From contig CP138355.1 of assembly GCA_033584155.1 (NCBI GenBank), forward strand, positions 2,185,501 to 2,249,500: a stretch of DNA of 64,000 bases, given 5' to 3'. Below, one piece after another: positions 1 through 64,000 of the stretch (position 1 is its first letter; each line of letters begins with the position of its first letter). A model generated the notes under the pieces. That model was not told the origin of the DNA. It saw nothing but the letters and a program-made list of their open reading frames with translations, and did not search any database. A program made the position numbers and the translations under genes. The stretch is from Candidatus Electrothrix scaldis (GTDB lineage Bacteria > Desulfobacterota > Desulfobulbia > Desulfobulbales > Desulfobulbaceae).

Positions 1-393
1 AAACTCTTTTGGTTCATGAACAGGACGAGTCGCTTCCTTAAAATCTTTGATATTTCTTGTGATGATATGCTGCACTCCCGCATGGAGAGCTGCTTCATGA
101 ATCACGGCATCTTCAAAATCCTTAAATCGGGATGCGAGTGACTTTTCAAGGACTCTTTGATTGACCGGTGCGATGGTAAACAGGGAAAGCAAGGATTGAA
201 TATGGCTGGCCGCTGCTTCGCGGTCGAGCATCTTGGTGCAGAGATAATGAATTGTGGTTATCGTGGTTGCACAGGCAAAACCGACAAGTTCCGAGTGCTC
301 CACTTTTGCCATGAGTAGGGCGGCATCGTTAGAGAATGGCTCTCTGTCCAGCAGCACATCCAGTATCACATTGGTATCAAAGAGCACCTTCAT
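1..393 (-). CDS. PIN-domain ribonuclease toxin (VapC-like), 3' end outside window
   Basis: This is a PIN-domain protein, expected to be an Mg-dependent RNase toxin. It begins with MKVLFDTNVILDVLLDREPF, the usual beta1 strand with the first acidic residue (D in DTN). Later it shows FEDAVIHEAALHAGV and IITRNIKDF, which fit the second acidic cluster and the conserved TRN/D motif. About 131 residues are visible and the stop lies beyond position 1, so only a few residues are likely missing. Its ATG overlaps the antitoxin stop as ATGA (390-393), so the two are translationally coupled in antitoxin-toxin order. What is seen is the fold and the pairing; toxicity is inferred from the family. Confidence 0.85.
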   Translation of the reverse strand, partial: MKVLFDTNVILDVLLDREPFSNDAALLMAKVEHSELVGFACATTITTIHYLCTKMLDREAAASHIQSLLSLFTIAPVNQRVLEKSLASRFKDFEDAVIHEAALHAGVQHIITRNIKDFKEATRPVHEPKEF

Positions 394-632
394 AGGTACT
401 TCTCTTCCAGGTATTTTTTGTACTCACCCTCTCCAAGACCGCCTTTTTTCAAGGCTCCCTTGAGGGAGCGTACTGTAGGGGGCAGTACCTGCTCTTCTTC
501 CTGGTTCTCGTTTTTTATTGTCTGGAAGAAATCAGCAACGATACGGGAGAGCGATTTGCCGGTCTTGGCGGAGTATTCTTTGGCCGCCGCAATCAGGCTC
601 TCATCCATTCGCAGGGTTAATTTGGTATTCAT
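390..632 (-). CDS. Antitoxin of the PIN pair, ribbon-helix-helix type
   Basis: This 80-residue protein should bind and neutralise the PIN toxin encoded directly downstream and repress their shared promoter. Its N-terminus (MNTKLTLRMDESLIAAAKEY) has the beta strand then helix arrangement of ribbon-helix-helix antitoxins, followed by a second helix around SLSRIVADFFQTI. The charged tail, with a GLGEGEYKKYLEEKYL end, is typical of the toxin-binding half. An AAGG sequence lies about nine bases before the ATG. The stop overlaps the toxin start by four bases. Family naming (DUF6364-like) is by pattern only. Confidence 0.75.
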   Translation of the reverse strand: MNTKLTLRMDESLIAAAKEYSAKTGKSLSRIVADFFQTIKNENQEEEQVLPPTVRSLKGALKKGGLGEGEYKKYLEEKYL

Positions 633-753
633 AGCAGTACCTTTCCGGGGGGCATCTTAGGGTTACTGTTTTATACGTCGTGCGGGTGGTAAAGTCAACA
701 GATCAGAGCGGGAGCGGTGCAGGCGCAGGGTGGATCGGGAAGGGCGGAGTCAG

Positions 754-813
754 CATGCTGGTACCTGGGGAGTCACCATGCTGGTACCTGGGTAGTCACC
801 ATGCTGGTACCTG
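754..813. repeat. 23 bp tandem repeat, 2.6 copies
   Basis: A 23 bp unit beginning CATGCTGGTACCTGGG and ending AGTCAC occurs at 754-776 and 777-799, with a partial third copy at 800-813. The first two copies differ at one base (G versus T). No gene covers it. It lies in the 235 bp gap between the antitoxin promoter side and the end of the STAND gene, where I see nothing else except the palindrome at 846-869. Confidence 0.8.
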
Positions 814-845
814 AAAATGGAGGGACACCACCCGGCGCGTTCCAG

Positions 846-869
846 AGGGGCGACCGGCCAATCGCCCCT
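846..869. repeat. GGGGCGA/TCGCCCC interspersed palindrome
   Basis: Arms AGGGGCGA (846-853) and TCGCCCCT (862-869) enclose a short loop. Related GC-rich palindromes with the same edge sequence occur at 35914-35936 and 63443-63464, so this looks like a dispersed repeat. It overlaps the stop region of the STAND gene and may also act as its transcript 3' end. Confidence 0.55.
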
Positions 870-2835
870 ACATTTGCTGCTTGGCCCGCAGCTGCTCCAG
901 GCCCTCGCGGCATGTCTCCAGCTTAGGATGATGGATGGCTTCCATAATCTCCACGGCCCGGCTGATGTATTCTTCGGCCTTGGTAAGGTCTCCCATATCC
1001 CGATAGGTGAGGCCGATCCACCAACGGCTTATCGCTTCTCCGGCCCGGTCACCCTGCTCCCGACGTATCGCTAATGCCTGTTCGTGATACTCCAACGCCT
1101 TGCTCGGCTTGCCCTGGGCATCATAGATGGCCGCAATGTTGTTCAGGGTTGTGCCTTCCCCGATTGTATTCCCGGTCTCCCTTGTAATAGGCAGGCATTG
1201 CTCATAATACTGCAAAGCCTGCTCGTACTCGCCTTGGGCTTTATACAGCATACCAATATTATTCAGAGTCGTGCCTTCCCCCTCCCGGTCGCCGACCTCC
1301 TGCTTGATGCTCAGGCTCTGCTGATAGGTCTCCAGGGCCTGCTCATACCTGCCCTGTTGCAAGTAGATCGCGGCCATGTTATTGAGGGTCACGCCTTCCT
1401 CCTTGCGCTCACCCAGCTCACGCCAGAGGGGCAGGCATTGCGCATACCAGCGCAGGGCCTGGTCCTTGTCCCCGAGGTTATCGCAGGTGTAGCCCAGGTT
1501 ATTCAGGCACCACGCCTCATCCCGGCGGTCGCCAGCCAGCCGGGCCGCAGTCAGGCGCATCTCCAGGGCGGCCAGCTCTTCCGCCCAATAGCCCTGTCGC
1601 TCCAGGTAGATGTCGATCGTCCCGACCAGTAGTTTTACCTCCTGCCACAGCTCGCTCTTCAGGCAGCTCTCTATCAGGCGCAGGCAATGCACCCGCTCCC
1701 CATCCAGCAGGGCATAGCCCTCCAGCCCGGCAGCGCTCTGTGTCCGGCACCAGTCTATATAATAGGCCGCAGGCCGGGCCAGCTCGTCCGGGCTCAGGGC
1801 CAGACGGGTGGCCGCGTACTGATGGATCAGGGCGTGACCGATGTGGAGGCGGTCGCCCCGGCGTTCCAGCAGGCCGTACTGGAACAGCTCGTTTATGGCC
1901 ATGCGGGCGCGGCGTTCATCGTCCTCCAGCAGGGCGGTTATCGGCTCGGCAGCCAGCAGGTCAAAGGCCAGGGCTCCTGCCAGCCCCAGGGCCAGGCGGG
2001 CATCCGCACTCACCTGGGCCACGCTGCGGTCCAGGAGCAGGGCGGCATTGTCGCGCTGGTGCTCCTCCCCGGTGTCCAGCTCCCTGAGCGGCTCCTGCTC
2101 CAGCCAGCGCAGATAGTTTGCCGCAGGTTCCCCGGTGCTGTGCAGGTAATGCCCGGCAATGCGCAGGGCCACGGGCCAGCCGCCCAGCAGCTCGGCAATC
2201 CGCTCTATGGCCTCCTGCTCCCTGCTTTCCCCGGTCCAGGCCCGGAGCACGTCTTCGGCCTGCTCGTCCGGCAGGGGCGGCAGGTCCAGGCGCAAGGCCC
2301 CGGCATCGCTCTTGCGCCTGCTGGTGATGAGCACCCCGCATCGCCCGCGCAGGCGCAGCACCGCAGGCAGGTCCTCGGCCTCCTCAGCCCCGTCCAGGAT
2401 CAGCAGGGCCTGTTTCCCGCCCAGCACCAAGGTAACCTGTTGCTCCGGGTTGGCCTCTCCCTTGATGCCCAGGGCCAGGGCCAGGGTCTGCACTGCCATT
2501 GCCGTCTTGGGCTGATGATAAAAGGTGTGGAAGACCATGCCGTCCGGGAAGCGATCAGCAGGGAGCCTGCGCAGGGCACGGGCCGCCAGGGCGCTCTTGC
2601 CCATGCCGCCAGGTCCGCAGACCGCCACCACCCGGTCAGGGTGCAGGTGCTCATCCAGCCAGGCCAGTTCCTCCTTCCGGTGGAGGAAGACAGCATCCTC
2701 AGCTGGCAGAGAGCAGGTTGCCTCTGCCGGGGTAGGGGGCGCGCCGGTATAGTAGTTGTTGATCTGCTTGCCGATGGCTCCCTCGCCCTGGCCGACGTTC
2801 TGGTCTCTGCCTTTGCTCTCGAATTGGTTGCTCAT
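868..2835 (-). CDS. STAND NTPase of NB-ARC type with C-terminal TPR array
   Basis: The protein has a short low-complexity N-terminus ending INNYYTG, then an NB-ARC-type NTPase with Walker A GPGGMGKS (residues 74-81), Walker B ALLILDGAEE near 143 and the VLITSRR sensor strand near 168. A winged-helix-like stretch follows (ALAFDLL...ALLEDDE). About five tetratricopeptide repeats occupy residues 430-640 (for example AWCLNNLGYTCDNLGDKDQA). STAND proteins are signal-activated switches in which the repeats sense a ligand and the NTPase oligomerises. No effector domain is visible, so it would have to signal to a partner. The next gene upstream is a paralogue lacking the NTPase. GC content is well above the window average. 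A defence role is possible but not shown. Confidence 0.85.
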   Translation of the reverse strand: MSNQFESKGRDQNVGQGEGAIGKQINNYYTGAPPTPAEATCSLPAEDAVFLHRKEELAWLDEHLHPDRVVAVCGPGGMGKSALAARALRRLPADRFPDGMVFHTFYHQPKTAMAVQTLALALGIKGEANPEQQVTLVLGGKQALLILDGAEEAEDLPAVLRLRGRCGVLITSRRKSDAGALRLDLPPLPDEQAEDVLRAWTGESREQEAIERIAELLGGWPVALRIAGHYLHSTGEPAANYLRWLEQEPLRELDTGEEHQRDNAALLLDRSVAQVSADARLALGLAGALAFDLLAAEPITALLEDDERRARMAINELFQYGLLERRGDRLHIGHALIHQYAATRLALSPDELARPAAYYIDWCRTQSAAGLEGYALLDGERVHCLRLIESCLKSELWQEVKLLVGTIDIYLERQGYWAEELAALEMRLTAARLAGDRRDEAWCLNNLGYTCDNLGDKDQALRWYAQCLPLWRELGERKEEGVTLNNMAAIYLQQGRYEQALETYQQSLSIKQEVGDREGEGTTLNNIGMLYKAQGEYEQALQYYEQCLPITRETGNTIGEGTTLNNIAAIYDAQGKPSKALEYHEQALAIRREQGDRAGEAISRWWIGLTYRDMGDLTKAEEYISRAVEIMEAIHHPKLETCREGLEQLRAKQQM

Positions 2836-2876
2836 GCCTGTTCTTGCCTTCTCTGTTGATGATGCCGCGCATCGTG

Positions 2877-4016
2877 TTACGAATCACCCCGGCGCCAAGG
2901 CCGGAAGAACCGCAGCCAGCTTTGCAGGGTCTCTTTCCGTTGTCGGGACCGGATTGCCCTGCGTACCCGCTGCATGGTCCGCATCCGTTCCAGGCCCTCC
3001 CGCCACTTCTCCAGCCAGGGATGCTTGATGGCCTCACCAAGTTCAACCGCCTTGGTGATGTATTTCTCGGCCTTGGTCTGGTCCCCCAGGCCCTCATAGG
3101 CAAGGCCGAGGTTCCAGAAGCACTTGGCCTGCTCAGCCTCTGGACTCTGCCCGCTCTGGTTGGTCAGGGCACCTTTGATGTGATCCAGGGCCTTGGTGTA
3201 CTCGCTTCGGTCGTGTCTGCTTGCGCCTTTTTTCTCTGGTGCCTGGGCCTTCCTGCTCTGTTTCGCAGGGAGCCTTGCCCGGTTCTGCCGGGGCATGCCT
3301 GTCACGTCCCTGCGCACATCCAGCTCACGCCATAGGGGCAGGCATTGCCGGAACCAATGCAGGGCCTGCTTCTCCCCCTTATGGCGCAGGCAGATATAGC
3401 CCAGGCTGCTCAGACACCAGGCCTCATCCCGGCGGTCGCCGAGCTGCCGGGCCGCGATCAGGCGCATCTCCCATACCTCTTTTTCCACGGTCCGGGTATC
3501 CTGCTGCTCCAGGAAGAGGTCAATGACACTGGCCAGGGCCTGTACCTCGGGCCACAGCCCGTTCTCCAGGCAGGACGTAACCAAGCGCAGGCACTGGGCC
3601 AGCTCGCCATCCGGGAGGGCAGGCGTCTCTGCCTTGGTCACAGCCTGCGGCCTGTACTGGGAGATGTAATACCAGGCGACCCGCTTCAGGGACGTGCAGT
3701 CCAGGGGCAGGTGCTCGGTCGCGTATTCATGGATCAGGGGATGGCTGAGGTGCAGGCATTGCTTCCGGTGTTCCAGCAGGTCGTACCGGACCAGCTCATG
3801 GACAGCCCTGCGGCATCGGTCCTCATCATCCTCCAGCAGGGTGGTCAGGGATGCAGGGGTCAGGAGATCAAAGGCCAGGCATCCTGCCAGACGGAGGATC
3901 TGGCGGGCGTCCTCGCTCAGCAGGGTGACGTCGTGCTGCAGCTGTCCGAGGTCAGGGGGCGGGTTCGCAGGAGGGTCCTTCTCTTGTCTGTCGTTGTTGT
4001 GCAATGGCTTATCCAA
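2877..4016 (-). CDS. Truncated paralogue of the adjacent STAND protein: winged helix plus TPR, no NTPase
   Basis: From about residue 30 this 379-residue protein aligns with residues 265 onward of the neighbouring STAND protein. Shared blocks include LAFDLL, LLEDDE, LIHEYAT, GDRRDEAWCLSSLGYI and QCLPLWREL. The whole NB-ARC module is absent and no Walker motif occurs upstream. The middle TPR section is replaced by a basic stretch (RARLPAKQSRKAQAPEKK), after which one TPR and the common tail resume. It is therefore either a decaying duplicate or a stand-alone sensor arm. The open frame over 379 codons argues that it is still translated or only recently broken. Gene order (41 bp apart, same strand) suggests co-transcription. 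Confidence 0.75.
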   Translation of the reverse strand: MDKPLHNNDRQEKDPPANPPPDLGQLQHDVTLLSEDARQILRLAGCLAFDLLTPASLTTLLEDDEDRCRRAVHELVRYDLLEHRKQCLHLSHPLIHEYATEHLPLDCTSLKRVAWYYISQYRPQAVTKAETPALPDGELAQCLRLVTSCLENGLWPEVQALASVIDLFLEQQDTRTVEKEVWEMRLIAARQLGDRRDEAWCLSSLGYICLRHKGEKQALHWFRQCLPLWRELDVRRDVTGMPRQNRARLPAKQSRKAQAPEKKGASRHDRSEYTKALDHIKGALTNQSGQSPEAEQAKCFWNLGLAYEGLGDQTKAEKYITKAVELGEAIKHPWLEKWREGLERMRTMQRVRRAIRSRQRKETLQSWLRFFRPWRRGDS

Positions 4017-4134
4017 TTACTTCCTCCCTTAGGATCGTATAATGGATAGATGGATAGGGTGTGGTCTTGTTGTGACTTGGATTCAAGTGGTATGGTTGGT
4101 CGGCCACGCAGGCCTATTCCAGTACAAGCAGGGA

Positions 4135-4162
4135 GAGGTGCCAGGGCTGTCCCCGGCACCTC
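4135..4162. terminator. Hairpin between STAND and activase genes
   Basis: Arms GAGGTGCC (4135-4142) and GGCACCTC (4155-4162) form an 8 bp stem with a 12-base loop. It lies upstream of the STAND pair and just past the 3' end of the activase gene on the opposite side. No T-run follows on either strand, so termination is uncertain. The rest of the 180 bp gap shows nothing else. Confidence 0.35.
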
Positions 4163-4196
4163 CTGTGTCAGCACTATCAGCACTATCAGTGGTATA

Positions 4197-7100
4197 TCAG
4201 CGGCAGGCCAACATCTGCTCGTTCAGGCGCTCGGCCTGGAGGCAGAAGGCCTCCATCCGGGCTTCAATGAGCTGCGGGAAGGGGTTGCCATCGGTCTCAA
4301 TGCAGATGAACGGCAGCTTGCGCTCCTTCTCCAGGATGGGCCGCCAGCGGGATTCCTCACCGTTGAGCTGGGCCAGCTTCTCGGTGGTGGTGAACTTTTC
4401 GTTGAGCACCGCCTCAGCCACCCGCGAGGGCATACAGCCGAAGGGACCAATGGAGATGATACCGCAGGAGGGATGGAGGATCTCGTGCATGGCCGATCCC
4501 ACAGTGACAATGGTCTCCACAGTGAGGTAGGGGGAAACATACTTGCTACCCGCTTCCATGACCGGCTCGATAGGGGCATTGCCGTCATAGAAGAACAGTC
4601 CGCTCGGTCCGAGCCGCTTGCGGATGGCATGGTTGAAGTAGCGCTTCACCTGCTCCCGAATAGCAAAGCCCTTGGTCCGCTCGCCCTCAATATCATGCTT
4701 GATCAGCCAGTCAATGAACTTGATGTACTCGCTGATCATGGCCGTGCGCACGATAAAGCCCCGATCCGCCAGCTTCTCCATGATGTTCTGGAGGGAGAGG
4801 GGGTCATGGCGCACGTACATCTCCCCGATCAGGGAGATCTTGGGGATCTGCTCATAGGGCATCTTCAGCTCAATCTGCTTCAGGCGGGCTGCAGACTTGG
4901 AGAGCTGGGAGGCAATAATAGGCCAGCGCCGATGTATAACCTTCCTGACCGCCTCGAACTCCTCATGAAAGACCTGTAGACCTGCCTCCCGATCCTTGGC
5001 CCCGGCCAGCACTGTGGACCACATCTCGTCAAAGAGGTCACCGATGACAATGGCACGCCAGGCCGCCCGCAGGAAGTTGTCCCCCAGGTTGCAATACCCA
5101 TTCATGGAGGTGGGGGTGAGCATGGCCACGTTCCGGATCTTTTGTCGCTCCAGCACCCGCTTGGTGTAGACATGGTACTGCCCCAGACGGCAGGGGCCGT
5201 CGGAGCTGGCCATGTAGTAGATGAGTATCTCGTTGTCCTCACGTTCTTTGATGCGGTGCAGTAAGCCACCCAGGGTGGTCTGCAAGGGCAGACATTCCTT
5301 GCAGGAGGCATTACCACGTCCCAGCTTGAGGACGTCCTCGTTGGCTGATTCCAGGATTTCCGTGCGGATGCCGATCCTGCCGAAAGCAGCTGCCAGCAAA
5401 GGGGTGCAATAGCGGCTCATGGCCGGGATAAGCAGGCGGACCTTGGGGTCAGAGAGGGGAACCCACTGGGCATCTGAGGTGCGGACACCAGCGACACCAT
5501 CCTTTTCCTCAAGGGTGGCGGCGCGGAAGAGACGATCGCTCACCAGGGCAGAGGTCGCCTTTTTCTGGATCTCCCGGTAATAGCGGATAATGTCGAGGAA
5601 GGCCTCGATGCGGGTCTCCAGACCGGCATCGGCAGTATGGCTGTCCAGCTCCAGGGTCAGGGAGGGCTTGCGCCCCATCACATCCCGGAAAAAGCTGACC
5701 AGGAAGGAGTCTGGCCCGCAGGAGAAGTTGGTGATATAGGTGCCAAAGAGCTGGGGGTGCCGCTCGACAAAGCGGGCTCCCTTGAGGATGATCTGGCCCA
5801 TAGCCCAGTACATGTTCTCGTCATCAGAGAGCTTTTCCTCCCAGTAGGGCAGCATGTCAAAGGGGATCACAGCAATGCCCCGGCTGGCGAATTTGGCCGG
5901 GATGCCCTTATTGGCCACTGAGGCAAAGGCGTTATAGGGACGGCCAAAGACCACAGTGCCGAATTTTTCCGGGTCCGCCTCAAGAGCAGCCAAGGCCTCT
6001 TTGCCCATTGCGCGGATATCCTGGGTAAAGGTCTTCTGGGCCGTATCCGCCGCCTGCAAGGCCGCATCGACCTTATTGGTATCAACGCCCAATTTGCGGA
6101 TCAGCTCCTCAAAGGCCTCAGTGTCTGCGGTATTGCCCTTGGAAAAGTCAATCACTTGGGAGATTACCCGGCCAGCAGGTGTCAGGGCCGGAAAGGCGGT
6201 GCGCAGATAATAGGGCTCGCCCTGGACCAGCACGCAGGTGCAGGAGGTCATATCCGGCTCGCCCATGTCCAGTCCCCGGAGATGGGGCATGAAGATGTAA
6301 TCCGGCTTTTCCGTCAGCAGGGTTGCTGCGTAATTATGGGCGATTTCCACCGGGTAGCAGAAGGCTGCTCCCTGCTGATCCATGCCCTTGGGATCTTCCT
6401 TGGTGGGCAGGGTGAGGCGGAAGCCCAGCTCGGCAAAGAAGGCATTGAAAAAGGGGAAATAGGTATTGAGGAGAAAGGAGCGGTTCATGCCCACGGTGGG
6501 GCGGGTGTCTGCCGGATCAGCTGGTGCCAGATCGCGGAAGACCCGTTGCTCGCGCTTGATGACCAGGTTCAAGTCCTCGGTCTTGACCTTGCGGTTATGG
6601 ATCAGGTTGTCGTAGCGGTTACAGATACCTCCAAAGGGATAGACCTTGTCCTTGATCTTGATCCGGGAGATCTCGCAGCCCCGGTCACAGTCCTTACCGC
6701 CGCCGCATTTGAAGGGTTCGCCGTATTCCACCTCACGGGCAATGAGCTCCTGGAGGTCATATTCCTGGGCTGTGAGCAGCCCCTGTTCCATGCGTCGTTC
6801 TACCTCCAGGGCCACGCCAAAGGCCCCCATCAGGCCGGCTTCGGAGGGCACCACCACGTGCTTGCCGGTGAGCCCGGCCATTGCAGCGGGTACGGCCTTA
6901 TTATAGCAGACCCCACCCTGGACAAAGACCTTCTTGCCCACTGGCCGGTTGCCCTTGACCCGGTTATTATAATTCATACCAATGGAGTAGACCAAGCCTG
7001 CCACGATGTCCTCCAGGGGCACATTTTCCTGGACTGAGCGTTTGATGTCCGAGCCGATAAAGGCGGCGCATTGGTCGCTGAAGTTGGGCGGAGCTGTGGC

Positions 7101-8465
7101 CCGGAAAGCGGTATCCCCGATCTCGGTCACTGCCAGTCCCAGGCTCTCCTTGGCTGCCTCTTCGAGAAAGGAGCCAGTACCGGCGCTACAGGCCTCGTTC
7201 ATGGCATAATCGCTGGGCACCCCGTTGGTGATATAGGTGTACTTGGCATCCTGGCCGCCGATCTCGAAGATGGTGTCCACCTCGGGATCAAAATGAACCG
7301 CTGCGGTGGCATGGGCCACGATCTCGTTGATCACCCCATCGGTAAGGGCATGGAGACCGGCAATCTGGCGACCGGAGCCGGTGACTCCCAAGCCTTCAAT
7401 GCTGATCGGTACTTTGACCTGATCAGCCAGGCTCTGGTAGACATTTTTTGAGGCCCCGATGGGATCGCCGTTGGTGCGCAGGTATTCGGCTGCAACGATG
7501 GCCTTATCGCTGCGCCGCATGAGCACGCCCTTGGTGGTGGTGGAACCCACATCCAACCCGAGGATCACCTTGTTGCCTTCTGCGGCAACACCTCGTTCCT
7601 GGTGTTTATAATCCACCAGATGCTGGCATTCAGAGAGCGGGGGCAGGGTGGCCAGGCCAGCTCGCTGGTCAGTAAAGATGGCATCCAGCGAGGTGAAGGG
7701 CTGGCTTGTGTTTTCCTGGGCCCAGAGCGCAGCGCCCAGAGCCTCAAAGGAGGCAGCTTCTTTGGGGATGTAGAGATCCGGGATGGCCTCTTGCAGGTAA
7801 TGAACCATTGCCTGGTTACCCACGCAACCACCCACCAGCATGACCGCATCTTTGGGCAGCTTCTTGAGCAGCTCCATGACCTTACCAGACATCATCCGGG
7901 ATAGGCCTGCTACCACCTGATCCTTGGGGGTTCCTTTGTTCAGGGCATGGGTGCAATCACTTTTGCAGAAGACCGAGCAACGACCGGAAACCTTATAGGG
8001 TTTTTCCGGCAGCTTCATCTCCCCTGCCTCATCTAAGGTCACCGACATCCGGCCCAGCTGCTGGAGAAAAAACTCCCCGGTCCCGGAGGCGCATTTATTA
8101 CCGGTATGGATCTCATTCACCCTGCCGTCCTCATCCAGATGATAGACCATCGTGGTCTCACCACCGGCGCTGATCACCACCCGATAGGGATGATCCGGCG
8201 GCAGCAGGTACGCCGCAGCCAGTTCCACCGCCTCGGGTTCAGCAATGCCGGAAAAGTTGAGCATATTTCTGAATTTCCGACCAGTGACCGCGATACTGTA
8301 TTCCTGCAGATCTTCAATCTGCTCCAGCATCTCCCGCAACACCTTTCTCGGGTTGCCATCATGGGCTCGGGATTGAGTAAAAAGAAGCTTCTTTTCCGTG
8401 CTGTTCTGCTCAAGTCCTGCAAGGGAGATGCTGGATGCACCTGCGCATATGCCTAAAGATTTCAT
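4197..8465 (-). CDS. Giant acyl-CoA dehydratase activase (two BcrA/BadF-type ATPase domains plus DUF2229-like region)
   Basis: This 1422-residue protein belongs to the activators of 2-hydroxyacyl-CoA dehydratases and benzoyl-CoA reductases, which use ATP hydrolysis to drive a low-potential electron into the radical enzyme. Residues 1-270 form one ASKHA-fold ATPase domain (LGICAGASSISL). A second begins near 299 (LGLDVGSTTTKG) and contains the NEACSAGTGSFLEE segment around the iron-sulfur ligand. A cysteine cluster (CGGGKDCDRGCE) lies near 590. From about 655 (PTVGMNRSF) the protein continues as the DUF2229/CoA-dehydratase-like region with SCKECLPLQTT. This very long fused form is known from sulfate-reducing bacteria. 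No dehydratase subunit is adjacent, so the substrate is unknown. Confidence 0.9.
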   Translation of the reverse strand: MKSLGICAGASSISLAGLEQNSTEKKLLFTQSRAHDGNPRKVLREMLEQIEDLQEYSIAVTGRKFRNMLNFSGIAEPEAVELAAAYLLPPDHPYRVVISAGGETTMVYHLDEDGRVNEIHTGNKCASGTGEFFLQQLGRMSVTLDEAGEMKLPEKPYKVSGRCSVFCKSDCTHALNKGTPKDQVVAGLSRMMSGKVMELLKKLPKDAVMLVGGCVGNQAMVHYLQEAIPDLYIPKEAASFEALGAALWAQENTSQPFTSLDAIFTDQRAGLATLPPLSECQHLVDYKHQERGVAAEGNKVILGLDVGSTTTKGVLMRRSDKAIVAAEYLRTNGDPIGASKNVYQSLADQVKVPISIEGLGVTGSGRQIAGLHALTDGVINEIVAHATAAVHFDPEVDTIFEIGGQDAKYTYITNGVPSDYAMNEACSAGTGSFLEEAAKESLGLAVTEIGDTAFRATAPPNFSDQCAAFIGSDIKRSVQENVPLEDIVAGLVYSIGMNYNNRVKGNRPVGKKVFVQGGVCYNKAVPAAMAGLTGKHVVVPSEAGLMGAFGVALEVERRMEQGLLTAQEYDLQELIAREVEYGEPFKCGGGKDCDRGCEISRIKIKDKVYPFGGICNRYDNLIHNRKVKTEDLNLVIKREQRVFRDLAPADPADTRPTVGMNRSFLLNTYFPFFNAFFAELGFRLTLPTKEDPKGMDQQGAAFCYPVEIAHNYAATLLTEKPDYIFMPHLRGLDMGEPDMTSCTCVLVQGEPYYLRTAFPALTPAGRVISQVIDFSKGNTADTEAFEELIRKLGVDTNKVDAALQAADTAQKTFTQDIRAMGKEALAALEADPEKFGTVVFGRPYNAFASVANKGIPAKFASRGIAVIPFDMLPYWEEKLSDDENMYWAMGQIILKGARFVERHPQLFGTYITNFSCGPDSFLVSFFRDVMGRKPSLTLELDSHTADAGLETRIEAFLDIIRYYREIQKKATSALVSDRLFRAATLEEKDGVAGVRTSDAQWVPLSDPKVRLLIPAMSRYCTPLLAAAFGRIGIRTEILESANEDVLKLGRGNASCKECLPLQTTLGGLLHRIKEREDNEILIYYMASSDGPCRLGQYHVYTKRVLERQKIRNVAMLTPTSMNGYCNLGDNFLRAAWRAIVIGDLFDEMWSTVLAGAKDREAGLQVFHEEFEAVRKVIHRRWPIIASQLSKSAARLKQIELKMPYEQIPKISLIGEMYVRHDPLSLQNIMEKLADRGFIVRTAMISEYIKFIDWLIKHDIEGERTKGFAIREQVKRYFNHAIRKRLGPSGLFFYDGNAPIEPVMEAGSKYVSPYLTVETIVTVGSAMHEILHPSCGIISIGPFGCMPSRVAEAVLNEKFTTTEKLAQLNGEESRWRPILEKERKLPFICIETDGNPFPQLIEARMEAFCLQAERLNEQMLACR

Positions 8466-8505
8466 GATGTTGAATTGTTGTAAGAGTTCTTTTTATGATT
8501 GGCGG

Positions 8506-9354
8506 TTATACATCGTTCCAGATAGATAATGCTTGGCGATAGACCTGTGATCGTGAAATATCCAGGTCTCTGGAAATGAGACGGACCGCGTCCTTGAGTG
8601 AAGTTTTTCCTTTGTCACGATACCAGATGATCAATTCGTTGAGGTCTTCCGGGCGTTCTTCTCGGGATTCAGTCATCCCGCTGACGATCAGGACCAACTC
8701 GCCCTTGACCTTACCCTTGGTAAGCTCTATCAGTTTGGAAATGGGGCCGAAAAGATGCTCTTCGTGGAGCTTGGTCAGTTCGCGGAAGAGCTGGGCCTGT
8801 CGATCTCCGAAAACCTCAAGGCAGTCCTGTAAGGTCGCCTGAATACGGTGGGGGGCTTCGTAAAAGACCAGAGAGCAGTTAAATGCCTTGAGCGCATGGA
8901 ATTGCTTGATGCGCTCGCCTGTTTTCGCTGCCGGAAAACCGCCGAAATAAAATCCTCCGCCTTGTATGCCGGAAACAGAAAGGGCTGCTGCAAGGGCTGA
9001 GGGGCCGGGGATGGGCACAACAGGGATGTCTTGCTGGCGTGCGGCCCGGACCAGAACTGCTCCGGGGTCGGAAACTCCTGGCGTGCCAGCATCCGAAACC
9101 AGGGCGATATCCATTCCATCGCAGAGCTTTTCAAGTAGGTAGGCTGTTTTTTTCTGCTCATTATCACGATGATAGCTGGTCAGGTCCGCCTTGATGCCCA
9201 AGTAGGCCAGTAGTCTTCCGGTGTGGCGGGTGTCCTCGCAGGCGAGAAGATCCACGGAAGAGAGGATATCCTTCATACGTTGACTGATATCAGCAAGGTT
9301 ACCGATGGGGGTTGCGACAATATACAGTGAGCCAGTCTTTTGTTCGGGTTTCAT
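8506..9354 (-). CDS. rsmI: 16S rRNA (cytidine-1402-2'-O)-methyltransferase RsmI
   Basis: RsmI uses SAM to methylate the ribose of C1402 in the decoding centre of 16S rRNA. The 282-residue length is normal. The tetrapyrrole-methylase fold is marked by LYIVATPIGNLADIS at the N-terminus, ACEDTRHTGRLL, LVSDAGTPGVSDPG and VPIPGPSALAAALS, all characteristic of this family. The tail (DLNELIIWYRDKGKTSLKDA, then DLDISRSQVYRQAL) is the helical C-terminal domain. It is separated by 40 bp from the activase gene on the same strand and may be co-transcribed with it. A C-rich hairpin with a conserved flank precedes its start. Confidence 0.95.
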   Translation of the reverse strand: MKPEQKTGSLYIVATPIGNLADISQRMKDILSSVDLLACEDTRHTGRLLAYLGIKADLTSYHRDNEQKKTAYLLEKLCDGMDIALVSDAGTPGVSDPGAVLVRAARQQDIPVVPIPGPSALAAALSVSGIQGGGFYFGGFPAAKTGERIKQFHALKAFNCSLVFYEAPHRIQATLQDCLEVFGDRQAQLFRELTKLHEEHLFGPISKLIELTKGKVKGELVLIVSGMTESREERPEDLNELIIWYRDKGKTSLKDAVRLISRDLDISRSQVYRQALSIWNDV

Positions 9355-9360
9355 AATAAA

Positions 9361-9397
9361 GGCCCCTGCCCCTTTGGGTGGGGTATTAAGAAAAAAA
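9361..9397 (-). promoter_or_regulatory. Leader hairpin before rsmI, shared with eno leader
   Basis: Read in the rsmI direction, a T-run and CTTAATACCCC are followed by a C-rich/G-rich hairpin directly before the ATG. The same arrangement (T-run, CTTAATACCCC, hairpin) precedes eno at 25886-25920. The shared 17 bases are longer than expected from general composition, but function is unknown. The rest of the gap to 9664 shows no supportable gene. Confidence 0.4.
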
Positions 9398-9664
9398 TGT
9401 TTTGTTGATATGCCGCAGGTAGCGGGGTGTCAGACCAGGAGCTTCGCAATGAGAAAACAGGTGGGAAGCAAAACAGGTTAAATCCTCTCGGAATCGTCCA
9501 TTCACTTGTACCTTATTCAGCCTATTCTTTCAGCCTCTTTCATCTGATAATGAGAAAAAAGTTCATTTTGGCGAACGGAAATGGTACCCTACAGGTATTA
9601 CAGGAATTGACCATATACTCTATATATGGCATGGCACGACAACTCACCAAGTTCGTAAAGTGAA

Positions 9665-10015
9665 ATGAAGGGAAAGACGATACTGGCATTGGGCATAGGT
9701 TTGGGAATATTTCTTACGAGCTGCGGTTCAGAACGGCCGTTTTCCGCTCGATATACCTCTCCTAACCAGGTTATTATTACCTATCAGGGGAAACAGTATA
9801 CTCTGAATCGCTATGGTATTGCCGCTTCAGTTCCTTTTGCTTATCGCTTTGAAGATGACGGCGATCTTGATTTGACGATCGGCGGTAAACTGTATGAAGT
9901 GGATAGCCCTTATGATAGAGATAAGGATAAGAAAAAAGTTAAGAAAAAGAAACCTATGAAAAAGTCTGTGAAAAAGACTGCCCGGACAAAGCCAAACACC
10001 AAGACGAAACGATAA
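9665..10015 (+). CDS. Small lipoprotein with basic lysine-rich tail
   Basis: The 116-residue protein has a signal peptide with a clear lipobox (FLTSC, cysteine near residue 21), so it should be lipidated and anchored to a membrane. The mature part has short beta-like segments (NQVIITYQGKQYTLNRYG) and ends in about 30 residues made almost only of K, R, T, P and S. Such a tail could bind nucleic acid, polyphosphate or lipopolysaccharide. I do not recognise a family. It lies 23 bp before the K+ channel gene on the same strand and is probably co-transcribed. Confidence 0.7.
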   Translation: MKGKTILALGIGLGIFLTSCGSERPFSARYTSPNQVIITYQGKQYTLNRYGIAASVPFAYRFEDDGDLDLTIGGKLYEVDSPYDRDKDKKKVKKKKPMKKSVKKTARTKPNTKTKR

Positions 10016-10038
10016 GGCCATAGGGCTCGGCAGAGGCG

Positions 10039-11055
10039 ATGAAAAACAGACTCAAAAGGCTGTATCTTTTTTTTCAACGGGAGAATTTGCTCTATCTCCT
10101 TGGCTTGATTCTTGGAATGATCCTGTGCAGCAGTGCATTGATCGCATTTTTTGAGGAGAAGCTTTCCTTTAGCGATGGGGTATGGTGGAGCATTGTTACG
10201 CTGACAACAGTGGGGTATGGTGACATTTCCCCGGCAACTCCGGCTGGCCGCATATTGGCTGTTGTTATTATGTTTTTCGGCATAGGCCTGCTGGGTACGC
10301 TCAGTGCAGGGCTTGCCTCGATTTTGATCAACAGAAAGATGAGGGAGAATAGGGGAATGTGTCCTGCAACATTTGAAGAACATATTATCATTTGTGAATG
10401 GAACCATCGGGCAAAGGCTATTTTGAACGAGTTGCGGGCTGATCCCCAGACTGAGCAGACCCCTGTGGTGTTGATTGCCGATATAGAAGAAGTTCCGCTT
10501 GAGGACCCTTATTTGGTCTTTATTCGCGGAGTGGTTTGCGAGGAAACTCTGGAAAAGGCCCATCTGAAAAAGGCGCAAACGATTATTGTGCTCGGGGACG
10601 ATACTGCAGAGCCCACTGCCCGTGATGCCAAGGTGGTGCTCACCACGCTGGCCGTTGAAAGCATGAATCCCCATGTGTATAGTGTAGTTGAATTGGTGGA
10701 TAAGAAAAACGAGGCCCATTGTCTCCGCGCCAATGCAGACGAAATTATTATCGGCAGCGAGTTGAGCAGTCATCTGATTGCCAGTGCTGCTTCTGACCAC
10801 GGTATCAGTCGGGTTGTGACGGAATTGCTGAGCAGTCGCTATGGTAATGAACTCTATTCCATGCCAGTCCCGGAGAGCATGGCCGGAAAAAATTTTCTGG
10901 ATGTCTTTATTGCTATGAAGACAGAGCATAACATCACGGTCTTTGGTGTGCAGAAGGGGAGGGCAGGGGAGTTTATCCCTAATCCCAATGCTGAGTATTG
11001 CCTTGCGCCTGATGATTTGCTCCTGGTGATTTCGAAAGATCGGATCAGAAAGTAA
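10039..11055 (+). CDS. Two-TM potassium channel with C-terminal RCK (TrkA-N/TrkA-C) domains
   Basis: The protein is a MthK-like K+ channel subunit. TM1 spans about residues 17-37, the pore helix and selectivity filter TTVGYGD lie at 56-62, and TM2 spans about 72-95. A cytoplasmic RCK_N domain starts at 113 (EHIIICEWNHRAKAI) and an RCK_C domain ends the protein (FGVQKGRAGEFIPNP...DDLLLVIS). The Rossmann GxGxxG loop is replaced by CEWNHRA, so classical NAD binding is unlikely; related channels with ICGWN-type loops are gated by other ligands. A GAGGCG ribosome-binding site lies just before the ATG. A tetramer in the inner membrane is expected. Confidence 0.9.
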   Translation: MKNRLKRLYLFFQRENLLYLLGLILGMILCSSALIAFFEEKLSFSDGVWWSIVTLTTVGYGDISPATPAGRILAVVIMFFGIGLLGTLSAGLASILINRKMRENRGMCPATFEEHIIICEWNHRAKAILNELRADPQTEQTPVVLIADIEEVPLEDPYLVFIRGVVCEETLEKAHLKKAQTIIVLGDDTAEPTARDAKVVLTTLAVESMNPHVYSVVELVDKKNEAHCLRANADEIIIGSELSSHLIASAASDHGISRVVTELLSSRYGNELYSMPVPESMAGKNFLDVFIAMKTEHNITVFGVQKGRAGEFIPNPNAEYCLAPDDLLLVISKDRIRK

Positions 11056-11172
11056 TCCAATAGAAAATTTACTGGTCCTCCTTGCCCTGCTTTGCTCGCA
11101 TGTACAGGCGGGGATGAGATAAATAACAAGCCGGAGAGCCCGAGTTCTGTTGTTCCGCTGGATGGAGTATTT

Positions 11173-14100
11173 ATGAGAGAGCTTCTGCTGCTTGATCTTG
11201 CCGGGTTTCGTTGCGGTGTTTGGAAAGAAGAAATACTTTCCCATGATGAACAGAGCATACACTGGCTGACAGATAAGGAAGGGCCTGTCAGGGCTATCGC
11301 CATGATGGGAGCGCACCCGGTCAGCCTGGTGGATCTTTCTTATTGTCTCGGGCTTGCACCTGCCCGGAGAGGTCGCATATATCCGGTGCTCGTTCCTGCT
11401 GGCCACGATTTTTCTATCGGCTTTGTTGTCGAGCAAAAGCTAGGGGAAGTACAGGTGTCTGCTTCCGCTGTTTTTTCTCTGCCCACCTACGTACAAACCT
11501 CCTCTATTGACAGCTGCGTTGAGCTCGACGGTGAACTTGTCCCTCTGATTAATATTCAGGCTATCCATACCCAGGTGTCACAGGGTAGTTATGTCACTCA
11601 GGCGCCGCTGTTGCAGCTTCCAGCCCAAAAAGAGGAGAAGGCGTCCTCTCTCAGTGCTCTTCGGGGATTTAGCTATAATAAGAAATCCTTTGTTGCCTCT
11701 GTTGATTATTTTGCTTCAGAGCAGGCCTTATCTCCTGGATCTCTTACCACGCTTCCGCTTCTGCCTTCCTTTGTCCGGGGGATCACGCTCCATCATCAGC
11801 AAGTCCTCACCGTTCTTGATATTGGGAGATATCTGCAACTGGGGACAGAGACAGAAGGACAGGATGAAAAATGGCTGATAAGCACGGTTGCCGGACAAGG
11901 CTTTGCCTTTGTTATTCATGATGACCAGGGTATGTTGCCTGCTGAAGCTGTTGCCCTGATCCTGTTGCCGTTGCTGATTCGTTCTGACTGGCGGCAGCAG
12001 GCTGTCCTTTATTCCCGGAAGATTATTCCTGTGCTTGATATCCGGGCGCTACTTTCCTGTCAGACCCATGAAATGGGATATCCCACCTTGGCTCCGCGTT
12101 TGCAGGCAGACAGCTCTTTTGAAGCGGCATTTGGTCAGGAGCAGGTCGAGATAGTGGAGTTCTCTCTCTGTAGCATGGTGCATGCCCTTCCTGATATTGA
12201 GGTGCTTGATACCTTCCCTTTTACGCATTGTCAGAAGCTTACCGAAACCAGAGGGCTTGTTGCTGGGGTGACTCTCTATAAGGACGAACTCCTTCCTGTG
12301 CTGGATCCAGCTCGCTGTTTCGGGCGCACATCCCAGCCTACGCCAACATGGACCTTGCTTCTGGTCTGTAATGGCGATCTACGTGCCCTTGTTCTGGTGG
12401 AAGAGGTTCTGGGGAAACGGTCTCTCAATATCAGCGAGCAGCGCCAGCTCCCCTTTACGGTCCCCCATTCCTGTGTATATGGTTGCTATCCGATGGCCAG
12501 CCGAGTGGGTTTGATTCTCAATATCCTGGCTCTGACCGTATATTTTGATGACGAGCAGTCCAGTGAGCTGTTCCTCTTTGCAGACGACTTGCTGCCTCCT
12601 GTTCTGGAAACTCAGGAGCAGCAGGAGGGGATTGACTCGAATATCGAACAGGGAGATCAGGTTGGTGATGCTAGTGAAGCTGTTGCCTCGGTTATTGGTC
12701 AGGAAGAGGGGGGGGATGAGAATGCGCTTCCTGCGGTACGAGAGGAAAGCGTGGAGGATGATCTTTCTCCATTTCCTGTATCTGGCGACCTTCCTCTCCC
12801 TCCTCTTGTTGACGAAGGGGAGGGAGAGGGAGATGATTCGTATCATGCATTGGAAGAAAAAGAACCTGTTGCATCCTGGGATTTAGAAGAGAAAGCCTCG
12901 CTCCTCCTCAGAGAAGAGCAAGATAGTTTGGTGAAGGCTGTTGTAGCCTCAATGCTGACCCGAAAGGCAGGTGAAGATGCTGATTCGGCAACAGGAGAGA
13001 GCTTTGCTGATGCTTCCCTTTACGATGTTGCCGGTTTGGACGAGAGCGAGGAAACTGAGGATATCTTTTCCTCTGTTGTCGCCGCAATGCTGACTGGGAA
13101 TGGGCACGATTTAGATGAAGAGGCGTGGGATATACCGGAACTTCGCCCTGCGCTAAAAGATGGAGATACTTCGGCCTCTGATGCAGGTGGTGAGGAAGGT
13201 GATGAGGAAACGCAGAAAGAAGAAGCCTCTCAGAAAACAGAGCTGCATGCCGATGCTTTGCCTCCATCCTCTGAGATGGAACTCCCCGATGAAGCAGAAT
13301 CCTCGTTCAATGCCGCTCCTGTTTTATTGACAGAAGAGCCAGATGCGGTAGTGAACTCTACCTTGGCATTAATACTTCAAGGGAAAACGGAGGCACCGGA
13401 TGAGCAGGTTTCGGGTGATGAAAACGATGACGAGGAAGAAGACTCTTTCGATGTTGCAGCGGCAGAGGCGGTAGATTCTGAGAAGGATACGGAGCCGGTT
13501 TCCTTGACTGATGAGCAGGAACAACTACTGCAATCCTCTCTGGTTGAGGCCTTTTTGGCACAGGGAGAGGGTGCTGGTCCCTCCTCTTTGTCAGAAGGTG
13601 GAGTAGAAGAGCAGGCGGTGGCTCCCCTGGATGTTCGTACAGAGGAACAAGATGCCTTGTTGCAATACTCGATGGAAGCAGCCTCTTTTCAAGAGGAGGA
13701 TGGAAGAACTATAAGAGCAGCTGGCGAGGAACAGGATGATTGGGAAGCAGAGGATATTTTTGCGGCCTTGGATGATCCAGCGGATGACGAAAAACATCAT
13801 ACTGTAGATGACCCCCTGGAGGTCCCTAAAGAAGAGCAAGGCTTTTCTGACCTTTTTCCAGAGGAAGAAGATCCTTTGCATGCAGAATTAGAGGAGATGG
13901 GAGGCAGTACAGGTCAATTTGCTACAGACCAACTTGAGCAGGAGAACGAGGCTCCAGAGAGAAAAGCCTTGGGGGAACGTACAGCCGTTGATCAGGAAAA
14001 TGACGGAAGATTTATCCACGATCAGTTGGATGGAGGTGCTGTCAGGCTTGAACTTTTTGATATTTCGGTTGAGAAAGAGCATGTAGAGAAAGAAGCAGGT

Positions 14101-15822
14101 CGAAAATCTGCTCCCCCCTTGGAGGAGGGCACGCCTACAAGTTTTTCTAATATTTTGCAAAGTACTTATGCCTTTCCAGAGCTTGAAGAGTTTGCTGAGC
14201 AGATTGCAGAGACAGAACAGGTAACGCCTCCCTTTATTGAACCGCCTGCCGATTTTGTGAAAAAGGCGGAGTTCCCGACGCTCTTGTCCCCGGACCCAAG
14301 GAACATTAAGAAGCGACTTGATACCTTGAGACGGAAAGAGGATGAATTTCTTTTTCAGGGGGTAATCCATGATGAGCAGGAAGATGAAGAACCGCAGGAG
14401 CTTGTCTCTGGGAAAGAGGACTGGCGTATAAAGGTGTGGAAGATACTCTTTTTGCTCGCTCTGCTTTGCGGATTTTTGCTCTGGTTTTTTGTTCTTCGCC
14501 ATGATGAGATTCCACAAGGAAAATTTATAGAACCGGAGCCTCAACGTGTACAAGTTGGGCAAGTTAGTCGTGAAGTTGATGGCGAGGGAGCAGATAAAGA
14601 GCCTGTTGCGGTTCAGGAGGTTGAGTCCGGGAAAAAGGTGGAGGATGCTGTTCAGGGGGGGGATACCTCTGCAAAGGAATCAGATCAGAGTACGATGGAA
14701 TATCATGTTCCAGCCGAAGGTATCTCAGAAAAAAAATTAGATGAGCAAGCTACACAGGGTGAAGCCTTTGTGCAAGAAGACGCGACTAATGAACAAGCGG
14801 GACAGGTTATTCCTGGAGCAATAATAGGTACTAAGCCTGCTGCCGGAGATTCTCAAGGTGTGATGGAGTTTGCTGAAGAGAGCCCTTCAGAGCAAACAGA
14901 GGGAGCTGAGTCCATAATGCAGGAGAAGAAGGAAGAGGGACCGTCAGGTGGGCAGGGCGAGGAAGCTGAGAGAACAGATTCTTTGTATGAAAAACATCTT
15001 GATGATAATACGCTGGTCGAGGCGAGTAAGCCTATAAAAGAAGCTGAAGAGAATGTACCCGAAGATATGGGGCAATACGATAGTGCTCGTACAGGCATGA
15101 CTGCGGTACTAAAGAGGATAGGGAAAGTGGCCCGAAAACCTGATTCGGTGCGTCAGAAGGAAATGATTGCTGAAGAAAAGCTAAAAAAAGATGAGAGCTC
15201 AGAAATGCAGCCTTTTCTAGAAAATTCTCTGGAAAACTCTCAGGAATTACCTCAGGAAGTTCAAGAACCCCAGGGTGCGAATGGAAAAGATGCGGTAAAG
15301 TCTGAGGGAAAAATGCCTACGCAGGAGGGGGCTCAGCAGGAACATACTATTGAACAAAGCCGCACGATAAAACCTCCTCCTCTTTTTTTGAAAAGGCCAG
15401 ATGCTGGAATTCCTTTTGTTGCAGATTTTGCTGAGGAACAAGAAAAAGGGCAAAGGAAACCACAGGAAGAACGACAGGAAAATAAGCAGGATAAGGCGGG
15501 GCATAATAAGGTCTCAGAGATTAATTCTGATATCAGCGTAGATAACAGCCCTGTAGCTGGTGTTGATAACGTAGAAAGTAAGACCGGTGGCAGAAACGAG
15601 AGTGAAGTAGAGCCAAAAGATACTGTCTCCATACCTCTTGAAGAAAAGACCACAAAAGACCAGGCTCATCACACTGTCAGCAAAGGAGAGACACTCTGGA
15701 AGATTTCTGAACAATATACTGGAAGTGGCTTTAACTACCCTGATGTGGCCAAGAAAAATAAAATTGCGAACCCTGATTTGATTTATCCTAATCAACAGGT
15801 TGAATTGCCTGCCAAGAAATAA
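11173..15822 (+). CDS. Large transmembrane protein: three CheW-like domains, acidic linker, TM helix, periplasmic LysM
   Basis: I chose ATG 11173 because GGAG lies five bases upstream and the CheW-like fold starts there; a TTG at 11092 would add 27 unconvincing residues. Residues 1-470 contain three consecutive CheW-like units, each with beta strands ending in motifs such as ELVPLINIQAI, KIIPVLDIRALL and ELLPVLDPARCF. A very acidic, low-complexity region follows to about 1080. A TM helix (near ILFLLALLCGFLLWFFVL, about residues 1088-1108) leads to a charged region and a C-terminal LysM (HTVSKGETLWKISEQY, about 1498-1545). LysM binds peptidoglycan. CheW domains couple receptors to CheA kinases. 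The build recalls FimV (LysM, TM, acidic stretch) but the orientation is reversed. Function is inferred only. Confidence 0.8.
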   Translation: MRELLLLDLAGFRCGVWKEEILSHDEQSIHWLTDKEGPVRAIAMMGAHPVSLVDLSYCLGLAPARRGRIYPVLVPAGHDFSIGFVVEQKLGEVQVSASAVFSLPTYVQTSSIDSCVELDGELVPLINIQAIHTQVSQGSYVTQAPLLQLPAQKEEKASSLSALRGFSYNKKSFVASVDYFASEQALSPGSLTTLPLLPSFVRGITLHHQQVLTVLDIGRYLQLGTETEGQDEKWLISTVAGQGFAFVIHDDQGMLPAEAVALILLPLLIRSDWRQQAVLYSRKIIPVLDIRALLSCQTHEMGYPTLAPRLQADSSFEAAFGQEQVEIVEFSLCSMVHALPDIEVLDTFPFTHCQKLTETRGLVAGVTLYKDELLPVLDPARCFGRTSQPTPTWTLLLVCNGDLRALVLVEEVLGKRSLNISEQRQLPFTVPHSCVYGCYPMASRVGLILNILALTVYFDDEQSSELFLFADDLLPPVLETQEQQEGIDSNIEQGDQVGDASEAVASVIGQEEGGDENALPAVREESVEDDLSPFPVSGDLPLPPLVDEGEGEGDDSYHALEEKEPVASWDLEEKASLLLREEQDSLVKAVVASMLTRKAGEDADSATGESFADASLYDVAGLDESEETEDIFSSVVAAMLTGNGHDLDEEAWDIPELRPALKDGDTSASDAGGEEGDEETQKEEASQKTELHADALPPSSEMELPDEAESSFNAAPVLLTEEPDAVVNSTLALILQGKTEAPDEQVSGDENDDEEEDSFDVAAAEAVDSEKDTEPVSLTDEQEQLLQSSLVEAFLAQGEGAGPSSLSEGGVEEQAVAPLDVRTEEQDALLQYSMEAASFQEEDGRTIRAAGEEQDDWEAEDIFAALDDPADDEKHHTVDDPLEVPKEEQGFSDLFPEEEDPLHAELEEMGGSTGQFATDQLEQENEAPERKALGERTAVDQENDGRFIHDQLDGGAVRLELFDISVEKEHVEKEAGRKSAPPLEEGTPTSFSNILQSTYAFPELEEFAEQIAETEQVTPPFIEPPADFVKKAEFPTLLSPDPRNIKKRLDTLRRKEDEFLFQGVIHDEQEDEEPQELVSGKEDWRIKVWKILFLLALLCGFLLWFFVLRHDEIPQGKFIEPEPQRVQVGQVSREVDGEGADKEPVAVQEVESGKKVEDAVQGGDTSAKESDQSTMEYHVPAEGISEKKLDEQATQGEAFVQEDATNEQAGQVIPGAIIGTKPAAGDSQGVMEFAEESPSEQTEGAESIMQEKKEEGPSGGQGEEAERTDSLYEKHLDDNTLVEASKPIKEAEENVPEDMGQYDSARTGMTAVLKRIGKVARKPDSVRQKEMIAEEKLKKDESSEMQPFLENSLENSQELPQEVQEPQGANGKDAVKSEGKMPTQEGAQQEHTIEQSRTIKPPPLFLKRPDAGIPFVADFAEEQEKGQRKPQEERQENKQDKAGHNKVSEINSDISVDNSPVAGVDNVESKTGGRNESEVEPKDTVSIPLEEKTTKDQAHHTVSKGETLWKISEQYTGSGFNYPDVAKKNKIANPDLIYPNQQVELPAKK

Positions 15823-16097
15823 TTTTTTCCTTCACCCTCACTGAGTTTTCGGTGGGCACTTTCCCTCTTTGTACCTGACTAAAAACTACGATTATTGGAG
15901 AGCGTTGGGTGTTTTTTTGCCTGAAACTAAGAATTGTTACCGAGAGTGTATAGAGTTGTGATATAGTTATCCTAGTGACCGGAAGTCAGGACTTTTCTTC
16001 TGTCATGACGATTCTGTCTTGGAGATCTAGACAGAGAATGTGGAATGTATTTCCTTACCTGATAAGAACAGTTGCTTGAGCAAATGAGGCAATAACC
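15823..16097. other. Intergenic gap, 275 bp
   Basis: I see no coding frame. A weak stem (CTCACTGA...TCGGTGGG, near 15838-15857) follows the LysM gene but has no T-run after it. The final 30 bases before 16098 carry GAGG, a usable ribosome-binding site for the next gene. Confidence 0.4.
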
Positions 16098-16964
16098 ATG
16101 AAACGAGCGATAACGGTCGGGTTGCTTGTGTTGGGCAGTGGTTTGTTACTGCTATGGAGCGTGCAACACGATGGGGGGGCTAGTTTTTTTCAGGATTTCG
16201 GCTTGGGACTGACTGGGCAAAACACAACCTCTGTTGTGAAGATTCAGCCTGTTGTGCCGCCGGTTATAGAGCTTATTGATAAAGAGCAAGGCTCCCTGAG
16301 GACAAGGCCACGAGCAGGTACTGAAGTAGAATCTGTTATGGAACTTGCTATGGAGAAACCTCCCATAGACGAGAGCGATGCTTTACATGTGCCATCGCTA
16401 CCCTCTTCTTCTTTCTCTTCGATGGGGCTTGCACTGGAAGTCTCTGGGCAGGGAATGCTCACAACAGAGAGCGAATCGGCAAAAAAGGAAAACGATACCG
16501 TAGAGGGAAATCAGGAAGAAAAAAGCTATGACCCCGCAATATTAGATACTGTTTTGTGTGCAGAAGAAAAGGCAGATTCATCGGCCTTAAGGGTTCTGCA
16601 AATTGGGCGTGAAATGAGTCTGGAGCGGAAAGAAGTGGTTCAGGGCGGTTGTTGGAATTATGTGGATACAGTATATAATCGTGCCGGATATTCCGAAAAA
16701 AAACGGCAGGTCGTTTTCCAAGGAGGACGCGAGACAGGGCTGTATGCCGACAGAGAGATGATCCGACCAGGAGACTGGTTGTTTTATATTAATCACGATT
16801 ATCGCGAGGCACGGCATAGCGCTATCTTTGTTGATTGGCTTGATTATGAAAAGCAGATAGGACTGATGCTGAGCTATGGCGGGGAAGGACGAGGTGAACC
16901 GGCGAGCTACAGTGCCTATAATCTGAGTCAGGTCTATAATATCATTCGTCCCGTAAAGGAATAG
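16098..16964 (+). CDS. Exported protein with papain-like (NlpC/P60-type) C-terminal domain
   Basis: The 288-residue protein has an N-terminal signal anchor (VGLLVLGSGLLLLWS), a disordered linker rich in S, E and P up to about 150, and a compact C-terminal domain. That domain shows GGCWNYVDTVYNRAGY with the putative nucleophile Cys near 184, then PGDWLFYIN and RHSAIFVDW with a His near 240. This is the Cys...His order of the NlpC/P60 superfamily, which cuts peptidoglycan peptides or related amides. The end of the domain (NLSQVYNIIRP) is well conserved-looking. Its position after the LysM protein suggests a shared envelope role. Enzyme class is inferred from pattern; a structural match would settle it. 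Confidence 0.65.
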   Translation: MKRAITVGLLVLGSGLLLLWSVQHDGGASFFQDFGLGLTGQNTTSVVKIQPVVPPVIELIDKEQGSLRTRPRAGTEVESVMELAMEKPPIDESDALHVPSLPSSSFSSMGLALEVSGQGMLTTESESAKKENDTVEGNQEEKSYDPAILDTVLCAEEKADSSALRVLQIGREMSLERKEVVQGGCWNYVDTVYNRAGYSEKKRQVVFQGGRETGLYADREMIRPGDWLFYINHDYREARHSAIFVDWLDYEKQIGLMLSYGGEGRGEPASYSAYNLSQVYNIIRPVKE

Positions 16965-17060
16965 GGCTGGGTGGAAAAGGAGGATGGAGCGCCAGTGCCC
17001 ATCTTTCTCCAATGTTTTGCTTTGTTGAGCCTATATGGTCAAATTTTATTTTAGCCTTTC

Positions 17061-17205
17061 GGGCCGAGGCCAATACAACATGAACATGAGCTTGGCCGGT
17101 TTTACCGACCATTTTTATATTACACTCCATCCCGGCCCACCGGGCCGGGGCAACAAGATATGAAAGGGGAGGCTTGGTTGGTTTCACCGATCATTTCCAT
17201 ATAAA
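17061..17205 (+). repeat. Tandemly duplicated leader element before the 17223 gene
   Basis: Two diverged copies about 81 bp apart (17061-17121 and 17142-17203) share CGGGCCG, ATGA, GCTTGG, GGTTT, ACCGA, CATTT and ATAT in order. Each contains a near-palindrome (GGCCGGTTTTACCGACC in the first). A perfect hairpin CCCGGCCC-acc-GGGCCGGG at 17132-17150 overlaps the start of the second copy. A third copy of the core lies at 59638-59671 before the M48 protease. It fits a cis-regulatory leader, but the mechanism is unknown. Confidence 0.55.
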
Positions 17206-17222
17206 TGAGGAGGTATTAAGTT

Positions 17223-17555
17223 ATGCGTCAATTTGTCATAGATGAGCTGTCTTTTCTTGAGCACGATAACCTGGATAATTATTTGAAACGGACTTTGAAG
17301 CCCGGCCCTATGGAGGGAGTTTTTTGGCTTGAACTTCCCAAGGAGCTACTCGCTTTGACGCAGTTGAATCATCCTGATTGTGGTCCTTTCTACTTTTCTA
17401 TTCTGTTAGAAAAGACAGAGGTTCGCATCGAGTTTCTTGTGCGTAGCTCCAGCAATATACGCTGCTCCTGTATTGACTGGGCAACACCGGAACAGCGTAA
17501 GTTTGTCCTTGACTTCATAGATAATATGATCAAGGAAGAGTATATTATGGTGTGA
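17223..17555 (+). CDS. Small conserved-looking cytosolic protein, unknown function
   Basis: A strong ribosome-binding site (GAGGAGG, 17208-17214) precedes the ATG at a normal distance, and the 110 residues have a folded, soluble composition (VFWLELPKELLALTQLNH, then beta-rich VRIEFLVRSSSNIRCSC). Two close cysteines occur in RCSC. No family is recognised. The unusual duplicated leader upstream suggests regulated expression. It converges on the topoisomerase gene, whose stop lies 13 bp away on the other strand. Confidence 0.7.
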   Translation: MRQFVIDELSFLEHDNLDNYLKRTLKPGPMEGVFWLELPKELLALTQLNHPDCGPFYFSILLEKTEVRIEFLVRSSSNIRCSCIDWATPEQRKFVLDFIDNMIKEEYIMV

Positions 17556-17568
17556 GTTACTCCATAGC

Positions 17569-19488
17569 CTATACTGGTCGGACTACCAGATGCTCCATGA
17601 TATACTGGCGGCGATCAGGCGTATTTTTTCCCATATAAAAATTAAGAACCTTGCCGACTTCAGACAGGCTGTCCAGCCGCACGTGCTGAAGTCGCATATC
17701 CGGGCCGATGAACTGCTTAAATTCCGGCGGTGATATCTCCCCGAGTCCCTTGAAGCGGGTCACTTCTACGGAAGAGGCGTTGCCTTTCCCCTTTAACTTG
17801 TTAATTGCCTTTGCTTTTTCCTGGTCTGAATAGCAATAGATGGTCTGCTTTTTATTTCTGGCCCGAAAAATAGGGGTCTCCAGTATGTAAACATGACCGA
17901 GCTTGATCAAGGGTTCAAAATAATGGAGAAAAAAAGTAAGGAGCAGATTGCGGATATGTAAGCCGTCCACGTCCGCATCTGTAGCCATTATAATCTTGTC
18001 AAAGCGCAGGTCAGCAATGGAATCCTCAATATTGAGGCTTTGCATCAGAGAGTACATCTCATCATTTTTGTAGAGGATGTCAAGCCGTTGGCCGAATACA
18101 TTCATCGGCTTTCCCTTGAGGGAAAAAACCGCCTGGGTCATGGGATCACGGGAGGAGACAATAGAGCCCGCAGCGGATTGTCCCTCGGTGATGAAGATCA
18201 TATTCTCCTGACCTTTTTTCGAGGGCTTTTGCCGGGAAGGGTGGTGCTTGCAGTCTTTGAGCTGGGGGATTTTGAAGGAAATTTTTTTCGCTTTGGCCTT
18301 GGCTTCCTTACGAACAGATTGTAATTCCTTACGGATGCGTTCATTCCGTTGTACCTTGTCCATAAATATTTCTGTACATTCCGGGTGTTTGTACAGATAA
18401 GTGGCAACGGCTTTCCGAACCTCGTTAACTATCCATCCTTTGATATCGGTGTTCCCCAGTTTGTTTTTGGTCTGGGACTCAAAAACCGGCTCCTGTACCT
18501 TAACAGCAAGGGTACCGACAATCCCATCCCGCACATCCTTTCCTGTGTATTTTTTGTCGGAAAATTCATTAACACCTTTGAGGATGCCTTCCCGAAAGGC
18601 GGAAAGATGGGTTCCTCCCTCAGAGGTATAGGTCCCATTAACAAAGGAATAATAGGTCTCGCTGTAATCGTCTGTGTGGGTAAAGGCGAATTCAAGGGCC
18701 GTCCCGGAAGATTGGATAGGTGGATAGATTCCTCTGTCACCCAGTTCTTTGCTGAGTAGATCAAGAAGCCCTTTTGCTGAATAATATTTTTTCGTTGCTG
18801 GTTGGGAGGTCTCAGTGTCCCCGGCAGATGCCGGTGCATCAAGATAGAGGGTCAAGCCCGCGTTCAGGTAGGCATATCGCCAGAGTCGCTGATCCACGTA
18901 GTCCATGTCAAAAGAATAACTGGGAAAGGACTCGGTGTCAGGAAGAAACTCAATCAATGTGCCGTCTTTCTCTTCGGTTTTGCCCTCTTCCTCTTCAATC
19001 AATGTGCCATGCTCAAAGATTGCTTTTTTAAATTGACCTTCACGAAAGGCGCAGACTGTGAAGTGCTCAGAAAGGGCATTCACCGCCTTGGTGCCAACCC
19101 CGTTCAGTCCCACAGAAAATTGAAAGACATCGGTGTTGTACTTAGCTCCTGTGTTGATGACGGACACGCATTCAACAACTTTACCCAAGGGGATGCCACG
19201 ACCATAATCACGAATACGGCAACGTCCGTTTGCATCAATAGAGATATCCACCTGTTTGCCGTATCCCATGATGTATTCGTCTACAGCATTATCAATCACC
19301 TCTTTCAGGAGGATGTAGATACCATCGTCAGGGTCCGAGCCGTTGCCGAGTCGGCCGATATACATGCCGGGGCGTTTACGGATGTGCTCCAAAGAGCTGA
19401 GGGTTTTGATCTTCGATTCGTCGTATTGATGTTCTGACACGTTATTTGTTTTCTTGTTAGGGGTTTGTGGGGTGTCTGCTTTTATCAT
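17569..19488 (-). CDS. parE: Type IIA DNA topoisomerase B subunit (ParE/GyrB-like)
   Basis: This 639-residue subunit binds ATP and, with an A subunit, passes one DNA duplex through another to relax or decatenate DNA. The GHKL ATPase is shown by EVIDNAVDEY, DYGRGIPLG and GLNGVGTKAVNALS. The TOPRIM domain shows FITEGQSAAGSI and MATDADVDGLHIR, and the tail has TRFKGLGEISP. The usual EGDSA is EGQSA here, a substitution next to the catalytic Glu. Wording such as NIEDSIADLRFDKIIMATDAD resembles the Bacteroides-type ParE lineage more than proteobacterial GyrB. No parC/gyrA is adjacent. I prefer the ATG at 19488 over a TTG 18 codons upstream; neither has a clear ribosome-binding site. Confidence 0.85.
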   Translation of the reverse strand: MIKADTPQTPNKKTNNVSEHQYDESKIKTLSSLEHIRKRPGMYIGRLGNGSDPDDGIYILLKEVIDNAVDEYIMGYGKQVDISIDANGRCRIRDYGRGIPLGKVVECVSVINTGAKYNTDVFQFSVGLNGVGTKAVNALSEHFTVCAFREGQFKKAIFEHGTLIEEEEGKTEEKDGTLIEFLPDTESFPSYSFDMDYVDQRLWRYAYLNAGLTLYLDAPASAGDTETSQPATKKYYSAKGLLDLLSKELGDRGIYPPIQSSGTALEFAFTHTDDYSETYYSFVNGTYTSEGGTHLSAFREGILKGVNEFSDKKYTGKDVRDGIVGTLAVKVQEPVFESQTKNKLGNTDIKGWIVNEVRKAVATYLYKHPECTEIFMDKVQRNERIRKELQSVRKEAKAKAKKISFKIPQLKDCKHHPSRQKPSKKGQENMIFITEGQSAAGSIVSSRDPMTQAVFSLKGKPMNVFGQRLDILYKNDEMYSLMQSLNIEDSIADLRFDKIIMATDADVDGLHIRNLLLTFFLHYFEPLIKLGHVYILETPIFRARNKKQTIYCYSDQEKAKAINKLKGKGNASSVEVTRFKGLGEISPPEFKQFIGPDMRLQHVRLDSLSEVGKVLNFYMGKNTPDRRQYIMEHLVVRPV

Positions 19489-19894
19489 AGTGCCGGGCTG
19501 GCATAACGATAAACAGCAGTTTACTCTATCTGAGGAGAGCAAGTCAAAAGATAGTGACCATATTTTGCGAAGAAATTTCTTTGCAAAAGGAGATGTGGCG
19601 TAGGGTGGGTATTTATTTCCTATTGACTTTTTTGGTAAGGATAAAACTTACTCGTTTTGCAGGGTTAGTAAAAAAGAGGTTTTGTTGGGAAGGATTCTTG
19701 TTCCTGTTAAAGGAGAGTCATTACAGGAGATTAGAAAAAAGCGATCTGGAGGGAAGAAAAGTGGCATGGATATAGCAAATATAAAAGCGAGACACACGAA
19801 GAAAGAAAGTCGAAGCAAGAATAAGTTATAACGGAGAGACAACAGGGTTCTGAATAAATATACTTTATTTTCCCCTTTTTTATATATAACTTAG
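19489..19894. other. Gene-poor leader region upstream of the hairpin array
   Basis: About 400 bp contain only a weak 73-codon frame (19554-19775, plus strand) with low-complexity composition that I do not accept. The end is AT-rich. TATAAC at 19885-19890 could be a -10 element for the plus-strand array, but the matching -35 is poor (ACTTTA, 19862-19867). Confidence 0.35.
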
Positions 19895-19909
19895 GGTGCG
19901 CAACCCTAT

Positions 19910-19947
19910 CCCCGGCAGGTTTACTCCTCCTTTTTTTTCTGCCGGGG
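19910..19947 (+). repeat. Array hairpin 1
   Basis: Stem CCCCGGCAG (19910-19918) pairs perfectly with CTGCCGGGG (19939-19947). The loop holds CTCCTCC at 19924-19930 and a run of eight T. Confidence 0.8.
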
Positions 19948-19993
19948 CCTTTTACTCCGTTTGCTTCGCCTGTAAAGTAAGGCTCAACCCTGT

Positions 19994-20031
19994 GTCTCGG
20001 TAGGTTTCTCCTCCTTTTTTCCTGCCGAGAC
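19994..20031 (+). repeat. Array hairpin 2
   Basis: Stem GTCTCGGTAGG (19994-20004) pairs with CCTGCCGAGAC (20021-20031), with one G-U pair. The loop carries TTTCTCCTCC and is three bases shorter than in copies 3-5. CTCAACCCTGT precedes it. Confidence 0.8.
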
Positions 20032-20073
20032 ATGTAACTCAGCTGAGTTAATGGGCACAATGCTCAACCTTAT

Positions 20074-20113
20074 GCCCTGGCAGGTTTACTCCTCCTTTTT
20101 TTCCTGTCAGGGC
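20074..20113 (+). repeat. Array hairpin 3
   Basis: Stem GCCCTGGCAGG (20074-20084) pairs with CCTGTCAGGGC (20103-20113), with one G-U pair. Several base pairs differ from copies 2 and 4 while pairing is kept. The loop carries TTTACTCCTCC and a T-run. Confidence 0.8.
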
Positions 20114-20154
20114 ATGTATCTAAGCTGGTTTTAAAGGGTAAGGTTCAACCCTGT

Positions 20155-20195
20155 ACCTCGGTAGGTTTACTCCTCCTTTTTTTTCCTACCGAGGT
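20155..20195 (+). repeat. Array hairpin 4
   Basis: Stem ACCTCGGTAGG (20155-20165) pairs perfectly over 11 bp with CCTACCGAGGT (20185-20195). The 19-base loop reads TTTACTCCTCC followed by eight T. Confidence 0.85.
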
Positions 20196-20228
20196 GCGTA
20201 CTTCGAGCAATATAAGGTTCAACCCGAT

Positions 20229-20270
20229 ACCTCGGTAGGTTTACTCCTCCTTTTTTTTTCCTGCCGGGGT
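20229..20270 (+). repeat. Array hairpin 5
   Basis: Stem ACCTCGGTAGG (20229-20239) pairs with CCTGCCGGGGT (20260-20270) using two G-U pairs. The left arm equals that of copy 4 while the right arm differs by wobble-preserving changes. ATTTTTTATA follows directly. Confidence 0.8.
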
Positions 20271-20291
20271 ATTTTTTATAAGTTGGACAGG

Positions 20292-20318
20292 ACACCCCGT
20301 TAAGGGGTGTTTTTTTTT
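20292..20318 (+). terminator. Intrinsic terminator of the hairpin array
   Basis: ACACCCC (20292-20298) pairs with GGGGTGT (20304-20310) around a GTTAA loop, and an unbroken T-run continues to 20318. It functions only on the plus strand; on the minus strand (priA direction) the bases after the stem are not U-rich. This defines the plus strand as the transcribed strand of the array. Confidence 0.85.
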
Positions 20319-20327
20319 GAGGCTCGG

Positions 20328-22862
20328 CTACAGCATATTTTCAGGATCCACATCAAGCGTCATTCGGACGTCCTTCCCGCAAAGCTTTTTTTTATTTTCA
20401 AGAAGCAGATCACAGAGGTAGTGAAGAAATTCAGGTGTACCGCTTTTTAGGAGTAATTGCCAACGAAAGCGTTGTCTTATCATGGCTAAGGGGGCAGGAG
20501 CTGGGCCCAGAATCTCCACGCTCTGTTCTGTTGTTTTTTGTGCAGTCAGAACAGAACGGAGAAAGGATGCAGCAGCTTTTGCTGTTTTTTGTACGTCAGC
20601 TTCCTCTTTGCCGCTGAATCGAATATTGACCAGCCTGCCGAAAGGGGGATACGCCAGAGCTTTCCTCAGGGCGAGTTCCTGGGTATATAATTTTTGATAT
20701 GCATGGGATTGAGCAAATTCGATGACATAGTGCTGCGGTTGGTGGGTCTGGATGATAACCTTACCCGGATGTTCTCCGCGTCCGGCCCGTCCTGTTACTT
20801 GGGCCAGGAGCTGGTAGGAACGTTCAGCGGCCTTATAATCAGGAAGTCCCAGCCCACTGTCTGCCCAAACGATTCCTACAAGGGTCATGGCTGGAAAATG
20901 GAGGCCTTTTGCGACCATTTGTGTTCCGACCAGGATATCCACCTCTTGATTGCGTACCTGTTCTAAAATACGCAGATAGGTCTTGCGGTCTCGTGTTGTA
21001 TCACTATCCAGGCGGACGACTTTTGCATTGGGAAAGACTTGACGGACTTCCTGTTCGATTCGTTCCGACCCTACTCCCAGGCCGATAATCGAGCTGGAAC
21101 CGCAGTCCGGGCAGATGAGGTTTGGTGTTGTTGAGTAGCCGCAGTAATGGCAGAGCAGGCGATTATCCTTGTGATGAAGAGTGAGGGAAACCTTGCAGTG
21201 GCGGCACTGAATAATGTGCCCACAGTCCCGGCAGAGCATAAAGGCGGCATAACCGCGTCGATTGACAAAGAGCAAGCTCTGTTGCCGCTTCTCCAAATTT
21301 TGTGCCAAGGCACTGAGGAGTTGTTCTGAAAAGAAGCTGCTCCGGGGAGATCGTTTTTTATCCCGAAGATCAATAACGCTCACCTCGGGCATGGCCTGAT
21401 CATGTACCCGCTTGGTCATGCTTAGGAGACGGTATTTCCCCTGTTCCGCATGATAAAAACTGGTCACAGAAGGCGTTGCCGAGGCAAGGAGGATCGGGCA
21501 CTCGGCGAATTTTGCTCGTAACACGGCCAGATCTCGTCCGTTATAACGGAGTCCGTCGTCCTGTTTATAGGCAGGCTCATGTTCCTCATCCACAATAATC
21601 AGACCCGGTTTAGCGAGCGGGGCAAAGACGGCAGAGCGGGCCCCTATGACAATCCGTACTTTGCCCTGAAGAATTCGCTGCCATTGATCAAAGCGTTCTC
21701 CCTTTGCAATACCGCTGTGGAGGATGGCCAGGATGTCACCGAAACGGGAATAAAAATGTCCTTCCAGTTGCGAAGAAAGAGCTATTTCCGGCACCAGGAC
21801 CAGAACGGATTTTTCGGTCTTCAGGCAGTGTTCGGTTGCCCGCAGGTACACCTCTGTTTTGCCGCATCCGGTTACACCGTGCAAGAGAAAGGGGTGAAAT
21901 CCACCTTTGTCTAATCCCTCCTTTATCGTTCCTATAACTTGCTGTTGTTCCTGAGTGAGCGTTGCAGGCTGAGGAAAAAAAGGTGGCACCTTGCCAAAGG
22001 GGTCCCGGTAGACACGCTGTTCCTCAAGGGAGATCAGGCCAGCATCTGCCAGGCTATGTAGTGCTTTGCCTGCTCCAGAGTATTGTCGGGTTAGTTCGGC
22101 GCGAGGGAGAACAGGTGCCCCCTTGCAATGTTGGAAAAAGATCTCCAGGGTTTTGCGCTCAGAAAGTTTTAATTTCTCCTGTATATTTGAGGGAAAGGGG
22201 AGTGTAGTTGTTGTTTGTTTCTTTTTCTCAGGTATTTCTATTGATTGGTAGAAGGGGAGGGCTTCTTGAAGTTCGGAGTTCAATCTGACCACGGTTTCTT
22301 TTTTGGCCTTGATTGCCGAGTTGACAAGTACCTCCTTTATTTCTATCCATCCCTTGGTCTGCCATGTTCGGAGCAAGCGCTGCATGGCAGGTTTGGTTCG
22401 AATATTTTTGGCCGTTCCCGGCTGGATGATGCCTTTAGAGAGCAGGCGATCCATCCAGGCGGTGCGTTTTTTTACTGTGGTAAGCGCGGTCGGTAGTTGC
22501 TGACGACCTATTTCTGTCAGGATAATTTCGTAACCAGAGCCCGCTCGAAGGCCGGAGGGTAGGGCGGTTTGAATGACCTCACCAAGGGGATAATGGTAAT
22601 AGGCCGCGAGCCAACGAAAAAAGGGAATGAGCTGTTCCGGGAAAAGAGGCGCCGTATCAAGTCGTTCGGCAAGAGCTTTGATTGGGTACGAGAGCTCAGG
22701 AGGAGTGTTGGATGAGGAGAGAATATAACCGGTAACGAGGCGGTTACGGAGGGGGACTAAGACTCGTATCCCGAGAGGTACAACCTCTCTTTCCTCAGGT
22801 GCCTGTGTGTAGGTAAGGGTGTCGAAAAGAGGAGCGGCGACAGCAACTTCATAATAGGTCAT
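20328..22862 (-). CDS. priA: Primosomal replication-restart helicase PriA
   Basis: PriA recognises stalled or recombination-made forks and reloads the replisome. The 844-residue protein has the N-terminal DNA-binding domain (YYEVAVAAPLFDTLTY), Walker A GVTGCGKTEVY, Walker B IIVDEEHE, and helicase motif VLASATPSVTSF. The zinc-binding region has four CxxC-type pairs (CRDCGHIIQCRHC, CHYCG, CPDCGS). VTGRAGRGEHPG is the motif VI region. Length and order are typical. galU lies 27 bp upstream on the same strand, so the two are probably transcribed together. Its stop is ten bases from the terminator of the opposing hairpin array. Confidence 0.97.
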   Translation of the reverse strand: MTYYEVAVAAPLFDTLTYTQAPEEREVVPLGIRVLVPLRNRLVTGYILSSSNTPPELSYPIKALAERLDTAPLFPEQLIPFFRWLAAYYHYPLGEVIQTALPSGLRAGSGYEIILTEIGRQQLPTALTTVKKRTAWMDRLLSKGIIQPGTAKNIRTKPAMQRLLRTWQTKGWIEIKEVLVNSAIKAKKETVVRLNSELQEALPFYQSIEIPEKKKQTTTTLPFPSNIQEKLKLSERKTLEIFFQHCKGAPVLPRAELTRQYSGAGKALHSLADAGLISLEEQRVYRDPFGKVPPFFPQPATLTQEQQQVIGTIKEGLDKGGFHPFLLHGVTGCGKTEVYLRATEHCLKTEKSVLVLVPEIALSSQLEGHFYSRFGDILAILHSGIAKGERFDQWQRILQGKVRIVIGARSAVFAPLAKPGLIIVDEEHEPAYKQDDGLRYNGRDLAVLRAKFAECPILLASATPSVTSFYHAEQGKYRLLSMTKRVHDQAMPEVSVIDLRDKKRSPRSSFFSEQLLSALAQNLEKRQQSLLFVNRRGYAAFMLCRDCGHIIQCRHCKVSLTLHHKDNRLLCHYCGYSTTPNLICPDCGSSSIIGLGVGSERIEQEVRQVFPNAKVVRLDSDTTRDRKTYLRILEQVRNQEVDILVGTQMVAKGLHFPAMTLVGIVWADSGLGLPDYKAAERSYQLLAQVTGRAGRGEHPGKVIIQTHQPQHYVIEFAQSHAYQKLYTQELALRKALAYPPFGRLVNIRFSGKEEADVQKTAKAAASFLRSVLTAQKTTEQSVEILGPAPAPLAMIRQRFRWQLLLKSGTPEFLHYLCDLLLENKKKLCGKDVRMTLDVDPENML

Positions 22863-22889
22863 AATGGCTGCCGCCGAAAGACAGTTTTT

Positions 22890-23771
22890 TTATTGTTTTT
22901 TGCAGCCGCAGATAGTGCTGATATGATCCCGTAAGGGTTCGCCCAGGGCAGGGTGATCAAGGGCTATGTCAATAATAGCTTTGAGGTAGCCCAGCTTATC
23001 GCCAGCATCATACCGCTTCCCTTCAAACTCATAGGCATACATGCCACGCTTATTGGAGACAGCTTGGAGAGCATCAGTGAGTTGAATTTCCCCGCCGTGG
23101 CCAGGTGTGGTTCTGCTCAGGGCCTCAAAGATTTCCGGCATGAGGAGATATCTTCCGATAATAGCCATATCAGAGTTAGAGGTTCCAGGCGCTGGTTTTT
23201 CTACCATCCGGTCGACCTTAAAGGTACGGTCAAGGTCGGTTTCCTGCCCTTCAACAATACCGTATTGATAGGTCTGATCCATAGGGACACGCTGGATAGC
23301 GACGATAGACTCTTCAACTTTTTCATAAAGATCTATCATTTGGCGGCAGCATGGGGTTTGGCTGCGAACCAGGTCATCGCCCAGAAGGACCAGGAAAGGT
23401 TCATCTCCCACAACTTTGCGTGCCATCCAGATAGCATGCCCCAAACCAAGCGGCTCTTTCTGGCGAACTGAAACGATATCAATGAGTGAGGAGGTCAGGC
23501 TAAGCTCTTCACGCAATGCATGCTTGTTTTTTTCCTTCAGGATAGTGTCCAGCTCGTAATTATAGTCAAAATGATTTTCTATGGCAGACTTTCCTGCTGA
23601 AGTAATCAGAATGACCTCTTCGATACCGGATGCCACCACCTCTTCGACTATGTATTGGATCGTCGGGCGATCAACAATGGTGAGCATCTCTTTAGGAATT
23701 GCCTTGGTTGCCGGTAAAAATCTGGTGCCGAGCCCGGCAACAGGAATAACAGCCTTGCGAACTTTCTTCAT
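22890..23771 (-). CDS. galU: UTP-glucose-1-phosphate uridylyltransferase
   Basis: GalU makes UDP-glucose from UTP and glucose-1-phosphate for envelope polysaccharides. The nucleotidyltransferase signature AVIPVAGLGTRFLPATKAIP is at the N-terminus, followed by KEMLTIVDRPTIQYIVEE and LVLLGDDLV. Near the end EFEGKRYDAGDKLGYLKA is the conserved substrate region. I start at ATG 23771 because AGGAG lies six bases before it and the protein then begins exactly at the family's usual MKKVRKAVIP. The result is 293 residues, normal for the family. It heads a likely galU-priA unit. Confidence 0.95.
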   Translation of the reverse strand: MKKVRKAVIPVAGLGTRFLPATKAIPKEMLTIVDRPTIQYIVEEVVASGIEEVILITSAGKSAIENHFDYNYELDTILKEKNKHALREELSLTSSLIDIVSVRQKEPLGLGHAIWMARKVVGDEPFLVLLGDDLVRSQTPCCRQMIDLYEKVEESIVAIQRVPMDQTYQYGIVEGQETDLDRTFKVDRMVEKPAPGTSNSDMAIIGRYLLMPEIFEALSRTTPGHGGEIQLTDALQAVSNKRGMYAYEFEGKRYDAGDKLGYLKAIIDIALDHPALGEPLRDHISTICGCKKQ

Positions 23772-24115
23772 GTTTCTCCTATAAGTTGGACAGGGGAGGC
23801 CCTTTTCATTTTTCACTGGATAACGGAAAAGAGTGTTGAGTAATTACCGTTCAAATTATAACAATCTCGCTTTTTCTTCAAGGTGAACTTCTTTCTTTCT
23901 GCGCAGGATTCGCTGCAACGAAGAGATGAATATATATAATTGGGAGATGATTTTTTTTCATATCCTGGTATGATGACGAACAAATGCTGTGAGAATTTAG
24001 GGATGCCCCCTGGTAATTTGTTGCATAGTTGATAAGGTACTTCAGTTCGAGACCTTACCCCGACAGGGGGAGACGGTTTATTATTCTTTATATACAAGAA
24101 AAGTGAGGAGAAACC
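23772..24115. other. Divergent intergenic region between galU and proC
   Basis: These 344 bp separate two divergent genes and must hold both promoters. It is AT-rich with several T-runs. I see no convincing coding frame, and no clear -35/-10 pair that I would defend. GTGAGGAG before 24116 is the proC ribosome-binding site. Confidence 0.4.
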
Positions 24116-24928
24116 ATGAAGGAGACATTATCTGTAGGCATGATTGGTGGAGGCCAGATGGGGGAGGCCCTGATTCGCGGCATGATAGAGTCGGGGGTGG
24201 CAGAGCCTGGTAATATTACTGTTGCTGAGCCTATGGCGCGGCGACGAGAATACCTTGAAAATACCTATAAGGTAAAGGCAGTAGAAACACCTGCCGAGGT
24301 TACTGAGAAGAGCCGCGTTATCATCCTGGCCATAAAACCGCAAATCATGGAGCCGGTGCTTCGGCAGTACTGTGCCCATCTCACCGGGGATCATTTGCTT
24401 GTTTCTATTGCTGCCGGGATTCCTCTTGCCTTTATTGAGCAGATTGCCGGTACGAATATGCGGATTATCCGGGTCATGCCCAACACACCTGCCTTGGTCT
24501 TGGCTGGTGCCTCTGCTATGAGTGGTAATGAGAATATCAAGCAGGAGGATATGGAAATTGCTCAGCAAATTTTCTCGGCAGTGGGCACGTGCATTGAAGT
24601 TCCTGAAAATCTCCTTAATGCTGTGACTGGTCTGAGCGGTTCTGGACCAGGCTATGTGTTCACCTTTCTTGAGGCCATGATTGACGGAGGCGTTCTGGCA
24701 GGGCTTCCGCGTTCTGTGGCTGAGCAGTTGGCAACCCAGACTCTGTATGGCTCAGCAAAGCTTGCCTTGGAAACCCGCGAGCCCGCAGCTGTTTTGAAAG
24801 GAAAAGTTACTTCTCCTGGCGGAACAACGATAACAGGAATTCAGGCCCTGGAAGAGGGAGGATTGCGCGGCACGGTCATGACTGCTGTGGAGGCGGCCAC
24901 TGAACGTTCCCGGTTCTTAGGGCAATAA
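24116..24928 (+). CDS. proC: Pyrroline-5-carboxylate reductase
   Basis: ProC performs the last step of proline synthesis, reducing pyrroline-5-carboxylate with NAD(P)H. The 270-residue protein has the Rossmann motif MIGGGQMGEALIRGMI at the N-terminus, VIILAIKPQ, RVMPNTPALVLAGASAM, and the family signature in the C-terminal dimer domain (KVTSPGGTTITGIQALEEGG). A strong GAGGAG ribosome-binding site precedes the ATG. nadK follows after 29 bp on the same strand, which suggests one transcript with both NADP supply and its use. Confidence 0.97.
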   Translation: MKETLSVGMIGGGQMGEALIRGMIESGVAEPGNITVAEPMARRREYLENTYKVKAVETPAEVTEKSRVIILAIKPQIMEPVLRQYCAHLTGDHLLVSIAAGIPLAFIEQIAGTNMRIIRVMPNTPALVLAGASAMSGNENIKQEDMEIAQQIFSAVGTCIEVPENLLNAVTGLSGSGPGYVFTFLEAMIDGGVLAGLPRSVAEQLATQTLYGSAKLALETREPAAVLKGKVTSPGGTTITGIQALEEGGLRGTVMTAVEAATERSRFLGQ

Positions 24929-24957
24929 TTGCTTGACACGGACTGAACGGAAAAAAT

Positions 24958-25812
24958 ATGCATATTCGCTATGCCGGGATCATTACCCGCAAAGATTCAC
25001 CCAATGTCCTCCGGGTGGGGCAAGACCTGGCAGAATGGTATCGAAAACGCTCGATAAAGGCGGAGCTGGATCAGATTGATCCGGAAATGGATATGCTGAC
25101 CATCCTGGGCGGCGACGGAACCTTGCTGCATGTGGCGGATCAGGCAGCACGGCATGGCATTCCGGTGGTGGGCATCAACCTCGGCAATCTCGGTTTTCTC
25201 ACGGAAGTCGCTGCCGAGGAGATGTATCAGGCCCTTGAAGAAATTTTGCTCAGCGGAGTGACCATTGAGGAGCGGATGATGCTCCGGGCTGAGCTGCTGT
25301 ATGAGAACGGCGAGTCCGCCGGAAAAATCCTGTTTGCCCTCAATGAGGTGGTCATTGTCAAGAGCAGCACCGAGCCGATGATGCGTCTGGGTTGCTGGGC
25401 GGATCGGGAGTATATCACTACCTATAAGGCGGACGGCCTGATCGTCTCTACTCCCACAGGTTCCACGGCCTATAATCTTTCAGCAGGTGGTCCCATCGCC
25501 CATGCCGAACTCCGTACCCTGCTTGTTACGCCGATTTGTCCTTTTATGCTTGAATCCCGACCAGTTCTCCTCTCCCCGAGAACCCGGGTGACAGCTCAAT
25601 TAGCTCCTCCCTCAACCAATGTCAAGATTATGGTGGATGGCCGCCTGGGGTGGACCATGCGAGCCAACGATTTCCTTTCCATTGAAGCGGCTGTTAAACC
25701 GCTACGTCTGATAAGTTCCCCGCATAAGGGGTATTTCGATATTCTTCGTAATAAACTGAACTGGGGCGGACGTGACCCCGGTTATCCCCTGCCTGAGGCT
25801 CTTATGGCCTAG
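24958..25812 (+). CDS. nadK: NAD kinase
   Basis: NadK phosphorylates NAD to NADP. The 284-residue protein has the catalytic GGDGT motif (MLTILGGDGTLLHVAD), GINLGNLGFLTEV, and the NE/D-containing ALNEVVIVKSS. The diagnostic substrate loop is DGLIVSTPTGSTAYNLSAGG, with PICPFMLESRPVLL after it. It starts 29 bp after proC with a weak ribosome-binding site (ACGGA). Gene length and motif order are normal. A T-rich stretch and a strong hairpin lie in the following gap before eno. Confidence 0.97.
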   Translation: MHIRYAGIITRKDSPNVLRVGQDLAEWYRKRSIKAELDQIDPEMDMLTILGGDGTLLHVADQAARHGIPVVGINLGNLGFLTEVAAEEMYQALEEILLSGVTIEERMMLRAELLYENGESAGKILFALNEVVIVKSSTEPMMRLGCWADREYITTYKADGLIVSTPTGSTAYNLSAGGPIAHAELRTLLVTPICPFMLESRPVLLSPRTRVTAQLAPPSTNVKIMVDGRLGWTMRANDFLSIEAAVKPLRLISSPHKGYFDILRNKLNWGGRDPGYPLPEALMA

Positions 25813-25885
25813 GATTGTTATTATTGCGAAGTTCCGGGTCTGATACTCCGTTGCTTGCGCATAACCTCAGAGCGATTTTTTTTTC

Positions 25886-25920
25886 TTTTTTTTCTTAATA
25901 CCCCGCCCCTTGGGGCGGGG
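25886..25920 (+). promoter_or_regulatory. T-run plus perfect C/G hairpin in the eno leader
   Basis: Eight T (25886-25893), CTTAATA and then CCCCGCCCC/GGGGCGGGG (25901-25909 and 25912-25920) lie 89 bp before the eno start. The T-run precedes rather than follows the stem, so it is not an ordinary terminator for nadK. The flank TTTTTTCTTAATACCCC recurs in the same sense before rsmI. Confidence 0.45.
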
Positions 25921-26008
25921 TAATGTATTCAGCTTCTCGGGATTTTTGCTGTATAATTCCTCACAATATTTTTATATCTCTCAAGAACTCTCTCTTAGGA
26001 GGAACAGG

Positions 26009-27283
26009 ATGATTCGACCGACTCTTTCCGCAATCAAGGCTCTGGAGATTCTCGACTCACGCGGTTTTCCCACTGTGCGGGTCAGTGTTGAACTCAGCGA
26101 TGGGACCAAGGCCTCTGCCTCGGTGCCTTCCGGTGCCAGTACCGGAGAAAATGAGGCTGTTGAGCTACGCGACCAGGATACGAAGCGCTACCTTGGCAAA
26201 GGCGTGCTCCAGGCTGTGGCCAATGTTCGCCAGCTCATAGCACCGGCCCTGATCGGGATGGATCCCTTTGATCAGACCCTGATTGATAGACAGATGATCG
26301 CCCTGGATGGAACCAAGAATAAATCAAAGCTGGGTGCCAATGCCATCCTCGGTGTATCTATGGCTGTGGCCAAGGCAGCTGCCAAGGCCGCACATCTTCC
26401 CCTGTATCGCTACCTGGGCGGAACCGGAGCACGTCGTCTGCCGGTTCCCTGTATGAATATCGTGAACGGTGGAGCTCATGCTGATAATAGCGTGGACTTT
26501 CAGGAATTCATGGCCGTGCCTGTTGGCGCACCCAGCTTCCGTGAAGGACTGCGCGCCGTGGCCGAGACCTTCCATGTGCTCAAGGGCATCCTGAATAAAC
26601 GGGGCTTGTCCACCGGTATTGGCGATGAAGGCGGTTTTGCCCCGGATTTTTCCAGTAATGAAGACGCCATCGAGACCATTATTCAGGCTATTGAGCAGGC
26701 TGGTTATAAGCCGGGAGAGGATATCTCTCTGGCCCTGGACAGTGCCGCCTCTTCCTTTGCCCTTGAGGAGAACGGCAAGTATGATCTGAATCGGTCTGGA
26801 GCCGGTAAGATGGATAGGGGCCAACTCATTGAGCTGGCTGGCTCCTGGATTGAAAAATACCCCATCATCTCCTGGGAAGATCCCCTGGCTGAGCATGATT
26901 GGGAGGGTTTTCAGCAATTCACAGCTCAGTATGGTGATAAGATAGAGGTGGTGGGTGATGATATCTTTGTCACTAATACCGAGTACATTGCCAGGGGAAT
27001 TAAGGAAGGATCAGCCAATTCCGTCCTGATCAAGCTCAACCAGATCGGCACGGTGACCGAGACCATTGAGGCCATCCGCATGTGCCGGGAAGCAGGCTGG
27101 CGTTATTTTCTTTCCCATCGTTCCGGGGAAACCGAGGATACCTTCCTGGCGGACTTTTCCGTGGCAATGGATGGCGGTCATCTCAAGAGTGGTTCGGCCA
27201 GCCGCAGTGAGCGTATTGCCAAGTATAATCGTCTGCTGGAGATTGAGCAGGAGCTGGGAACCACAGCGATGTATTATTGGTGA
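26009..27283 (+). CDS. eno: Enolase
   Basis: Enolase converts 2-phosphoglycerate to phosphoenolpyruvate in glycolysis and gluconeogenesis. The protein has [15 protein letters not shown], the [16 protein letters not shown] loop, [20 protein letters not shown], the catalytic [10 protein letters not shown], metal ligands in [11 protein letters not shown] and [10 protein letters not shown], the Lys in [13 protein letters not shown], and [12 protein letters not shown] start at ATG 26009 because AGGAGG (25998-26003) lies six bases before it and the family begins there; an earlier frame adds 33 residues without support. The result is 424 residues, as expected. Confidence 0.98.
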
Positions 27284-27414
27284 GACAGCTGGTTGACTGT
27301 TTGTGGTCGGATAGGTAACAGCTTGCTGTCTCGTGATAATTCGGTATAATAGAGGGAGCGGGGGTTGGTTTAGATATCACGCAGCAGGAGAAAGAAAGGT
27401 GGAGGTAGCGTATA

Positions 27415-27660
27415 ATGACGACCGCAGAGCTGATTTATCGAAAGGCGAAGGGTTTGACTGAACTTGAAGCAAAAGAGGTTTTGGATTTTGTTGAGTTTCT
27501 TAAAGGTAAAGCCAAGCAGCAACGTATTGCAGAGCTGAAGATAGGAGGAGAACAAAGGAGGGATAAAAAAGTCGATATGAAAGAACTGGACCAGTTCGGT
27601 TCGGTTTATGACGGAGATTTCGACCGGGATGCCTGCTATGACAGAACTGAGCTTTGCTGA
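27415..27660 (+). CDS. Antitoxin of the interrupted PIN toxin (DUF2281-like)
   Basis: The 81-residue protein opens with MTTAELIYRKAKGLTELEAK and EVLDFVEFLKGKAK, the pattern of small DUF2281/VapB-like antitoxins that sit before PIN genes. The rest is charged and probably wraps the toxin. GGTGGAGG lies a few bases before the ATG. The toxin ATG (27638) lies inside the last codons of this gene, giving the usual overlapping pair. Since the partner toxin is now split by a MITE, the antitoxin may have no remaining target. Confidence 0.65.
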   Translation: MTTAELIYRKAKGLTELEAKEVLDFVEFLKGKAKQQRIAELKIGGEQRRDKKVDMKELDQFGSVYDGDFDRDACYDRTELC

Positions 27661-28272
27661 TACGAACATAATTGGGTGCGGCTCTTCTGTTTTGATGTTA
27701 ACATATTTATAATATATCAATTGTAGATTTCAAATTGAGTGTTATTCGCTCGAACTGCTCTACTTTTAATCCGGTAAAAATAGACCCCATAATTACCACC
27801 ACATTAACAGGAGCAGTTTAGACAAATAGCACTTAAAGTGAAATGAAGTATTGGCACTTTTTCAATACCCTAGCTTTGATTTAGAAGAGCCGCACCCAAC
27901 ATAATTCTGTATACCGTCGGTAAAGACAGTGAAAAGAAGGCGGTTGCCCGAAACGTGTTATCGACAAACCCTGTGATAAGTGTGCAAGTCATTAACGAGG
28001 GGGTGAATGTATGCCTGCGCCGCTTCTCCTTTTCCCCGGAACGAGCTTATGCCTTTGCCGATATCATCATGCGCGGGACAGATGTGAGGGCGATTGATGA
28101 AGCGACTGTACGCAAAAGCGCGGATATTGCTCTTCGATACAGATTTTCCAATTGGGATTCCCTGATTGTCGCGGCAGCGCTTCTTGCGGACTGCACAGTT
28201 CTCTATTCAGAAGATATGCAGCACGGGCAGGTGCTTGAAGGTAGGATGACCATTGTTAATCCTTTTTTGTAA
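27638..28272 (+). pseudogene. PIN-domain toxin gene split by a MITE
   Basis: The start reads MTELSFADTNI and is followed by the MITE; after it the frame resumes as ILYTVGKDSEKKAVARNVL and continues to 28272. Removing the 228 bp element and one copy of the 5 bp duplication (CATAA) restores a single 133-residue frame. That frame has the PIN hallmarks: ADTNIILY with the first Asp, INEGVNV, and NWDSLIVAAALLADCTVLYSEDM with the later acidic residues. The insertion adds 233 bp, which also shifts the frame, so no active PIN toxin should be made. A 105-codon downstream frame remains open, which suggests the insertion is recent. Confidence 0.85.
27672..27899. mobile_element. 228 bp MITE with 17 bp terminal inverted repeats
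   Basis: The ends are TTGGGTGCGGCTCTTCT (27672-27688) and its exact complement (27883-27899). CATAA is duplicated immediately outside (27667-27671 and 27900-27904). The interior is AT-rich and has no coding frame, so it must be moved by a transposase elsewhere. The parent insertion-sequence family is not in this window. A similar but not identical inverted-repeat element sits at 43528-43806. Confidence 0.9.
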
Positions 28273-28284
28273 GCCGCAGCCCAC

Positions 28285-28298
28285 CACGGCGCGCCGTG
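28285..28298. repeat. CACGGCGCGCCGTG palindrome
   Basis: A perfect 14 bp palindrome lies between the toxin pseudogene and the convergent STAND gene, with CCCTTAC after it. It resembles the interspersed GTAGGGGC-edged palindromes found elsewhere in the window and may serve as a bidirectional transcript end. Confidence 0.45.
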
Positions 28299-28307
28299 CC
28301 CTTACAC

Positions 28308-30461
28308 CTATCCCCCACACTCCTCCAAGGCAGCTCGGGCCTTTTTCAATTCATCCGGCTGGCGGAGTTGGGTGAAGATCTCTACAGCACGGCGGGCATA
28401 GTCCAACCCTTCCTTGGGCCTGCCCTGCCGGGCCAGTGCCTGGGCAATGATATGGCAATCTTTAGCAATCAGCTCCTGCCGTCCGACCTCTTCTGCCAAT
28501 TCTAAGGCCTGCCTCGCTAGCTCTTCTGCTCGGGGCCAATCCTCTAACTCATGGATAATATCGGCTAAATTAACGCTATAGAGGGCGACCCCTCCGCAGT
28601 CGTTTATTTTTTTGGCAATCCGTAAGGCCTCCCGAATATCCCTTTCAGCTGCTGGAAAGTCCCCTTGCTGCTTCTCCACCAACGCCAAGCTATTTAAAGC
28701 AATGGTAACATCTCGGCTTTCCTGTGATATGATTCGGTGAGTGGTAAGCATTTCCTGGAAGGAGGCAATGGCCGCTGAATAGTCTTTCTCTAACTTATGC
28801 CCCAGTCCCTGGAGCTGTAGACCAAAGGCCCTCTCCTTGGCGCCAGCATCAGACCAATACTCGGCACAGCGGGTGGCACAATTCAGAACCTCAGCACCCT
28901 GCCCGCGCAAATAAAAAATAAATCCTGCGTGGTACGCCCTCCAACCTGCTGTGCGGCTATCTTGAGCAGCCAATGCCTTGTCCTCGGCCTGCTGACAGAG
29001 AGACAACCAGTCATCCCAGCGACCAGAAAAGTCTAAGAAGAAGGTCAACGCATGACACACCCTTTGCAGGCGATAATTCTTCCCCTGCATAAACACGGGC
29101 AGGGCCGCAGCCAGCAGGGGCCATTCTGCTTCCAGCTTCGAAAAGCGGTCATAGTGTTCGTATCCGTTTTCCAAGACCAAGGTAAAGGCATGGTCACAGA
29201 GGCGACAGCTGCTTTCTTTCACCTGTTCCGGTCGCTTACGACGGATAAAGCTGGCAGCCAGCTTGGGCAGGAGGAAGTGCTCATTCTCCTCGTCCCCTAC
29301 CAGCAAGGCTCGGTCGTTCAGATCCTCCAGGGCGGTGCGGGCGGCCTGTTCCGCAATGCCTGCCACCGCAGCCACCTGATCCACCGGCGCAGGATGGCTG
29401 AAATGGGCCAGAGCAGCCAGCACAGCGGTCTCGGGCGGCGTAAAGGTATCCAGGAGATCCCCGAATACGTATTCCAGCGGATCATTGCCCTTGGGTGCAT
29501 TTTCCAGAAAGGAGCAGGCCTCGGCAACGGTGCGGCAGCGACTGCCGGGACGGCCCAGCTGGCCCACTGTCCAGCGCAGGAGTAGGGGATTGCCGTTGGT
29601 GACTCCGTACAGCATCTCCCGTTCCTTCACCGTGGCCTGTTGCAAATGACGATTGTCCTCAGCCAGAGCAGCCAGCAGGTCCAGGGCGTCCTGCCGCTCC
29701 AGGCGGTCTAGGCGGATGACGCGGGCATCGATGTCGGCACGGCGGCGGCTGGTGACCACAGCCTTGCAGCCCCCAGGCAGGCGGGAAAGGAACTGGTAAA
29801 GACGGACACGCTCACCTTCGGGAAAGGTTTCCACGTTGTCGATAACCAGGAGGATACGCTGCCCGTTCAGGGCCCGATGCACGGCCTTAGCCCTTTCCTC
29901 CGGCTTTGCTTGAGCCGCTGCTTCTGCATCCAGCTCATGGGCCAGCTCGGCCAGCAGGCTGAGATAATCACGGAGCGAGAAGTCATCCAGGGGTTGCTCG
30001 CCAGCTGGGGTAAGCTCACGTACCTTGGCGGACAGGAAAATCTTGCGCTCAAAGTCCTGGGCAGGTGCATCGTGCCCGGCCCGAAGAGCCAAGGCTGTCT
30101 TGCCGATGCCACCCGGTCCGTCGATCAAGCCACCCCAGGTGCGTGCTTCAGGTGAGATGGCCTCGGCTATGGTGGTCAGCTCCTTCCTCCGGCCAAAGAA
30201 ATACTGTTGCGTCGGAAGATTAGAGCGGGTGGATGCAACAGGGGCTTGTGGTTCCTTCTGCGCATGCAGTTCCTTCAGTTCCTGTTCTATCTGCTGCCGT
30301 TCCTCTTTCATTCTGCTGATATCGCCTTCTCTACGGAGGCGTTCCTCAGAACGGGTTTCAAGGATCTGGTCTTTCTCTAACAGGGCCAGCCTTTTCGTCA
30401 TCTGTTCCCATTTGTCCTCTGCTTCTTTGATTTTGGTTTCAGTAAGATAATCAAGAGACAT
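28308..30461 (-). CDS. STAND NTPase with N-terminal coiled coil and C-terminal TPR array
   Basis: Residues 8-70 form a charged coiled coil. The NTPase has Walker A GPGGIGKTALA (115-125), Walker B RILLVIDNVE and the sensor strand CKAVVTSRRRA. A helical region follows (NGNPLLLRWTVGQLG, the GxP motif of STAND proteins), then a winged-helix and TPR units to the end (AWRAYHAGFIFYLRGQGAE, VALYSVNLADIIHELEDW). STAND proteins act as inducible oligomeric switches; many bacterial ones are antiphage. I start at ATG 30461, with AAGGA eight bases upstream; a TTG six codons earlier is possible. Unlike the gene at 868 it has a coiled coil that could recruit an effector. Its neighbours are a toxin-antitoxin pair and an AAA/nuclease protein. 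Confidence 0.85.
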   Translation of the reverse strand: MSLDYLTETKIKEAEDKWEQMTKRLALLEKDQILETRSEERLRREGDISRMKEERQQIEQELKELHAQKEPQAPVASTRSNLPTQQYFFGRRKELTTIAEAISPEARTWGGLIDGPGGIGKTALALRAGHDAPAQDFERKIFLSAKVRELTPAGEQPLDDFSLRDYLSLLAELAHELDAEAAAQAKPEERAKAVHRALNGQRILLVIDNVETFPEGERVRLYQFLSRLPGGCKAVVTSRRRADIDARVIRLDRLERQDALDLLAALAEDNRHLQQATVKEREMLYGVTNGNPLLLRWTVGQLGRPGSRCRTVAEACSFLENAPKGNDPLEYVFGDLLDTFTPPETAVLAALAHFSHPAPVDQVAAVAGIAEQAARTALEDLNDRALLVGDEENEHFLLPKLAASFIRRKRPEQVKESSCRLCDHAFTLVLENGYEHYDRFSKLEAEWPLLAAALPVFMQGKNYRLQRVCHALTFFLDFSGRWDDWLSLCQQAEDKALAAQDSRTAGWRAYHAGFIFYLRGQGAEVLNCATRCAEYWSDAGAKERAFGLQLQGLGHKLEKDYSAAIASFQEMLTTHRIISQESRDVTIALNSLALVEKQQGDFPAAERDIREALRIAKKINDCGGVALYSVNLADIIHELEDWPRAEELARQALELAEEVGRQELIAKDCHIIAQALARQGRPKEGLDYARRAVEIFTQLRQPDELKKARAALEECGG

Positions 30462-30746
30462 GCTGTCTTCCTTAGGCAAAGTGAACTGTATCGAGTAGGT
30501 ACTGAGATGGTGAAGCCTGTATCGTAAAATGAGGGAAGGGCCTTGTCAAGGGAGATTGGGCAGGGTAGAGGGGCTTCTTTTCGTCTCTTTCTGCGGAAAT
30601 AGAGAAGAACCAATTACCAATCTATGCTATACTCTCGGCGCTGCAACAAAGTTGGACTTCATCCACTATTCAAACCTCATGTGCCGCGACCCGGCAATCT
30701 GGGCACCCTATGTCATGGTGGGGAAATAAATGAGCGGCGATACCAT

Positions 30747-30863
30747 GCCCCAACGGGGCTGTATCAAACCAGCCCTGGGTAACACCCTGGGTGACTGAGG
30801 GAAAAAGCGATATCGTTGACTCGGGGTGTTACCCCGAGCTAAGAAATATAACCCTTTCAGGGT
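30747..30863. repeat. Cluster of REP-like palindromes before the AAA/nuclease gene
   Basis: Four short inverted repeats lie in 120 bp: GCCCCAACGGGGC (30747-30759), CCCTGGGTAACACCCTGGG-type sequence near 30773-30791, CTCGGGGTgttACCCCGAG (30820-30838) and ACCCTTTCAGGGT (30851-30863). The last abuts the gene start. The whole gap 30462-30870 has no acceptable gene. The palindromes could be REP-type repeats or a structured leader. Confidence 0.55.
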
Positions 30864-30870
30864 ATGGATT

Positions 30871-32436
30871 ATGCCAAAATACTTCAACACCACCGGCCCC
30901 TGCTTTCCCCGGCTCCACTACATGCTCCCGCCCAAGGACCGTCTGATCGGAGCCAGTCTGGACCGTTATATACTCGATGAACTCTATTGGGTTCTGCATG
31001 CGCCCCGCCAGACCGGCAAGACCACCTTTCTCCTGTCCTGGATGCATGAGATCAACGCAGGCACCGAGGCTGTGGCCTGTTATGTCAGCCTGGAGATATG
31101 CCAGGAAGTGACCGAAGTGGAACGAGCTATGCCTGCAATGGTCGCGGCTGTGCGACAATATGCGGAAAACTTTGGTGTCCCTATACCGGAATATCCGAAA
31201 GGAGAGCCAGCTGAAAATATGTTCTCCGCTATTCTGGTGAACTGGGCACGTATAGTAGCCCCGAAAAAGCTAATCGTACTGTTCGACGAAGTTGATGTGG
31301 TTGCAGGCCCGGCCATGGTGAGTCTGCTGCGTCAGCTCCGGGGAGGTTTCGCACAACGTAGCGCAGGAGTATTTCCTGTCTCAATCGCCCTTGTCGGCAT
31401 GCGTGATCTGCGGGATTATCTGGTTACCAGCAAGGGCGGCCAGGTGCTTAATCCTGGCAGTCCTTTTAATATCAAGCACGATTCGGCTACACTCGTTAAC
31501 TTCAGCCAAGATGACATTGCGGCTCTTACGGTCCAGCATACCGAGGCAACAGGACAGCTCTTCACGTCGGAGGCCCTGGAACGTATATGGGCCTGCTCCT
31601 CGGGACAGCCCTGGCTGGTCAACGCCTTATGCGAGCAGATCGTCTACCGGATTATCCCGGACCTAGAAATAGCCGTACAGCCGGAGCATGTTGAGCAGGC
31701 AAAGAATCAGCTCATCGCCTCCCGTGCCACCCATATTGATTCTTTAGGTGAACGCCTTAAGGACGAACGAATACGGCGGGTGATCCAGCCCATGATCACC
31801 GGAGAGAGTGACCCCTCCTTGGGGCGTTCTGATCGTGATGTGGAGTTCTGTCTTGATCTGGGCCTGATCGCCTGGGAGGGTTCACTGGTCATTGCTAACG
31901 CCATCTACCGAGAGGTTATTGCCCGTTACCTGGGACAGAACTATCAGGATAATATCCCGGCCCCAGAATTTACCTGGCAGCGCCCTGACGGTGGTTTGGA
32001 TATGGATGCCCTCATGGAAGAATTTCAGAAATTCTGGGCCTGGAACTCGGAGATCTGGGAGGAAAAGGCAGACTATACAGAGGCCTTTCCCCATCTCCTG
32101 CTCATGGCTTTTCTCCAGCGCATCATCAATGGCGGTGGTATGGTGGATCGGGAGTATGCCGCCGGGAGAGGGCGGATGGATTTGCTTATTCGTTTTGGCG
32201 GCAGGAGTAACCTGGTGGAGATCAAGCTGGTCCATCCCAGGATGGGTAGGAAGGCCACCCGTGACCAGGGCCTGGAACAAGTTGAACGCTATGCTGATCA
32301 GGTTAACCCGGACACCTGTCATCTGGTCATTTTTGATCGGCGCCCTGATCAACGAACAGTTCCTTGGGAGGAACGGCTTAGCAAGGAGTCCTGTACAACC
32401 TCAATTGGCCGCTCTGTGGAAGTTATCTGGTGCTGA
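30871..32436 (+). CDS. AAA-type ATPase with C-terminal PD-(D/E)XK nuclease-like domain
   Basis: The family (AAA-ATPase_like plus PDDEXK_9) is widespread in anaerobes and often multicopy, with no settled role. I start at ATG 30871 because the family begins with this type of N-terminus (MPKYFNTTGPCFPRLHYMLP). Walker A is APRQTGKTTF (44-53), Walker B is KLIVLFDEVD near 137, and a sensor segment VSIALVGMRDLRDYL follows. The end carries GRMDLLIRFGG then NLVEIKL (about 434-452), matching D...ExK of restriction-type nucleases. The first part binds ATP and probably remodels or senses DNA or protein; the nuclease-like part may be active, since D, E and K are all present. Confidence 0.8.
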   Translation: MPKYFNTTGPCFPRLHYMLPPKDRLIGASLDRYILDELYWVLHAPRQTGKTTFLLSWMHEINAGTEAVACYVSLEICQEVTEVERAMPAMVAAVRQYAENFGVPIPEYPKGEPAENMFSAILVNWARIVAPKKLIVLFDEVDVVAGPAMVSLLRQLRGGFAQRSAGVFPVSIALVGMRDLRDYLVTSKGGQVLNPGSPFNIKHDSATLVNFSQDDIAALTVQHTEATGQLFTSEALERIWACSSGQPWLVNALCEQIVYRIIPDLEIAVQPEHVEQAKNQLIASRATHIDSLGERLKDERIRRVIQPMITGESDPSLGRSDRDVEFCLDLGLIAWEGSLVIANAIYREVIARYLGQNYQDNIPAPEFTWQRPDGGLDMDALMEEFQKFWAWNSEIWEEKADYTEAFPHLLLMAFLQRIINGGGMVDREYAAGRGRMDLLIRFGGRSNLVEIKLVHPRMGRKATRDQGLEQVERYADQVNPDTCHLVIFDRRPDQRTVPWEERLSKESCTTSIGRSVEVIWC

Positions 32437-32501
32437 GTCTTTTTACGAGTTTTTTAAGGAAGACGGATGAACCCCTTCAATATCATATCAGGAGAACAAC
32501 C

Positions 32502-33869
32502 ATGAGGAAATCTATAAGAACACCAATAAAAAAAACAACCCGGTCTTGTCATTTGTTGTGGAGAGTAGTGCTGCTGGTCAGTGTGAGTCTGCTCCTTGCC
32601 GGAACGGCCTGGGCCGGTCCTTTACAGCTCCAGACCACCTTTGATAATAACACGGTGTATAGCGAGCAGCCCGCGCCCCATTACCTGGAAGTCCTGGTGA
32701 CAGCTGCACCGGCGACTGGTGCTGTGAAAAAACGCTTGCCCTTGAACCTGGCCCTGGTTATTGATACCTCGGGCTCCATGCGGGATGAAAATAAGCTCAC
32801 TTCAGTGCAGCAGGCGGCCATTGCCCTGGTTAACCGCCTCCAACCTGAAGATCGGTTGGCCATTGTTTCCTATAATAACGAGGCCAGGGTGGTGTTGCCC
32901 TCAAGCCCGATGAAGATGGCACAGGAGGCCCGCTGGCTGATCCAGTCCCTGCGTGCGGACGGTGGGACTAATCTCGGTGCCGGACTGATTGAGGGTTATC
33001 ATCAGCTGCGGGAGTTTGCCAGCCCGCGCTCCATCAACCGGGTGCTCCTGCTCTCTGACGGCAAGGCCAACGTGGGTATTACCTCTTCTGCCGAGCTCTC
33101 CCGCATGGCCTTACAAGAGGCTGATGCCGGGATTTCCCTGAGTACCTTTGGTGTGGGCCTGGATTTTAACGAGGATCTGATGGCCGCTCTTTCAGAAAGC
33201 GGGCGGGGTATGTATTATTTTATTGATCGCCCGGAAAGTATGGAGACCATCCTGGCCAAGGAGTTTAACTCCGTGGAGAGCCTGATGGCAGCAGATATCC
33301 AGGTGACCATCACTCTGGCCCCGGACTTGCATGTTGAGCGGGTTTTTGCTAATAGTTATCAGGTCAACGGTAACACCATTTCTGTGCGCTTCGGTGATCT
33401 CTCTGCTGGCGAACGTCGTCGGATGCAAGTTCGTTTTCTGCCTAGCCCGCGCTCGCAGGGTACTGCGAATAATGCAGCAAAGGTGGAGATGTCCTACCGC
33501 ACTCCTGGTGGAGAGGGATCAGGCACCCTAACCCAAGGGATAGGGTTAGCCTATGTGAAGAGCCCGCAGGCCATAGCAGGTAATCTGGATAAAGAGGTTG
33601 CTGAGCGTTCTGCTGTGTTTGAGGCCAATTTTGCCCGTATGGAAGCGGCCCAGGCCTATGATCGGGGCGAGAAAAAGCGGGCAGCTAGTATCCTGAATAC
33701 GGTGAAGAAGAAGCTTGAGGGACTCACCTCCTCCAGTCGTCGGGTGCAGCAGGAGGTTACGGAAATGGAAGAGTATCAGCAAAATCTTGAGCAAGCCATG
33801 CCTGCCAGTAAACGTGCCATGATGCAAAAACAGGTCAAATATAAGGGGCAGGCCCTTGAGGGCTGCTGA
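32502..33869 (+). CDS. Exported von Willebrand factor A domain protein
   Basis: The 455-residue protein has a long basic N-terminus and signal peptide (VVLLVSVSLLLAGTAWA). The vWA domain carries an intact MIDAS site: DTSGSMRDENK near residue 88, the Thr in GGTNLGAGL and the Asp in LLLSDGKANVG. It probably binds a divalent metal and a protein partner in the periplasm. The last third is helical with a coiled-coil look (EEYQQNLEQAMPASKRAMMQKQ). This Ca-activated chloride channel-like type is common in Gram-negative bacteria. The ATG at 32502 follows AGGAG by six bases and starts 65 bp after the AAA/nuclease gene, but a shared role is not implied. Confidence 0.85.
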   Translation: MRKSIRTPIKKTTRSCHLLWRVVLLVSVSLLLAGTAWAGPLQLQTTFDNNTVYSEQPAPHYLEVLVTAAPATGAVKKRLPLNLALVIDTSGSMRDENKLTSVQQAAIALVNRLQPEDRLAIVSYNNEARVVLPSSPMKMAQEARWLIQSLRADGGTNLGAGLIEGYHQLREFASPRSINRVLLLSDGKANVGITSSAELSRMALQEADAGISLSTFGVGLDFNEDLMAALSESGRGMYYFIDRPESMETILAKEFNSVESLMAADIQVTITLAPDLHVERVFANSYQVNGNTISVRFGDLSAGERRRMQVRFLPSPRSQGTANNAAKVEMSYRTPGGEGSGTLTQGIGLAYVKSPQAIAGNLDKEVAERSAVFEANFARMEAAQAYDRGEKKRAASILNTVKKKLEGLTSSSRRVQQEVTEMEEYQQNLEQAMPASKRAMMQKQVKYKGQALEGC

Positions 33870-34069
33870 AATTGCTCTGGCCGATAATAGGAAAATATAT
33901 GCTCCAATGATCGCTTTCTGTAAACAGATTTTGCATGGAAGGGCGTAACGACGTAGAATAGAGCAGAACCTTTGCGGGTGCTCCTGAAAAGGAGAGATGT
34001 TTTGACCACATATGCTTGGTGGTCCTTTTTGTTCGCCCGATAACGTGAAATCTCGTGTGAGGATGTATC

Positions 34070-34693
34070 ATGTGGAGAAATATCATTATGATATGCGGTT
34101 TGCTTTTGCTTGTTGGCGGTATGTACTATGCCTACGGCGGGTTGAAGCATTCTGTTCCCAAGCGGATGACCGTGGTGGAGTTTGCAGCTGATGAGCGCTC
34201 CCCCGGTGCAGTACAATTGAGTGATGCCCGGCTGAACCTGCTCAAAGCGGTTGTTGTGACAGAGGGGGAGACGGGGAAAATAAAAAAACTCTATGTGCCT
34301 ATAGAATCCATTGGGTATATCCAGGAAGGTAAAGTCAACCTTCTGCTTGATACCAGCGATACGGATCTTTTGCAGATTGCCTCAGAGCTGTACAATATGA
34401 GCAAGGAAGAGCAGATGAAGCACGCTGTGCATCATCGTCATACTTTGCTCCGGGAAATAGAGCTTACCGGGATGATGCTTGACAAGGCCTCTATGCGGGC
34501 AAGTCGCCTGCGGGAGATAGAGGCTGTTGTCCCGAACCTGGCAGGCAATTTCTTTGTTCTCCGTCATCATGCAAAGGTCAATCTCCTTCGCAGTCTGGTT
34601 ATTTCTGTGCTTGGTCTGTTTATCCTGACCTTTGGCCTGTTCCGGGAGAAAAAGGCCGAAACTCCTCCTCCCTCAGAGACAGAGACCACTTGA
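34070..34693 (+). CDS. Membrane protein with two TM helices, unknown function
   Basis: A TM helix lies at residues 4-23 (IIMICGLLLLVGGMYYAYGG) and another near 170-190 (SLVISVLGLFILTFGLF). The roughly 145 residues between them have mixed strands and helices (KIKKLYVPIESIGYIQEGKVN) and should lie in the periplasm. A short P/E/T tail ends the protein. The 200 bp before it show nothing notable. No family is recognised. The metallophosphatase gene follows within 17 bp and is likely co-transcribed. Confidence 0.65.
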   Translation: MWRNIIMICGLLLLVGGMYYAYGGLKHSVPKRMTVVEFAADERSPGAVQLSDARLNLLKAVVVTEGETGKIKKLYVPIESIGYIQEGKVNLLLDTSDTDLLQIASELYNMSKEEQMKHAVHHRHTLLREIELTGMMLDKASMRASRLREIEAVVPNLAGNFFVLRHHAKVNLLRSLVISVLGLFILTFGLFREKKAETPPPSETETT

Positions 34694-34710
34694 GTGTATA
34701 TTAACTATAT

Positions 34711-35373
34711 ATGAAGATAGCAGTTTTTAGTGATACCCATACCGCACATTGGAAGGTCAAGGTCCCTGATGCGGACCTTCTCATTTTTGCCGGAGATATG
34801 ACCCATTGCCGCACTGATCGTGAGGTGGCGGATTTTAATGCCTTCCTGGGCTCCTTGCCCCATCAGCATAAAATCGTGGTGGCCGGGAACCATGATCACA
34901 GGTTGACGGATGACCCGGCCAAAGCTAAGTCCCTGCTTACCGAAGCGATCTATCTTCAGGATGAAGCAGTTATGGTGCAGGGTATTACCATTTACGGAGC
35001 ACCCTGGAACCCTTTGTTTAATGATTACGCCTGTGATGCCTTTGCCCTGCCGCGCGGCAAGGTGCTGAAGAGGAAATGGGATATGATCCCCCAAGATATT
35101 GATATCCTGGTCACCCATACCCCTCCCTCCGGGATTCTGGATAAAAACGGCCCGGTCTCTCACGGCTGTACTGATTTAGCAGCAGTGGTCCAAGGGATCA
35201 GGCCTAAGTACCATATTTTCGGCCATATCCATAATCGACACGGCATGGTTAAACAGGGGGAGACCTGGTATATCAACTGTAATGTGCAGGGGAAACACGG
35301 CGTGCTCCGGCCCCCCATATTGCTTGATTATGCGACCGGGGAAATTCTGGATGTGGAAATGGAGGAGGGCTGA
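34711..35373 (+). CDS. Calcineurin-like metallophosphoesterase
   Basis: All five metal-binding blocks are present in order: FSDTH at residue 6, FAGDMTHC, VAGNHDHR, THTPPSGILD and FGHIHNRHG. The two-metal site should hydrolyse phosphoesters. At 220 residues it is a minimal single-domain member with no signal peptide, so it acts in the cytosol. Its closest relatives by pattern are the UPF0046-type phosphodiesterases, whose natural substrate is not settled. It follows the two-TM membrane protein gene by 17 bp. Confidence 0.9.
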   Translation: MKIAVFSDTHTAHWKVKVPDADLLIFAGDMTHCRTDREVADFNAFLGSLPHQHKIVVAGNHDHRLTDDPAKAKSLLTEAIYLQDEAVMVQGITIYGAPWNPLFNDYACDAFALPRGKVLKRKWDMIPQDIDILVTHTPPSGILDKNGPVSHGCTDLAAVVQGIRPKYHIFGHIHNRHGMVKQGETWYINCNVQGKHGVLRPPILLDYATGEILDVEMEEG

Positions 35374-35493
35374 GCGAGTCTCTGTCTTTCTTGTTGAAAA
35401 GAGCGGTAAGCCCTGTTAGCTTGGGATGAGTGCAATGCGCAGTAAAATCTGCCTTTGATGAACCCCTAATGAACCATAAGCACGGAGGTTTTA

Positions 35494-35898
35494 ATGAAAA
35501 TCGTTACCTGGCTCATGAGTTGTTCTGTTCTGCTGCTATTGAGCGGCTGCTTTTATCCCGGCCCCCCTTATAATTCTTCACACCCTGGACAACCTTCTCC
35601 ACCGCATCCCCCCCAGCAGCCATATGGCGTCTGTGGAGGCATTGCAGGCTGGGGTTGCCCCTCAGGGCAATACTGTGATTATGGGATTGGGAAGTGTAAT
35701 ATGCCGGATGCCCAAGGCACCTGTCGGCTGCGTCCAGAAATGTGTACGCGTCAGTACGAGCCGGTTTGCGGCTGTGACGGCAGAACCCATAGCAATCCCT
35801 GTACAGCAGCAAGTGCGGGTGTTTCTATCAGTCATCCTGGCCGCTGCCAGGATACTCCCCCTCCTCCTGTCAGACATCGTCGGCACCGCCGGTATTGA
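35494..35898 (+). CDS. Lipoprotein with Kazal-type protease-inhibitor domain
   Basis: The signal peptide ends with lipobox LLSGC, then comes a proline-rich linker. The first Cys-rich block (CGGIAGWGCPSGQYCDYG) resembles a small disulfide domain. The second block (CTRQYEPVCGCDGRTHSN, then CTAASAGVSISHPGRC) is a clear Kazal motif with PVCGCDG. Kazal domains inhibit serine proteases, so this surface protein may guard against outside proteases. A short basic HRRHRR tail ends it. A GGAGG ribosome-binding site precedes the ATG, and an intrinsic terminator follows. Eukaryote-like Kazal lipoproteins do occur in Desulfobacterota and Myxococcota. Confidence 0.85.
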   Translation: MKIVTWLMSCSVLLLLSGCFYPGPPYNSSHPGQPSPPHPPQQPYGVCGGIAGWGCPSGQYCDYGIGKCNMPDAQGTCRLRPEMCTRQYEPVCGCDGRTHSNPCTAASAGVSISHPGRCQDTPPPPVRHRRHRRY

Positions 35899-35913
35899 TA
35901 AGCAGATTTTTTA

Positions 35914-35941
35914 GGGGCGAAGCTCTGGGCTCGCCCTTTTA
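35914..35941 (+). terminator. Terminator after the Kazal lipoprotein gene
   Basis: GGGCGA-AGC pairs with GC-TCGCCC around TCTGG, and TTTT follows on the plus strand. The stem overlaps the dispersed GGGGCGA palindrome family. On the minus strand (rsmA direction) the following bases are A-rich, so it acts mainly for the plus strand. Confidence 0.7.
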
Positions 35942-36799
35942 TATCAACCGTGCCTTGATAACCTGGGTGAGCCGGACAAATTCTTCCAGGGTGAGCTTTT
36001 CTGCTCGTACGGTTGGAAGGAGTTCGGCCTCTAGAATGCATTCCCGTAAGGTATCCTTGTCAAGCAGGCCAGTGGCGGAAAGACCGTTGAGCAGGGTCTT
36101 GCGTCGCTGACCAAAGGTACTGTTAACGATGCTTCTGAGCAGCTTTCGATCAAAATCCCCTAAGGCCGCTGCCCGTTCGGGCAGGGGATGAAAGGAGATC
36201 CGAACCACGGCAGAATCCACCTTGGGCCGGGGATGAAATTCCTCCGGTCCCACATGGAGAAGCATCTTCACTGTTGCAACGGTTTCCAGCATCAGGGTTG
36301 GTACGCCGTAGTCCTTGGTGCCTGGTTTGGCGAGCAGGCGCAGGGCCACTTCTTTTTGCAGCATGACCACAGCATAGTCTATCAGCTCATGTTGCTCAAT
36401 GAGTTGGAAGAGAAAAGGCGAGGAAATAGAGTAGGGGAGGTTTGCAATGATTTTCAGGCGCTTCCCACCGGAAAAACGTACCAGCTCATTAAAATCCGCC
36501 TTGAGCACGTCCTGGTGAATCAGGCGGACATTTTTCGGAAGATTCCCTTGCTCTTCGTGGAGGCGGATGATGCCGGAATCAGCTTCCAGTCCCAGAACCT
36601 GGCCCGCAGCCTCTGCCAGAGGGCCAGTTAAGGCACCCAGTCCTACCCCGATTTCCAGCGCGGTATCTTCCTTGTTCAGTTCCGCAAAATCAACAATCCG
36701 TTGCGCGGTATGCTGATGAACAAGGAAGTTCTGTCCTAGTTTTTTCGATGCTGCTAAGCCCTGCTTTTTGAGCAGGCTTTTACTTTTTTGGTACACCAT
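35939..36799 (-). CDS. rsmA: 16S rRNA dimethyladenosine transferase RsmA (KsgA)
   Basis: RsmA dimethylates two adjacent adenosines near the 3' end of 16S rRNA, a late ribosome assembly check. The 286-residue protein begins KKQGLAASKKLGQNFLVH, has the SAM motif EIGVGLGALTGPL, and the substrate motif IIANLPYSISSPFLF (NLPY). FHPRPKVDSAVVRI is the family's C-terminal signature. It is the third gene of a tsaD-DUF2062-rsmA run on the minus strand, with 64 bp before its start. Confidence 0.96.
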   Translation of the reverse strand: MVYQKSKSLLKKQGLAASKKLGQNFLVHQHTAQRIVDFAELNKEDTALEIGVGLGALTGPLAEAAGQVLGLEADSGIIRLHEEQGNLPKNVRLIHQDVLKADFNELVRFSGGKRLKIIANLPYSISSPFLFQLIEQHELIDYAVVMLQKEVALRLLAKPGTKDYGVPTLMLETVATVKMLLHVGPEEFHPRPKVDSAVVRISFHPLPERAAALGDFDRKLLRSIVNSTFGQRRKTLLNGLSATGLLDKDTLRECILEAELLPTVRAEKLTLEEFVRLTQVIKARLI

Positions 36800-36863
36800 A
36801 ATATTTTCTATAAAAAATGAGCCCTCTGCGAAAGGATGGGAGGTAGTATCACTATGTTTCGCC

Positions 36864-37430
36864 TTATTTGGTCGATTCGTCGAGACGTTCTGGCTCCTTT
36901 TTTATTTTCTTTGATTTTTTTGTTCTGTGATTGAGTTTATGCTTGCGCAGACGATGAGCCTGAAGCGTGCGAAAGAATTTCAGGGCAAAGAAGTAGCTGA
37001 TTATGCCTGCTGGGATGCCGATGATAGTGCCGCCAGTGAGGAGCACGGCAATAGTGCGGAGTCCGAGGTGGCTGAAGGTGGCTAGGCCGTCGAGCAGACC
37101 GTCGTTTTGTACGGCCAGTAAGACCTGTTGCAGATGCTCCCAGGATATCCTGCCAGGCAGCACAGCATTGCCCAGTTTCCAGGTGATATAATATTGGGGC
37201 ATAAAGGTCAGGGGATTACTGACCATTGTGCCTGCAATGATTGCGGCAAGGGTACTGACCCGGAAGGTAATGCTGAGCGGAATAATGAGGATGGTCTGTA
37301 TTGGCACCAGGGGTAAGACGCCCATAAAGACCCCAAAGGCAAAACCCTTGGCCAGATAGATTGGATCCCCTTTCAGACGTCGTATCTGGAGAAGATAATA
37401 TCTGGGCAGACGAAAGATACTTCGTATCAT
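36864..37430 (-). CDS. DUF2062 membrane protein
   Basis: The 188-residue protein matches the DUF2062 pattern: GDPIYLAKGFAFGVFMGVLP, then a hydrophobic hairpin (IPLSITFRVSTLAAIIAGTMVSNP cut short here) and a conserved NPLTFMPQYY motif. Another TM pair lies at IAVLLTGGTIIGIPAGIISY. The C-terminus is strongly basic and cytoplasmic. The function of DUF2062 proteins is unknown. Its ATG lies one base after the tsaD stop, so translation is coupled. It sits between two RNA-modification genes, but no functional link is shown. Confidence 0.85.
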   Translation of the reverse strand: MIRSIFRLPRYYLLQIRRLKGDPIYLAKGFAFGVFMGVLPLVPIQTILIIPLSITFRVSTLAAIIAGTMVSNPLTFMPQYYITWKLGNAVLPGRISWEHLQQVLLAVQNDGLLDGLATFSHLGLRTIAVLLTGGTIIGIPAGIISYFFALKFFRTLQAHRLRKHKLNHRTKKSKKIKKEPERLDESTK

Positions 37431-37431
37431 A

Positions 37432-38442
37432 TCAGTTCAAGGGAGAACGGGAAAAGGCATCTGCGTCCGGGCCAACTGTGGAACCGTTGGCGAAGTGGAA
37501 ATATCCAGACAGACCGATCATGGCGGCGTTATCTGTGCAGTACTCTGGGGATGGAGTAAAGCAGCGCAGTCCTTCCTCTGTACAGCGGGCCTGGAGCTGC
37601 TGGCGCAGTTTCTTATTAGCAGCAACCCCACCACCAATGACCACCTGTTGATGACCTGTTTGGGCAGCCGCTCGAATACTCTTCTCCACCAGCACATCCA
37701 CTACAGCCTGTTCAAAGGAGGCGCAGACATCTTCAATGGGCACGGGAATCTCTTTTTGTCGGCATTGATTAACATAATTCGCCACTGAGGTTTTGAGGCC
37801 GCTGAAGCTGAAATCCAGGCTGTCCTTATCCAGCCAGGAACGGGGAAAGGAGATTGCTTCAGCATTGCCCTGTTCGGCGAGCTTGCTGACTGTGGGACCG
37901 CCCGGATAACCGAGATCAAGCAGCTTGGCCACCTTGTCGAATGCCTCGCCAGCAGCGTCATCGCGGGTTCGCCCCAGCAGACTGAACTCCGTTGTGCTCT
38001 CTACAGCAAAGAGAGAGGTGTTGCCGCCGGATACCACCAAGGCAGTGTAGGGAAAGGAGGGGCGTTGCTCTTCTTTTTCCAGCAGGATCGCCAGGAGATG
38101 CCCGGACAGATGATCCACACCGGTGCAGGGGATGCGTTGAACCAGGGCCACGGCCTTGGCAAAGGTAAAACCCACCAGCAGAGAGCCCACTAAGCCCGGC
38201 CCCTGGGTGGCGGCAATCAGCTCTATGTCCTGAAGAGTCACTCCGGCATCGGCTAAGGCTTGGTTAACCACCGGCCAGATAGCCTCAATATGACAACGGG
38301 AGGCGAGTTCCGGGACAATACCACCGAACTGAGCATGCACATCAAACTGGCTGCTGACGACATTGGACAGAACGCGTTGGTCTGCTTCCAGGACTGCTGC
38401 CGCAGTATCATCACAGGAACTTTCTATGGCAAGTATGAGCAT
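37432..38442 (-). CDS. tsaD: tRNA N6-threonylcarbamoyladenosine transferase TsaD
   Basis: TsaD transfers threonylcarbamoyl to A37 of tRNAs reading ANN codons, working with TsaB and TsaE. The 336-residue protein has LAIESSCDDTAAAVL, GGIVPELASRCHIEAI, TQGPGLVGSLLVG and the phosphate-binding VVSGGNTSLF. RTRDDAAGEAFDKVAKLLDLGYPGG is highly characteristic (quoted in part: AAGEAFDKVAKLL, GYPGGP). VVIGGGVAANKKLR and YCTDNAAMI close the site. The tail ends within a base of the DUF2062 start. Length and motifs are normal. Confidence 0.97.
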   Translation of the reverse strand: MLILAIESSCDDTAAAVLEADQRVLSNVVSSQFDVHAQFGGIVPELASRCHIEAIWPVVNQALADAGVTLQDIELIAATQGPGLVGSLLVGFTFAKAVALVQRIPCTGVDHLSGHLLAILLEKEEQRPSFPYTALVVSGGNTSLFAVESTTEFSLLGRTRDDAAGEAFDKVAKLLDLGYPGGPTVSKLAEQGNAEAISFPRSWLDKDSLDFSFSGLKTSVANYVNQCRQKEIPVPIEDVCASFEQAVVDVLVEKSIRAAAQTGHQQVVIGGGVAANKKLRQQLQARCTEEGLRCFTPSPEYCTDNAAMIGLSGYFHFANGSTVGPDADAFSRSPLN

Positions 38443-38630
38443 AGGAATGATATCTCTCCGAGAATGCCGGGTTTATCCGGCTGCAAGGGCGACGAAAACA
38501 GCAGGTGCGGTGGAAAGCGCTCTATTGCCCTTTCCTGTCCGGTTCGTAATAGTGTACAGTGTACGAGCTGTCAGCCTAGTTTGTACGTTAAAGGTTAATA
38601 AAGTCAATATATAATACTCTATATAGAAAC
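38443..38630. other. Divergent gap between tsaD and moaA
   Basis: These 188 bp must carry promoters for two divergent units. The moaA side is AT-rich (TATATAATACTCTATATAG near 38608-38626), with TATAAT at 38610-38615 as a possible -10. I see no recognisable molybdenum-cofactor riboswitch. Confidence 0.4.
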
Positions 38631-39689
38631 ATGCCAACAAGAAAAAACAGCTTCTCCGGTACTGATCCGTTAGAAAGCAACGAGCTCAGGGACCTATTTT
38701 CCAGAACCATTTCCTACCTGCGTCTGTCGCTGACGGATCGCTGTAACCTGAAATGTCTCTACTGTGTACCGGAAGAGGAACGCCGTAATTGCTCTCCTCG
38801 CCTCAAGCAGAATGACCTGCTCAGTTATGAGGAGCTGTTGCGGGTCGTGCGGGTTGCTGTTTCTCTGGGGATCTCCAAAATTCGTCTCACCGGAGGAGAA
38901 CCGCTCGTCCGGAGAAACGTCATGGGATTTATAGACCAATTGGCGAAAATTGACAACCTCAACGATATAAGAATAACAACGAATGGGGTCCTGCTGGAAA
39001 AATATGCTGAGCCCTTGGCCGCAGCAGGTATCCGAAAGATAAATATCAGCCTGGATACGCTCAGGCCGGAGCGCTTTGCCCGCATTACCGGAGTGGATTG
39101 TTTTGCCCAGGTTTGGCGGGGGATTGAACAGGCACAGGCTGTGGGTTTTTCTCCTCTTAAGCTGAATACCGTGGTTATGCGCGGTGTGAATGATGATGAG
39201 TTGGAAGACTTTGCCAGGATGTCCCATGATGCGGCAATGCAGATCCGTTTTATCGAGTTCATGCCTATCGGTGCCTCATCCAGCTGGGATAAAAAGGTCT
39301 ATATGTCTTCGGATGAGATCATGGCCCGCATCCGCGAGATGGGAGAGCTGATCCCGGTTTCTCAGGGAAAAGCAGATGGACCAGCAACCATGTTCAGGAT
39401 GGGAGCAGGAGCAAAAGGAAAGATTGGTTTTATCAGTCCGATCAGTCACCGCTTCTGTGACCGCTGTAATCGGCTGCGCCTGACCTCCGAGGGGATGCTC
39501 CGTTCCTGCCTGCTGGATGACCGGGAGACCGACCTTCGCTCTGTTCTTCGCCAGGGAGGGAGTGATCAGGATATTCAGCAGGCACTGCTAGCGGCAGTTC
39601 GTAATAAACCCAAGGGGCATCAGATGGAAGATCGCCTGAAGAATCAGGGGGAGAATTGTCATGGGAGGATGTCGCGGATTGGGGGGTAG
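38631..39689 (+). CDS. moaA: GTP 3',8-cyclase MoaA (radical SAM)
   Basis: MoaA starts molybdenum cofactor synthesis by rearranging GTP. The N-terminal radical-SAM cluster is DRCNLKCLYC (Cys 38, 42, 45). The second, C-terminal cluster that binds GTP uses CDRCNRLRLTSEGMLRSC (Cys 276, 279, 293). RLTGGEPLVRRNV and NISLDTLRPERF are further signatures. The protein ends in Gly-Gly, which in MoaA inserts into the active site and is needed for activity. At 352 residues it is slightly long, with an N-terminal extension of about 20 residues. No other moa gene is adjacent. Confidence 0.96.
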   Translation: MPTRKNSFSGTDPLESNELRDLFSRTISYLRLSLTDRCNLKCLYCVPEEERRNCSPRLKQNDLLSYEELLRVVRVAVSLGISKIRLTGGEPLVRRNVMGFIDQLAKIDNLNDIRITTNGVLLEKYAEPLAAAGIRKINISLDTLRPERFARITGVDCFAQVWRGIEQAQAVGFSPLKLNTVVMRGVNDDELEDFARMSHDAAMQIRFIEFMPIGASSSWDKKVYMSSDEIMARIREMGELIPVSQGKADGPATMFRMGAGAKGKIGFISPISHRFCDRCNRLRLTSEGMLRSCLLDDRETDLRSVLRQGGSDQDIQQALLAAVRNKPKGHQMEDRLKNQGENCHGRMSRIGG

Positions 39690-39757
39690 GAAAAGAAAGC
39701 GGACGTTTTATTTTCCGAATTGTCTGATTTCGCTGCACTCAATCCGACCTACGTATC

Positions 39758-40057
39758 TTGGGCGTTCAGGGAGGTATAGAATATGTTTCCACGCACCATA
39801 GGGAAGTTGATAGCAATAAATACTTGCTTTTTTTCTTCGTCGTAGTCCTTGGCATTATAAAAGAAAGATTGCTGGTTGGTGGATACCTGAACAAAAGGGA
39901 CCTTGGTTTTGTTGGGGGTGAAACCGGGACCTTGGGCGAGTACCTCACGAATATTTGGCATTGGGATATAGCAGTCGGCACTCTGTTTTTTATTACATTA
40001 TGTTATCTGATAGGGAGTCTTATGAGCTTTTTTTCTAAATCCCAAAAGAAAAAATAG
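39758..40057 (+). CDS. Possible small membrane protein, weak
   Basis: An open frame with two hydrophobic stretches (KYLLFFFVVVLGIIKERLLVG and IAVGTLFFITLCYLIGSLM, each given in part) ends in KSQKKK, as in small membrane proteins. However, it lacks an ATG and a matching ribosome-binding site. A GGGAGG lies before ATG 39782 in another frame, which stops after 20 codons; this could be a frameshifted start. An antisense frame (39749-39961) is an alternative. I regard it as uncertain. The rest of 39690-40193 shows only the GGGACTCTCCCGATT motif near 40109. Confidence 0.2.
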   Translation: MGVQGGIEYVSTHHREVDSNKYLLFFFVVVLGIIKERLLVGGYLNKRDLGFVGGETGTLGEYLTNIWHWDIAVGTLFFITLCYLIGSLMSFFSKSQKKK

Positions 40058-40193
40058 GATCTGACTGGTATTTTTCTGTGATATAGGGATAAGACTTCGG
40101 TAAAAATTGGGACTCTCCCGATTTTTTTTCTACTTGAAAATTAATATTCAAAAGAAAGATGTTATCCGTCGATATTTATTCGTGAGGTTTTAT

Positions 40194-40769
40194 ATGATAG
40201 ATGATGGTATAGATTATCCTAAAGAGACGTCAATTCGGTTGATTATTTATCATGCTTTAAAAGATTTTAGTGATGATATATTAATAAATTTATTATCTGA
40301 TTCTAATGTACTGGTGCGTTCAGAGGCATCTCGCCAACTGCAATTGAGAGGTACGAGTGAACATCTAAGTAAGATAATAGAGTTAAGTCATAGTAATTCT
40401 GACATGATAAGAGAGATTACTGCATATACTCTTAGCCAGTACGGAAAATCAAAAGGAATGCCCCTGAAAAATATTATTGCGCCTGTCTTACTTGAGATGA
40501 CAGATGATTCATTTGCTGAAGTTAGATCTCTTGCAGTTCAAGGGCTTGGAAATTGTAGTGTGGATGGCATGGATGATGTCATTGAGGAAAAAATACTTAG
40601 CATGGTGAAAGATCCTGACTCGGGAGTTAGAGAGTGTGTAGCATTTGCTTTGCATAATTCTTCAGGTTCTGAAAGGGTACAGAAAAAATTGGAAAAATTA
40701 AAAAGAGATGCAAATGATGATGTTGTAGACTATGCAGTTATGGCTGAAGAACTTCTTAAAGAAAAATAG
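40194..40769 (+). CDS. HEAT-repeat protein
   Basis: The 191-residue protein consists of about five HEAT-type helical repeats (LINLLSDSNVLVRSEASRQL, VLLEMTDDSFAEVRSLAVQG, ILSMVKDPDSGVRECVAFAL). Each repeat has the typical D/N-x-VR-x-A core. HEAT solenoids bind proteins, and in accessory regions such small ones are often immunity proteins of polymorphic toxins. GTGAGG lies eight bases before the ATG. The gene is AT-rich compared with moaA, which fits transfer. No enzymatic motif is present. The immunity role is inference from size and neighbourhood. Confidence 0.7.
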   Translation: MIDDGIDYPKETSIRLIIYHALKDFSDDILINLLSDSNVLVRSEASRQLQLRGTSEHLSKIIELSHSNSDMIREITAYTLSQYGKSKGMPLKNIIAPVLLEMTDDSFAEVRSLAVQGLGNCSVDGMDDVIEEKILSMVKDPDSGVRECVAFALHNSSGSERVQKKLEKLKRDANDDVVDYAVMAEELLKEK

Positions 40770-40981
40770 AAGGATAAGGGGGAGGGCTTTTGTTCCTGGA
40801 AAAACTTGTTTCGGTAGCCTATGTTCGTTATAGGGAAGAAACTGGGGACAGGCCAGGATTAATTATTCTGTCAAGAAGCTTGGAGGATGTCTGAGTAGTT
40901 ACAAAAAAAATGACGACGATGCGGTCGGGTATAGTAGCCGATCTTTGGAATTTTACTCTGCGCTATTAAGGAACAGTTCTG
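40770..40981. other. Gap holding a GGGGACAG boundary motif
   Basis: GAAACTGGGGACAG occurs at 40838-40851 just after the HEAT gene. The same 14 bases recur at 44322-44335 after another small gene. Nothing else is recognised. Confidence 0.4.
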
Positions 40982-41155
40982 ATGAATATCTCTGAAAATG
41001 AGGCATCAAAGGCAATAGCAAGTATTTTAGGATTTACCAAACTTCAGTCACTAGGGGCTGCACCAGAGAAAATAATTAAGATGTATAATAAAGCAAGAAA
41101 AGGGGGGGTGCATTCCCAAAAAGTAGGAAGTTTACCTGATGAGCACATTTTTTAA
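40982..41155 (+). CDS. Possible 57-residue small protein
   Basis: ATG 40982 follows AAGGA by nine bases and opens a 57-codon frame (MNISENEASKAIASILGFTK...). The composition is soluble, with an amphipathic helix and a K/R-rich middle, and the frame ends at TAA 41153-41155. It is short and has no known relative, but the start context and amino-acid use look real. It could also be the front of a gene cut by later rearrangement. The next 230 bp (41156-41383) are AT-rich and show nothing. Confidence 0.35.
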   Translation: MNISENEASKAIASILGFTKLQSLGAAPEKIIKMYNKARKGGVHSQKVGSLPDEHIF

Positions 41156-41383
41156 ACTGAGTATATATATCAACAAGTTACAATGGCATCGCTAAAACCT
41201 ATAAAGAGAAATATAAAAACATTATGCTCAGGTAAACAGCGCAAATCATCCAAAACGGGGTGGTTTGATCATTATTCTAAATGATATTTTGATGAAGCTA
41301 AATATAAATCATCGTAAAGTTAGACAGATAAGCCTGAATAACATTTCTGCTTTTTGCCTACTTTTTGGGAATGCTCCCAAAAG

Positions 41384-41456
41384 GGGACAGATTTATTTTT
41401 ATCCAAGATTGTGAAATAAATAGGCAGATGAAAGAATGAAAAAATAAATCTGTCCC
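41384..41456. repeat. REP-like inverted repeat with GGGACAGA ends
   Basis: GGGACAGATTTATTTTT (41384-41400) and its exact complement (41440-41456) flank 39 bp. The GGGACAGA end is of the type seen in REP sequences moved by REP-associated tyrosine transposases. No such transposase is in the window. The copy abuts the group II intron remnant. Confidence 0.7.
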
Positions 41457-41461
41457 GTTTT

Positions 41462-41590
41462 ACGGAAAGCCGTGTGCGGGAAAACCGCACGCACGGTTTG
41501 ATGAGGGAGCATTGAGGAAGCAAGTTCCAGGTACACGTAGTAGCCGCGTGCGGCGAGGCGTCTGTAAAAAGGGCCGGGGAAACTACTGAA
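41462..41590 (+). mobile_element. Group II intron 3' remnant (domains V-VI)
   Basis: Bases 41464-41499 match group II intron domain V: an AAGCCGTGTGCGG arm, an A-rich loop and CCGCAC-GC-ACGGTTT with the usual two-base bulge. The catalytic AGC triad is present in AAAGCCG. What follows could be domain VI, and the stretch ending CTACTCTACCC (near 41598-41608) recalls typical intron 3' ends. No reverse transcriptase/maturase gene and no 5' intron end are visible within the window, so this is a fragment. The exact 3' limit is uncertain. Confidence 0.65.
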
Positions 41591-41644
41591 TCAGTGCTCT
41601 ACTCTACCCTATTATGCCTATTATTATGTCCCCTATTATTATAA

Positions 41645-42301
41645 ATGATAAATCCAAGTTTTACACGAGGTGAGTATTGGATACTCGCGGCAGTGGCTGA
41701 GCACCCCGTTGCAACATTTTGGTTGCTTCACGAAAGGCTTGAAGAGGCTTTAAATCGAAGAGGGCATGGAATATCAAGGCCTCTGTTTATTTTAACGATG
41801 AAAAAGCTCATTTCGGAAGGGTTGGTAGAAATTTTCCATGAGAGTGCTGGGGTGGTACCTCATGATGTCACTATAGAAAGAATTGAAGAATACTTTCCAA
41901 GAGATAAACCAAGATCTGGCGATTGGTATAGTTATAGGCTGACTCCCAAAGGCGGGCATTACTGGGAGTTATTTGCTTCTCCCTGTTGGGAATTTTATAT
42001 AACGAATAGGTTGAGTTATCCTGATGATGACTCAAATGTAGGTCTTTTTGAGCTTGTTGGTGCTCAAGAGAAATATATAGAGTTATGTTATAAGTCATTG
42101 GTTTATCATGAGTGGGATGTGATTGAGGATTCTATCCAGAAATCTATACTCAAACCCTGGCAGGCTACTTACTGGAAAGAGTTGCCAGTGGGAAATAAAT
42201 TGACGTTTCGTTGTCGTTACAAGGAGGATGATAGTGATTTTATTGTTCCTGAAAAGAACCATATGTTTCGTTATAAAAGGATTTGGTGCAATTGGAGATA
42301 A
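41645..42301 (+). CDS. Orphan protein with N-terminal winged-helix-like segment
   Basis: The 218-residue protein has an N-terminal region typical of winged-helix or PadR-like folds (EYWILAAVAEHPVATFWLLH, then SRPLFILTMKKLISEGLVEI) followed by an unrelated acidic and aromatic-rich domain (GDWYSYRLTPKGGHYWELFA). There is no clear ribosome-binding site; the start lies about 40 bp after the intron remnant, so the true 5' part may be lost. It is AT-rich like its neighbours. It might be an immunity or regulatory protein. No family is recognised. Confidence 0.6.
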   Translation: MINPSFTRGEYWILAAVAEHPVATFWLLHERLEEALNRRGHGISRPLFILTMKKLISEGLVEIFHESAGVVPHDVTIERIEEYFPRDKPRSGDWYSYRLTPKGGHYWELFASPCWEFYITNRLSYPDDDSNVGLFELVGAQEKYIELCYKSLVYHEWDVIEDSIQKSILKPWQATYWKELPVGNKLTFRCRYKEDDSDFIVPEKNHMFRYKRIWCNWR

Positions 42302-42318
42302 CTGTTGCTTCTATATGA

Positions 42319-42522
42319 ATGTTTATGGAAAAGAAAAATAAGAGACGGTCCTCTGTTTTCTCAAAGGATGAATCAATCAAGTCAGCCCCCTTTGATTTTT
42401 TAGGGGCAAATGGATTTAGCGTGGGCCACATATTTTATTTGGCCTTGTTGCTTGTGTTGGGTGGGGAGTTATCCCGAGCTGTGATTAGAGAAGGGAAAAA
42501 GGTGATATGCAAGAGTATCTAG
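42319..42522 (+). CDS. Small single-TM protein, translationally coupled to the next gene
   Basis: The 67 residues have a basic, soluble N-terminus and one TM helix (GHIFYLALLLVLGGELS). The stop overlaps the next start by 16 bases. The pair begins 17 bp after the winged-helix-like gene. No family is recognised. The start could be internal (MEKKNKRRSS, two codons later). Confidence is moderate because of size. Confidence 0.45.
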   Translation: MFMEKKNKRRSSVFSKDESIKSAPFDFLGANGFSVGHIFYLALLLVLGGELSRAVIREGKKVICKSI

Positions 42523-42737
42523 TACCTATTAGGGCACTTGTTATAGGTCTACTTTTGATTTTTTTTAAGAAAAAAGTTAGCCAATTGATTCCAAAAACTT
42601 TCGAAAAATTTCCAAAGTATGAAGAAGGCGCTAAGGTCTTGAAGGTAAAATTTGAGGTGAATCCAAATTATATAGCTGTGCTGGGGGTAGTATATATATT
42701 TATAGCACTTCGTACGTTCTTTGCTATCTGGAAATAG
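42507..42737 (+). CDS. Small membrane protein
   Basis: The 76-residue protein has two hydrophobic segments (LVIGLLLIFFKKKV near the start and YIAVLGVVYIFIALRTFFAIW at the end, quoted in part). The middle is basic (PKTFEKFPKYEEGAKVLKVK). AAGGTG lies close before the ATG. It overlaps the previous small membrane gene and is probably co-translated with it; together they could form a membrane complex or a toxin-immunity pair. No family is recognised. Confidence 0.45.
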   Translation: MQEYLVPIRALVIGLLLIFFKKKVSQLIPKTFEKFPKYEEGAKVLKVKFEVNPNYIAVLGVVYIFIALRTFFAIWK

Positions 42738-42845
42738 GGGGGGCATAACCCCGATTAATTCTCAATCCGAATCGCAAAAGAAATAGCCTGTTGCCCTATT
42801 TTTTTTCGAGCGCTATTGTCTGATTTTTTAACAGGAACAAATCTG

Positions 42846-43310
42846 ATGGAAAAAAAATATTTCGAAGGAAGAGAGTTTATTTTTTTGCAAGATTTTTCTG
42901 ATGGGATTGAAATGAATGTAATTTCTGGCCTGCTGAAGATGAACGGTATTCCACATTATGTTGAATCGCCAAACGTTGGGCAAGTATCTGGTTATTGCAG
43001 TGACCCTATATCAAGGTATCTTTTGTTCGTGGAATTAGAAAATGTAGATTTGGTAAAGGAACTTATATACCAGTCTTTTTATGACGAAAGTGATGAAGCG
43101 TATAATGAGTATAGATGGAAGCTCAGAAAAAAGCAAAATAGAATACTTGCTCCCCTTGCATCGTTTTTTTTTGCTCTCTTGTCTTTTTTGATGTTTTATT
43201 ATTCTGCTGTAGATATTGGGCTGTTTATGATGGGGGTCTCCTTTTCCTTTTTGCTGATTCTTGTGTGTTCTGAGCGAGCAAGCTACAGTAGGAAAATCAA
43301 AAGTGGATGA
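42846..43310 (+). CDS. DUF2007-like protein with C-terminal TM hairpin
   Basis: The first 75 residues (from EFIFLQDFSDGIEMNVISGL to the YLLFVELENVDLVKEL strand) match the DUF2007 pattern, a small ferredoxin-like domain thought to bind a ligand or partner. Two TM helices follow (ASFFFALLSFLMFYYSAVDI and LFMMGVSFSFLLILVC). I start at ATG 42846, which has AGGA nine bases before it; an earlier frame adds ten residues. Proteins of this type occur in toxin-immunity clusters and in general stress contexts. GAAAATTGGGGACAG follows the stop at once. Confidence 0.6.
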   Translation: MEKKYFEGREFIFLQDFSDGIEMNVISGLLKMNGIPHYVESPNVGQVSGYCSDPISRYLLFVELENVDLVKELIYQSFYDESDEAYNEYRWKLRKKQNRILAPLASFFFALLSFLMFYYSAVDIGLFMMGVSFSFLLILVCSERASYSRKIKSG

Positions 43311-43407
43311 AAATTGGGGACAGAGTCCGATTGATTTATTACGATTGACTGTTAGCTTAAACAACACTCCAAAGGGGCACCATCGAATTTTTTAATGATG
43401 CAAAAAG

Positions 43408-44319
43408 ATGAATGAAAGAGAATTGAGCGACAAAATTTCCTCGTTCAGGCAGGCAATAGAGATGAATGATCAATTAGCCTGTTGTGAGTTATGTTTTAGA
43501 ATTTTTTCAACAACAACTGAGCGATTTCAAATATCTTTCGCGATCAATCTCCCCATTCGCTCATTTCAAAACGCAGTTCGGAGAATTTCACCAAATCTGA
43601 CTAAAAAATCCTAATTTCGATGTCGGAGACGGTGAAATTCGTTTATGTGGCAATAAATTTTTCGCCCGTCAACATGTGGAGCAAAAAAACTATCTGGAAT
43701 TGATTTTGTGTAAAAAAATAAACCATGCAATTACAGGGAGTTAAAATCCAACAAACTGCAAAAAAAATAAGCGAATGGGGAGATCAATGTTTGCAAAAGA
43801 TATTTGCCTATCTTTAGTTCGAGAAATAAAGTAGATAAATGGGCAAAAGAAATTCTGATAAATCCAGAGATATGGTTAAAGAAAAATGGTAAGACCACGC
43901 CTGTTAAAGAGAATGTTGATCCTTCTACAGCTTCTTTTGTATTTGCACTTGATGCTCTTTTGTGGGGACAATATTACAATAAACATACACTAATTGTTAC
44001 CGCATCATCTGTTACAGCTATAATGCGTTATATTCATGCAAGAGGTGTAAACGTGTGGATGGCGGATGATCCTGAAGCAGTTAATTTGTGGAAAACAGGT
44101 GGAATTCCAAGAAATAGAACTGTCGGATCTAACGTCGGTTCTTTAGCAGTTATCAGAAGAGAGTGGGGATATCTTTTAGATAAGCTTGAGACATCCAATC
44201 TGTATGCTCAAAAAAATTCTAATACTGATAAAGATATAGAAAAAATATTGGAAGTGTGGAAGTCAGCAGAAATGAATTTATTGCATCCAATAAAGTATGG
44301 TGAATGGCTTGGGGGATAG
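43408..44319 (+). pseudogene. Orphan gene split by a 279 bp inverted-repeat element
   Basis: The left part (MNERELSDKISSFRQAIEMN...STTTERF) and the right part (PIFSSRNKVDKWAKEIL...GEWLGG) are in the same frame. Removing the 279 bp element joins them as one 210-residue protein reading TTERF-PIFSSRNKV. The right part alone lacks a start codon with a ribosome-binding site. The composed protein has no known relative; the region SVTAIMRYIHARGVNVWMAD suggests an alpha/beta fold. With the element present, translation from the left ATG stops at 43614. The join is deduced from the sequence; loss of function is inference. Confidence 0.55.
43528..43806. mobile_element. 279 bp MITE-like element with about 40 bp imperfect terminal inverted repeats
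   Basis: The left end (from 43528) reads CAAATATCTTTCGC and later TCTCCCCATTCGCT; the complement of the right end (to 43806) reads CAAATATCTTTTGC and the same TCTCCCCATTCGCT. No clear target duplication is seen. The length is a multiple of three. The inside holds a 46-codon open stretch without start (around 43613-43743, including LCGNKFFARQHVEQKNYLEL), which may be a decayed coding remnant. A second internal inverted repeat (AATTTCACC/GGTGAAATT) occurs at about 43583-43648. Confidence 0.6.
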
Positions 44320-44453
44320 GAGAAACTGGGGACAGACCGAAAGCGCCGGGATAAACAGGCATAGAGTAGGGGATGAAAGAGCCCTACAAAAAAGGAGAAG
44401 CTGCTCCATTATGGCCCTGAGTCATGCGTCGGTACTCCCGATTAAATTAATCT

Positions 44454-44936
44454 GTGATGAATAGGAAGAACGGAAGATCCGTAGGCTGTGCCGCAATCCT
44501 GTTTGGTGTTGCAGGGGGGCTATATTTTTTATTTTTTAGCAATAAAAATATAATTAACAACGAAACAAATATATTTCTTGTTAAGTATTTTGTTGTTATC
44601 ACCGTTGCTAACGGTAGTTTATATTTTATTGTTATGGGCCTATTGCAGTATTTTGGTTTAATTCCAACTTTTTTTGAGGATGACGTTGATGTAGATGTTG
44701 AACTGATAACAATATTGAGATATATGCTGGTATTACCATTCTTGGCATCTGGAAGTGCAACTATATTAGTATATTCTGATAACTTACCTTTTAAAATATC
44801 ATGGCTGCTTTTTGTGATTTATTTAACCTGTTCTTTCATGGCAAGTTTAAGAAAAATATTATTAAGACGAGAGAAAAAGGGTGTCCCTCGAAAAAAGTCC
44901 ATCCGACAGGAAAAACAGGGCGATGAGCGGAAATGA
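44454..44936 (+). CDS. Four-TM orphan membrane protein
   Basis: The 160 residues have hydrophobic segments near 12-28 (AAILFGVAGGLYFLFF), 42-66 (FLVKYFVVITVANGSLYFIV), 87-107 and 112-132, with an acidic loop DDVDVDVEL between the middle pair. The C-terminus is basic and cytoplasmic. It is AT-rich and preceded by the GAAACTGGGGACAG motif (44322-44335). No family is recognised. It may be an immunity protein of a membrane-acting toxin, by analogy only. Confidence 0.5.
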   Translation: MMNRKNGRSVGCAAILFGVAGGLYFLFFSNKNIINNETNIFLVKYFVVITVANGSLYFIVMGLLQYFGLIPTFFEDDVDVDVELITILRYMLVLPFLASGSATILVYSDNLPFKISWLLFVIYLTCSFMASLRKILLRREKKGVPRKKSIRQEKQGDERK

Positions 44937-45019
44937 AGAAACAGTAAATAGGGGCCAGACCACGTTTGTTTGTCAAAATAAAATCAATGAGGTCGGACTC
45001 GATTGATTTTTTTTGGGGG

Positions 45020-45094
45020 GTATTGACAGGCAACTCGGTGCAGCACACAGACCCCCTTGAGCAGATCACCCGCTTCGCCTATGGCCCGAATCAA
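45020..45094 (+). pseudogene. Rhs/YD-repeat scrap
   Basis: A 25-codon stretch reads VLTGNSVQHTDPLEQITRFA then YGPNQ before a stop. GNxVxxTDPLxxxTRFxY is the hallmark of Rhs/YD repeats, which form the shell of polymorphic toxins. It lies between two copies of a GACTCGATTGATT motif (44997-45009 and 45103-45115). The scrap suggests that an Rhs toxin gene once stood here and was lost. The rest of 44937-45238 shows nothing else. Confidence 0.55.
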
Positions 45095-45238
45095 TAGGGT
45101 CAGACTCGATTGATTCTTTAATCGTACCTGCACGGGGCGGGCATGTACCTCTGTTTATCTGTCTGTATTTTTTTCTTGTGAATTGCCTCTGTTGATGGTA
45201 TCGGTAATTATTATCGAATAAATTAATGGAGGTGTATT

Positions 45239-45682
45239 GTGTGTAAAGAAGTAAAAAAGACATGCCAATGCGGGCAGAAAACAGCCCAGTTTCATCTGCG
45301 GGACAATATCTTGAGTAGGGAAGTCATAGGAACATTATATTGCCCCCAATGTGTTGTTGAGTTTGAGCTGAATCCAGAAACTATGCTTGCAGATAACGGC
45401 TGGATTATTGAATATGATATGGAACTGGTCAAATTTCACCTTACTTCAGGCTTACAGCTGGACCCTGATGTAGTTCGGCCAGGATTTATTTTTGACAGCG
45501 GCTATGCCTGCTGGCTGGAGATGTACCCTGGTGAAAAACAGGATATTGAGGAGGAGCGGCAGGAGCTTCTGGCACTGCATAAGGAAGATCCTAACTCATA
45601 TCTGAAAAAAATATCTTCATGGAATATCGCCCGGATTGAAAAATTGAAAGAGGAGGGGTGGCGTAAGGCAAAAGCAGCCTGA
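45239..45682 (+). CDS. Zinc-ribbon-like small protein, unknown function
   Basis: The 147-residue protein starts at GTG 45239, with GGAGG six bases upstream. The N-terminus has CQCGQKTAQFHLRDNIL and LYCPQC, a four-cysteine arrangement that can hold zinc. The middle (NGWIIEYDMELVKFHLTSGL) is mixed, and the C-terminus is a charged helix (YLKKISSWNIARIEKLKEEG). Its GC content is closer to that of the core genome than its left neighbours. No function can be assigned. Confidence 0.65.
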   Translation: MCKEVKKTCQCGQKTAQFHLRDNILSREVIGTLYCPQCVVEFELNPETMLADNGWIIEYDMELVKFHLTSGLQLDPDVVRPGFIFDSGYACWLEMYPGEKQDIEEERQELLALHKEDPNSYLKKISSWNIARIEKLKEEGWRKAKAA

Positions 45683-46013
45683 GTGTTGAAGATTGAGAGG
45701 AAAGGCGGAGCAGTTGGGGTTTTCTGACTGCCAGTTCCAAGAAACAGCAAGAAACATGAAACAGATCTCGATTGCTTCCTAACGCCACAGGAAAATTCAC
45801 CAGCTGCTATAAGCCCACGAGGTCTGGGGTGGATTAGTAATAGGGATGTTGGTAAGTTATTGTGTTTATGTTTTTTTTTAGGTCCTGGCTTGTCTCCTGG
45901 CGATTTTTTTCACCAAGGAAACCTTACCTCTCTTCGCCATTTCGCATTAGTATCGTTCCTCATTCTCCTCTCAATCAACTGATCCATCTGCCGCATTTCA
46001 TCTTCGCCACCGC
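45683..46013. other. Gap of about 330 bp
   Basis: An open frame covers part of it (from 45862), but its first half is composed of W, F, R and P in a way I do not trust. Only its end belongs to the broken exonuclease gene. I see no promoter worth naming. Confidence 0.35.
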
Positions 46014-47008
46014 ATGCCCTTGCCCTCCGATTTCATCGTTCTCGACACCGAAGGTCCGTCATGCCCTGAACGAAATCGCCATCCTTGATGCCCAGGGAAA
46101 TCTCCTTTTCGAGGGTTTTGCAGAAGGACACGGGTCTGTCCAACATGATCTCTACCCCCCCTTACAGAACTATTACAGCGTCTGAAAACGCTGGCAGAAC
46201 AACGGACTATCGTTTGTCATTATGCCGAGCATGACGAACGACTTCTGCGCAAGAGCTTTACTGCCGCAGGCCTGCCTTGGCCGGGCTTCTGTTTTCTCTG
46301 CTCCTGGGAAACGGCAAAACGTTGTTTTCTGGATCTGCCTTCCTATTCTCTTGAATATCTCAGTAAAACCTTGCATCTTCAGGTGCAACAACGGTATTTT
46401 AATGCCCAGGCCGCTCACAGCGCCCGTTATGATGCCCTGTTCACCTTTCAACTTTACCGCAAGATGCAGCAAGAGACCCACACGCAGCACCACCGGGGAG
46501 TGCTCACCAATCCTTTCAGCAACACCCGAGTCGACAGCCCGTTTCAGCAGTATATTGATCTGGATGATGTTCATCGCGAGGCCTTTGTCCGTATCACCAA
46601 CCTCATAGAGGAAATTAAGGGCGATACCAATCAGCAGAGCCGGGGCGCGGTGGTGCTGGGTGTGGCAGGCAACGGTAAGACCCACCTGATGATGCGCCTG
46701 GCCCGCCATACTCTGAAAACCAATCGCCTGTTTTTTATCCGCCAGCCCAATCATGAGGAGGCGGTCTTTTATCATATTTACAGCAGAATGCTGGAGTCCT
46801 TTATCGAGCCGATCCCGGAGACAGAATATTCGCAGCTGGAATATCTCCTGGGCCGTAGTTTCTCCAAGATCGTTATCAGTACGCTTCAGGCCAGGCCAAA
46901 ACCGAGTAAAAAGGATCTGGAAATATTGAACGGGCTTTCCCAAGGTCAGTTGAATATCTATTCTGTGCTTGGCAAAGAGGGCTCAGAGACCAAACGGAGA
47001 AACTGGGA

Positions 47009-48682
47009 CCTAAATCCTGCAATTGATCTTTTTGGCTCAAATGACTAACCATTTGGTGTTGTAGAAAACCAAAAATTCTGAAAATAGTTATCAGTTGATA
47101 GTAAAAAACACCGAAAAGTGCTGTTTCCAGATAAGCAGATGCCTCTTTAAGGCTGATCAAGTAGAATATTTTGCCCCACAAGACGCACTAATCCTGTTGA
47201 TGGAAAAAAATATTTCAAAAAAAGAGGTAGTAGTGCTGGTCAGTACAGCCCCACCGCCACCCAGTCATCCCACTGAGTGGAATACAGCATTCGTTCGGGA
47301 ACAAATAGCTTTTGCTGCCGTCCACCAGTAGTATACTTCCCAGCCACCCGAACGAGAAATGTACGAATTGTACCTGGCTCCCAGCGACGTAATACAGCAT
47401 TACCGCTCAATAAAGCCATCCATCGTATCGTGTTGTATGCCAGAATAGCAGTTTGAAACAACACACTATTTGCCCAGAAATCTTCTGTCTTGATATGTAC
47501 CAACGCAGTCTGGTTTTTTGCTTCCTCAATCCAGGTTTCACAAGTTGCTCGTTGGCCGTATCGTTTGTGGACCTGCCATGGATCAGCAATCTCACTGACC
47601 ACATAACAGAAGTAATCGAACTCCTTCATCTCAAACAGGGTCGCTGGTTTTGCCGGGTCAGCCGGTTTCTCTCTGCGGACCGCAACAAAGAGTCGGGTCG
47701 AAGACCAGGTCGTACATTTATGAAAAAAGATACATTGTTCCCAACCGGCCTGCCCGGGGACCGGCTCCCAGGATTGTTTGGACAGAAGGGTGACCAGCCC
47801 CTTGAGCTTAACCTTGATCAGGTAACTATGACCATACTGATCCAAAAGATCAAGCAGGGCACCAACAAAAAAACCGCTGTCGCCCCTGAACAAAATCCGG
47901 GTTCCATTGGGAAGGTGTGCCAGAAGTTGCTTGGTAAACTCGACAATACCATTACTTGTATAGGCATTGCCGCATCGAAGCCACCCTTGCAATATCTCTT
48001 TGCTTTCAGCGCAAAATGCAAGCAGAGGATGATACGATTTTGCACCGCGTTTATGTGGATTAAACCCTTTGGCCGCTCCTTGCTGAGAACCGTATACCGT
48101 CTTTTCTGTGGAATCCACATCAACAACCAGACAGTGGGCTGCACCGACTTTACTTTTCCCGGATCGCAATCCCTTACGCCACATGCGAGCACGCAACCGA
48201 TGATTAAGAACTTCCAGGTTATTGATATGACGATAGCTGAATGTTCGAAAAAGGCGGCCAAAGGTTGTTTCGTCCGGGATTAACCGCCATCCTGCTATCC
48301 GGCAAAGTACGCTATCTGCCCAGACTGTTGCAATATTGCTGATAGAACGAGCTCCGCCGATAATAGCTATCAAAGGGAGAAATATTATATCAACTGCATC
48401 ATAAGTGGCGGTGGCTCCGCGTTGATGTTCTAAAGTTTCCTGGATAAGCTGGCCAACATTATGTTTTTGCAGGAACTTTACGGCAGGAATCAAGCCTGCC
48501 TGTGCTGTAACCCCTTTTGCTCCTTTATTAATTTGTATTTTTTTGGGCGAGACTCGGGCAGATCGTTTATTCTGTTTAGACTTCATAAAAATAGTGACCC
48601 TCTTCTGTAGTAATTTTACCTTTAACATATTGAGGATTATACTATTTTTACGATACCCTTTCAACTAATTGCAGGATTTAGG
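47009..48682 (-). mobile_element. IS1380-family insertion sequence, 1674 bp
   Basis: The left end reads CCTAAATCCTGCAATT and the right end is its complement (AATTGCAGGATTTAGG, ending at 48682). TGGGA is duplicated on both sides (47004-47008 and 48683-48687). One transposase gene fills most of the element. End sequence, length and transposase all fit IS1380. Both ends and the gene are intact, so it may still move. Confidence 0.9.
47240..48586 (-). CDS. IS1380-family DDE transposase
   Basis: This 448-residue transposase catalyses cut-and-paste movement of its element. It begins with a basic DNA-binding N-terminus (MKSKQNKRSARVSPKK) and has the RNase H-fold acidic triad: Asp in CLVVDVDSTEKT, Asp in ILFRGDSGFFVG and Glu in CETWIEEAKNQ. 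GWRLIPDETTFGRLFR is characteristic of IS1380. I start at ATG 48586, with GAGGG before it; the frame extends 26 codons upstream without support. No frameshift or stop is seen. Confidence 0.93.
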   Translation of the reverse strand: MKSKQNKRSARVSPKKIQINKGAKGVTAQAGLIPAVKFLQKHNVGQLIQETLEHQRGATATYDAVDIIFLPLIAIIGGARSISNIATVWADSVLCRIAGWRLIPDETTFGRLFRTFSYRHINNLEVLNHRLRARMWRKGLRSGKSKVGAAHCLVVDVDSTEKTVYGSQQGAAKGFNPHKRGAKSYHPLLAFCAESKEILQGWLRCGNAYTSNGIVEFTKQLLAHLPNGTRILFRGDSGFFVGALLDLLDQYGHSYLIKVKLKGLVTLLSKQSWEPVPGQAGWEQCIFFHKCTTWSSTRLFVAVRREKPADPAKPATLFEMKEFDYFCYVVSEIADPWQVHKRYGQRATCETWIEEAKNQTALVHIKTEDFWANSVLFQTAILAYNTIRWMALLSGNAVLRRWEPGTIRTFLVRVAGKYTTGGRQQKLFVPERMLYSTQWDDWVAVGLY

Positions 48683-50205
48683 TGGGATTATATCGAACGT
48701 CAGACCCTGCAATGGTGGCAGCAGAGCTACGGGTTCAGTGATTATGCCTGTAATATTATTACCGGCCTGATTCGCTTCTGTCGCTATTCCGATCCCGGGA
48801 AAAAGGCGTTAGTTCGGCGCTGGTTGGCTGGGCAGCACCTGTTGAACAGCGAGCTGGAGGCGGTGAAGCTGCATAACTGGGAGGAGGAGCTAAGCCGGGA
48901 AGACTTTGCCCTCCAGGCTATGGTGGTCTTTGGCAGGCTCTCGGTTGTGGATGAGCCGCTGATTATTGTTTTTGATCAGCTGGAAGGGCTCAAGTATAAC
49001 GAGAAATTACTGGTGCGGTTCGGTGAAGCGGTCAAGGAATTATTCACCCACGTGCCCAATTGCCTGATGCTCTTTAATCTCTTTCCTGATCGCTGGCGTT
49101 ATTTTCGCCAGATCTTTGATGCCTCGGTCACCGAGCGGATGGGGCAATACCAGATTCCTCTGGAGCTCCCGGAAAAAGAGGTGCTGGCGAAGATGTTGGC
49201 CCTGAAACTGGCAGAGGTTGATCTGGACAGCAAGACCCTGTTTGAACCGGATGAATTGGCGATTATTCTTAGCCATCGCTCTATCCGCAGTGTCCTCAAC
49301 TGCGCAGCTGATTATTATCGTTATAAACTGGAAGGCATCCCTCTGCCCACCAATACTCTGAGCTTTGAGGCCAGGGTTGATCGCACCTTGCAGGAACTTC
49401 GCCAGGATATTGCCGAACTGCGCCAGCATCTGCGCCTGGAAAAGAAGCCAGAGGCCTTGTCGCTGAATCCTGTGTCCAGGGAGGTTGCACAGTATATAGA
49501 GCAGAAGCAGGGGCAGTTGGCTGCGGCCTATAGCAGAAAGCAGATTATCACAGACACTGATGATTTGGGGAAGCTTCGTTTGATTTTGGCTACCTTGCAA
49601 CCGCTGTATGGTTTTCGTCTTGATTATCTACGGCTTGGAAGGCGACGTCTACCCGAACATGTCGTTATTCAGCGTCAACAGAAGGGGGCTGACCATGTTG
49701 AGAGTAAAAAAGCAGCTGTAGCCTTTCTTCATACCGATGCCTATACCTTTGCGCCACGGATTAAGAATTTTAATCAGCTCGTTATTGAGCATAAGGATAT
49801 TCGTTTTGCCCTGTTTCGCGATGAGCGAGAGCCTGAAATCCAGAGTAAGGTGAGTAAGGGGGAGATTGAGAAACTGAACAGCAGCGAGAATGGCCGTTTT
49901 GTGCTCATGGATCGGCCCAAACGGATCCATTTTGAGTTGGTCCATCAGATTATTTCGGATATCCAGAACCATGATCTGCATGCAGAGCCGGATCAGGTTA
50001 TGCCTCTGTTAGTGGATATGATCGGCAAGGAGTTTTGGCTCTTCCGGGCTATTGGTGCAGAGGCACTCTGCTCGGACCGCATGAAAATATAAATATAATT
50101 GCGGGTAGGTGCTCAAGTGAGGTATGATAATAACTTAGCTTGCATATGAAAAAACAGCAGAAAAGCACACGAGGCTGTGCAGTGTTCACGGAAAGGGGAT
50201 AAAAA

Positions 50206-51261
50206 ATGGCTGACGGACAACAGGACCTGCCAATGACGTCTATGGAACGGGTACTCACTACCTTGGGGCATCAGGAACCGGATCGGGTCCCTTTGTTTCT
50301 TCTGGTGACTATGCATGGGGCTAAAGAGCTGGGCCTGAGCATTAAGGAGTATTTTTCCAAGGCTGAATACGTGGTGGAAGGCCAGCTCCGCATGCTGGAA
50401 AAATATCGCCACGATTGTCTGTATCCCTTCTTTTATGCTGCAATAGAGCCTGAAGCCTTTGGTTCCGAGACCATTTGGTTTGAAGATGGTCCGCCCAATA
50501 GCGGTGCTCCGGTTATCAGATCGGAACATGATATCCGCAGCTTGCAGGTGCCGGATATAGAAAATTCCTGCCTCAATAGGGTACTGGAGACCACGCGTGC
50601 CTTGAAAAAGGAAGTCGGAGATCGGGTACCGATTATCGGGGTGGCTATTTCTCCCTTTTCCCTACCTGTGATGCAGATGGGCTTCCCTGCTTATATCGAG
50701 CTGATGTATGATCAGCCTGCGCTTTTTCAGCAGCTTATGGAGGTTAATCAGGAGTTTTGTGTGCGTTGGGCCAATGCCCAGGTTGAGGCTGGGGCAACAG
50801 CTATCTGCTATTTTGATCCACTGACCTCACCAACCATCACTGCCCCGGGAGAGCACCTGCAAAAGGGGTTTGCCATTGCCCAGCAGACCTTGGGAAGAAT
50901 ACAATCCCCAACGGCCTTTCATTTAGCATCAGGTAAAACTCTCAGCGTTGTTGATGAGGTGCTTGCCGCAGGTTCAGCAGCCCTTGGTGTGAGCACCTCT
51001 GAGGATCTGGAAGAGGTCAAGGCTGTGTGTAAGGGCAGGATAACTGTGCTGGGAAATCTGAACGGTGTTGAAATGCGCCGTTGGACGCCGCAACAGGCGA
51101 AAGAAAAGGTTAGGGAGGCTATACAAAAAGCTGGTGCTGGCGGAGGGTTTATTCTTTCTGATAATCATGGTGAGATCCCCTGGCAGGTCAGTGAAGAGGT
51201 CTTGCTGGCAATTTCCGAGGCTGTGCATCAGTGGGGTACGTATCCGCTTACTGATTGTTAG
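50206..51261 (+). CDS. Uroporphyrinogen-decarboxylase-type corrinoid methyltransferase, copy 1
   Basis: Proteins of this family (MtaA/MtbA-like) move methyl groups between a corrinoid protein and a thiol or pterin acceptor. The 351-residue protein keeps the TIM-barrel signatures EPDRVPLFLL at the start, GFPAYIELMYDQP, VEAGATAICYFDPLTSP and VLGNLNG. GGGFILSDNHGEIPWQVS closes the barrel with the expected zinc or substrate residues. It lacks the haem-decarboxylation context. A close paralogue lies at 52210 with the B12 protein between them, which suggests one methyltransfer system. The methyl acceptor is unknown. Confidence 0.85.
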   Translation: MADGQQDLPMTSMERVLTTLGHQEPDRVPLFLLVTMHGAKELGLSIKEYFSKAEYVVEGQLRMLEKYRHDCLYPFFYAAIEPEAFGSETIWFEDGPPNSGAPVIRSEHDIRSLQVPDIENSCLNRVLETTRALKKEVGDRVPIIGVAISPFSLPVMQMGFPAYIELMYDQPALFQQLMEVNQEFCVRWANAQVEAGATAICYFDPLTSPTITAPGEHLQKGFAIAQQTLGRIQSPTAFHLASGKTLSVVDEVLAAGSAALGVSTSEDLEEVKAVCKGRITVLGNLNGVEMRRWTPQQAKEKVREAIQKAGAGGGFILSDNHGEIPWQVSEEVLLAISEAVHQWGTYPLTDC

Positions 51262-51435
51262 TGTCTGATCGTAGAGTAAGTTTTTTTTTGTGGGGCGTAT
51301 TTTATGAGTGAAGGGGGATAGATTGCCTTCAAAAAAACTCGTAGATGTATGCGTTCCCATGAACTGTTTTTACAGATACTTGCAAATTTTAAAACTATTT
51401 TCCTGACAAGAATGTGAGAAGAGGTTGTTCGTCGG
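51262..51435. other. Gap before the corrinoid promoter
   Basis: No gene, cobalamin riboswitch (B12 box) or terminator with a stem is recognised; the stretch TTTTTTTTTG near 51281-51290 could aid release of transcripts from the preceding gene. Confidence 0.3.
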
Positions 51436-51464
51436 TTGACAGGCTCATGATGTCCGTATACTAT
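51436..51464 (+). promoter_or_regulatory. Sigma70-type promoter for the corrinoid operon
   Basis: TTGACA (51436-51441) matches the -35 consensus fully. Seventeen bases later TACTAT (51459-51464) matches four of six -10 positions. Transcription would begin near 51471, about 80 bases before the B12-protein gene. Confidence 0.6.
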
Positions 51465-51479
51465 TGAGGGTTGAAAAAA

Positions 51480-51496
51480 TTGTACAAGGTGTACAA
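51480..51496. promoter_or_regulatory. Palindromic operator candidate TTGTAC-N5-GTACAA
   Basis: Perfect 6 bp arms with a 5 bp spacer lie just after the predicted transcript start of the corrinoid operon. A repressor bound here would block transcription. No regulator gene is adjacent; the two kinases downstream could act through another protein. Confidence 0.5.
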
Positions 51497-51553
51497 AAAC
51501 GCATATTTTACGGCATGCTGTTGATGGATATTTTTCCAGGGAGATATTAATCA

Positions 51554-52192
51554 GTGATATCGAATAGCAAGGAAGTCTTAGATTTTGTTGATAGGCTGGT
51601 CAGGATTGATCGTTTAGGGGCTGAAAAAATTTTTAATGCGGTCCGCGAACAGGGTTCTATGTCCCGGACCGTTGATCAGCTTATTCTCCCCGCCTTGGAA
51701 GTGATCGGGAATGGCTGGGAAGAGGGAACGGTTGCCCTGGCTCAGGTATATATGAGCAGCAGAATTTGTGAGGAGCTGATGACCCATGTCCCCCCAGACG
51801 ACGCTGCGGAACATCTGGGGAATTTGCCCATGGCCATTGCCGTGCTGGAGGATTATCATCAGCTGGGTAAGATAATTATTTCCGCATGCTTACGGGCCAG
51901 TGGCTATTCCTTTCAGGATTACGGTCGGGTGACCCCTGAGGAGCTAGCCCAAAAAATTGTCGAGGATTCCATAGAGATTGTCCTGATTTCCACCCTCATG
52001 CTTCGTTCTGCGCTCCTGGTGAAAGAGGTGAAAGATTTGCTTGCGAAAAGCGGCTCTTCTGCCCGTATTGTTGTTGGCGGGGCCCCGTTTCGCTTTGATC
52101 CCCAGCTATGGCAGGAGGTCGGAGCTGATGCGATGGGCGCCAATGCAACAGAAGCTGTTGCGGCAATAGCTACCTGTATGAGCAGGAAATAG
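51554..52192 (+). CDS. Corrinoid (B12-binding) methyl-carrier protein
   Basis: The 212-residue protein has a helical cap domain (residues 1-85) and a Rossmann-like B12-binding domain. The base-off/His-on motif is present as DYHQLG, where His replaces the lower axial ligand of cobalamin, followed by SGYSFQDYGRVT and VVGGAPFRFDPQLWQEVGAD. Such proteins carry methyl groups between two methyltransferases. The start is GTG, with AGGGAG upstream. It lies between two paralogous methyltransferases, the expected gene order. It is the first gene after the predicted promoter. Confidence 0.9.
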   Translation: MISNSKEVLDFVDRLVRIDRLGAEKIFNAVREQGSMSRTVDQLILPALEVIGNGWEEGTVALAQVYMSSRICEELMTHVPPDDAAEHLGNLPMAIAVLEDYHQLGKIIISACLRASGYSFQDYGRVTPEELAQKIVEDSIEIVLISTLMLRSALLVKEVKDLLAKSGSSARIVVGGAPFRFDPQLWQEVGADAMGANATEAVAAIATCMSRK

Positions 52193-52209
52193 GAACTGAA
52201 CTGACGCGT

Positions 52210-53271
52210 ATGAATCTGAAAAAAGGAAAACCGGCCATGACCTCAATGGAACGGGTCCAGGCTGCTTTAACGCATCAGGAGCCGGACCGGGTACCCCTTT
52301 CTCTTCTGTTGACCGTACACGGTGCCAGAGAATTGGGCCTGGGAATTCGGGAGTATTATTCCAAGGCGGAATATGTGGTGGAAGGGCAGTTGCGCATGCT
52401 GGAAAAATATCGGTATGATTTTGTCAATGCTCTGTGTGCGGCAGCGTTATCCCTGGAGCCCTTTGGTGGCGAAGTCATCTGGTATGAAGACGGTGCGCCG
52501 AACAGTGGAGAACCTTTTCTCAAAACAGAGCAGGATATCCTTTCTCTCCAGGTTCCAGACCCGACCTGTACGCCCTCCTTTGTCAGAATGCTGCGGGCGA
52601 TTGCGATGCTGAAAGAGAAGCTGGGCGATGAGGTGCCGATTACCGGGGTAGTGGTCTCTCCTTTTTCTCTCCCGGTTTTGCAGATGGGCTTTCCTGCCTA
52701 TATTGAATTGATGTACGAGCGACCTGATTTGTTTGAGCGGTTGATGCAGGTGAATCAGGAGTTCTGCCTTGCTGCGGCGGATGCCCAGATTAAGGCCGGA
52801 GCCACAGCGATTTGTTATTTTGATGCCCTGCTTTCGTCGAATGTCACAGCACAGCCCCATCTTGCAGCAGGTTTCAACGTGGCACGGGAGACCCTGGCGC
52901 AGATCAACAGCCCCAAGGCAATCCACATGGCGACAGCTCCAACCTTGCCGGTTATTGAAGATGTTATCGCGACCGGGTCTGCAATAATCGGAGTGGGTAT
53001 TCTGGATGACTTGGTGAAGCTCAAAGCCACCTGCCGGGGGAGACTGACGATTCTCGGAAATCTGAACGGGATTGAGATGCGACGCTGGACACCGGAACAG
53101 ACCGAGAAAAACGTCAAACAGGCTATTGCGGAAGCTGGACCCGGTGGAGGGTTTATCCTGGCAGATAATGGTGAGATCCCCTGGCAGGTCAGTGAGGAAA
53201 CCTTGCTGGCTGTTTCTGATGCTACCCATAAATGGGGGCATTATCCTCTCTGCCATGAGGCAGAAATATAG
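52210..53271 (+). CDS. Uroporphyrinogen-decarboxylase-type corrinoid methyltransferase, copy 2
   Basis: The 353-residue protein is a close paralogue of the gene at 50206. Shared blocks include MTSMERV, HQEPDRVPL, YVVEGQLRMLEKYR, MGFPAYIELMY and GNLNGIEMRRWTP. It follows the B12 protein by 17 bp. The two copies could handle the methyl donor and acceptor sides, or two substrates. Differences lie mainly in the central barrel loops (LCAAALSLEPFGG against FFYAAIEPEAFG). Substrate is unknown. Confidence 0.85.
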   Translation: MNLKKGKPAMTSMERVQAALTHQEPDRVPLSLLLTVHGARELGLGIREYYSKAEYVVEGQLRMLEKYRYDFVNALCAAALSLEPFGGEVIWYEDGAPNSGEPFLKTEQDILSLQVPDPTCTPSFVRMLRAIAMLKEKLGDEVPITGVVVSPFSLPVLQMGFPAYIELMYERPDLFERLMQVNQEFCLAAADAQIKAGATAICYFDALLSSNVTAQPHLAAGFNVARETLAQINSPKAIHMATAPTLPVIEDVIATGSAIIGVGILDDLVKLKATCRGRLTILGNLNGIEMRRWTPEQTEKNVKQAIAEAGPGGGFILADNGEIPWQVSEETLLAVSDATHKWGHYPLCHEAEI

Positions 53272-53276
53272 GCAGG

Positions 53277-55160
53277 ATGAGGAGTGAGCAATTGCGACTG
53301 ACTTTTTGCTTTATCGTCTGCGAGAATTTTTTTCCTGAAGTTAAGGCATCTGTCCGTCAGCAGGGCCTGAAAAATGTGGTCGTTCGTTCATATCCTTCCC
53401 ATTGCTGCACGGCTCCGCTCCGCTGGTCGGAATTGGCAGAGCTTGTGGATGGGGTGAGCGCTGACGTTATAGTAATCTCTGGAAGTTACTGTCTACGTGG
53501 TCTTGAAGTCCCCCCTGAGGAGACCCGCATATGCCAGATCAGGCAACATGGGCAATGCCACCATCTGCTGGCAGGACCGACTTTAGTCGATGCCTTGCAG
53601 CAGGACGGAACCTACCTCCTGAGCCCAGGTTGGCTCAAACGTTGGCGAAGTCATGTCAAGGTGTGGGGCTTTGATCAAGCTACGGCCTTGGAGTTTTTCG
53701 GGCAATCGTTGCGGCGCTTACTGCTGCTGGATACCGGGATAGATCCCGAGACGCAACGACATCTTGCTGAATTTGGTGAGTTTCTTGAGTTGCCGACCGA
53801 AACCTTGACCATCGGACTGGAATTTCTTGACCTCCTCCTGACAGGCATTATTGCTGATCACCAACAACAGGAGCTTTTTCGGCGCAAGAATGAGATTGAA
53901 CGCCAAGCTGCTGAAACGGCAATGACCTTGGATTTGATCCGGATGGTGACCAGGGCAAAAGCCAAACCAGAGGTTGTTGCCGGTATTATAGAGCTGTTCA
54001 CCATGCTTTTTGACCCGCAGAAAATTCATTTTATTCCTGTTGGCAACGGTGAGGTACAGTATGATCAGATCACCACGCTCACAGCGGAAGAACAGCAGCA
54101 GATAGAACAGTTTCATGTGGGAGGAGAGAGACATCAGCTCCTCAATGAGGAAGAGGGAAGTTTTTTTCTGCGGATAGGCCGAAAAGAAAAGGTTTCGGCA
54201 CTCCTCCTGATTTCGCGGGTTGCTTATCCTCAATATGTGCATCAGTATATCAACACGGCCCTTGCCCTTTCAGAAGTCTGTGCTTTGGCTATTGAGCATG
54301 TGCAGACCCTGCGCGAACTTGTCCGCACCTCCCATTTAGCGGGTAAGGCAGAGGTAGCCACCGAGGTGCTTCATAATGTGGGCAATACTCTGAACAGTAT
54401 TTCAGTGTCTTCTGAACATATCCGGGAGCTTGTGCAGCAGAGTAGCAGCAGTACCCTCCCTACCGTTGTCCAGTTGATAGAGGAGCACAAGGAAGAGCTT
54501 GCCAATTTTTGCGCGCATGATCCCAGGGGACAACGGCTTCCTACCTATTTTGCTAAGCTTTCTGAGAAGATGGCGGAAGAGCGAGAGCTCCTCGTGGCAG
54601 AAAGTACTCGGCAACTGCACCATATTCGCCGTATTACAGAGATTATTCGTGCCCAGCAGGATACCGCAAAGCTGACGCATTTCACGGAGCAGATTAACCT
54701 GAATGCGCTACTTGAAGAGAGTCTGGAGCTTTTTCAGGGGGATTTGCAGGGGCAAGAGATCGTAGTGGAGCGTCAGTTTGATTTCCAGGAGAGCATGAGT
54801 GGTGAGCCGCATAAGATCCTCCAGGTTATCAATAACCTGATTCGTAATGCTGTGGATGCCTTTGCAGGGACATCGGTTGAGCGAAAGATCATTATATTAA
54901 ACACATATCCCAGCTCCAATCGGGAAAAAGTGATTGTTGAGGTCCGTGATAACGGAAAAGGAATGGCAGAAAAAGTTTTGCAACAGGCTTTTACCTTTGG
55001 TTTCACGACCAAGAGAAGAGGGCATGGGTTTGGACTCCATAACGCCGCTAACCTGACAGCGGAAATGGGAGGAAGCCTGAGTGGAGAGAGTGCAGGGTTA
55101 GAGCAAGGAGCAACGTTCAGGATGGTGCTTCCTGTAACAGCAACCAGGAGAACAGAGTGA
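53277..55160 (+). CDS. Histidine kinase with DUF1638-like N-terminus
   Basis: The N-terminal 190 residues (FCFIVCENFFPEVKASV...) resemble DUF1638, a domain often encoded beside corrinoid methyltransferases in anaerobes. Next come a coiled linker and a GAF-like region (about 215-345). The kinase core has the H-box EVATEVLHNVGNTLNSISVS (His 366) of the LHNVGN type and an ATPase with NNLIRNAVDA, VRDNGKGM and GFGLHNAANLTAEMGG. No TM helix is seen, so it is a cytosolic sensor. It starts five bases after the methyltransferase gene and overlaps the next kinase by four bases, so it is one transcript. It probably reads the state of the methyl system. Confidence 0.8.
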   Translation: MRSEQLRLTFCFIVCENFFPEVKASVRQQGLKNVVVRSYPSHCCTAPLRWSELAELVDGVSADVIVISGSYCLRGLEVPPEETRICQIRQHGQCHHLLAGPTLVDALQQDGTYLLSPGWLKRWRSHVKVWGFDQATALEFFGQSLRRLLLLDTGIDPETQRHLAEFGEFLELPTETLTIGLEFLDLLLTGIIADHQQQELFRRKNEIERQAAETAMTLDLIRMVTRAKAKPEVVAGIIELFTMLFDPQKIHFIPVGNGEVQYDQITTLTAEEQQQIEQFHVGGERHQLLNEEEGSFFLRIGRKEKVSALLLISRVAYPQYVHQYINTALALSEVCALAIEHVQTLRELVRTSHLAGKAEVATEVLHNVGNTLNSISVSSEHIRELVQQSSSSTLPTVVQLIEEHKEELANFCAHDPRGQRLPTYFAKLSEKMAEERELLVAESTRQLHHIRRITEIIRAQQDTAKLTHFTEQINLNALLEESLELFQGDLQGQEIVVERQFDFQESMSGEPHKILQVINNLIRNAVDAFAGTSVERKIIILNTYPSSNREKVIVEVRDNGKGMAEKVLQQAFTFGFTTKRRGHGFGLHNAANLTAEMGGSLSGESAGLEQGATFRMVLPVTATRRTE

Positions 55161-56959
55161 CAGCAATGGTACAAGGGGTTCGGCGGGTTTTAGTGATCGA
55201 CGACAACCCGGAGATTCATAACGATATTAAAAAAATTTTGCAGCCGAAAACAGCGCCTGATGATTTTGATGAGCTGCTTTCGGATCTAACCGGTCAAGCC
55301 ACTTCAAAGCCGCAGCAAAACATGATTCAGGTGGATTCCGCCTTTCAGGGGGATGAAGGAATCAAGATGGTCCGCCAGGCCAGGCTGGATGATCAGCCCT
55401 ATGCCTTGGCCTTTGTTGATATGCGGATACCTCCTGGTCTCGATGGATTACAGACGATTAAAAAGCTTCAGATGGAGGATGATCGTCTGCAATTTATTAT
55501 TATAACAGCATACTCAGATTATTCCTGGCAGGAGATCAGCAGTACCTTAATTTCTAAAGATAACCTGCTGGTTATAAAAAAACCATTTGAAGCCATAGAG
55601 ATACGTCAGAGCGCTAGTGCCCTTCTGGAAAAATGGCATATTGCCATAGAACGTGAGCATATTCTTGCTGCTTTAGCCATGCAACGGGATATGCTGGAAG
55701 ATAAGGTGCGCGAGCGGACCGCTGAGCTGGATCAGAAAAATGTTCTTTTACAGCGCGAGATTGAAGAACGAAAAAAAGCTGAAGAGCAGATACGCCAGCA
55801 TCGGGACATGCTGGAGGAGGAAGTTGCACGGCGGAGTGCCCGTATCGTGGAACAGAATAATTTCCTCCATACCGTGATAAATTCCCTCCCTCATCCCTTT
55901 ATGGTGGTGAATATCGCTGATTATACGGTGGCCATTGCCAATACAGCGACCCGGAAGGAAGGGGGCGAGGTCCCTGAGGAAGAAAAATGTTACCAGTATC
56001 TCCACGGCTTTGATCAGCCTTGTCACGAGAGTGGTCTGCCCTGTCCTTTGCAGGGTATCGAAATGAATAGCGAGCCTGCCTTGCTTGAGCATCGCATCTC
56101 TGATCAAGAGGGGAAAGAACGGATTCTTGAGGTGCATACTCATCCTGTGGCGACCAGCCAAGGGGAAGGGGAAGGGGAGGAAATGCAGACTATTGAATAC
56201 TGTATTGATATTACTCGCCGGAAAAAGCTTGAAGCTGCTTCACTGAAAAACTCCAAGATGGAACTGGTCGCAACACTGGCCGGGGGAATAGCCCACGATT
56301 TTAATAATCTCTTAATGGCTATTATCGGTAATATCGAGCTTGCTGCCATGAATATGCCCAGTGAACATAGCTCCTCATCATTTCTGGATTATGCCGTTGA
56401 TGCCTCTGTCCAGGCAAAAGATTTAACGCATAAATTTTTGCTCTTTTCAAATTTTGATCCGCCAGCGCGGCAGGCAGTTCCTCTGGGCGATTTAATTACC
56501 ACCAGTTGTCAGGCTGTGTTTTCCGGCTCCAATATTACTCCGACCTTTCATTTTTCCTCGGATTTATGGTTGGGCTATATTGATCCCGGTCAGCTGGATC
56601 TGGCCCTGCGGGAACTCTTTCTTAATGCACGGGAAGCAATGGGAGACGAGGGAGTGATCACCCTCAGTGCAGAGAATATAACCCGGGTTGGGGCTGGGCA
56701 GGCCCATCCTGAGCGGAGCAAGGGGAGGTACATCAAGATAACCCTGCAGGATCAGGGCGTGGGGATTGAGCCCAAGGAGCTTGCCAATGTCTTTGATCCG
56801 TATTTTTCCAGCAAGGTGCGAGGATACGGGAAAGGGATGGGGCTGGGCCTGACTATTGCCTCTTCCATTATTCATCAGCACCAGGGCTATATTGATATCG
56901 AGTCAACCCTCGGTGTGGGCACCACGGTGCATGTTGAGTTGCCTGCTGCAACGGAATAG
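55157..56959 (+). CDS. Receiver-PAS-histidine kinase hybrid
   Basis: The receiver comes first (VLVIDDNPEIHND, phospho-acceptor in LAFVDMRIPPGLDG, Asp 88). A coiled coil and a PAS domain follow, whose CYQYLHGFDQPCHESGLPC cluster (residues 278-296) has the spaced cysteines seen in redox or metal-sensing PAS domains. The kinase core has GGIAHDFNNLLMAIIG (His 380), NAREAM and GMGLGLTIASSIIH. GTG 55157 overlaps the previous stop; ATG 55166 is an alternative start. It likely receives phosphate from the DUF1638 kinase and relays it through its own kinase core. No output DNA-binding regulator is adjacent. Confidence 0.88.
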   Translation: MTAMVQGVRRVLVIDDNPEIHNDIKKILQPKTAPDDFDELLSDLTGQATSKPQQNMIQVDSAFQGDEGIKMVRQARLDDQPYALAFVDMRIPPGLDGLQTIKKLQMEDDRLQFIIITAYSDYSWQEISSTLISKDNLLVIKKPFEAIEIRQSASALLEKWHIAIEREHILAALAMQRDMLEDKVRERTAELDQKNVLLQREIEERKKAEEQIRQHRDMLEEEVARRSARIVEQNNFLHTVINSLPHPFMVVNIADYTVAIANTATRKEGGEVPEEEKCYQYLHGFDQPCHESGLPCPLQGIEMNSEPALLEHRISDQEGKERILEVHTHPVATSQGEGEGEEMQTIEYCIDITRRKKLEAASLKNSKMELVATLAGGIAHDFNNLLMAIIGNIELAAMNMPSEHSSSSFLDYAVDASVQAKDLTHKFLLFSNFDPPARQAVPLGDLITTSCQAVFSGSNITPTFHFSSDLWLGYIDPGQLDLALRELFLNAREAMGDEGVITLSAENITRVGAGQAHPERSKGRYIKITLQDQGVGIEPKELANVFDPYFSSKVRGYGKGMGLGLTIASSIIHQHQGYIDIESTLGVGTTVHVELPAATE

Positions 56960-56973
56960 AGAATTAGGAATTT

Positions 56974-57035
56974 GTAGAGGCGGGGGGCCTGCCTGTCCGC
57001 CCGATGATGTGAGTGAGACGGCAGGCCGTCTCACT
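56974..57035. repeat. Two hairpins between convergent kinase genes
   Basis: A GC-rich stem (GGCGG.../CCGCC, within about 56979-57002) is followed by a perfect 10 bp stem AGTGAGACGG/CCGTCTCACT (57012-57021 and 57026-57035) with loop CAGG. Between two convergent genes these can end both transcripts. The first resembles the interspersed GTAG(G)GGCG repeat family. Confidence 0.5.
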
Positions 57036-57042
57036 ATGAAGA

Positions 57043-59316
57043 TTACATGTGATCATCAAGAACTTCCCGGACAATCTCCGCTAATTCCCGTGTGGTGAGT
57101 GGTTTAATAACATATTTTTTTATCCCCAGTTGCAGGGCCTCATGTTTGGAAAGGGCTGTGGTGTAACCTGTACAAAGGATGATTGGGAGATCAGGCCGTA
57201 AGTGCAGGGCGGAACGGGCAAGATCTCCCCCTGTCAGGCCTGGCATGGTGTGATCTGTTATGAGCAGATCAAAGGCATGCGGGTCCTCTTGGAATATTTT
57301 TAGGGCGTTCAGGCTCTGGTTTTCCACAGTCACTGTGTAGCCGAGATTGCTGAGCAGGGTTTTGCTGATCCGGGTGATGTCCAACTCATCATCAACAAAG
57401 AGGATCCGTTCTGTTCCTCTTGGGATAGGGGCGCGGGAATCCTCAGCTGCTTTTTCCTTTTTCTCCTGCTTGGTGGTCGGCAGGTAGACACGAAAGGTTG
57501 TTCCCTGTCCCTTGGTGCTTTCAACCTCGATAAAGCCCTTACTGTCTTCCACTATCCCGTGGATTACTGCTAAACCCAGGCCGGTCCCTGCTCCCTGCTC
57601 CTTGGTGGTGAAGTAGGGGTCAAAGATGCGACTTATGGTGGATTCATCCATTCCCAGGCCGCTGTCCTGTACTGCCAGTTCAACAAAGGAACCGGCCTTC
57701 ACCTTGGGCTTGTCAGCAACACGTTCCGAGGATATGGTGACCGGTTTGAGGCTGATCCTTAAGGTGCCTTGCTCATTGCCAATGGCGTGAAATCCATTGG
57801 TGAAGAGGTTGAGGATGATCTGGTGGATATTGGTTGGATCAGCAAGCACAATACCGGATTGCGGATCTATGTCTTCCTTGATCTCGATACTTGTCGGTAA
57901 GGAAGAGCGCATCATGGTTACCGCCTCGTGGACAGTTTGATTGATCTGGAGTTCCTCTTTTTGCGGCTTTTTCTTTCTGCTGAAGGTTAGTATTTGCTTG
58001 ATAAGGTTACTCGCCCGATTACCTGCAAGAATAATTTGGTTAAGGTCATTTTCCAAGGGACTGTCCTTGGGCAGAGCGAGCTGGATCATTTCTGTGTACC
58101 CGAGGATTGCCGCAAGAATATTGTTAAAATCATGGGCTATTCCTCCGGCCAGGGTGCCGATGGCTTCCATTTTCCGGGCCTGAAAGAGTTCCTCTTCCAG
58201 CTTCTTTTTATCTGTAACATCCCGGGCAATATATACCAGATACCGGAATTCTCCCTCTTCATCAAGAACTGGGGCGGAACAGATGTGGAAGAAATGGTTT
58301 AGGAGTTTGTGCTCTATGGTGCTGCAATGTTGGTATCCGTCATGGATAGAGCGTATACCAGGACAGCCGGGACAAAAACTGTTTTCCTTGCGAAACAGGT
58401 CGTAACAGGTCGTGCCCACAATCTCTTCAGGTTTTGCCTGGAAAAATTCATAGGTCGCCCGATTCGCCCGAATGATGCGCATCTTGCTGTCCTGTATAGT
58501 GATAATGTCTGGGATGGCATCAAAGGTGCTTTGCCACTCCTCTGTCTGAAGGAGGAGTTGTTGTTCAATTTCTGCGCGTTTTTTCATGTGCTTGCTGGTT
58601 TTGACATAAAAGACCAGCAGGCCGGTCACTCCCATGAGGTAGATGAGGAGATGGTAAAGGGCGCTTGTTCTGAATTGTTTTTGAAAAAGAGCGACAATGC
58701 CGTCAATGGGAAAGGTGATGCTGATGCCGCCGCGTATATCGCCTGCATGATCGTTTTTGCGAATATGGCATTTAAGGCAGGCATCCCTGGTGATTGCTGG
58801 CATCATGACTCGCATCGATGTTTTCTCGCCTTGGCGGATTAGTTCTGCGGCATCTTTTTCCCCCTGGACAAAGGAAAGGAGCGCTTCTTTTTCCCAGGGA
58901 TCCGGCATGTTTTCCGGTCGGACAGCATCAAGGCTGGTGATATGTCCTCCTCTCCCATAGAGTTCCTGCTCTAGTTGATACACTTGGCGGGTCATATGGG
59001 CAGGATTGATCAGAGTGAGTTTTTTTCCGCTTGGAGTGACAATATCCCTGTCTTTAAAATCGGGTAAATAGGGATTGGGAAGATTTTTTTCACTGATCGG
59101 CACATAAACGCCGCCGTTATGGGCGTTCCATAACTCGTAAACATAGTCCTTGTTGACAGCAGTGAGGCCTATTTTTTTGCCGATAAACTCCACGCTTTGC
59201 CATTCGTGTTTCAGGTAAAGGCCAAGGGAGCCGGTAATAAGTAAGGACCAGGATATGAATGCTGCCACACACCAGAGGCGAAGTTGTTTCAGCCCGACAC
59301 TTGTATTATTCTGCAT
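57043..59316 (-). CDS. Membrane hybrid histidine kinase with haem-type CxxCH sensor (DUF3365-like)
   Basis: A TM anchor (residues 13-35) leads to a periplasmic DUF3365-like domain with CLKCH at 180-184, a c-type haem site. The segment WNAHNGGVYVPISEKNLPNP is typical of this family. A second TM lies near 220-240, then a PAS domain with a cysteine group (FCPGCPG, YQHC), the kinase core (GGIAHDFNNILAAILG, His 394; ATPase with GTGLGLAVIHG) and a C-terminal receiver (DLLITDHTMPG). It probably senses redox state or a gas such as NO or O2. ATG 59316 is preferred because the anchor follows directly; starts at 59370 or 59379 are possible. Confidence 0.87.
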   Translation of the reverse strand: MQNNTSVGLKQLRLWCVAAFISWSLLITGSLGLYLKHEWQSVEFIGKKIGLTAVNKDYVYELWNAHNGGVYVPISEKNLPNPYLPDFKDRDIVTPSGKKLTLINPAHMTRQVYQLEQELYGRGGHITSLDAVRPENMPDPWEKEALLSFVQGEKDAAELIRQGEKTSMRVMMPAITRDACLKCHIRKNDHAGDIRGGISITFPIDGIVALFQKQFRTSALYHLLIYLMGVTGLLVFYVKTSKHMKKRAEIEQQLLLQTEEWQSTFDAIPDIITIQDSKMRIIRANRATYEFFQAKPEEIVGTTCYDLFRKENSFCPGCPGIRSIHDGYQHCSTIEHKLLNHFFHICSAPVLDEEGEFRYLVYIARDVTDKKKLEEELFQARKMEAIGTLAGGIAHDFNNILAAILGYTEMIQLALPKDSPLENDLNQIILAGNRASNLIKQILTFSRKKKPQKEELQINQTVHEAVTMMRSSLPTSIEIKEDIDPQSGIVLADPTNIHQIILNLFTNGFHAIGNEQGTLRISLKPVTISSERVADKPKVKAGSFVELAVQDSGLGMDESTISRIFDPYFTTKEQGAGTGLGLAVIHGIVEDSKGFIEVESTKGQGTTFRVYLPTTKQEKKEKAAEDSRAPIPRGTERILFVDDELDITRISKTLLSNLGYTVTVENQSLNALKIFQEDPHAFDLLITDHTMPGLTGGDLARSALHLRPDLPIILCTGYTTALSKHEALQLGIKKYVIKPLTTRELAEIVREVLDDHM

Positions 59317-59707
59317 ACAAATTTTTTTGTGGCTAAGAAGGCAAAATAGGGACTTGGCCTGCGGTTTCATAAACAGCATCTGCCGTGTCCATTGAGAGAA
59401 AAGAAGCCTATTTTATTCCAGGAAAGGCGGAGTGCTTTCTTTCCTGATATCATCATGGTATAGGGGGGAGCAGGAGAAGTCAAACAGGAAGAATAGGAAA
59501 AGAGAAAGGGCTTGGCCCATACTCTCTTTTGTCACTGACTTCCATCTGAATCCTCCAGACCGAGACAATAAATAAACCACCTCCCCCTCCCCAAAAAACA
59601 GGGTGGTTTTCTCCGACCAAATAAAATGTGAAAGTTGGCTTGGCCGATTTTATCGACCACTTTCATATAAAGTTCAAGCTGAAAAACCAGCCGTACATAA
59701 AAAAATT
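59317..59707. other. Divergent region between the kinase and the M48 protease
   Basis: This stretch of about 390 bp carries promoters for two divergent genes. Other than the leader copy at 59638-59671 and a diverged partial copy at about 59601-59627 (GGTGGTTTTCTCCGACC), I see nothing. Confidence 0.35.
59638..59671 (+). repeat. Third copy of the GCTTGGCCG leader element
   Basis: GCTTGGCCGATTTTATCGACC and then ACTTTCATATAAA match the two copies before the gene at 17223 (GCTTGGCCGGTTTTACCGACC there), including the near-palindrome and the ATAT end. It lies 37 bp before the M48 protease start. Length limits prevent quoting it in one piece here; see 17091-17122 for comparison. Confidence 0.55.
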
Positions 59708-60964
59708 ATGAACCCATATCTTGTTTTTATTCTCACCGTTCTTGTTGCCAGCTATTTTCTGGATCTGGTTGTTTCCTTTCTTGAGATTCGTTCTCTGCAA
59801 CCTGAGTTGCCCGCTGAATTTAAGGATGTTTATGATGAGGAAAAGTACCGTAAGTCACAGGAGTATACCAGGGTAACAGCCCGTTTTTCCCTGATACAGG
59901 ATACGATTACCTTGGTCGCAACCCTTCTTTTTATTTTGGCAGGGGGATTTAATACCGTTGACTTTCTGGCCCGGAGTGTGGGCTGGGGATCTATCAGTAC
60001 CGGCCTGCTCTTTACCGGAATGGTTATCCTGCTCTCTTTTGTGCTGGGGCTGCCATTTTCCCTCTATTCCACCTTTGTCATTGAAGAGCGATTCGGATTT
60101 AACAAAACCACGGTAAAGACCTTTTTTCTCGATTTGTTGAAAGGTGTCCTGCTGGCAATTCTTATAGGGGGACCTTTGCTTGCTGCTGTGCTCTGGTTCT
60201 TCGAAATTACCGGGACACTGGCCTGGATCTATTGCTGGCTGGCTGTGACCCTGTTCACCTTTATTCTTCAATTCCTGGCGCCAGTCCTTATTATGCCGCT
60301 GTTTAATAAGTTTACTCCCCTGGAGGATGGTGAGTTAAAGGAGGGGATTACTGAATATGCAGCGCAGCAGGACTTTGCTATTCAGGGGATTTACACGATG
60401 GACGGTTCCAAGCGCTCCACCCGGCTCAACGCCTTTTTCACCGGATTCGGGCGCTTTCGTCGCATCGTCTTTTTTGATACCCTGGTTGAGAAACTCTTGC
60501 CCCAGGAGATAATTGCTGTCCTGGCCCACGAGATGGGGCATTTTAAGCAGAAGCATATCCTGAAGATGATGGGGCTCTCTATTTTGCAAACAGGCCTCAT
60601 GTTTTATATCCTTTCCCTCTTTCTCGGCAATGCACAGCTCTTTGCCGCCTTTGGTATGGAGCATATCTCGGTTTATGCTGGTTTGATTTTTTTTGGTTTT
60701 CTCTATACGCCGGTTTCCATGCTGCTCTCCATCTTTTTTCATATTTATTCCAGGAAGAATGAATATCAGGCCGATGCCTGGGCTGTAGAGACCACCGCTG
60801 ATCAGGGAGAAGGTCTGATCAACGGACTGAAAAAACTCAGTGTGCATAATCTCTCTAACCTGACCCCGCACCCCTTTAATGTTTTTATTCATTATTCCCA
60901 TCCGCCGGTCTTGCAACGGATTCAGGCGATTCGAGGGTTTGCTCAGAAAAAAGGTGGAGCGTAG
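59708..60964 (+). CDS. M48-family membrane metalloprotease (Ste24/CAAX protease type)
   Basis: The 418-residue integral membrane protease has several TM helices and the zinc motif HEMGH (VLAHEMGHFKQKH, near residue 273). The third ligand is the Glu in KNEYQADAWAVE near 353. SKRSTRLNAFFTGFG and THPHPFNVFIHYSHPPVLQR-type sequence (NLTPHPFN, YSHPP) are typical of Ste24. In bacteria these enzymes handle membrane-protein quality control. I start at ATG 59708 because the first TM begins there; a frame 35 codons upstream has no support. DUF2786/SprT gene follows after five bases. Confidence 0.92.
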   Translation: MNPYLVFILTVLVASYFLDLVVSFLEIRSLQPELPAEFKDVYDEEKYRKSQEYTRVTARFSLIQDTITLVATLLFILAGGFNTVDFLARSVGWGSISTGLLFTGMVILLSFVLGLPFSLYSTFVIEERFGFNKTTVKTFFLDLLKGVLLAILIGGPLLAAVLWFFEITGTLAWIYCWLAVTLFTFILQFLAPVLIMPLFNKFTPLEDGELKEGITEYAAQQDFAIQGIYTMDGSKRSTRLNAFFTGFGRFRRIVFFDTLVEKLLPQEIIAVLAHEMGHFKQKHILKMMGLSILQTGLMFYILSLFLGNAQLFAAFGMEHISVYAGLIFFGFLYTPVSMLLSIFFHIYSRKNEYQADAWAVETTADQGEGLINGLKKLSVHNLSNLTPHPFNVFIHYSHPPVLQRIQAIRGFAQKKGGA

Positions 60965-60969
60965 AAGTT

Positions 60970-62178
60970 ATGAACGAGCGAGGTAAGGGTAAGAGGCGCA
61001 AGGAGGAACGATGTACTGAGGCGGTTCGGCGGGCTTGGCTTGAGCAATTGCGTCATGAGTTTAAGACGATCTGTTTTCAGTACAGAGTGCAGCTTCGTTC
61101 CCCGATTTTTGAGCTGTCAGCAGCCAGGCAGCAGCTGGGATGCTGGATTCCTGAGCAGCGTGTCATACGAATCAGCGAAGATCTGATAACCAGCTCTTCC
61201 TGGGATGTGGTCCTGATGGTGCTGAAGCACGAGATGGCGCATCAAGTCTGTTCTGAGCTGCTTGGTATTTCCCAGACAGGGCATGGGCCGGAGTTCCAAG
61301 AGGCCTGTCAGTTGCTCGGTGTTCCAGAACCCTATAATCGTGCCACTGGTGACCTGCCCGAGATCCTTAAAGAGCCCTCCAGCAATGCCCCGACAGAGGC
61401 AGGGCGGAAGATTATTCAGCGGGTCAATAAATTGCTGGCCCTGGCCGGGTCAGAGAATGAGCATGAGGCGGCCTTGGCTATGCAACGGGCAACAGAGCTC
61501 CTGCATCGGCATAATCTCCATATTCTGCATACAGCCTCCCAGGAGCAGAACGCAGCCTGTGTTCGATTGACTATCAGGACCGGGAAAAAGCAGATAGCCT
61601 CCTGGCAACGGGCTATTTGTCGTATCCTGACGGATTATTTCTTTGTCGAGGTGATTTTTTCTTCGCTTTACGATGCCCAACGCCAGGATAATTATAAGAC
61701 CATAGAGCTCCTTGGGCGCTCGGAAAATGTGCCTGTGGCCGAACACTGCTATTATTTCCTGCTTCAGCAGCTGGAGAGCCTTTGGCAAAGAAATCGACAG
61801 AAGTGGCAGGGGGAAAACAGGAACACTAGAACGGCGAAAAACAGCTATTACCTTGGCCTTTTGCATGGCTTTGCTCAAAAGCTTGCCGAGCAGCGTGCAA
61901 GTCAACATGCAGATAATCTGCGCCAGATGTCCGAGGGTAAAAATATGGGGCAAGGGGAGGTGAGCGAAGCTCTGGGAACTCTTTGTGTGCAGGAAGATAA
62001 CCAGGTACAGGCCTTTGTCGGATTTCATTTTCCTCGCTTGCAAACCCGATCTGTTCGTTCTCTGCGCATCCAGCAGCAGCCCTATGAGGAGGCGCTTATT
62101 ACGGGAAAGAAAATAATTCTTCACCAGAGCCTGACGGAAAAGAAGGGACAGGAACAAAGCCTGTTAATTTCTCGTTAG
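60970..62178 (+). CDS. SprT-like zinc metallopeptidase domain plus DUF2786
   Basis: The N-terminal domain carries HEMAH (residues 87-91) in VLMVLKHEMAHQVCSEL and a later His in GHGPEFQEAC, the SprT/WLM arrangement for zinc-dependent proteolysis of DNA-bound proteins. From about 147 a DUF2786 segment follows (KLLALAGSENEHEAALAM, ATELLHRHNL). The remaining 200 residues are helical and charged. This fusion is known but not functionally characterised. The start lies five bases after the protease stop, so translation is likely coupled. Confidence 0.85.
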   Translation: MNERGKGKRRKEERCTEAVRRAWLEQLRHEFKTICFQYRVQLRSPIFELSAARQQLGCWIPEQRVIRISEDLITSSSWDVVLMVLKHEMAHQVCSELLGISQTGHGPEFQEACQLLGVPEPYNRATGDLPEILKEPSSNAPTEAGRKIIQRVNKLLALAGSENEHEAALAMQRATELLHRHNLHILHTASQEQNAACVRLTIRTGKKQIASWQRAICRILTDYFFVEVIFSSLYDAQRQDNYKTIELLGRSENVPVAEHCYYFLLQQLESLWQRNRQKWQGENRNTRTAKNSYYLGLLHGFAQKLAEQRASQHADNLRQMSEGKNMGQGEVSEALGTLCVQEDNQVQAFVGFHFPRLQTRSVRSLRIQQQPYEEALITGKKIILHQSLTEKKGQEQSLLISR

Positions 62179-62319
62179 GCGGGCCTCGTACATTGACAGG
62201 CGTAGTTTGGAAATGATATAATTTACATTATTTTTTGCATGGTAGCGGAAAGAATTGTCTTGCTCTGAATATTTTTCAGAGCAACACTTTGAGCGAACTT
62301 CAACGACAGGACGTACTTC

Positions 62320-63396
62320 ATGGCTAAACCAAGATTGGATATTGAAAAGGAAGAAAAGGAATCTTTGGACCACGCATCATCATCTGCGGATGAGCAGGAA
62401 GACGATCCCGAAGAAAAGCTTGCGGTAGAGCATGAGAACGCAGAGGAAAAAGCGCAGCCTGGAAAGAAAAAGAAAAAACAGAAGAAAGTGAGAGAGAACA
62501 AAGCGAAAAACATTTGTATTGACGGGCGAGAAGTCCGTCTGAAAGAATTTGTAAAGGAATATAAGAATCTTGTTGAGGGGGCACCAAAGCTGAATAAATA
62601 TCAACGCAAGGCCATTAAACGCTATCATAGGGAAGAAGCTCTGAAGCCCTATCAGGCCGAATTGATCAGGATGCAGAAGCATCTGGAGCTGAACAAGCGC
62701 CGCATGGTTATCCTTTTTGAGGGACGGGATGCAGCCGGTAAAGGCGGTACCATCCGGCGAGTAACCCGCTATATGAACGAAAAACATTACCGGATTGTGG
62801 CCCTTGGTAAGCCGACAGAGCACCAGAAAACCCAGTGGTTTTTCCAGAAATATGTCACCGAGTTTCCCCGTGGTGGCGAGGTAGTGCTGTTTGATCGCAG
62901 CTGGTATAATCGGGCCGTGGTGGAACCGGTTTTCGGCTTTTGTACCAACGAGGAATATAATGACTTCATGCGCGGGGTCACTGGTTTCGAGAAGGATTTG
63001 GTCCGCCAGGGAACGGTCCTGGTTAAGCTGTATTTTTCTGTAACCAAGGAAGAACAGGCCAGACGTTTTGAGCGCCGTAAGACCGACCCGTTGCGGCAGT
63101 GGAAGTTGTCAGAGATTGATGTCCAGGCCCAGAATCGCTGGGATGATTTTACCCGGCAGAAATACGAAATGCTGAAGCGCACCCATACCAACGTGGCTCC
63201 CTGGACCATTATTCGCTCCAATAATAAGCATGAGGCGCGTCTCAATGCGATGAAGATCATCCTTAATGCGGTTCCCTATGATCGGGGCAATAAGGATCTC
63301 GACTATGTGCCAGACCCTGATGTGGTGATCTCCGGGGCTCGCGAAAAGGAATTGATGGATGCCCAGCTCCTGAAATTGGGGCGTTTTATTGGATAG
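62320..63396 (+). CDS. ppk2: Polyphosphate kinase 2
   Basis: PPK2 transfers phosphate from polyphosphate to nucleoside diphosphates (mostly making GTP or ATP). It has Walker A FEGRDAAGKGGT (134-144), Walker B VVLFDRSWYNRA and the lid FERRKTDPLRQWKLS, with LDYVPDPDVVISG at the end; these mark a single-domain class I enzyme. The first 65 residues are a highly charged extension (EEKEES-type acidic, then KKKKKQKK) not usual in the family. AGGA lies eight bases before the ATG. The gene before it ends 141 bp upstream, so it has its own promoter. Confidence 0.95.
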   Translation: MAKPRLDIEKEEKESLDHASSSADEQEDDPEEKLAVEHENAEEKAQPGKKKKKQKKVRENKAKNICIDGREVRLKEFVKEYKNLVEGAPKLNKYQRKAIKRYHREEALKPYQAELIRMQKHLELNKRRMVILFEGRDAAGKGGTIRRVTRYMNEKHYRIVALGKPTEHQKTQWFFQKYVTEFPRGGEVVLFDRSWYNRAVVEPVFGFCTNEEYNDFMRGVTGFEKDLVRQGTVLVKLYFSVTKEEQARRFERRKTDPLRQWKLSEIDVQAQNRWDDFTRQKYEMLKRTHTNVAPWTIIRSNNKHEARLNAMKIILNAVPYDRGNKDLDYVPDPDVVISGAREKELMDAQLLKLGRFIG

Positions 63397-63404
63397 GAAT
63401 TGTA

Positions 63405-63465
63405 GGGGTAGATCACCGTGTCTACCCTTCCCGCCACATCTAGGGCGAACACAGGGATTCGCCCC
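63405..63465. repeat. Two palindromes after ppk2
   Basis: GGGTAGA (63406-63412) pairs with TCTACCC (63421-63427). GGGCGAA (63443-63449) pairs with TTCGCCC (63458-63464). The second belongs to the interspersed GGGCGA palindrome family. They lie between convergent genes and may end both transcripts. Confidence 0.55.
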
Positions 63466-63473
63466 TACCGGTT

Positions 63474-64000
63474 CTATTTTTTCAGAGCCACGAACGAGGC
63501 AAAATTAATCCAACGAAAAAACATCTCCACATCCTGAAAACCGTTTTCCTGGAGGAGCTTGATATTTTCCTTCGGGGTAAAGGGGATCAGAACGTTTTCC
63601 AGAGCCTCCCGCTTAGCGGCGATCTCTAATTCCGAATAGCCTTGGTCTCGCTTGAAATTATGGTAGAGATCAATAAAGGTTCTGTTGAGAAGGCTGTGGC
63701 TGCTGATGATTTTTTCGCTAAGAAAGAGCAACCCGCCAGCCGGAAGTGCTTCAGCAAGGCGATTGATGAAGTTTTGGCGGAGCATGGGGCGGATAAATTG
63801 CAGGGTGTAATTGCAGAGAATGATATCTGTGCCTGCAAGAGCTGACGAGAGCTCGGGGGCAGTAATGTCCTGCTGGTGAAATTCAATCACCGCGCTTTTG
63901 CCGAACATCTCCGCCTTGCGGCGTGCTTTGTCCAGCATGGCCGGGGCATTATCCAGGCCGATGAAACGCAGATTCATATCCGGCAGCAGGCGGGAGAGCT
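63474..64000 (-). CDS. cmoA: Carboxy-S-adenosyl-L-methionine synthase CmoA, 5' end outside window
   Basis: CmoA makes carboxy-SAM from SAM and prephenate for the wobble-uridine modification cmo5U of tRNAs. The visible 175 residues contain GLDNAPAMLDKARRKAE, LCNYTLQFIRPMLRQNFINR, LLFLSEKI, DQGYSELEIAAKREALENVL and the end MFFRWINFASFVALKK. These are diagnostic for CmoA rather than other methyltransferases. The N-terminal part continues beyond 64000. No cmoB is visible. Confidence 0.92.
   Translation of the reverse strand, partial: LSRLLPDMNLRFIGLDNAPAMLDKARRKAEMFGKSAVIEFHQQDITAPELSSALAGTDIILCNYTLQFIRPMLRQNFINRLAEALPAGGLLFLSEKIISSHSLLNRTFIDLYHNFKRDQGYSELEIAAKREALENVLIPFTPKENIKLLQENGFQDVEMFFRWINFASFVALKK

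Follow-up and report, generated by a model that had tools for sequence, protein, structure and literature searches.

What is the role of a tandem array of hairpins in the genome of Candidatus Electrothrix scaldis that lies between two genes transcribed from the opposite strand? In the 64,000-nt stretch of DNA analysed here (the window), five hairpins on the plus strand, their loops reading CUCCUCC(U)n, occupy positions 19896-20275 and are followed by a terminator. Since the left neighbour is directed away from the array and the right one toward it, the array serves no same-strand neighbour gene. Our preferred reading, which we hold at a probability of about 0.55, is that the locus encodes a sigma-54-controlled RNA array whose anti-Shine-Dalgarno (anti-SD) loops would repress selected mRNAs, mainly those for exported and membrane proteins, and whose hairpin came from a ZraP/CpxP-like gene. 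The array and its neighbours comprise the following features, the units being defined by alignment, fold and covariance model:

17569-19542, minus strand: GyrB/ParE-like gene, the divergent neighbour
19778-19892, plus strand: leader, a conserved AT-rich block ahead of unit 1
19893-19953, plus strand: unit 1, CGCAACCC within a short hairpin, with the anti-SD hairpin next
19980-20036, plus strand: unit 2, CTCAACCC box and anti-SD hairpin
20060-20118, plus strand: unit 3, CTCAACC box and anti-SD hairpin
20141-20200, plus strand: unit 4, TTCAACCC box and anti-SD hairpin
20215-20275, plus strand: unit 5, TTCAACCC box and anti-SD hairpin, then TATTTTTTAT
20289-20318, plus strand: intrinsic terminator ending the array
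20328-22862, minus strand: priA, the convergent neighbour

A first-pass annotation had proposed five tandem anti-SD hairpins at this position, and the sequence bears this out: CTCCTCCTTTT occurs five times in the 64-kb window, every copy within the array, where 0.08 copies are expected and none of 100 shuffles reached five. By alignment the units start at 19893, 19978, 20058, 20139 and 20213, giving spacings of 85, 80, 81 and 74. The array folds on the plus strand at -173 kcal/mol (z -9.9), a value equalled by none of 100 shuffles, and on the minus strand at -147 kcal/mol (z -5.7). The plus-strand terminator said to close the array was also found, as an intrinsic-terminator-like stem and T tail at 20289-20313, and its start is recognisable 3' of the array in several other loci of the genus. 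The box described as leading every unit is present as TTCAACC or CTCAACC in units 2-5, while unit 1 carries CGCAACCC instead. The short hairpin that holds the box of unit 1 (TAGGGTGCGCAACCCTA, 19892-19908) is peculiar to that unit; in another Electrothrix genome (G001) its arms are preserved and its loop is altered.

To assess the stems we aligned 29 units of genus and family members; 26 were taken from the 37 listed and three were added, near-identical copies being excluded. Across the 13-bp stem 97.1% of 374 cells are paired, compared with 33-59% in slid controls. Seven of the 13 pairs show double changes, three are invariant and three are altered on one side only. When 3' letters were exchanged among sequences, the number of pairs with double changes was reached by 6 of 500 shuffles, the number of pair types by 80 and the covariation score by none. 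The stems had been described as covarying; the double changes uphold this, but the covariation is only moderate, as stems with shuffled 3' letters still pair in 92.3% of cells on average. G-U pairs occupy 34 cells on the plus strand, versus 3 cells with an A-C mismatch (a G-U pair when read on the minus strand), and we therefore take the plus strand to be the RNA strand. Together, these comparisons support a non-coding RNA candidate on the plus strand that is conserved and covarying, carries anti-SD loops and varies in its number of units.

A covariance model of the hairpin unit was run on 57 relatives, several of which contributed rows to the model and so match by construction, and 34 of the 57 matched at E<=0.01. 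Within the family 30 of 36 genomes matched at this threshold and 28 of 36 at E<=1e-4, including all eight of the genus. Elsewhere in the order matches were found in 4 of 21 genomes, all of them weak, and the best (E 1.1e-4) is a hairpin without the anti-SD loop. In a sample of the phylum 8 of 297 genomes matched at E<=0.001, three of these belonging to the family; of the five outside it, two (L074 and L076) have no anti-SD loop in the stretch inspected. One locus, in a genome from a different family of the phylum (L073, G125), has a single CCCCGGGTGG hairpin that carries CCCCTCCTTTTTT in its loop (E 6e-8). Exact matches to the loop were found in 10 stretches, from Ca. Electrothrix gigas, marina and aarhusensis, Ca. 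Electronema aureum, Desulfobulbus sp. F5, three other Desulfobulbaceae and Draconibacterium. The Draconibacterium match lies, by eye, inside a coding sequence and was taken as chance.

Absence from related genomes had been named as an observation that would count against a regulatory RNA; the array is present in all eight Candidatus Electrothrix genomes examined. In each of them it adjoins priA, and a parE-like gene flanks the other side in seven, G002 having none inside the 1.5-kb flank. The arrays contain five units in G000, G003 and G005, sixteen in G007, four in G004 and three in G001 and G002, and three are visible in G006, where the array is split over contigs. Two blocks of near-identical units in G007 indicate that the unit count changes fast. 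Loop, box and promoter elements are conserved and the linkers are variable. In five loci of relatives (L010, L011, L059, L064 and L218) the CAACCC box immediately 5' of the stem is replaced by TCTCCTCCT, a second anti-SD sequence. A dispersed repeat of the REP or MITE type was ruled out, as in the 5.09 Mb of the genome itself only the five array units and one solitary copy reach E<=0.01; a DNA search added only three partial matches of 16-18 nt (E 0.3-0.5).

The solitary copies constitute a second locus. Of eight solitary matches that were aligned, seven read as a separate small RNA composed of box, anti-SD hairpin and T-run; five of these seven are preceded by a short hairpin, CTTAACA..TGTTAAG, and another one by an altered form of it. 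The eighth match, from G002, is weak and does not fit the pattern. The module thus seems to be used in more than one setting. The second anti-SD small RNA of Electrothrix (L209-L214 and L215, the last at G000:C1:5045200-5046100) is preceded in these loci by a conserved GTTCAT(G/C)TTCTGTTAATCTT block with the appearance of an 11-bp direct repeat, and a TATAAT lies 3' of this block in G000. Direct repeats of 11 bp are used by OmpR/PhoB-type regulators.

To ask where the hairpin came from, we turned to 20 loci around matches to the model, 19 from family members outside the genus and one the solitary copy of the genome itself. In 11 of the 20, PriA is encoded on the far side of the hairpin. In 15 a ZraP-like open reading frame (ORF) on the same strand ends 8-91 nt 5' of the hairpin, and all 15 match one of their number by sequence (E 2.2e-6 or better), the diverged form of the Electronema group included. 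In Pfam, three of these ORFs matched Metal_resist (1e-6 to 8e-6; one at the cut-off, two just below) and the two Electronema-group proteins matched nothing; in NCBIfam, two ORFs matched ZraP (4e-8 and 3e-10), far short of its cut-off. Many loci also have a long divergent ORF opposite the ZraP-like gene, and the one examined resembles AtoS/ZraS sensor kinases at a score below cut-off. In three of the 20 (G012, G046 and G038) no ZraP-like ORF separates a sigma-54 site from a lone hairpin 86-93 nt downstream, and G015 provides a fourth place with this layout and no such ORF. The remaining two, G048 and the solitary copy, have neither arrangement. No ZraP-like gene was found at the Electrothrix array locus, where the leader at 19778-19892 is, by its sequence, too short to hold one; elsewhere in the genome there is one Metal_resist/CpxP-like gene. 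Given its wider spread, the ZraP-like gene was probably lost in Electrothrix rather than gained by the others. The module would thus have started out as a hairpin in the 3' untranslated region of an envelope-stress gene of ZraP/CpxP type, with evolution presumably running in that direction.

The region upstream of the array contains three elements that could control it:

19607-19621, plus strand: operator palindrome 1, a diverged GGGTAAnnnTTACCC with 3 mismatches, at -154 from the sigma-54 site and 32 bp from operator 2
19639-19653, plus strand: operator palindrome 2, GGATAAAACTTACTC with 2 mismatches, conserved in the genus alignment
19761-19777, plus strand: sigma-54 promoter-like element GTGGCATGGATATAGCA (GG-N10-GC), score 15/18

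Sigma-54 sites were scored with a simple weighted consensus (maximum 18) over 1,100 nt upstream in the 20 loci. A score of at least 15 was reached in 18 of the 20, and in 4 of the 20 on the opposite strand; the solitary copy of the genome itself has no site scoring 15. A site of the same form lies within a conservation island in all eight loci of the genus, and RpoN is encoded in the genome. On both strands of the whole window, 8 places score at least 15, the array's own site included. A sigma-70 promoter was considered and rejected: the array is preceded by one 9/12 match (19836-19864), and the region holds 2 such matches where 1.6 are expected.

In the relatives' loci the palindrome GGGTAAnnnTTACCC was recognised 230-260 bp upstream. 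With at most 2 mismatches it occurs upstream in all 18 loci that have a sigma-54 site, the motif having been discovered and counted in these same loci, and in 13 of the 18 there are paired sites (at most 3 mismatches) with a spacing of 32-33 bp, at about -143 and -111. Among 463,706 sampled positions none has at most 1 mismatch and 15 have 2. In Electrothrix a pair 32 bp apart with 2-3 mismatches was found in all seven loci scanned, six of which are independent of motif discovery (G005, which is near-identical to G000, was left out). The sigma-54 site and operators of the window are weaker than those of most relatives, with TAGCA as the -12 element and 2-3 mismatches in the operators. The elements that define a ZraR/sigma-54 regulon, a sigma-54 promoter and upstream activator sites, are present as sequence, in diverged form in the window. 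As both the sigma-54 site and the operator pair have been kept, the array appears to stand under a control region built like that of the missing ZraP-like gene.

We then considered what the loops could pair with. The 16S gene of this genome ends in GGATCACCTCCTTTTT / CACCTCCTTTTT, and since it terminates in GGATCACCTCCTTTTT, CCUCCUUUUU is common to the loop and the 16S end. A general SD sponge, as had been suggested, was not borne out: over 342 gene starts from a 464-kb genome sample that includes the window, mean loop pairing was -9.4, versus -9.0 ± 0.6 for 20 shuffled loops, and the top single match among these 'starts' came from a spurious frame lying antisense to the array. A few genes with an extended AAAAGGAGGAG site are a more likely target class than SD sites at large. 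AAAAGGAGGAG stands 2-10 nt 5' of an ATG at nine places in the genome, eight of them with frames of at least 60 aa; the ninth was dropped as a 4-aa frame. The eight candidate targets, with names read from sequence where a name is given, are:

lipoprotein gene, AAAAGGAGGAG site
two secreted 108-aa paralogues, AAAAGGAGGAGTAAC, a 14-nt match to loop UUACUCCUCCUUUU
protein of at least 501 aa, AAAAGGAGGAG site
secreted repeat protein, AAAAGGAGGAG site
NhaA-like antiporter, its leader also with GGGTTGAAC, the complement of the box
small secreted protein, divergent from the NhaA-like gene
secreted protein of 120 aa, encoded some 1.3 kb away from the CpxP-like gene that remains

AAAAAAGGAGGAG opens both of the divergent genes, the NhaA-like gene and that for the small secreted protein (L032, 1480-1760).

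A hydrophobic N-terminus is predicted for 6 of these 8 proteins. The proportion is lower among SD-bearing genes (17 of 73, p 0.006) and among genes at large (81 of 338, p 0.004). This was a small test of eight genes, and both its hypothesis and its hydrophobicity cut-off were fixed after the values had been seen. The comparison genes were called genes of the 464-kb sample; they replaced an earlier control, any frame behind an SD-like string, that was diluted by false frames. Across eight genomes, with the near-identical G000 and G005 both counted, 11 of 22 families pass the cut-off (p 0.018 and 0.0096), one of the 11 being an aldolase-like enzyme that is probably cytosolic. In the same genomes AAAAGGAGGAG precedes an ATG 49 times, versus 13 for AAAAGGAGGTG and 11 for the pattern read backwards; the 49 matches gave 48 rows, 38 of them of at least 60 aa. 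One of 5 families passes in the AAAAGGAGGTG control, a set too small for use. The orthologue of one candidate target carries AAAAGGAGGTG in place of AAAAGGAGGAG, and most predicted target families are confined to one or two of the eight genomes.

From these elements we infer transcription, processing, the identity of the activator, pairing in the cell and repression along the following lines. An enhancer-binding activator seated on the two upstream palindromes would fire sigma-54 RNA polymerase under stress, with transcription expected to start near 19788 and end at about 20318, giving a free-standing regulatory RNA of ~530 nt. Its module, repeated five times, combines the CAACCC box with a stem no longer than 13 bp and the loop UUUACUCCUCCUUUUUUUU, which mimics the 3' tail of 16S rRNA. 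The RNA may act whole or cut in its AU-rich linkers, and its loops would pair with AAAAGGAGGAG-type ribosome-binding sites and block translation, mainly of exported and membrane proteins. The ancestral ZraP/CpxP-like gene would have gone from the Electrothrix locus while its control region was retained and its hairpin multiplied. More tentatively, and at somewhat short of even odds, we propose that, after a ZraP-like envelope chaperone driven by sigma-54 had disappeared from this locus, its 3'-UTR hairpin persisted, became a non-coding transcript and was amplified to 3-16 anti-SD modules, yielding an Hfq-independent silencer of exported proteins that could be tuned by copy number. No match to the Hfq model PF17209 was found at E<=0.1 in the 96.7% complete genome. 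The periplasm of cable bacteria houses a nickel-containing conductive fibre network (PMC11247825).

Other readings of the array must be set beside this one. As a general sponge or dampener, its loops would compete with 16S rRNA for SD sites, or bind ribosome-associated factors, and turn global translation down under stress. The shared CCUCCUUUUU and the 16 units in the single array of G007 fit such a role, as do the higher counts at starts than in internal coding stretches (81 vs 26 at -12, 11 vs 3 at -16), which are not expressed per total and come from starts preselected for pairing to the 16S tail. The mean pairing with the 342 starts is, however, about that of shuffled loops, and the conserved loop extends beyond the SD core (TTTACTCC and the T-run), which makes this reading unlikely. 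It is also possible to see the U-rich loops or CAACCC boxes as a decoy that titrates an RNA-binding protein, as CsrB-type RNAs do CsrA, with base-pairing incidental. Multiplicity, a constant loop on changing stems and the lack of a detected Hfq would suit a protein site, but the GGA motifs of a CsrB/RsmY-type decoy are found on the minus strand only, the loops of the plus, RNA, strand carrying CUCC. Moreover, TCTCCTCCT immediately 5' of the stem in L010, L011, L059, L064 and L218 argues that the anti-SD sequence itself matters, and we regard a decoy as distinctly unlikely.

The array could instead be passive DNA, either a cluster of terminators or an expanded repeat, with no role beyond keeping upstream transcription apart from the convergent priA. 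T-runs do follow the stem in the solitary copies and in unit 5, and the drifting unit number and near-identical units of G007 are what an expanding repeat would leave. Against this, the stem is not followed by five or more consecutive T in units 1-4, a separate terminator stands 3' of the array, lone hairpins occur under sigma-54 sites, and loop, box and promoter elements are conserved where linkers vary; we place this reading behind both the sponge and the decoy, as improbable. Least probable by far is a functional minus-strand RNA, in which GGAGGAG loops would act as antisense or in priA read-through. Transcription from priA could run into the array and the minus strand folds too (z -5.7), but G-U pairs fall on the plus strand (34 versus 3 cells in the 29 units), and both promoter and terminator are plus-oriented.

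The array had been called undescribed, and this stands within Rfam and the literature searched. No Rfam family matched the array at its gathering score, and relaxed thresholds gave 11 weak matches, including GcvB (E 0.035) and ar14 (E 0.48), all far below gathering. The only gathering-level match in the window is a group II intron elsewhere (41465-41607, RF00029, 52.7 bits). Among the literature matches listed none describes the array RNA, and a search that was not exhaustive, cable-bacteria genome papers included, found no small RNA reported for cable bacteria or Electrothrix. If our reading is correct, the array would give cable bacteria a small-RNA regulator. Living relatives hold possible intermediates (gene and hairpin; promoter and lone hairpin; promoter and array), and the locus would offer an easily followed example of the way in which a regulatory RNA may come about.

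Among known systems, the nearest in shape is the alphaproteobacterial ar14/cuckoo family. NfeR1 of Sinorhizobium meliloti (Rfam RF02344) has several hairpins, each with an unpaired anti-SD motif, on variable stems, as the array does; it downregulates ntrBC, and its promoter is described as lacking a sigma-54 signature (PMC10746234). The array differs in phylum, in its sigma-54 site and predicted ZraP-gene origin, and in its loop, UUUACUCCUCCUUUUUUUU versus the ar14 motif CCUCCUCCC. The RF02344 covariance model scored 18.1 bits on the array (E 0.48) versus a gathering score of 58.8, and the array loops read CUCCUCCUUUU where the ultraconserved CCUCCUCCC is absent; for these two reasons we do not file the array under ar14. 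In tandem layout the closest system is CcsR1-4 of Rhodobacter sphaeroides, in which several sRNAs share a precursor with a Rho-independent terminator and are processed by RNase E (PMC10253847). The array is likewise closed by a terminator, but CcsR1-4 are located behind a DUF1127 gene with an RpoH promoter; the likeness is one of layout.

The control region recalls ZraSR-ZraP, where ZraR drives the divergent sigma-54 promoters of zraSR and zraP (PMC4987338). The relatives too have a ZraP-like gene opposite a kinase, AtoS/ZraS-like in the one case examined. The part of that source bearing on the system mentions no small RNA, whereas the array is a candidate small RNA. CpxQ comes closest in logic: this sRNA arises from the 3' end of the envelope-stress gene cpxP and represses proteins of the inner membrane, the NhaB antiporter among them (PMC9438474). 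For the array, relatives show a ZraP/CpxP-like parent gene, and one of the candidate targets is, by its sequence, NhaA-like. The 3'-UTR position typical of CpxQ is seen in the 15 of 20 loci with a ZraP-like ORF ahead of the hairpin and not at the Electrothrix array. CpxQ depends on Hfq and derives from one 3' UTR, whereas the array is tandem, in a genome with no Hfq found, and its parent gene is missing in Electrothrix. The array is thus read as working like the ar14/cuckoo RNAs and CpxQ and is filed as a member of neither. It would extend the idea behind CpxQ, a non-coding arm of the envelope-stress response, to sigma-54 control in the Desulfobulbaceae, with an operator and a target list that can be tested.
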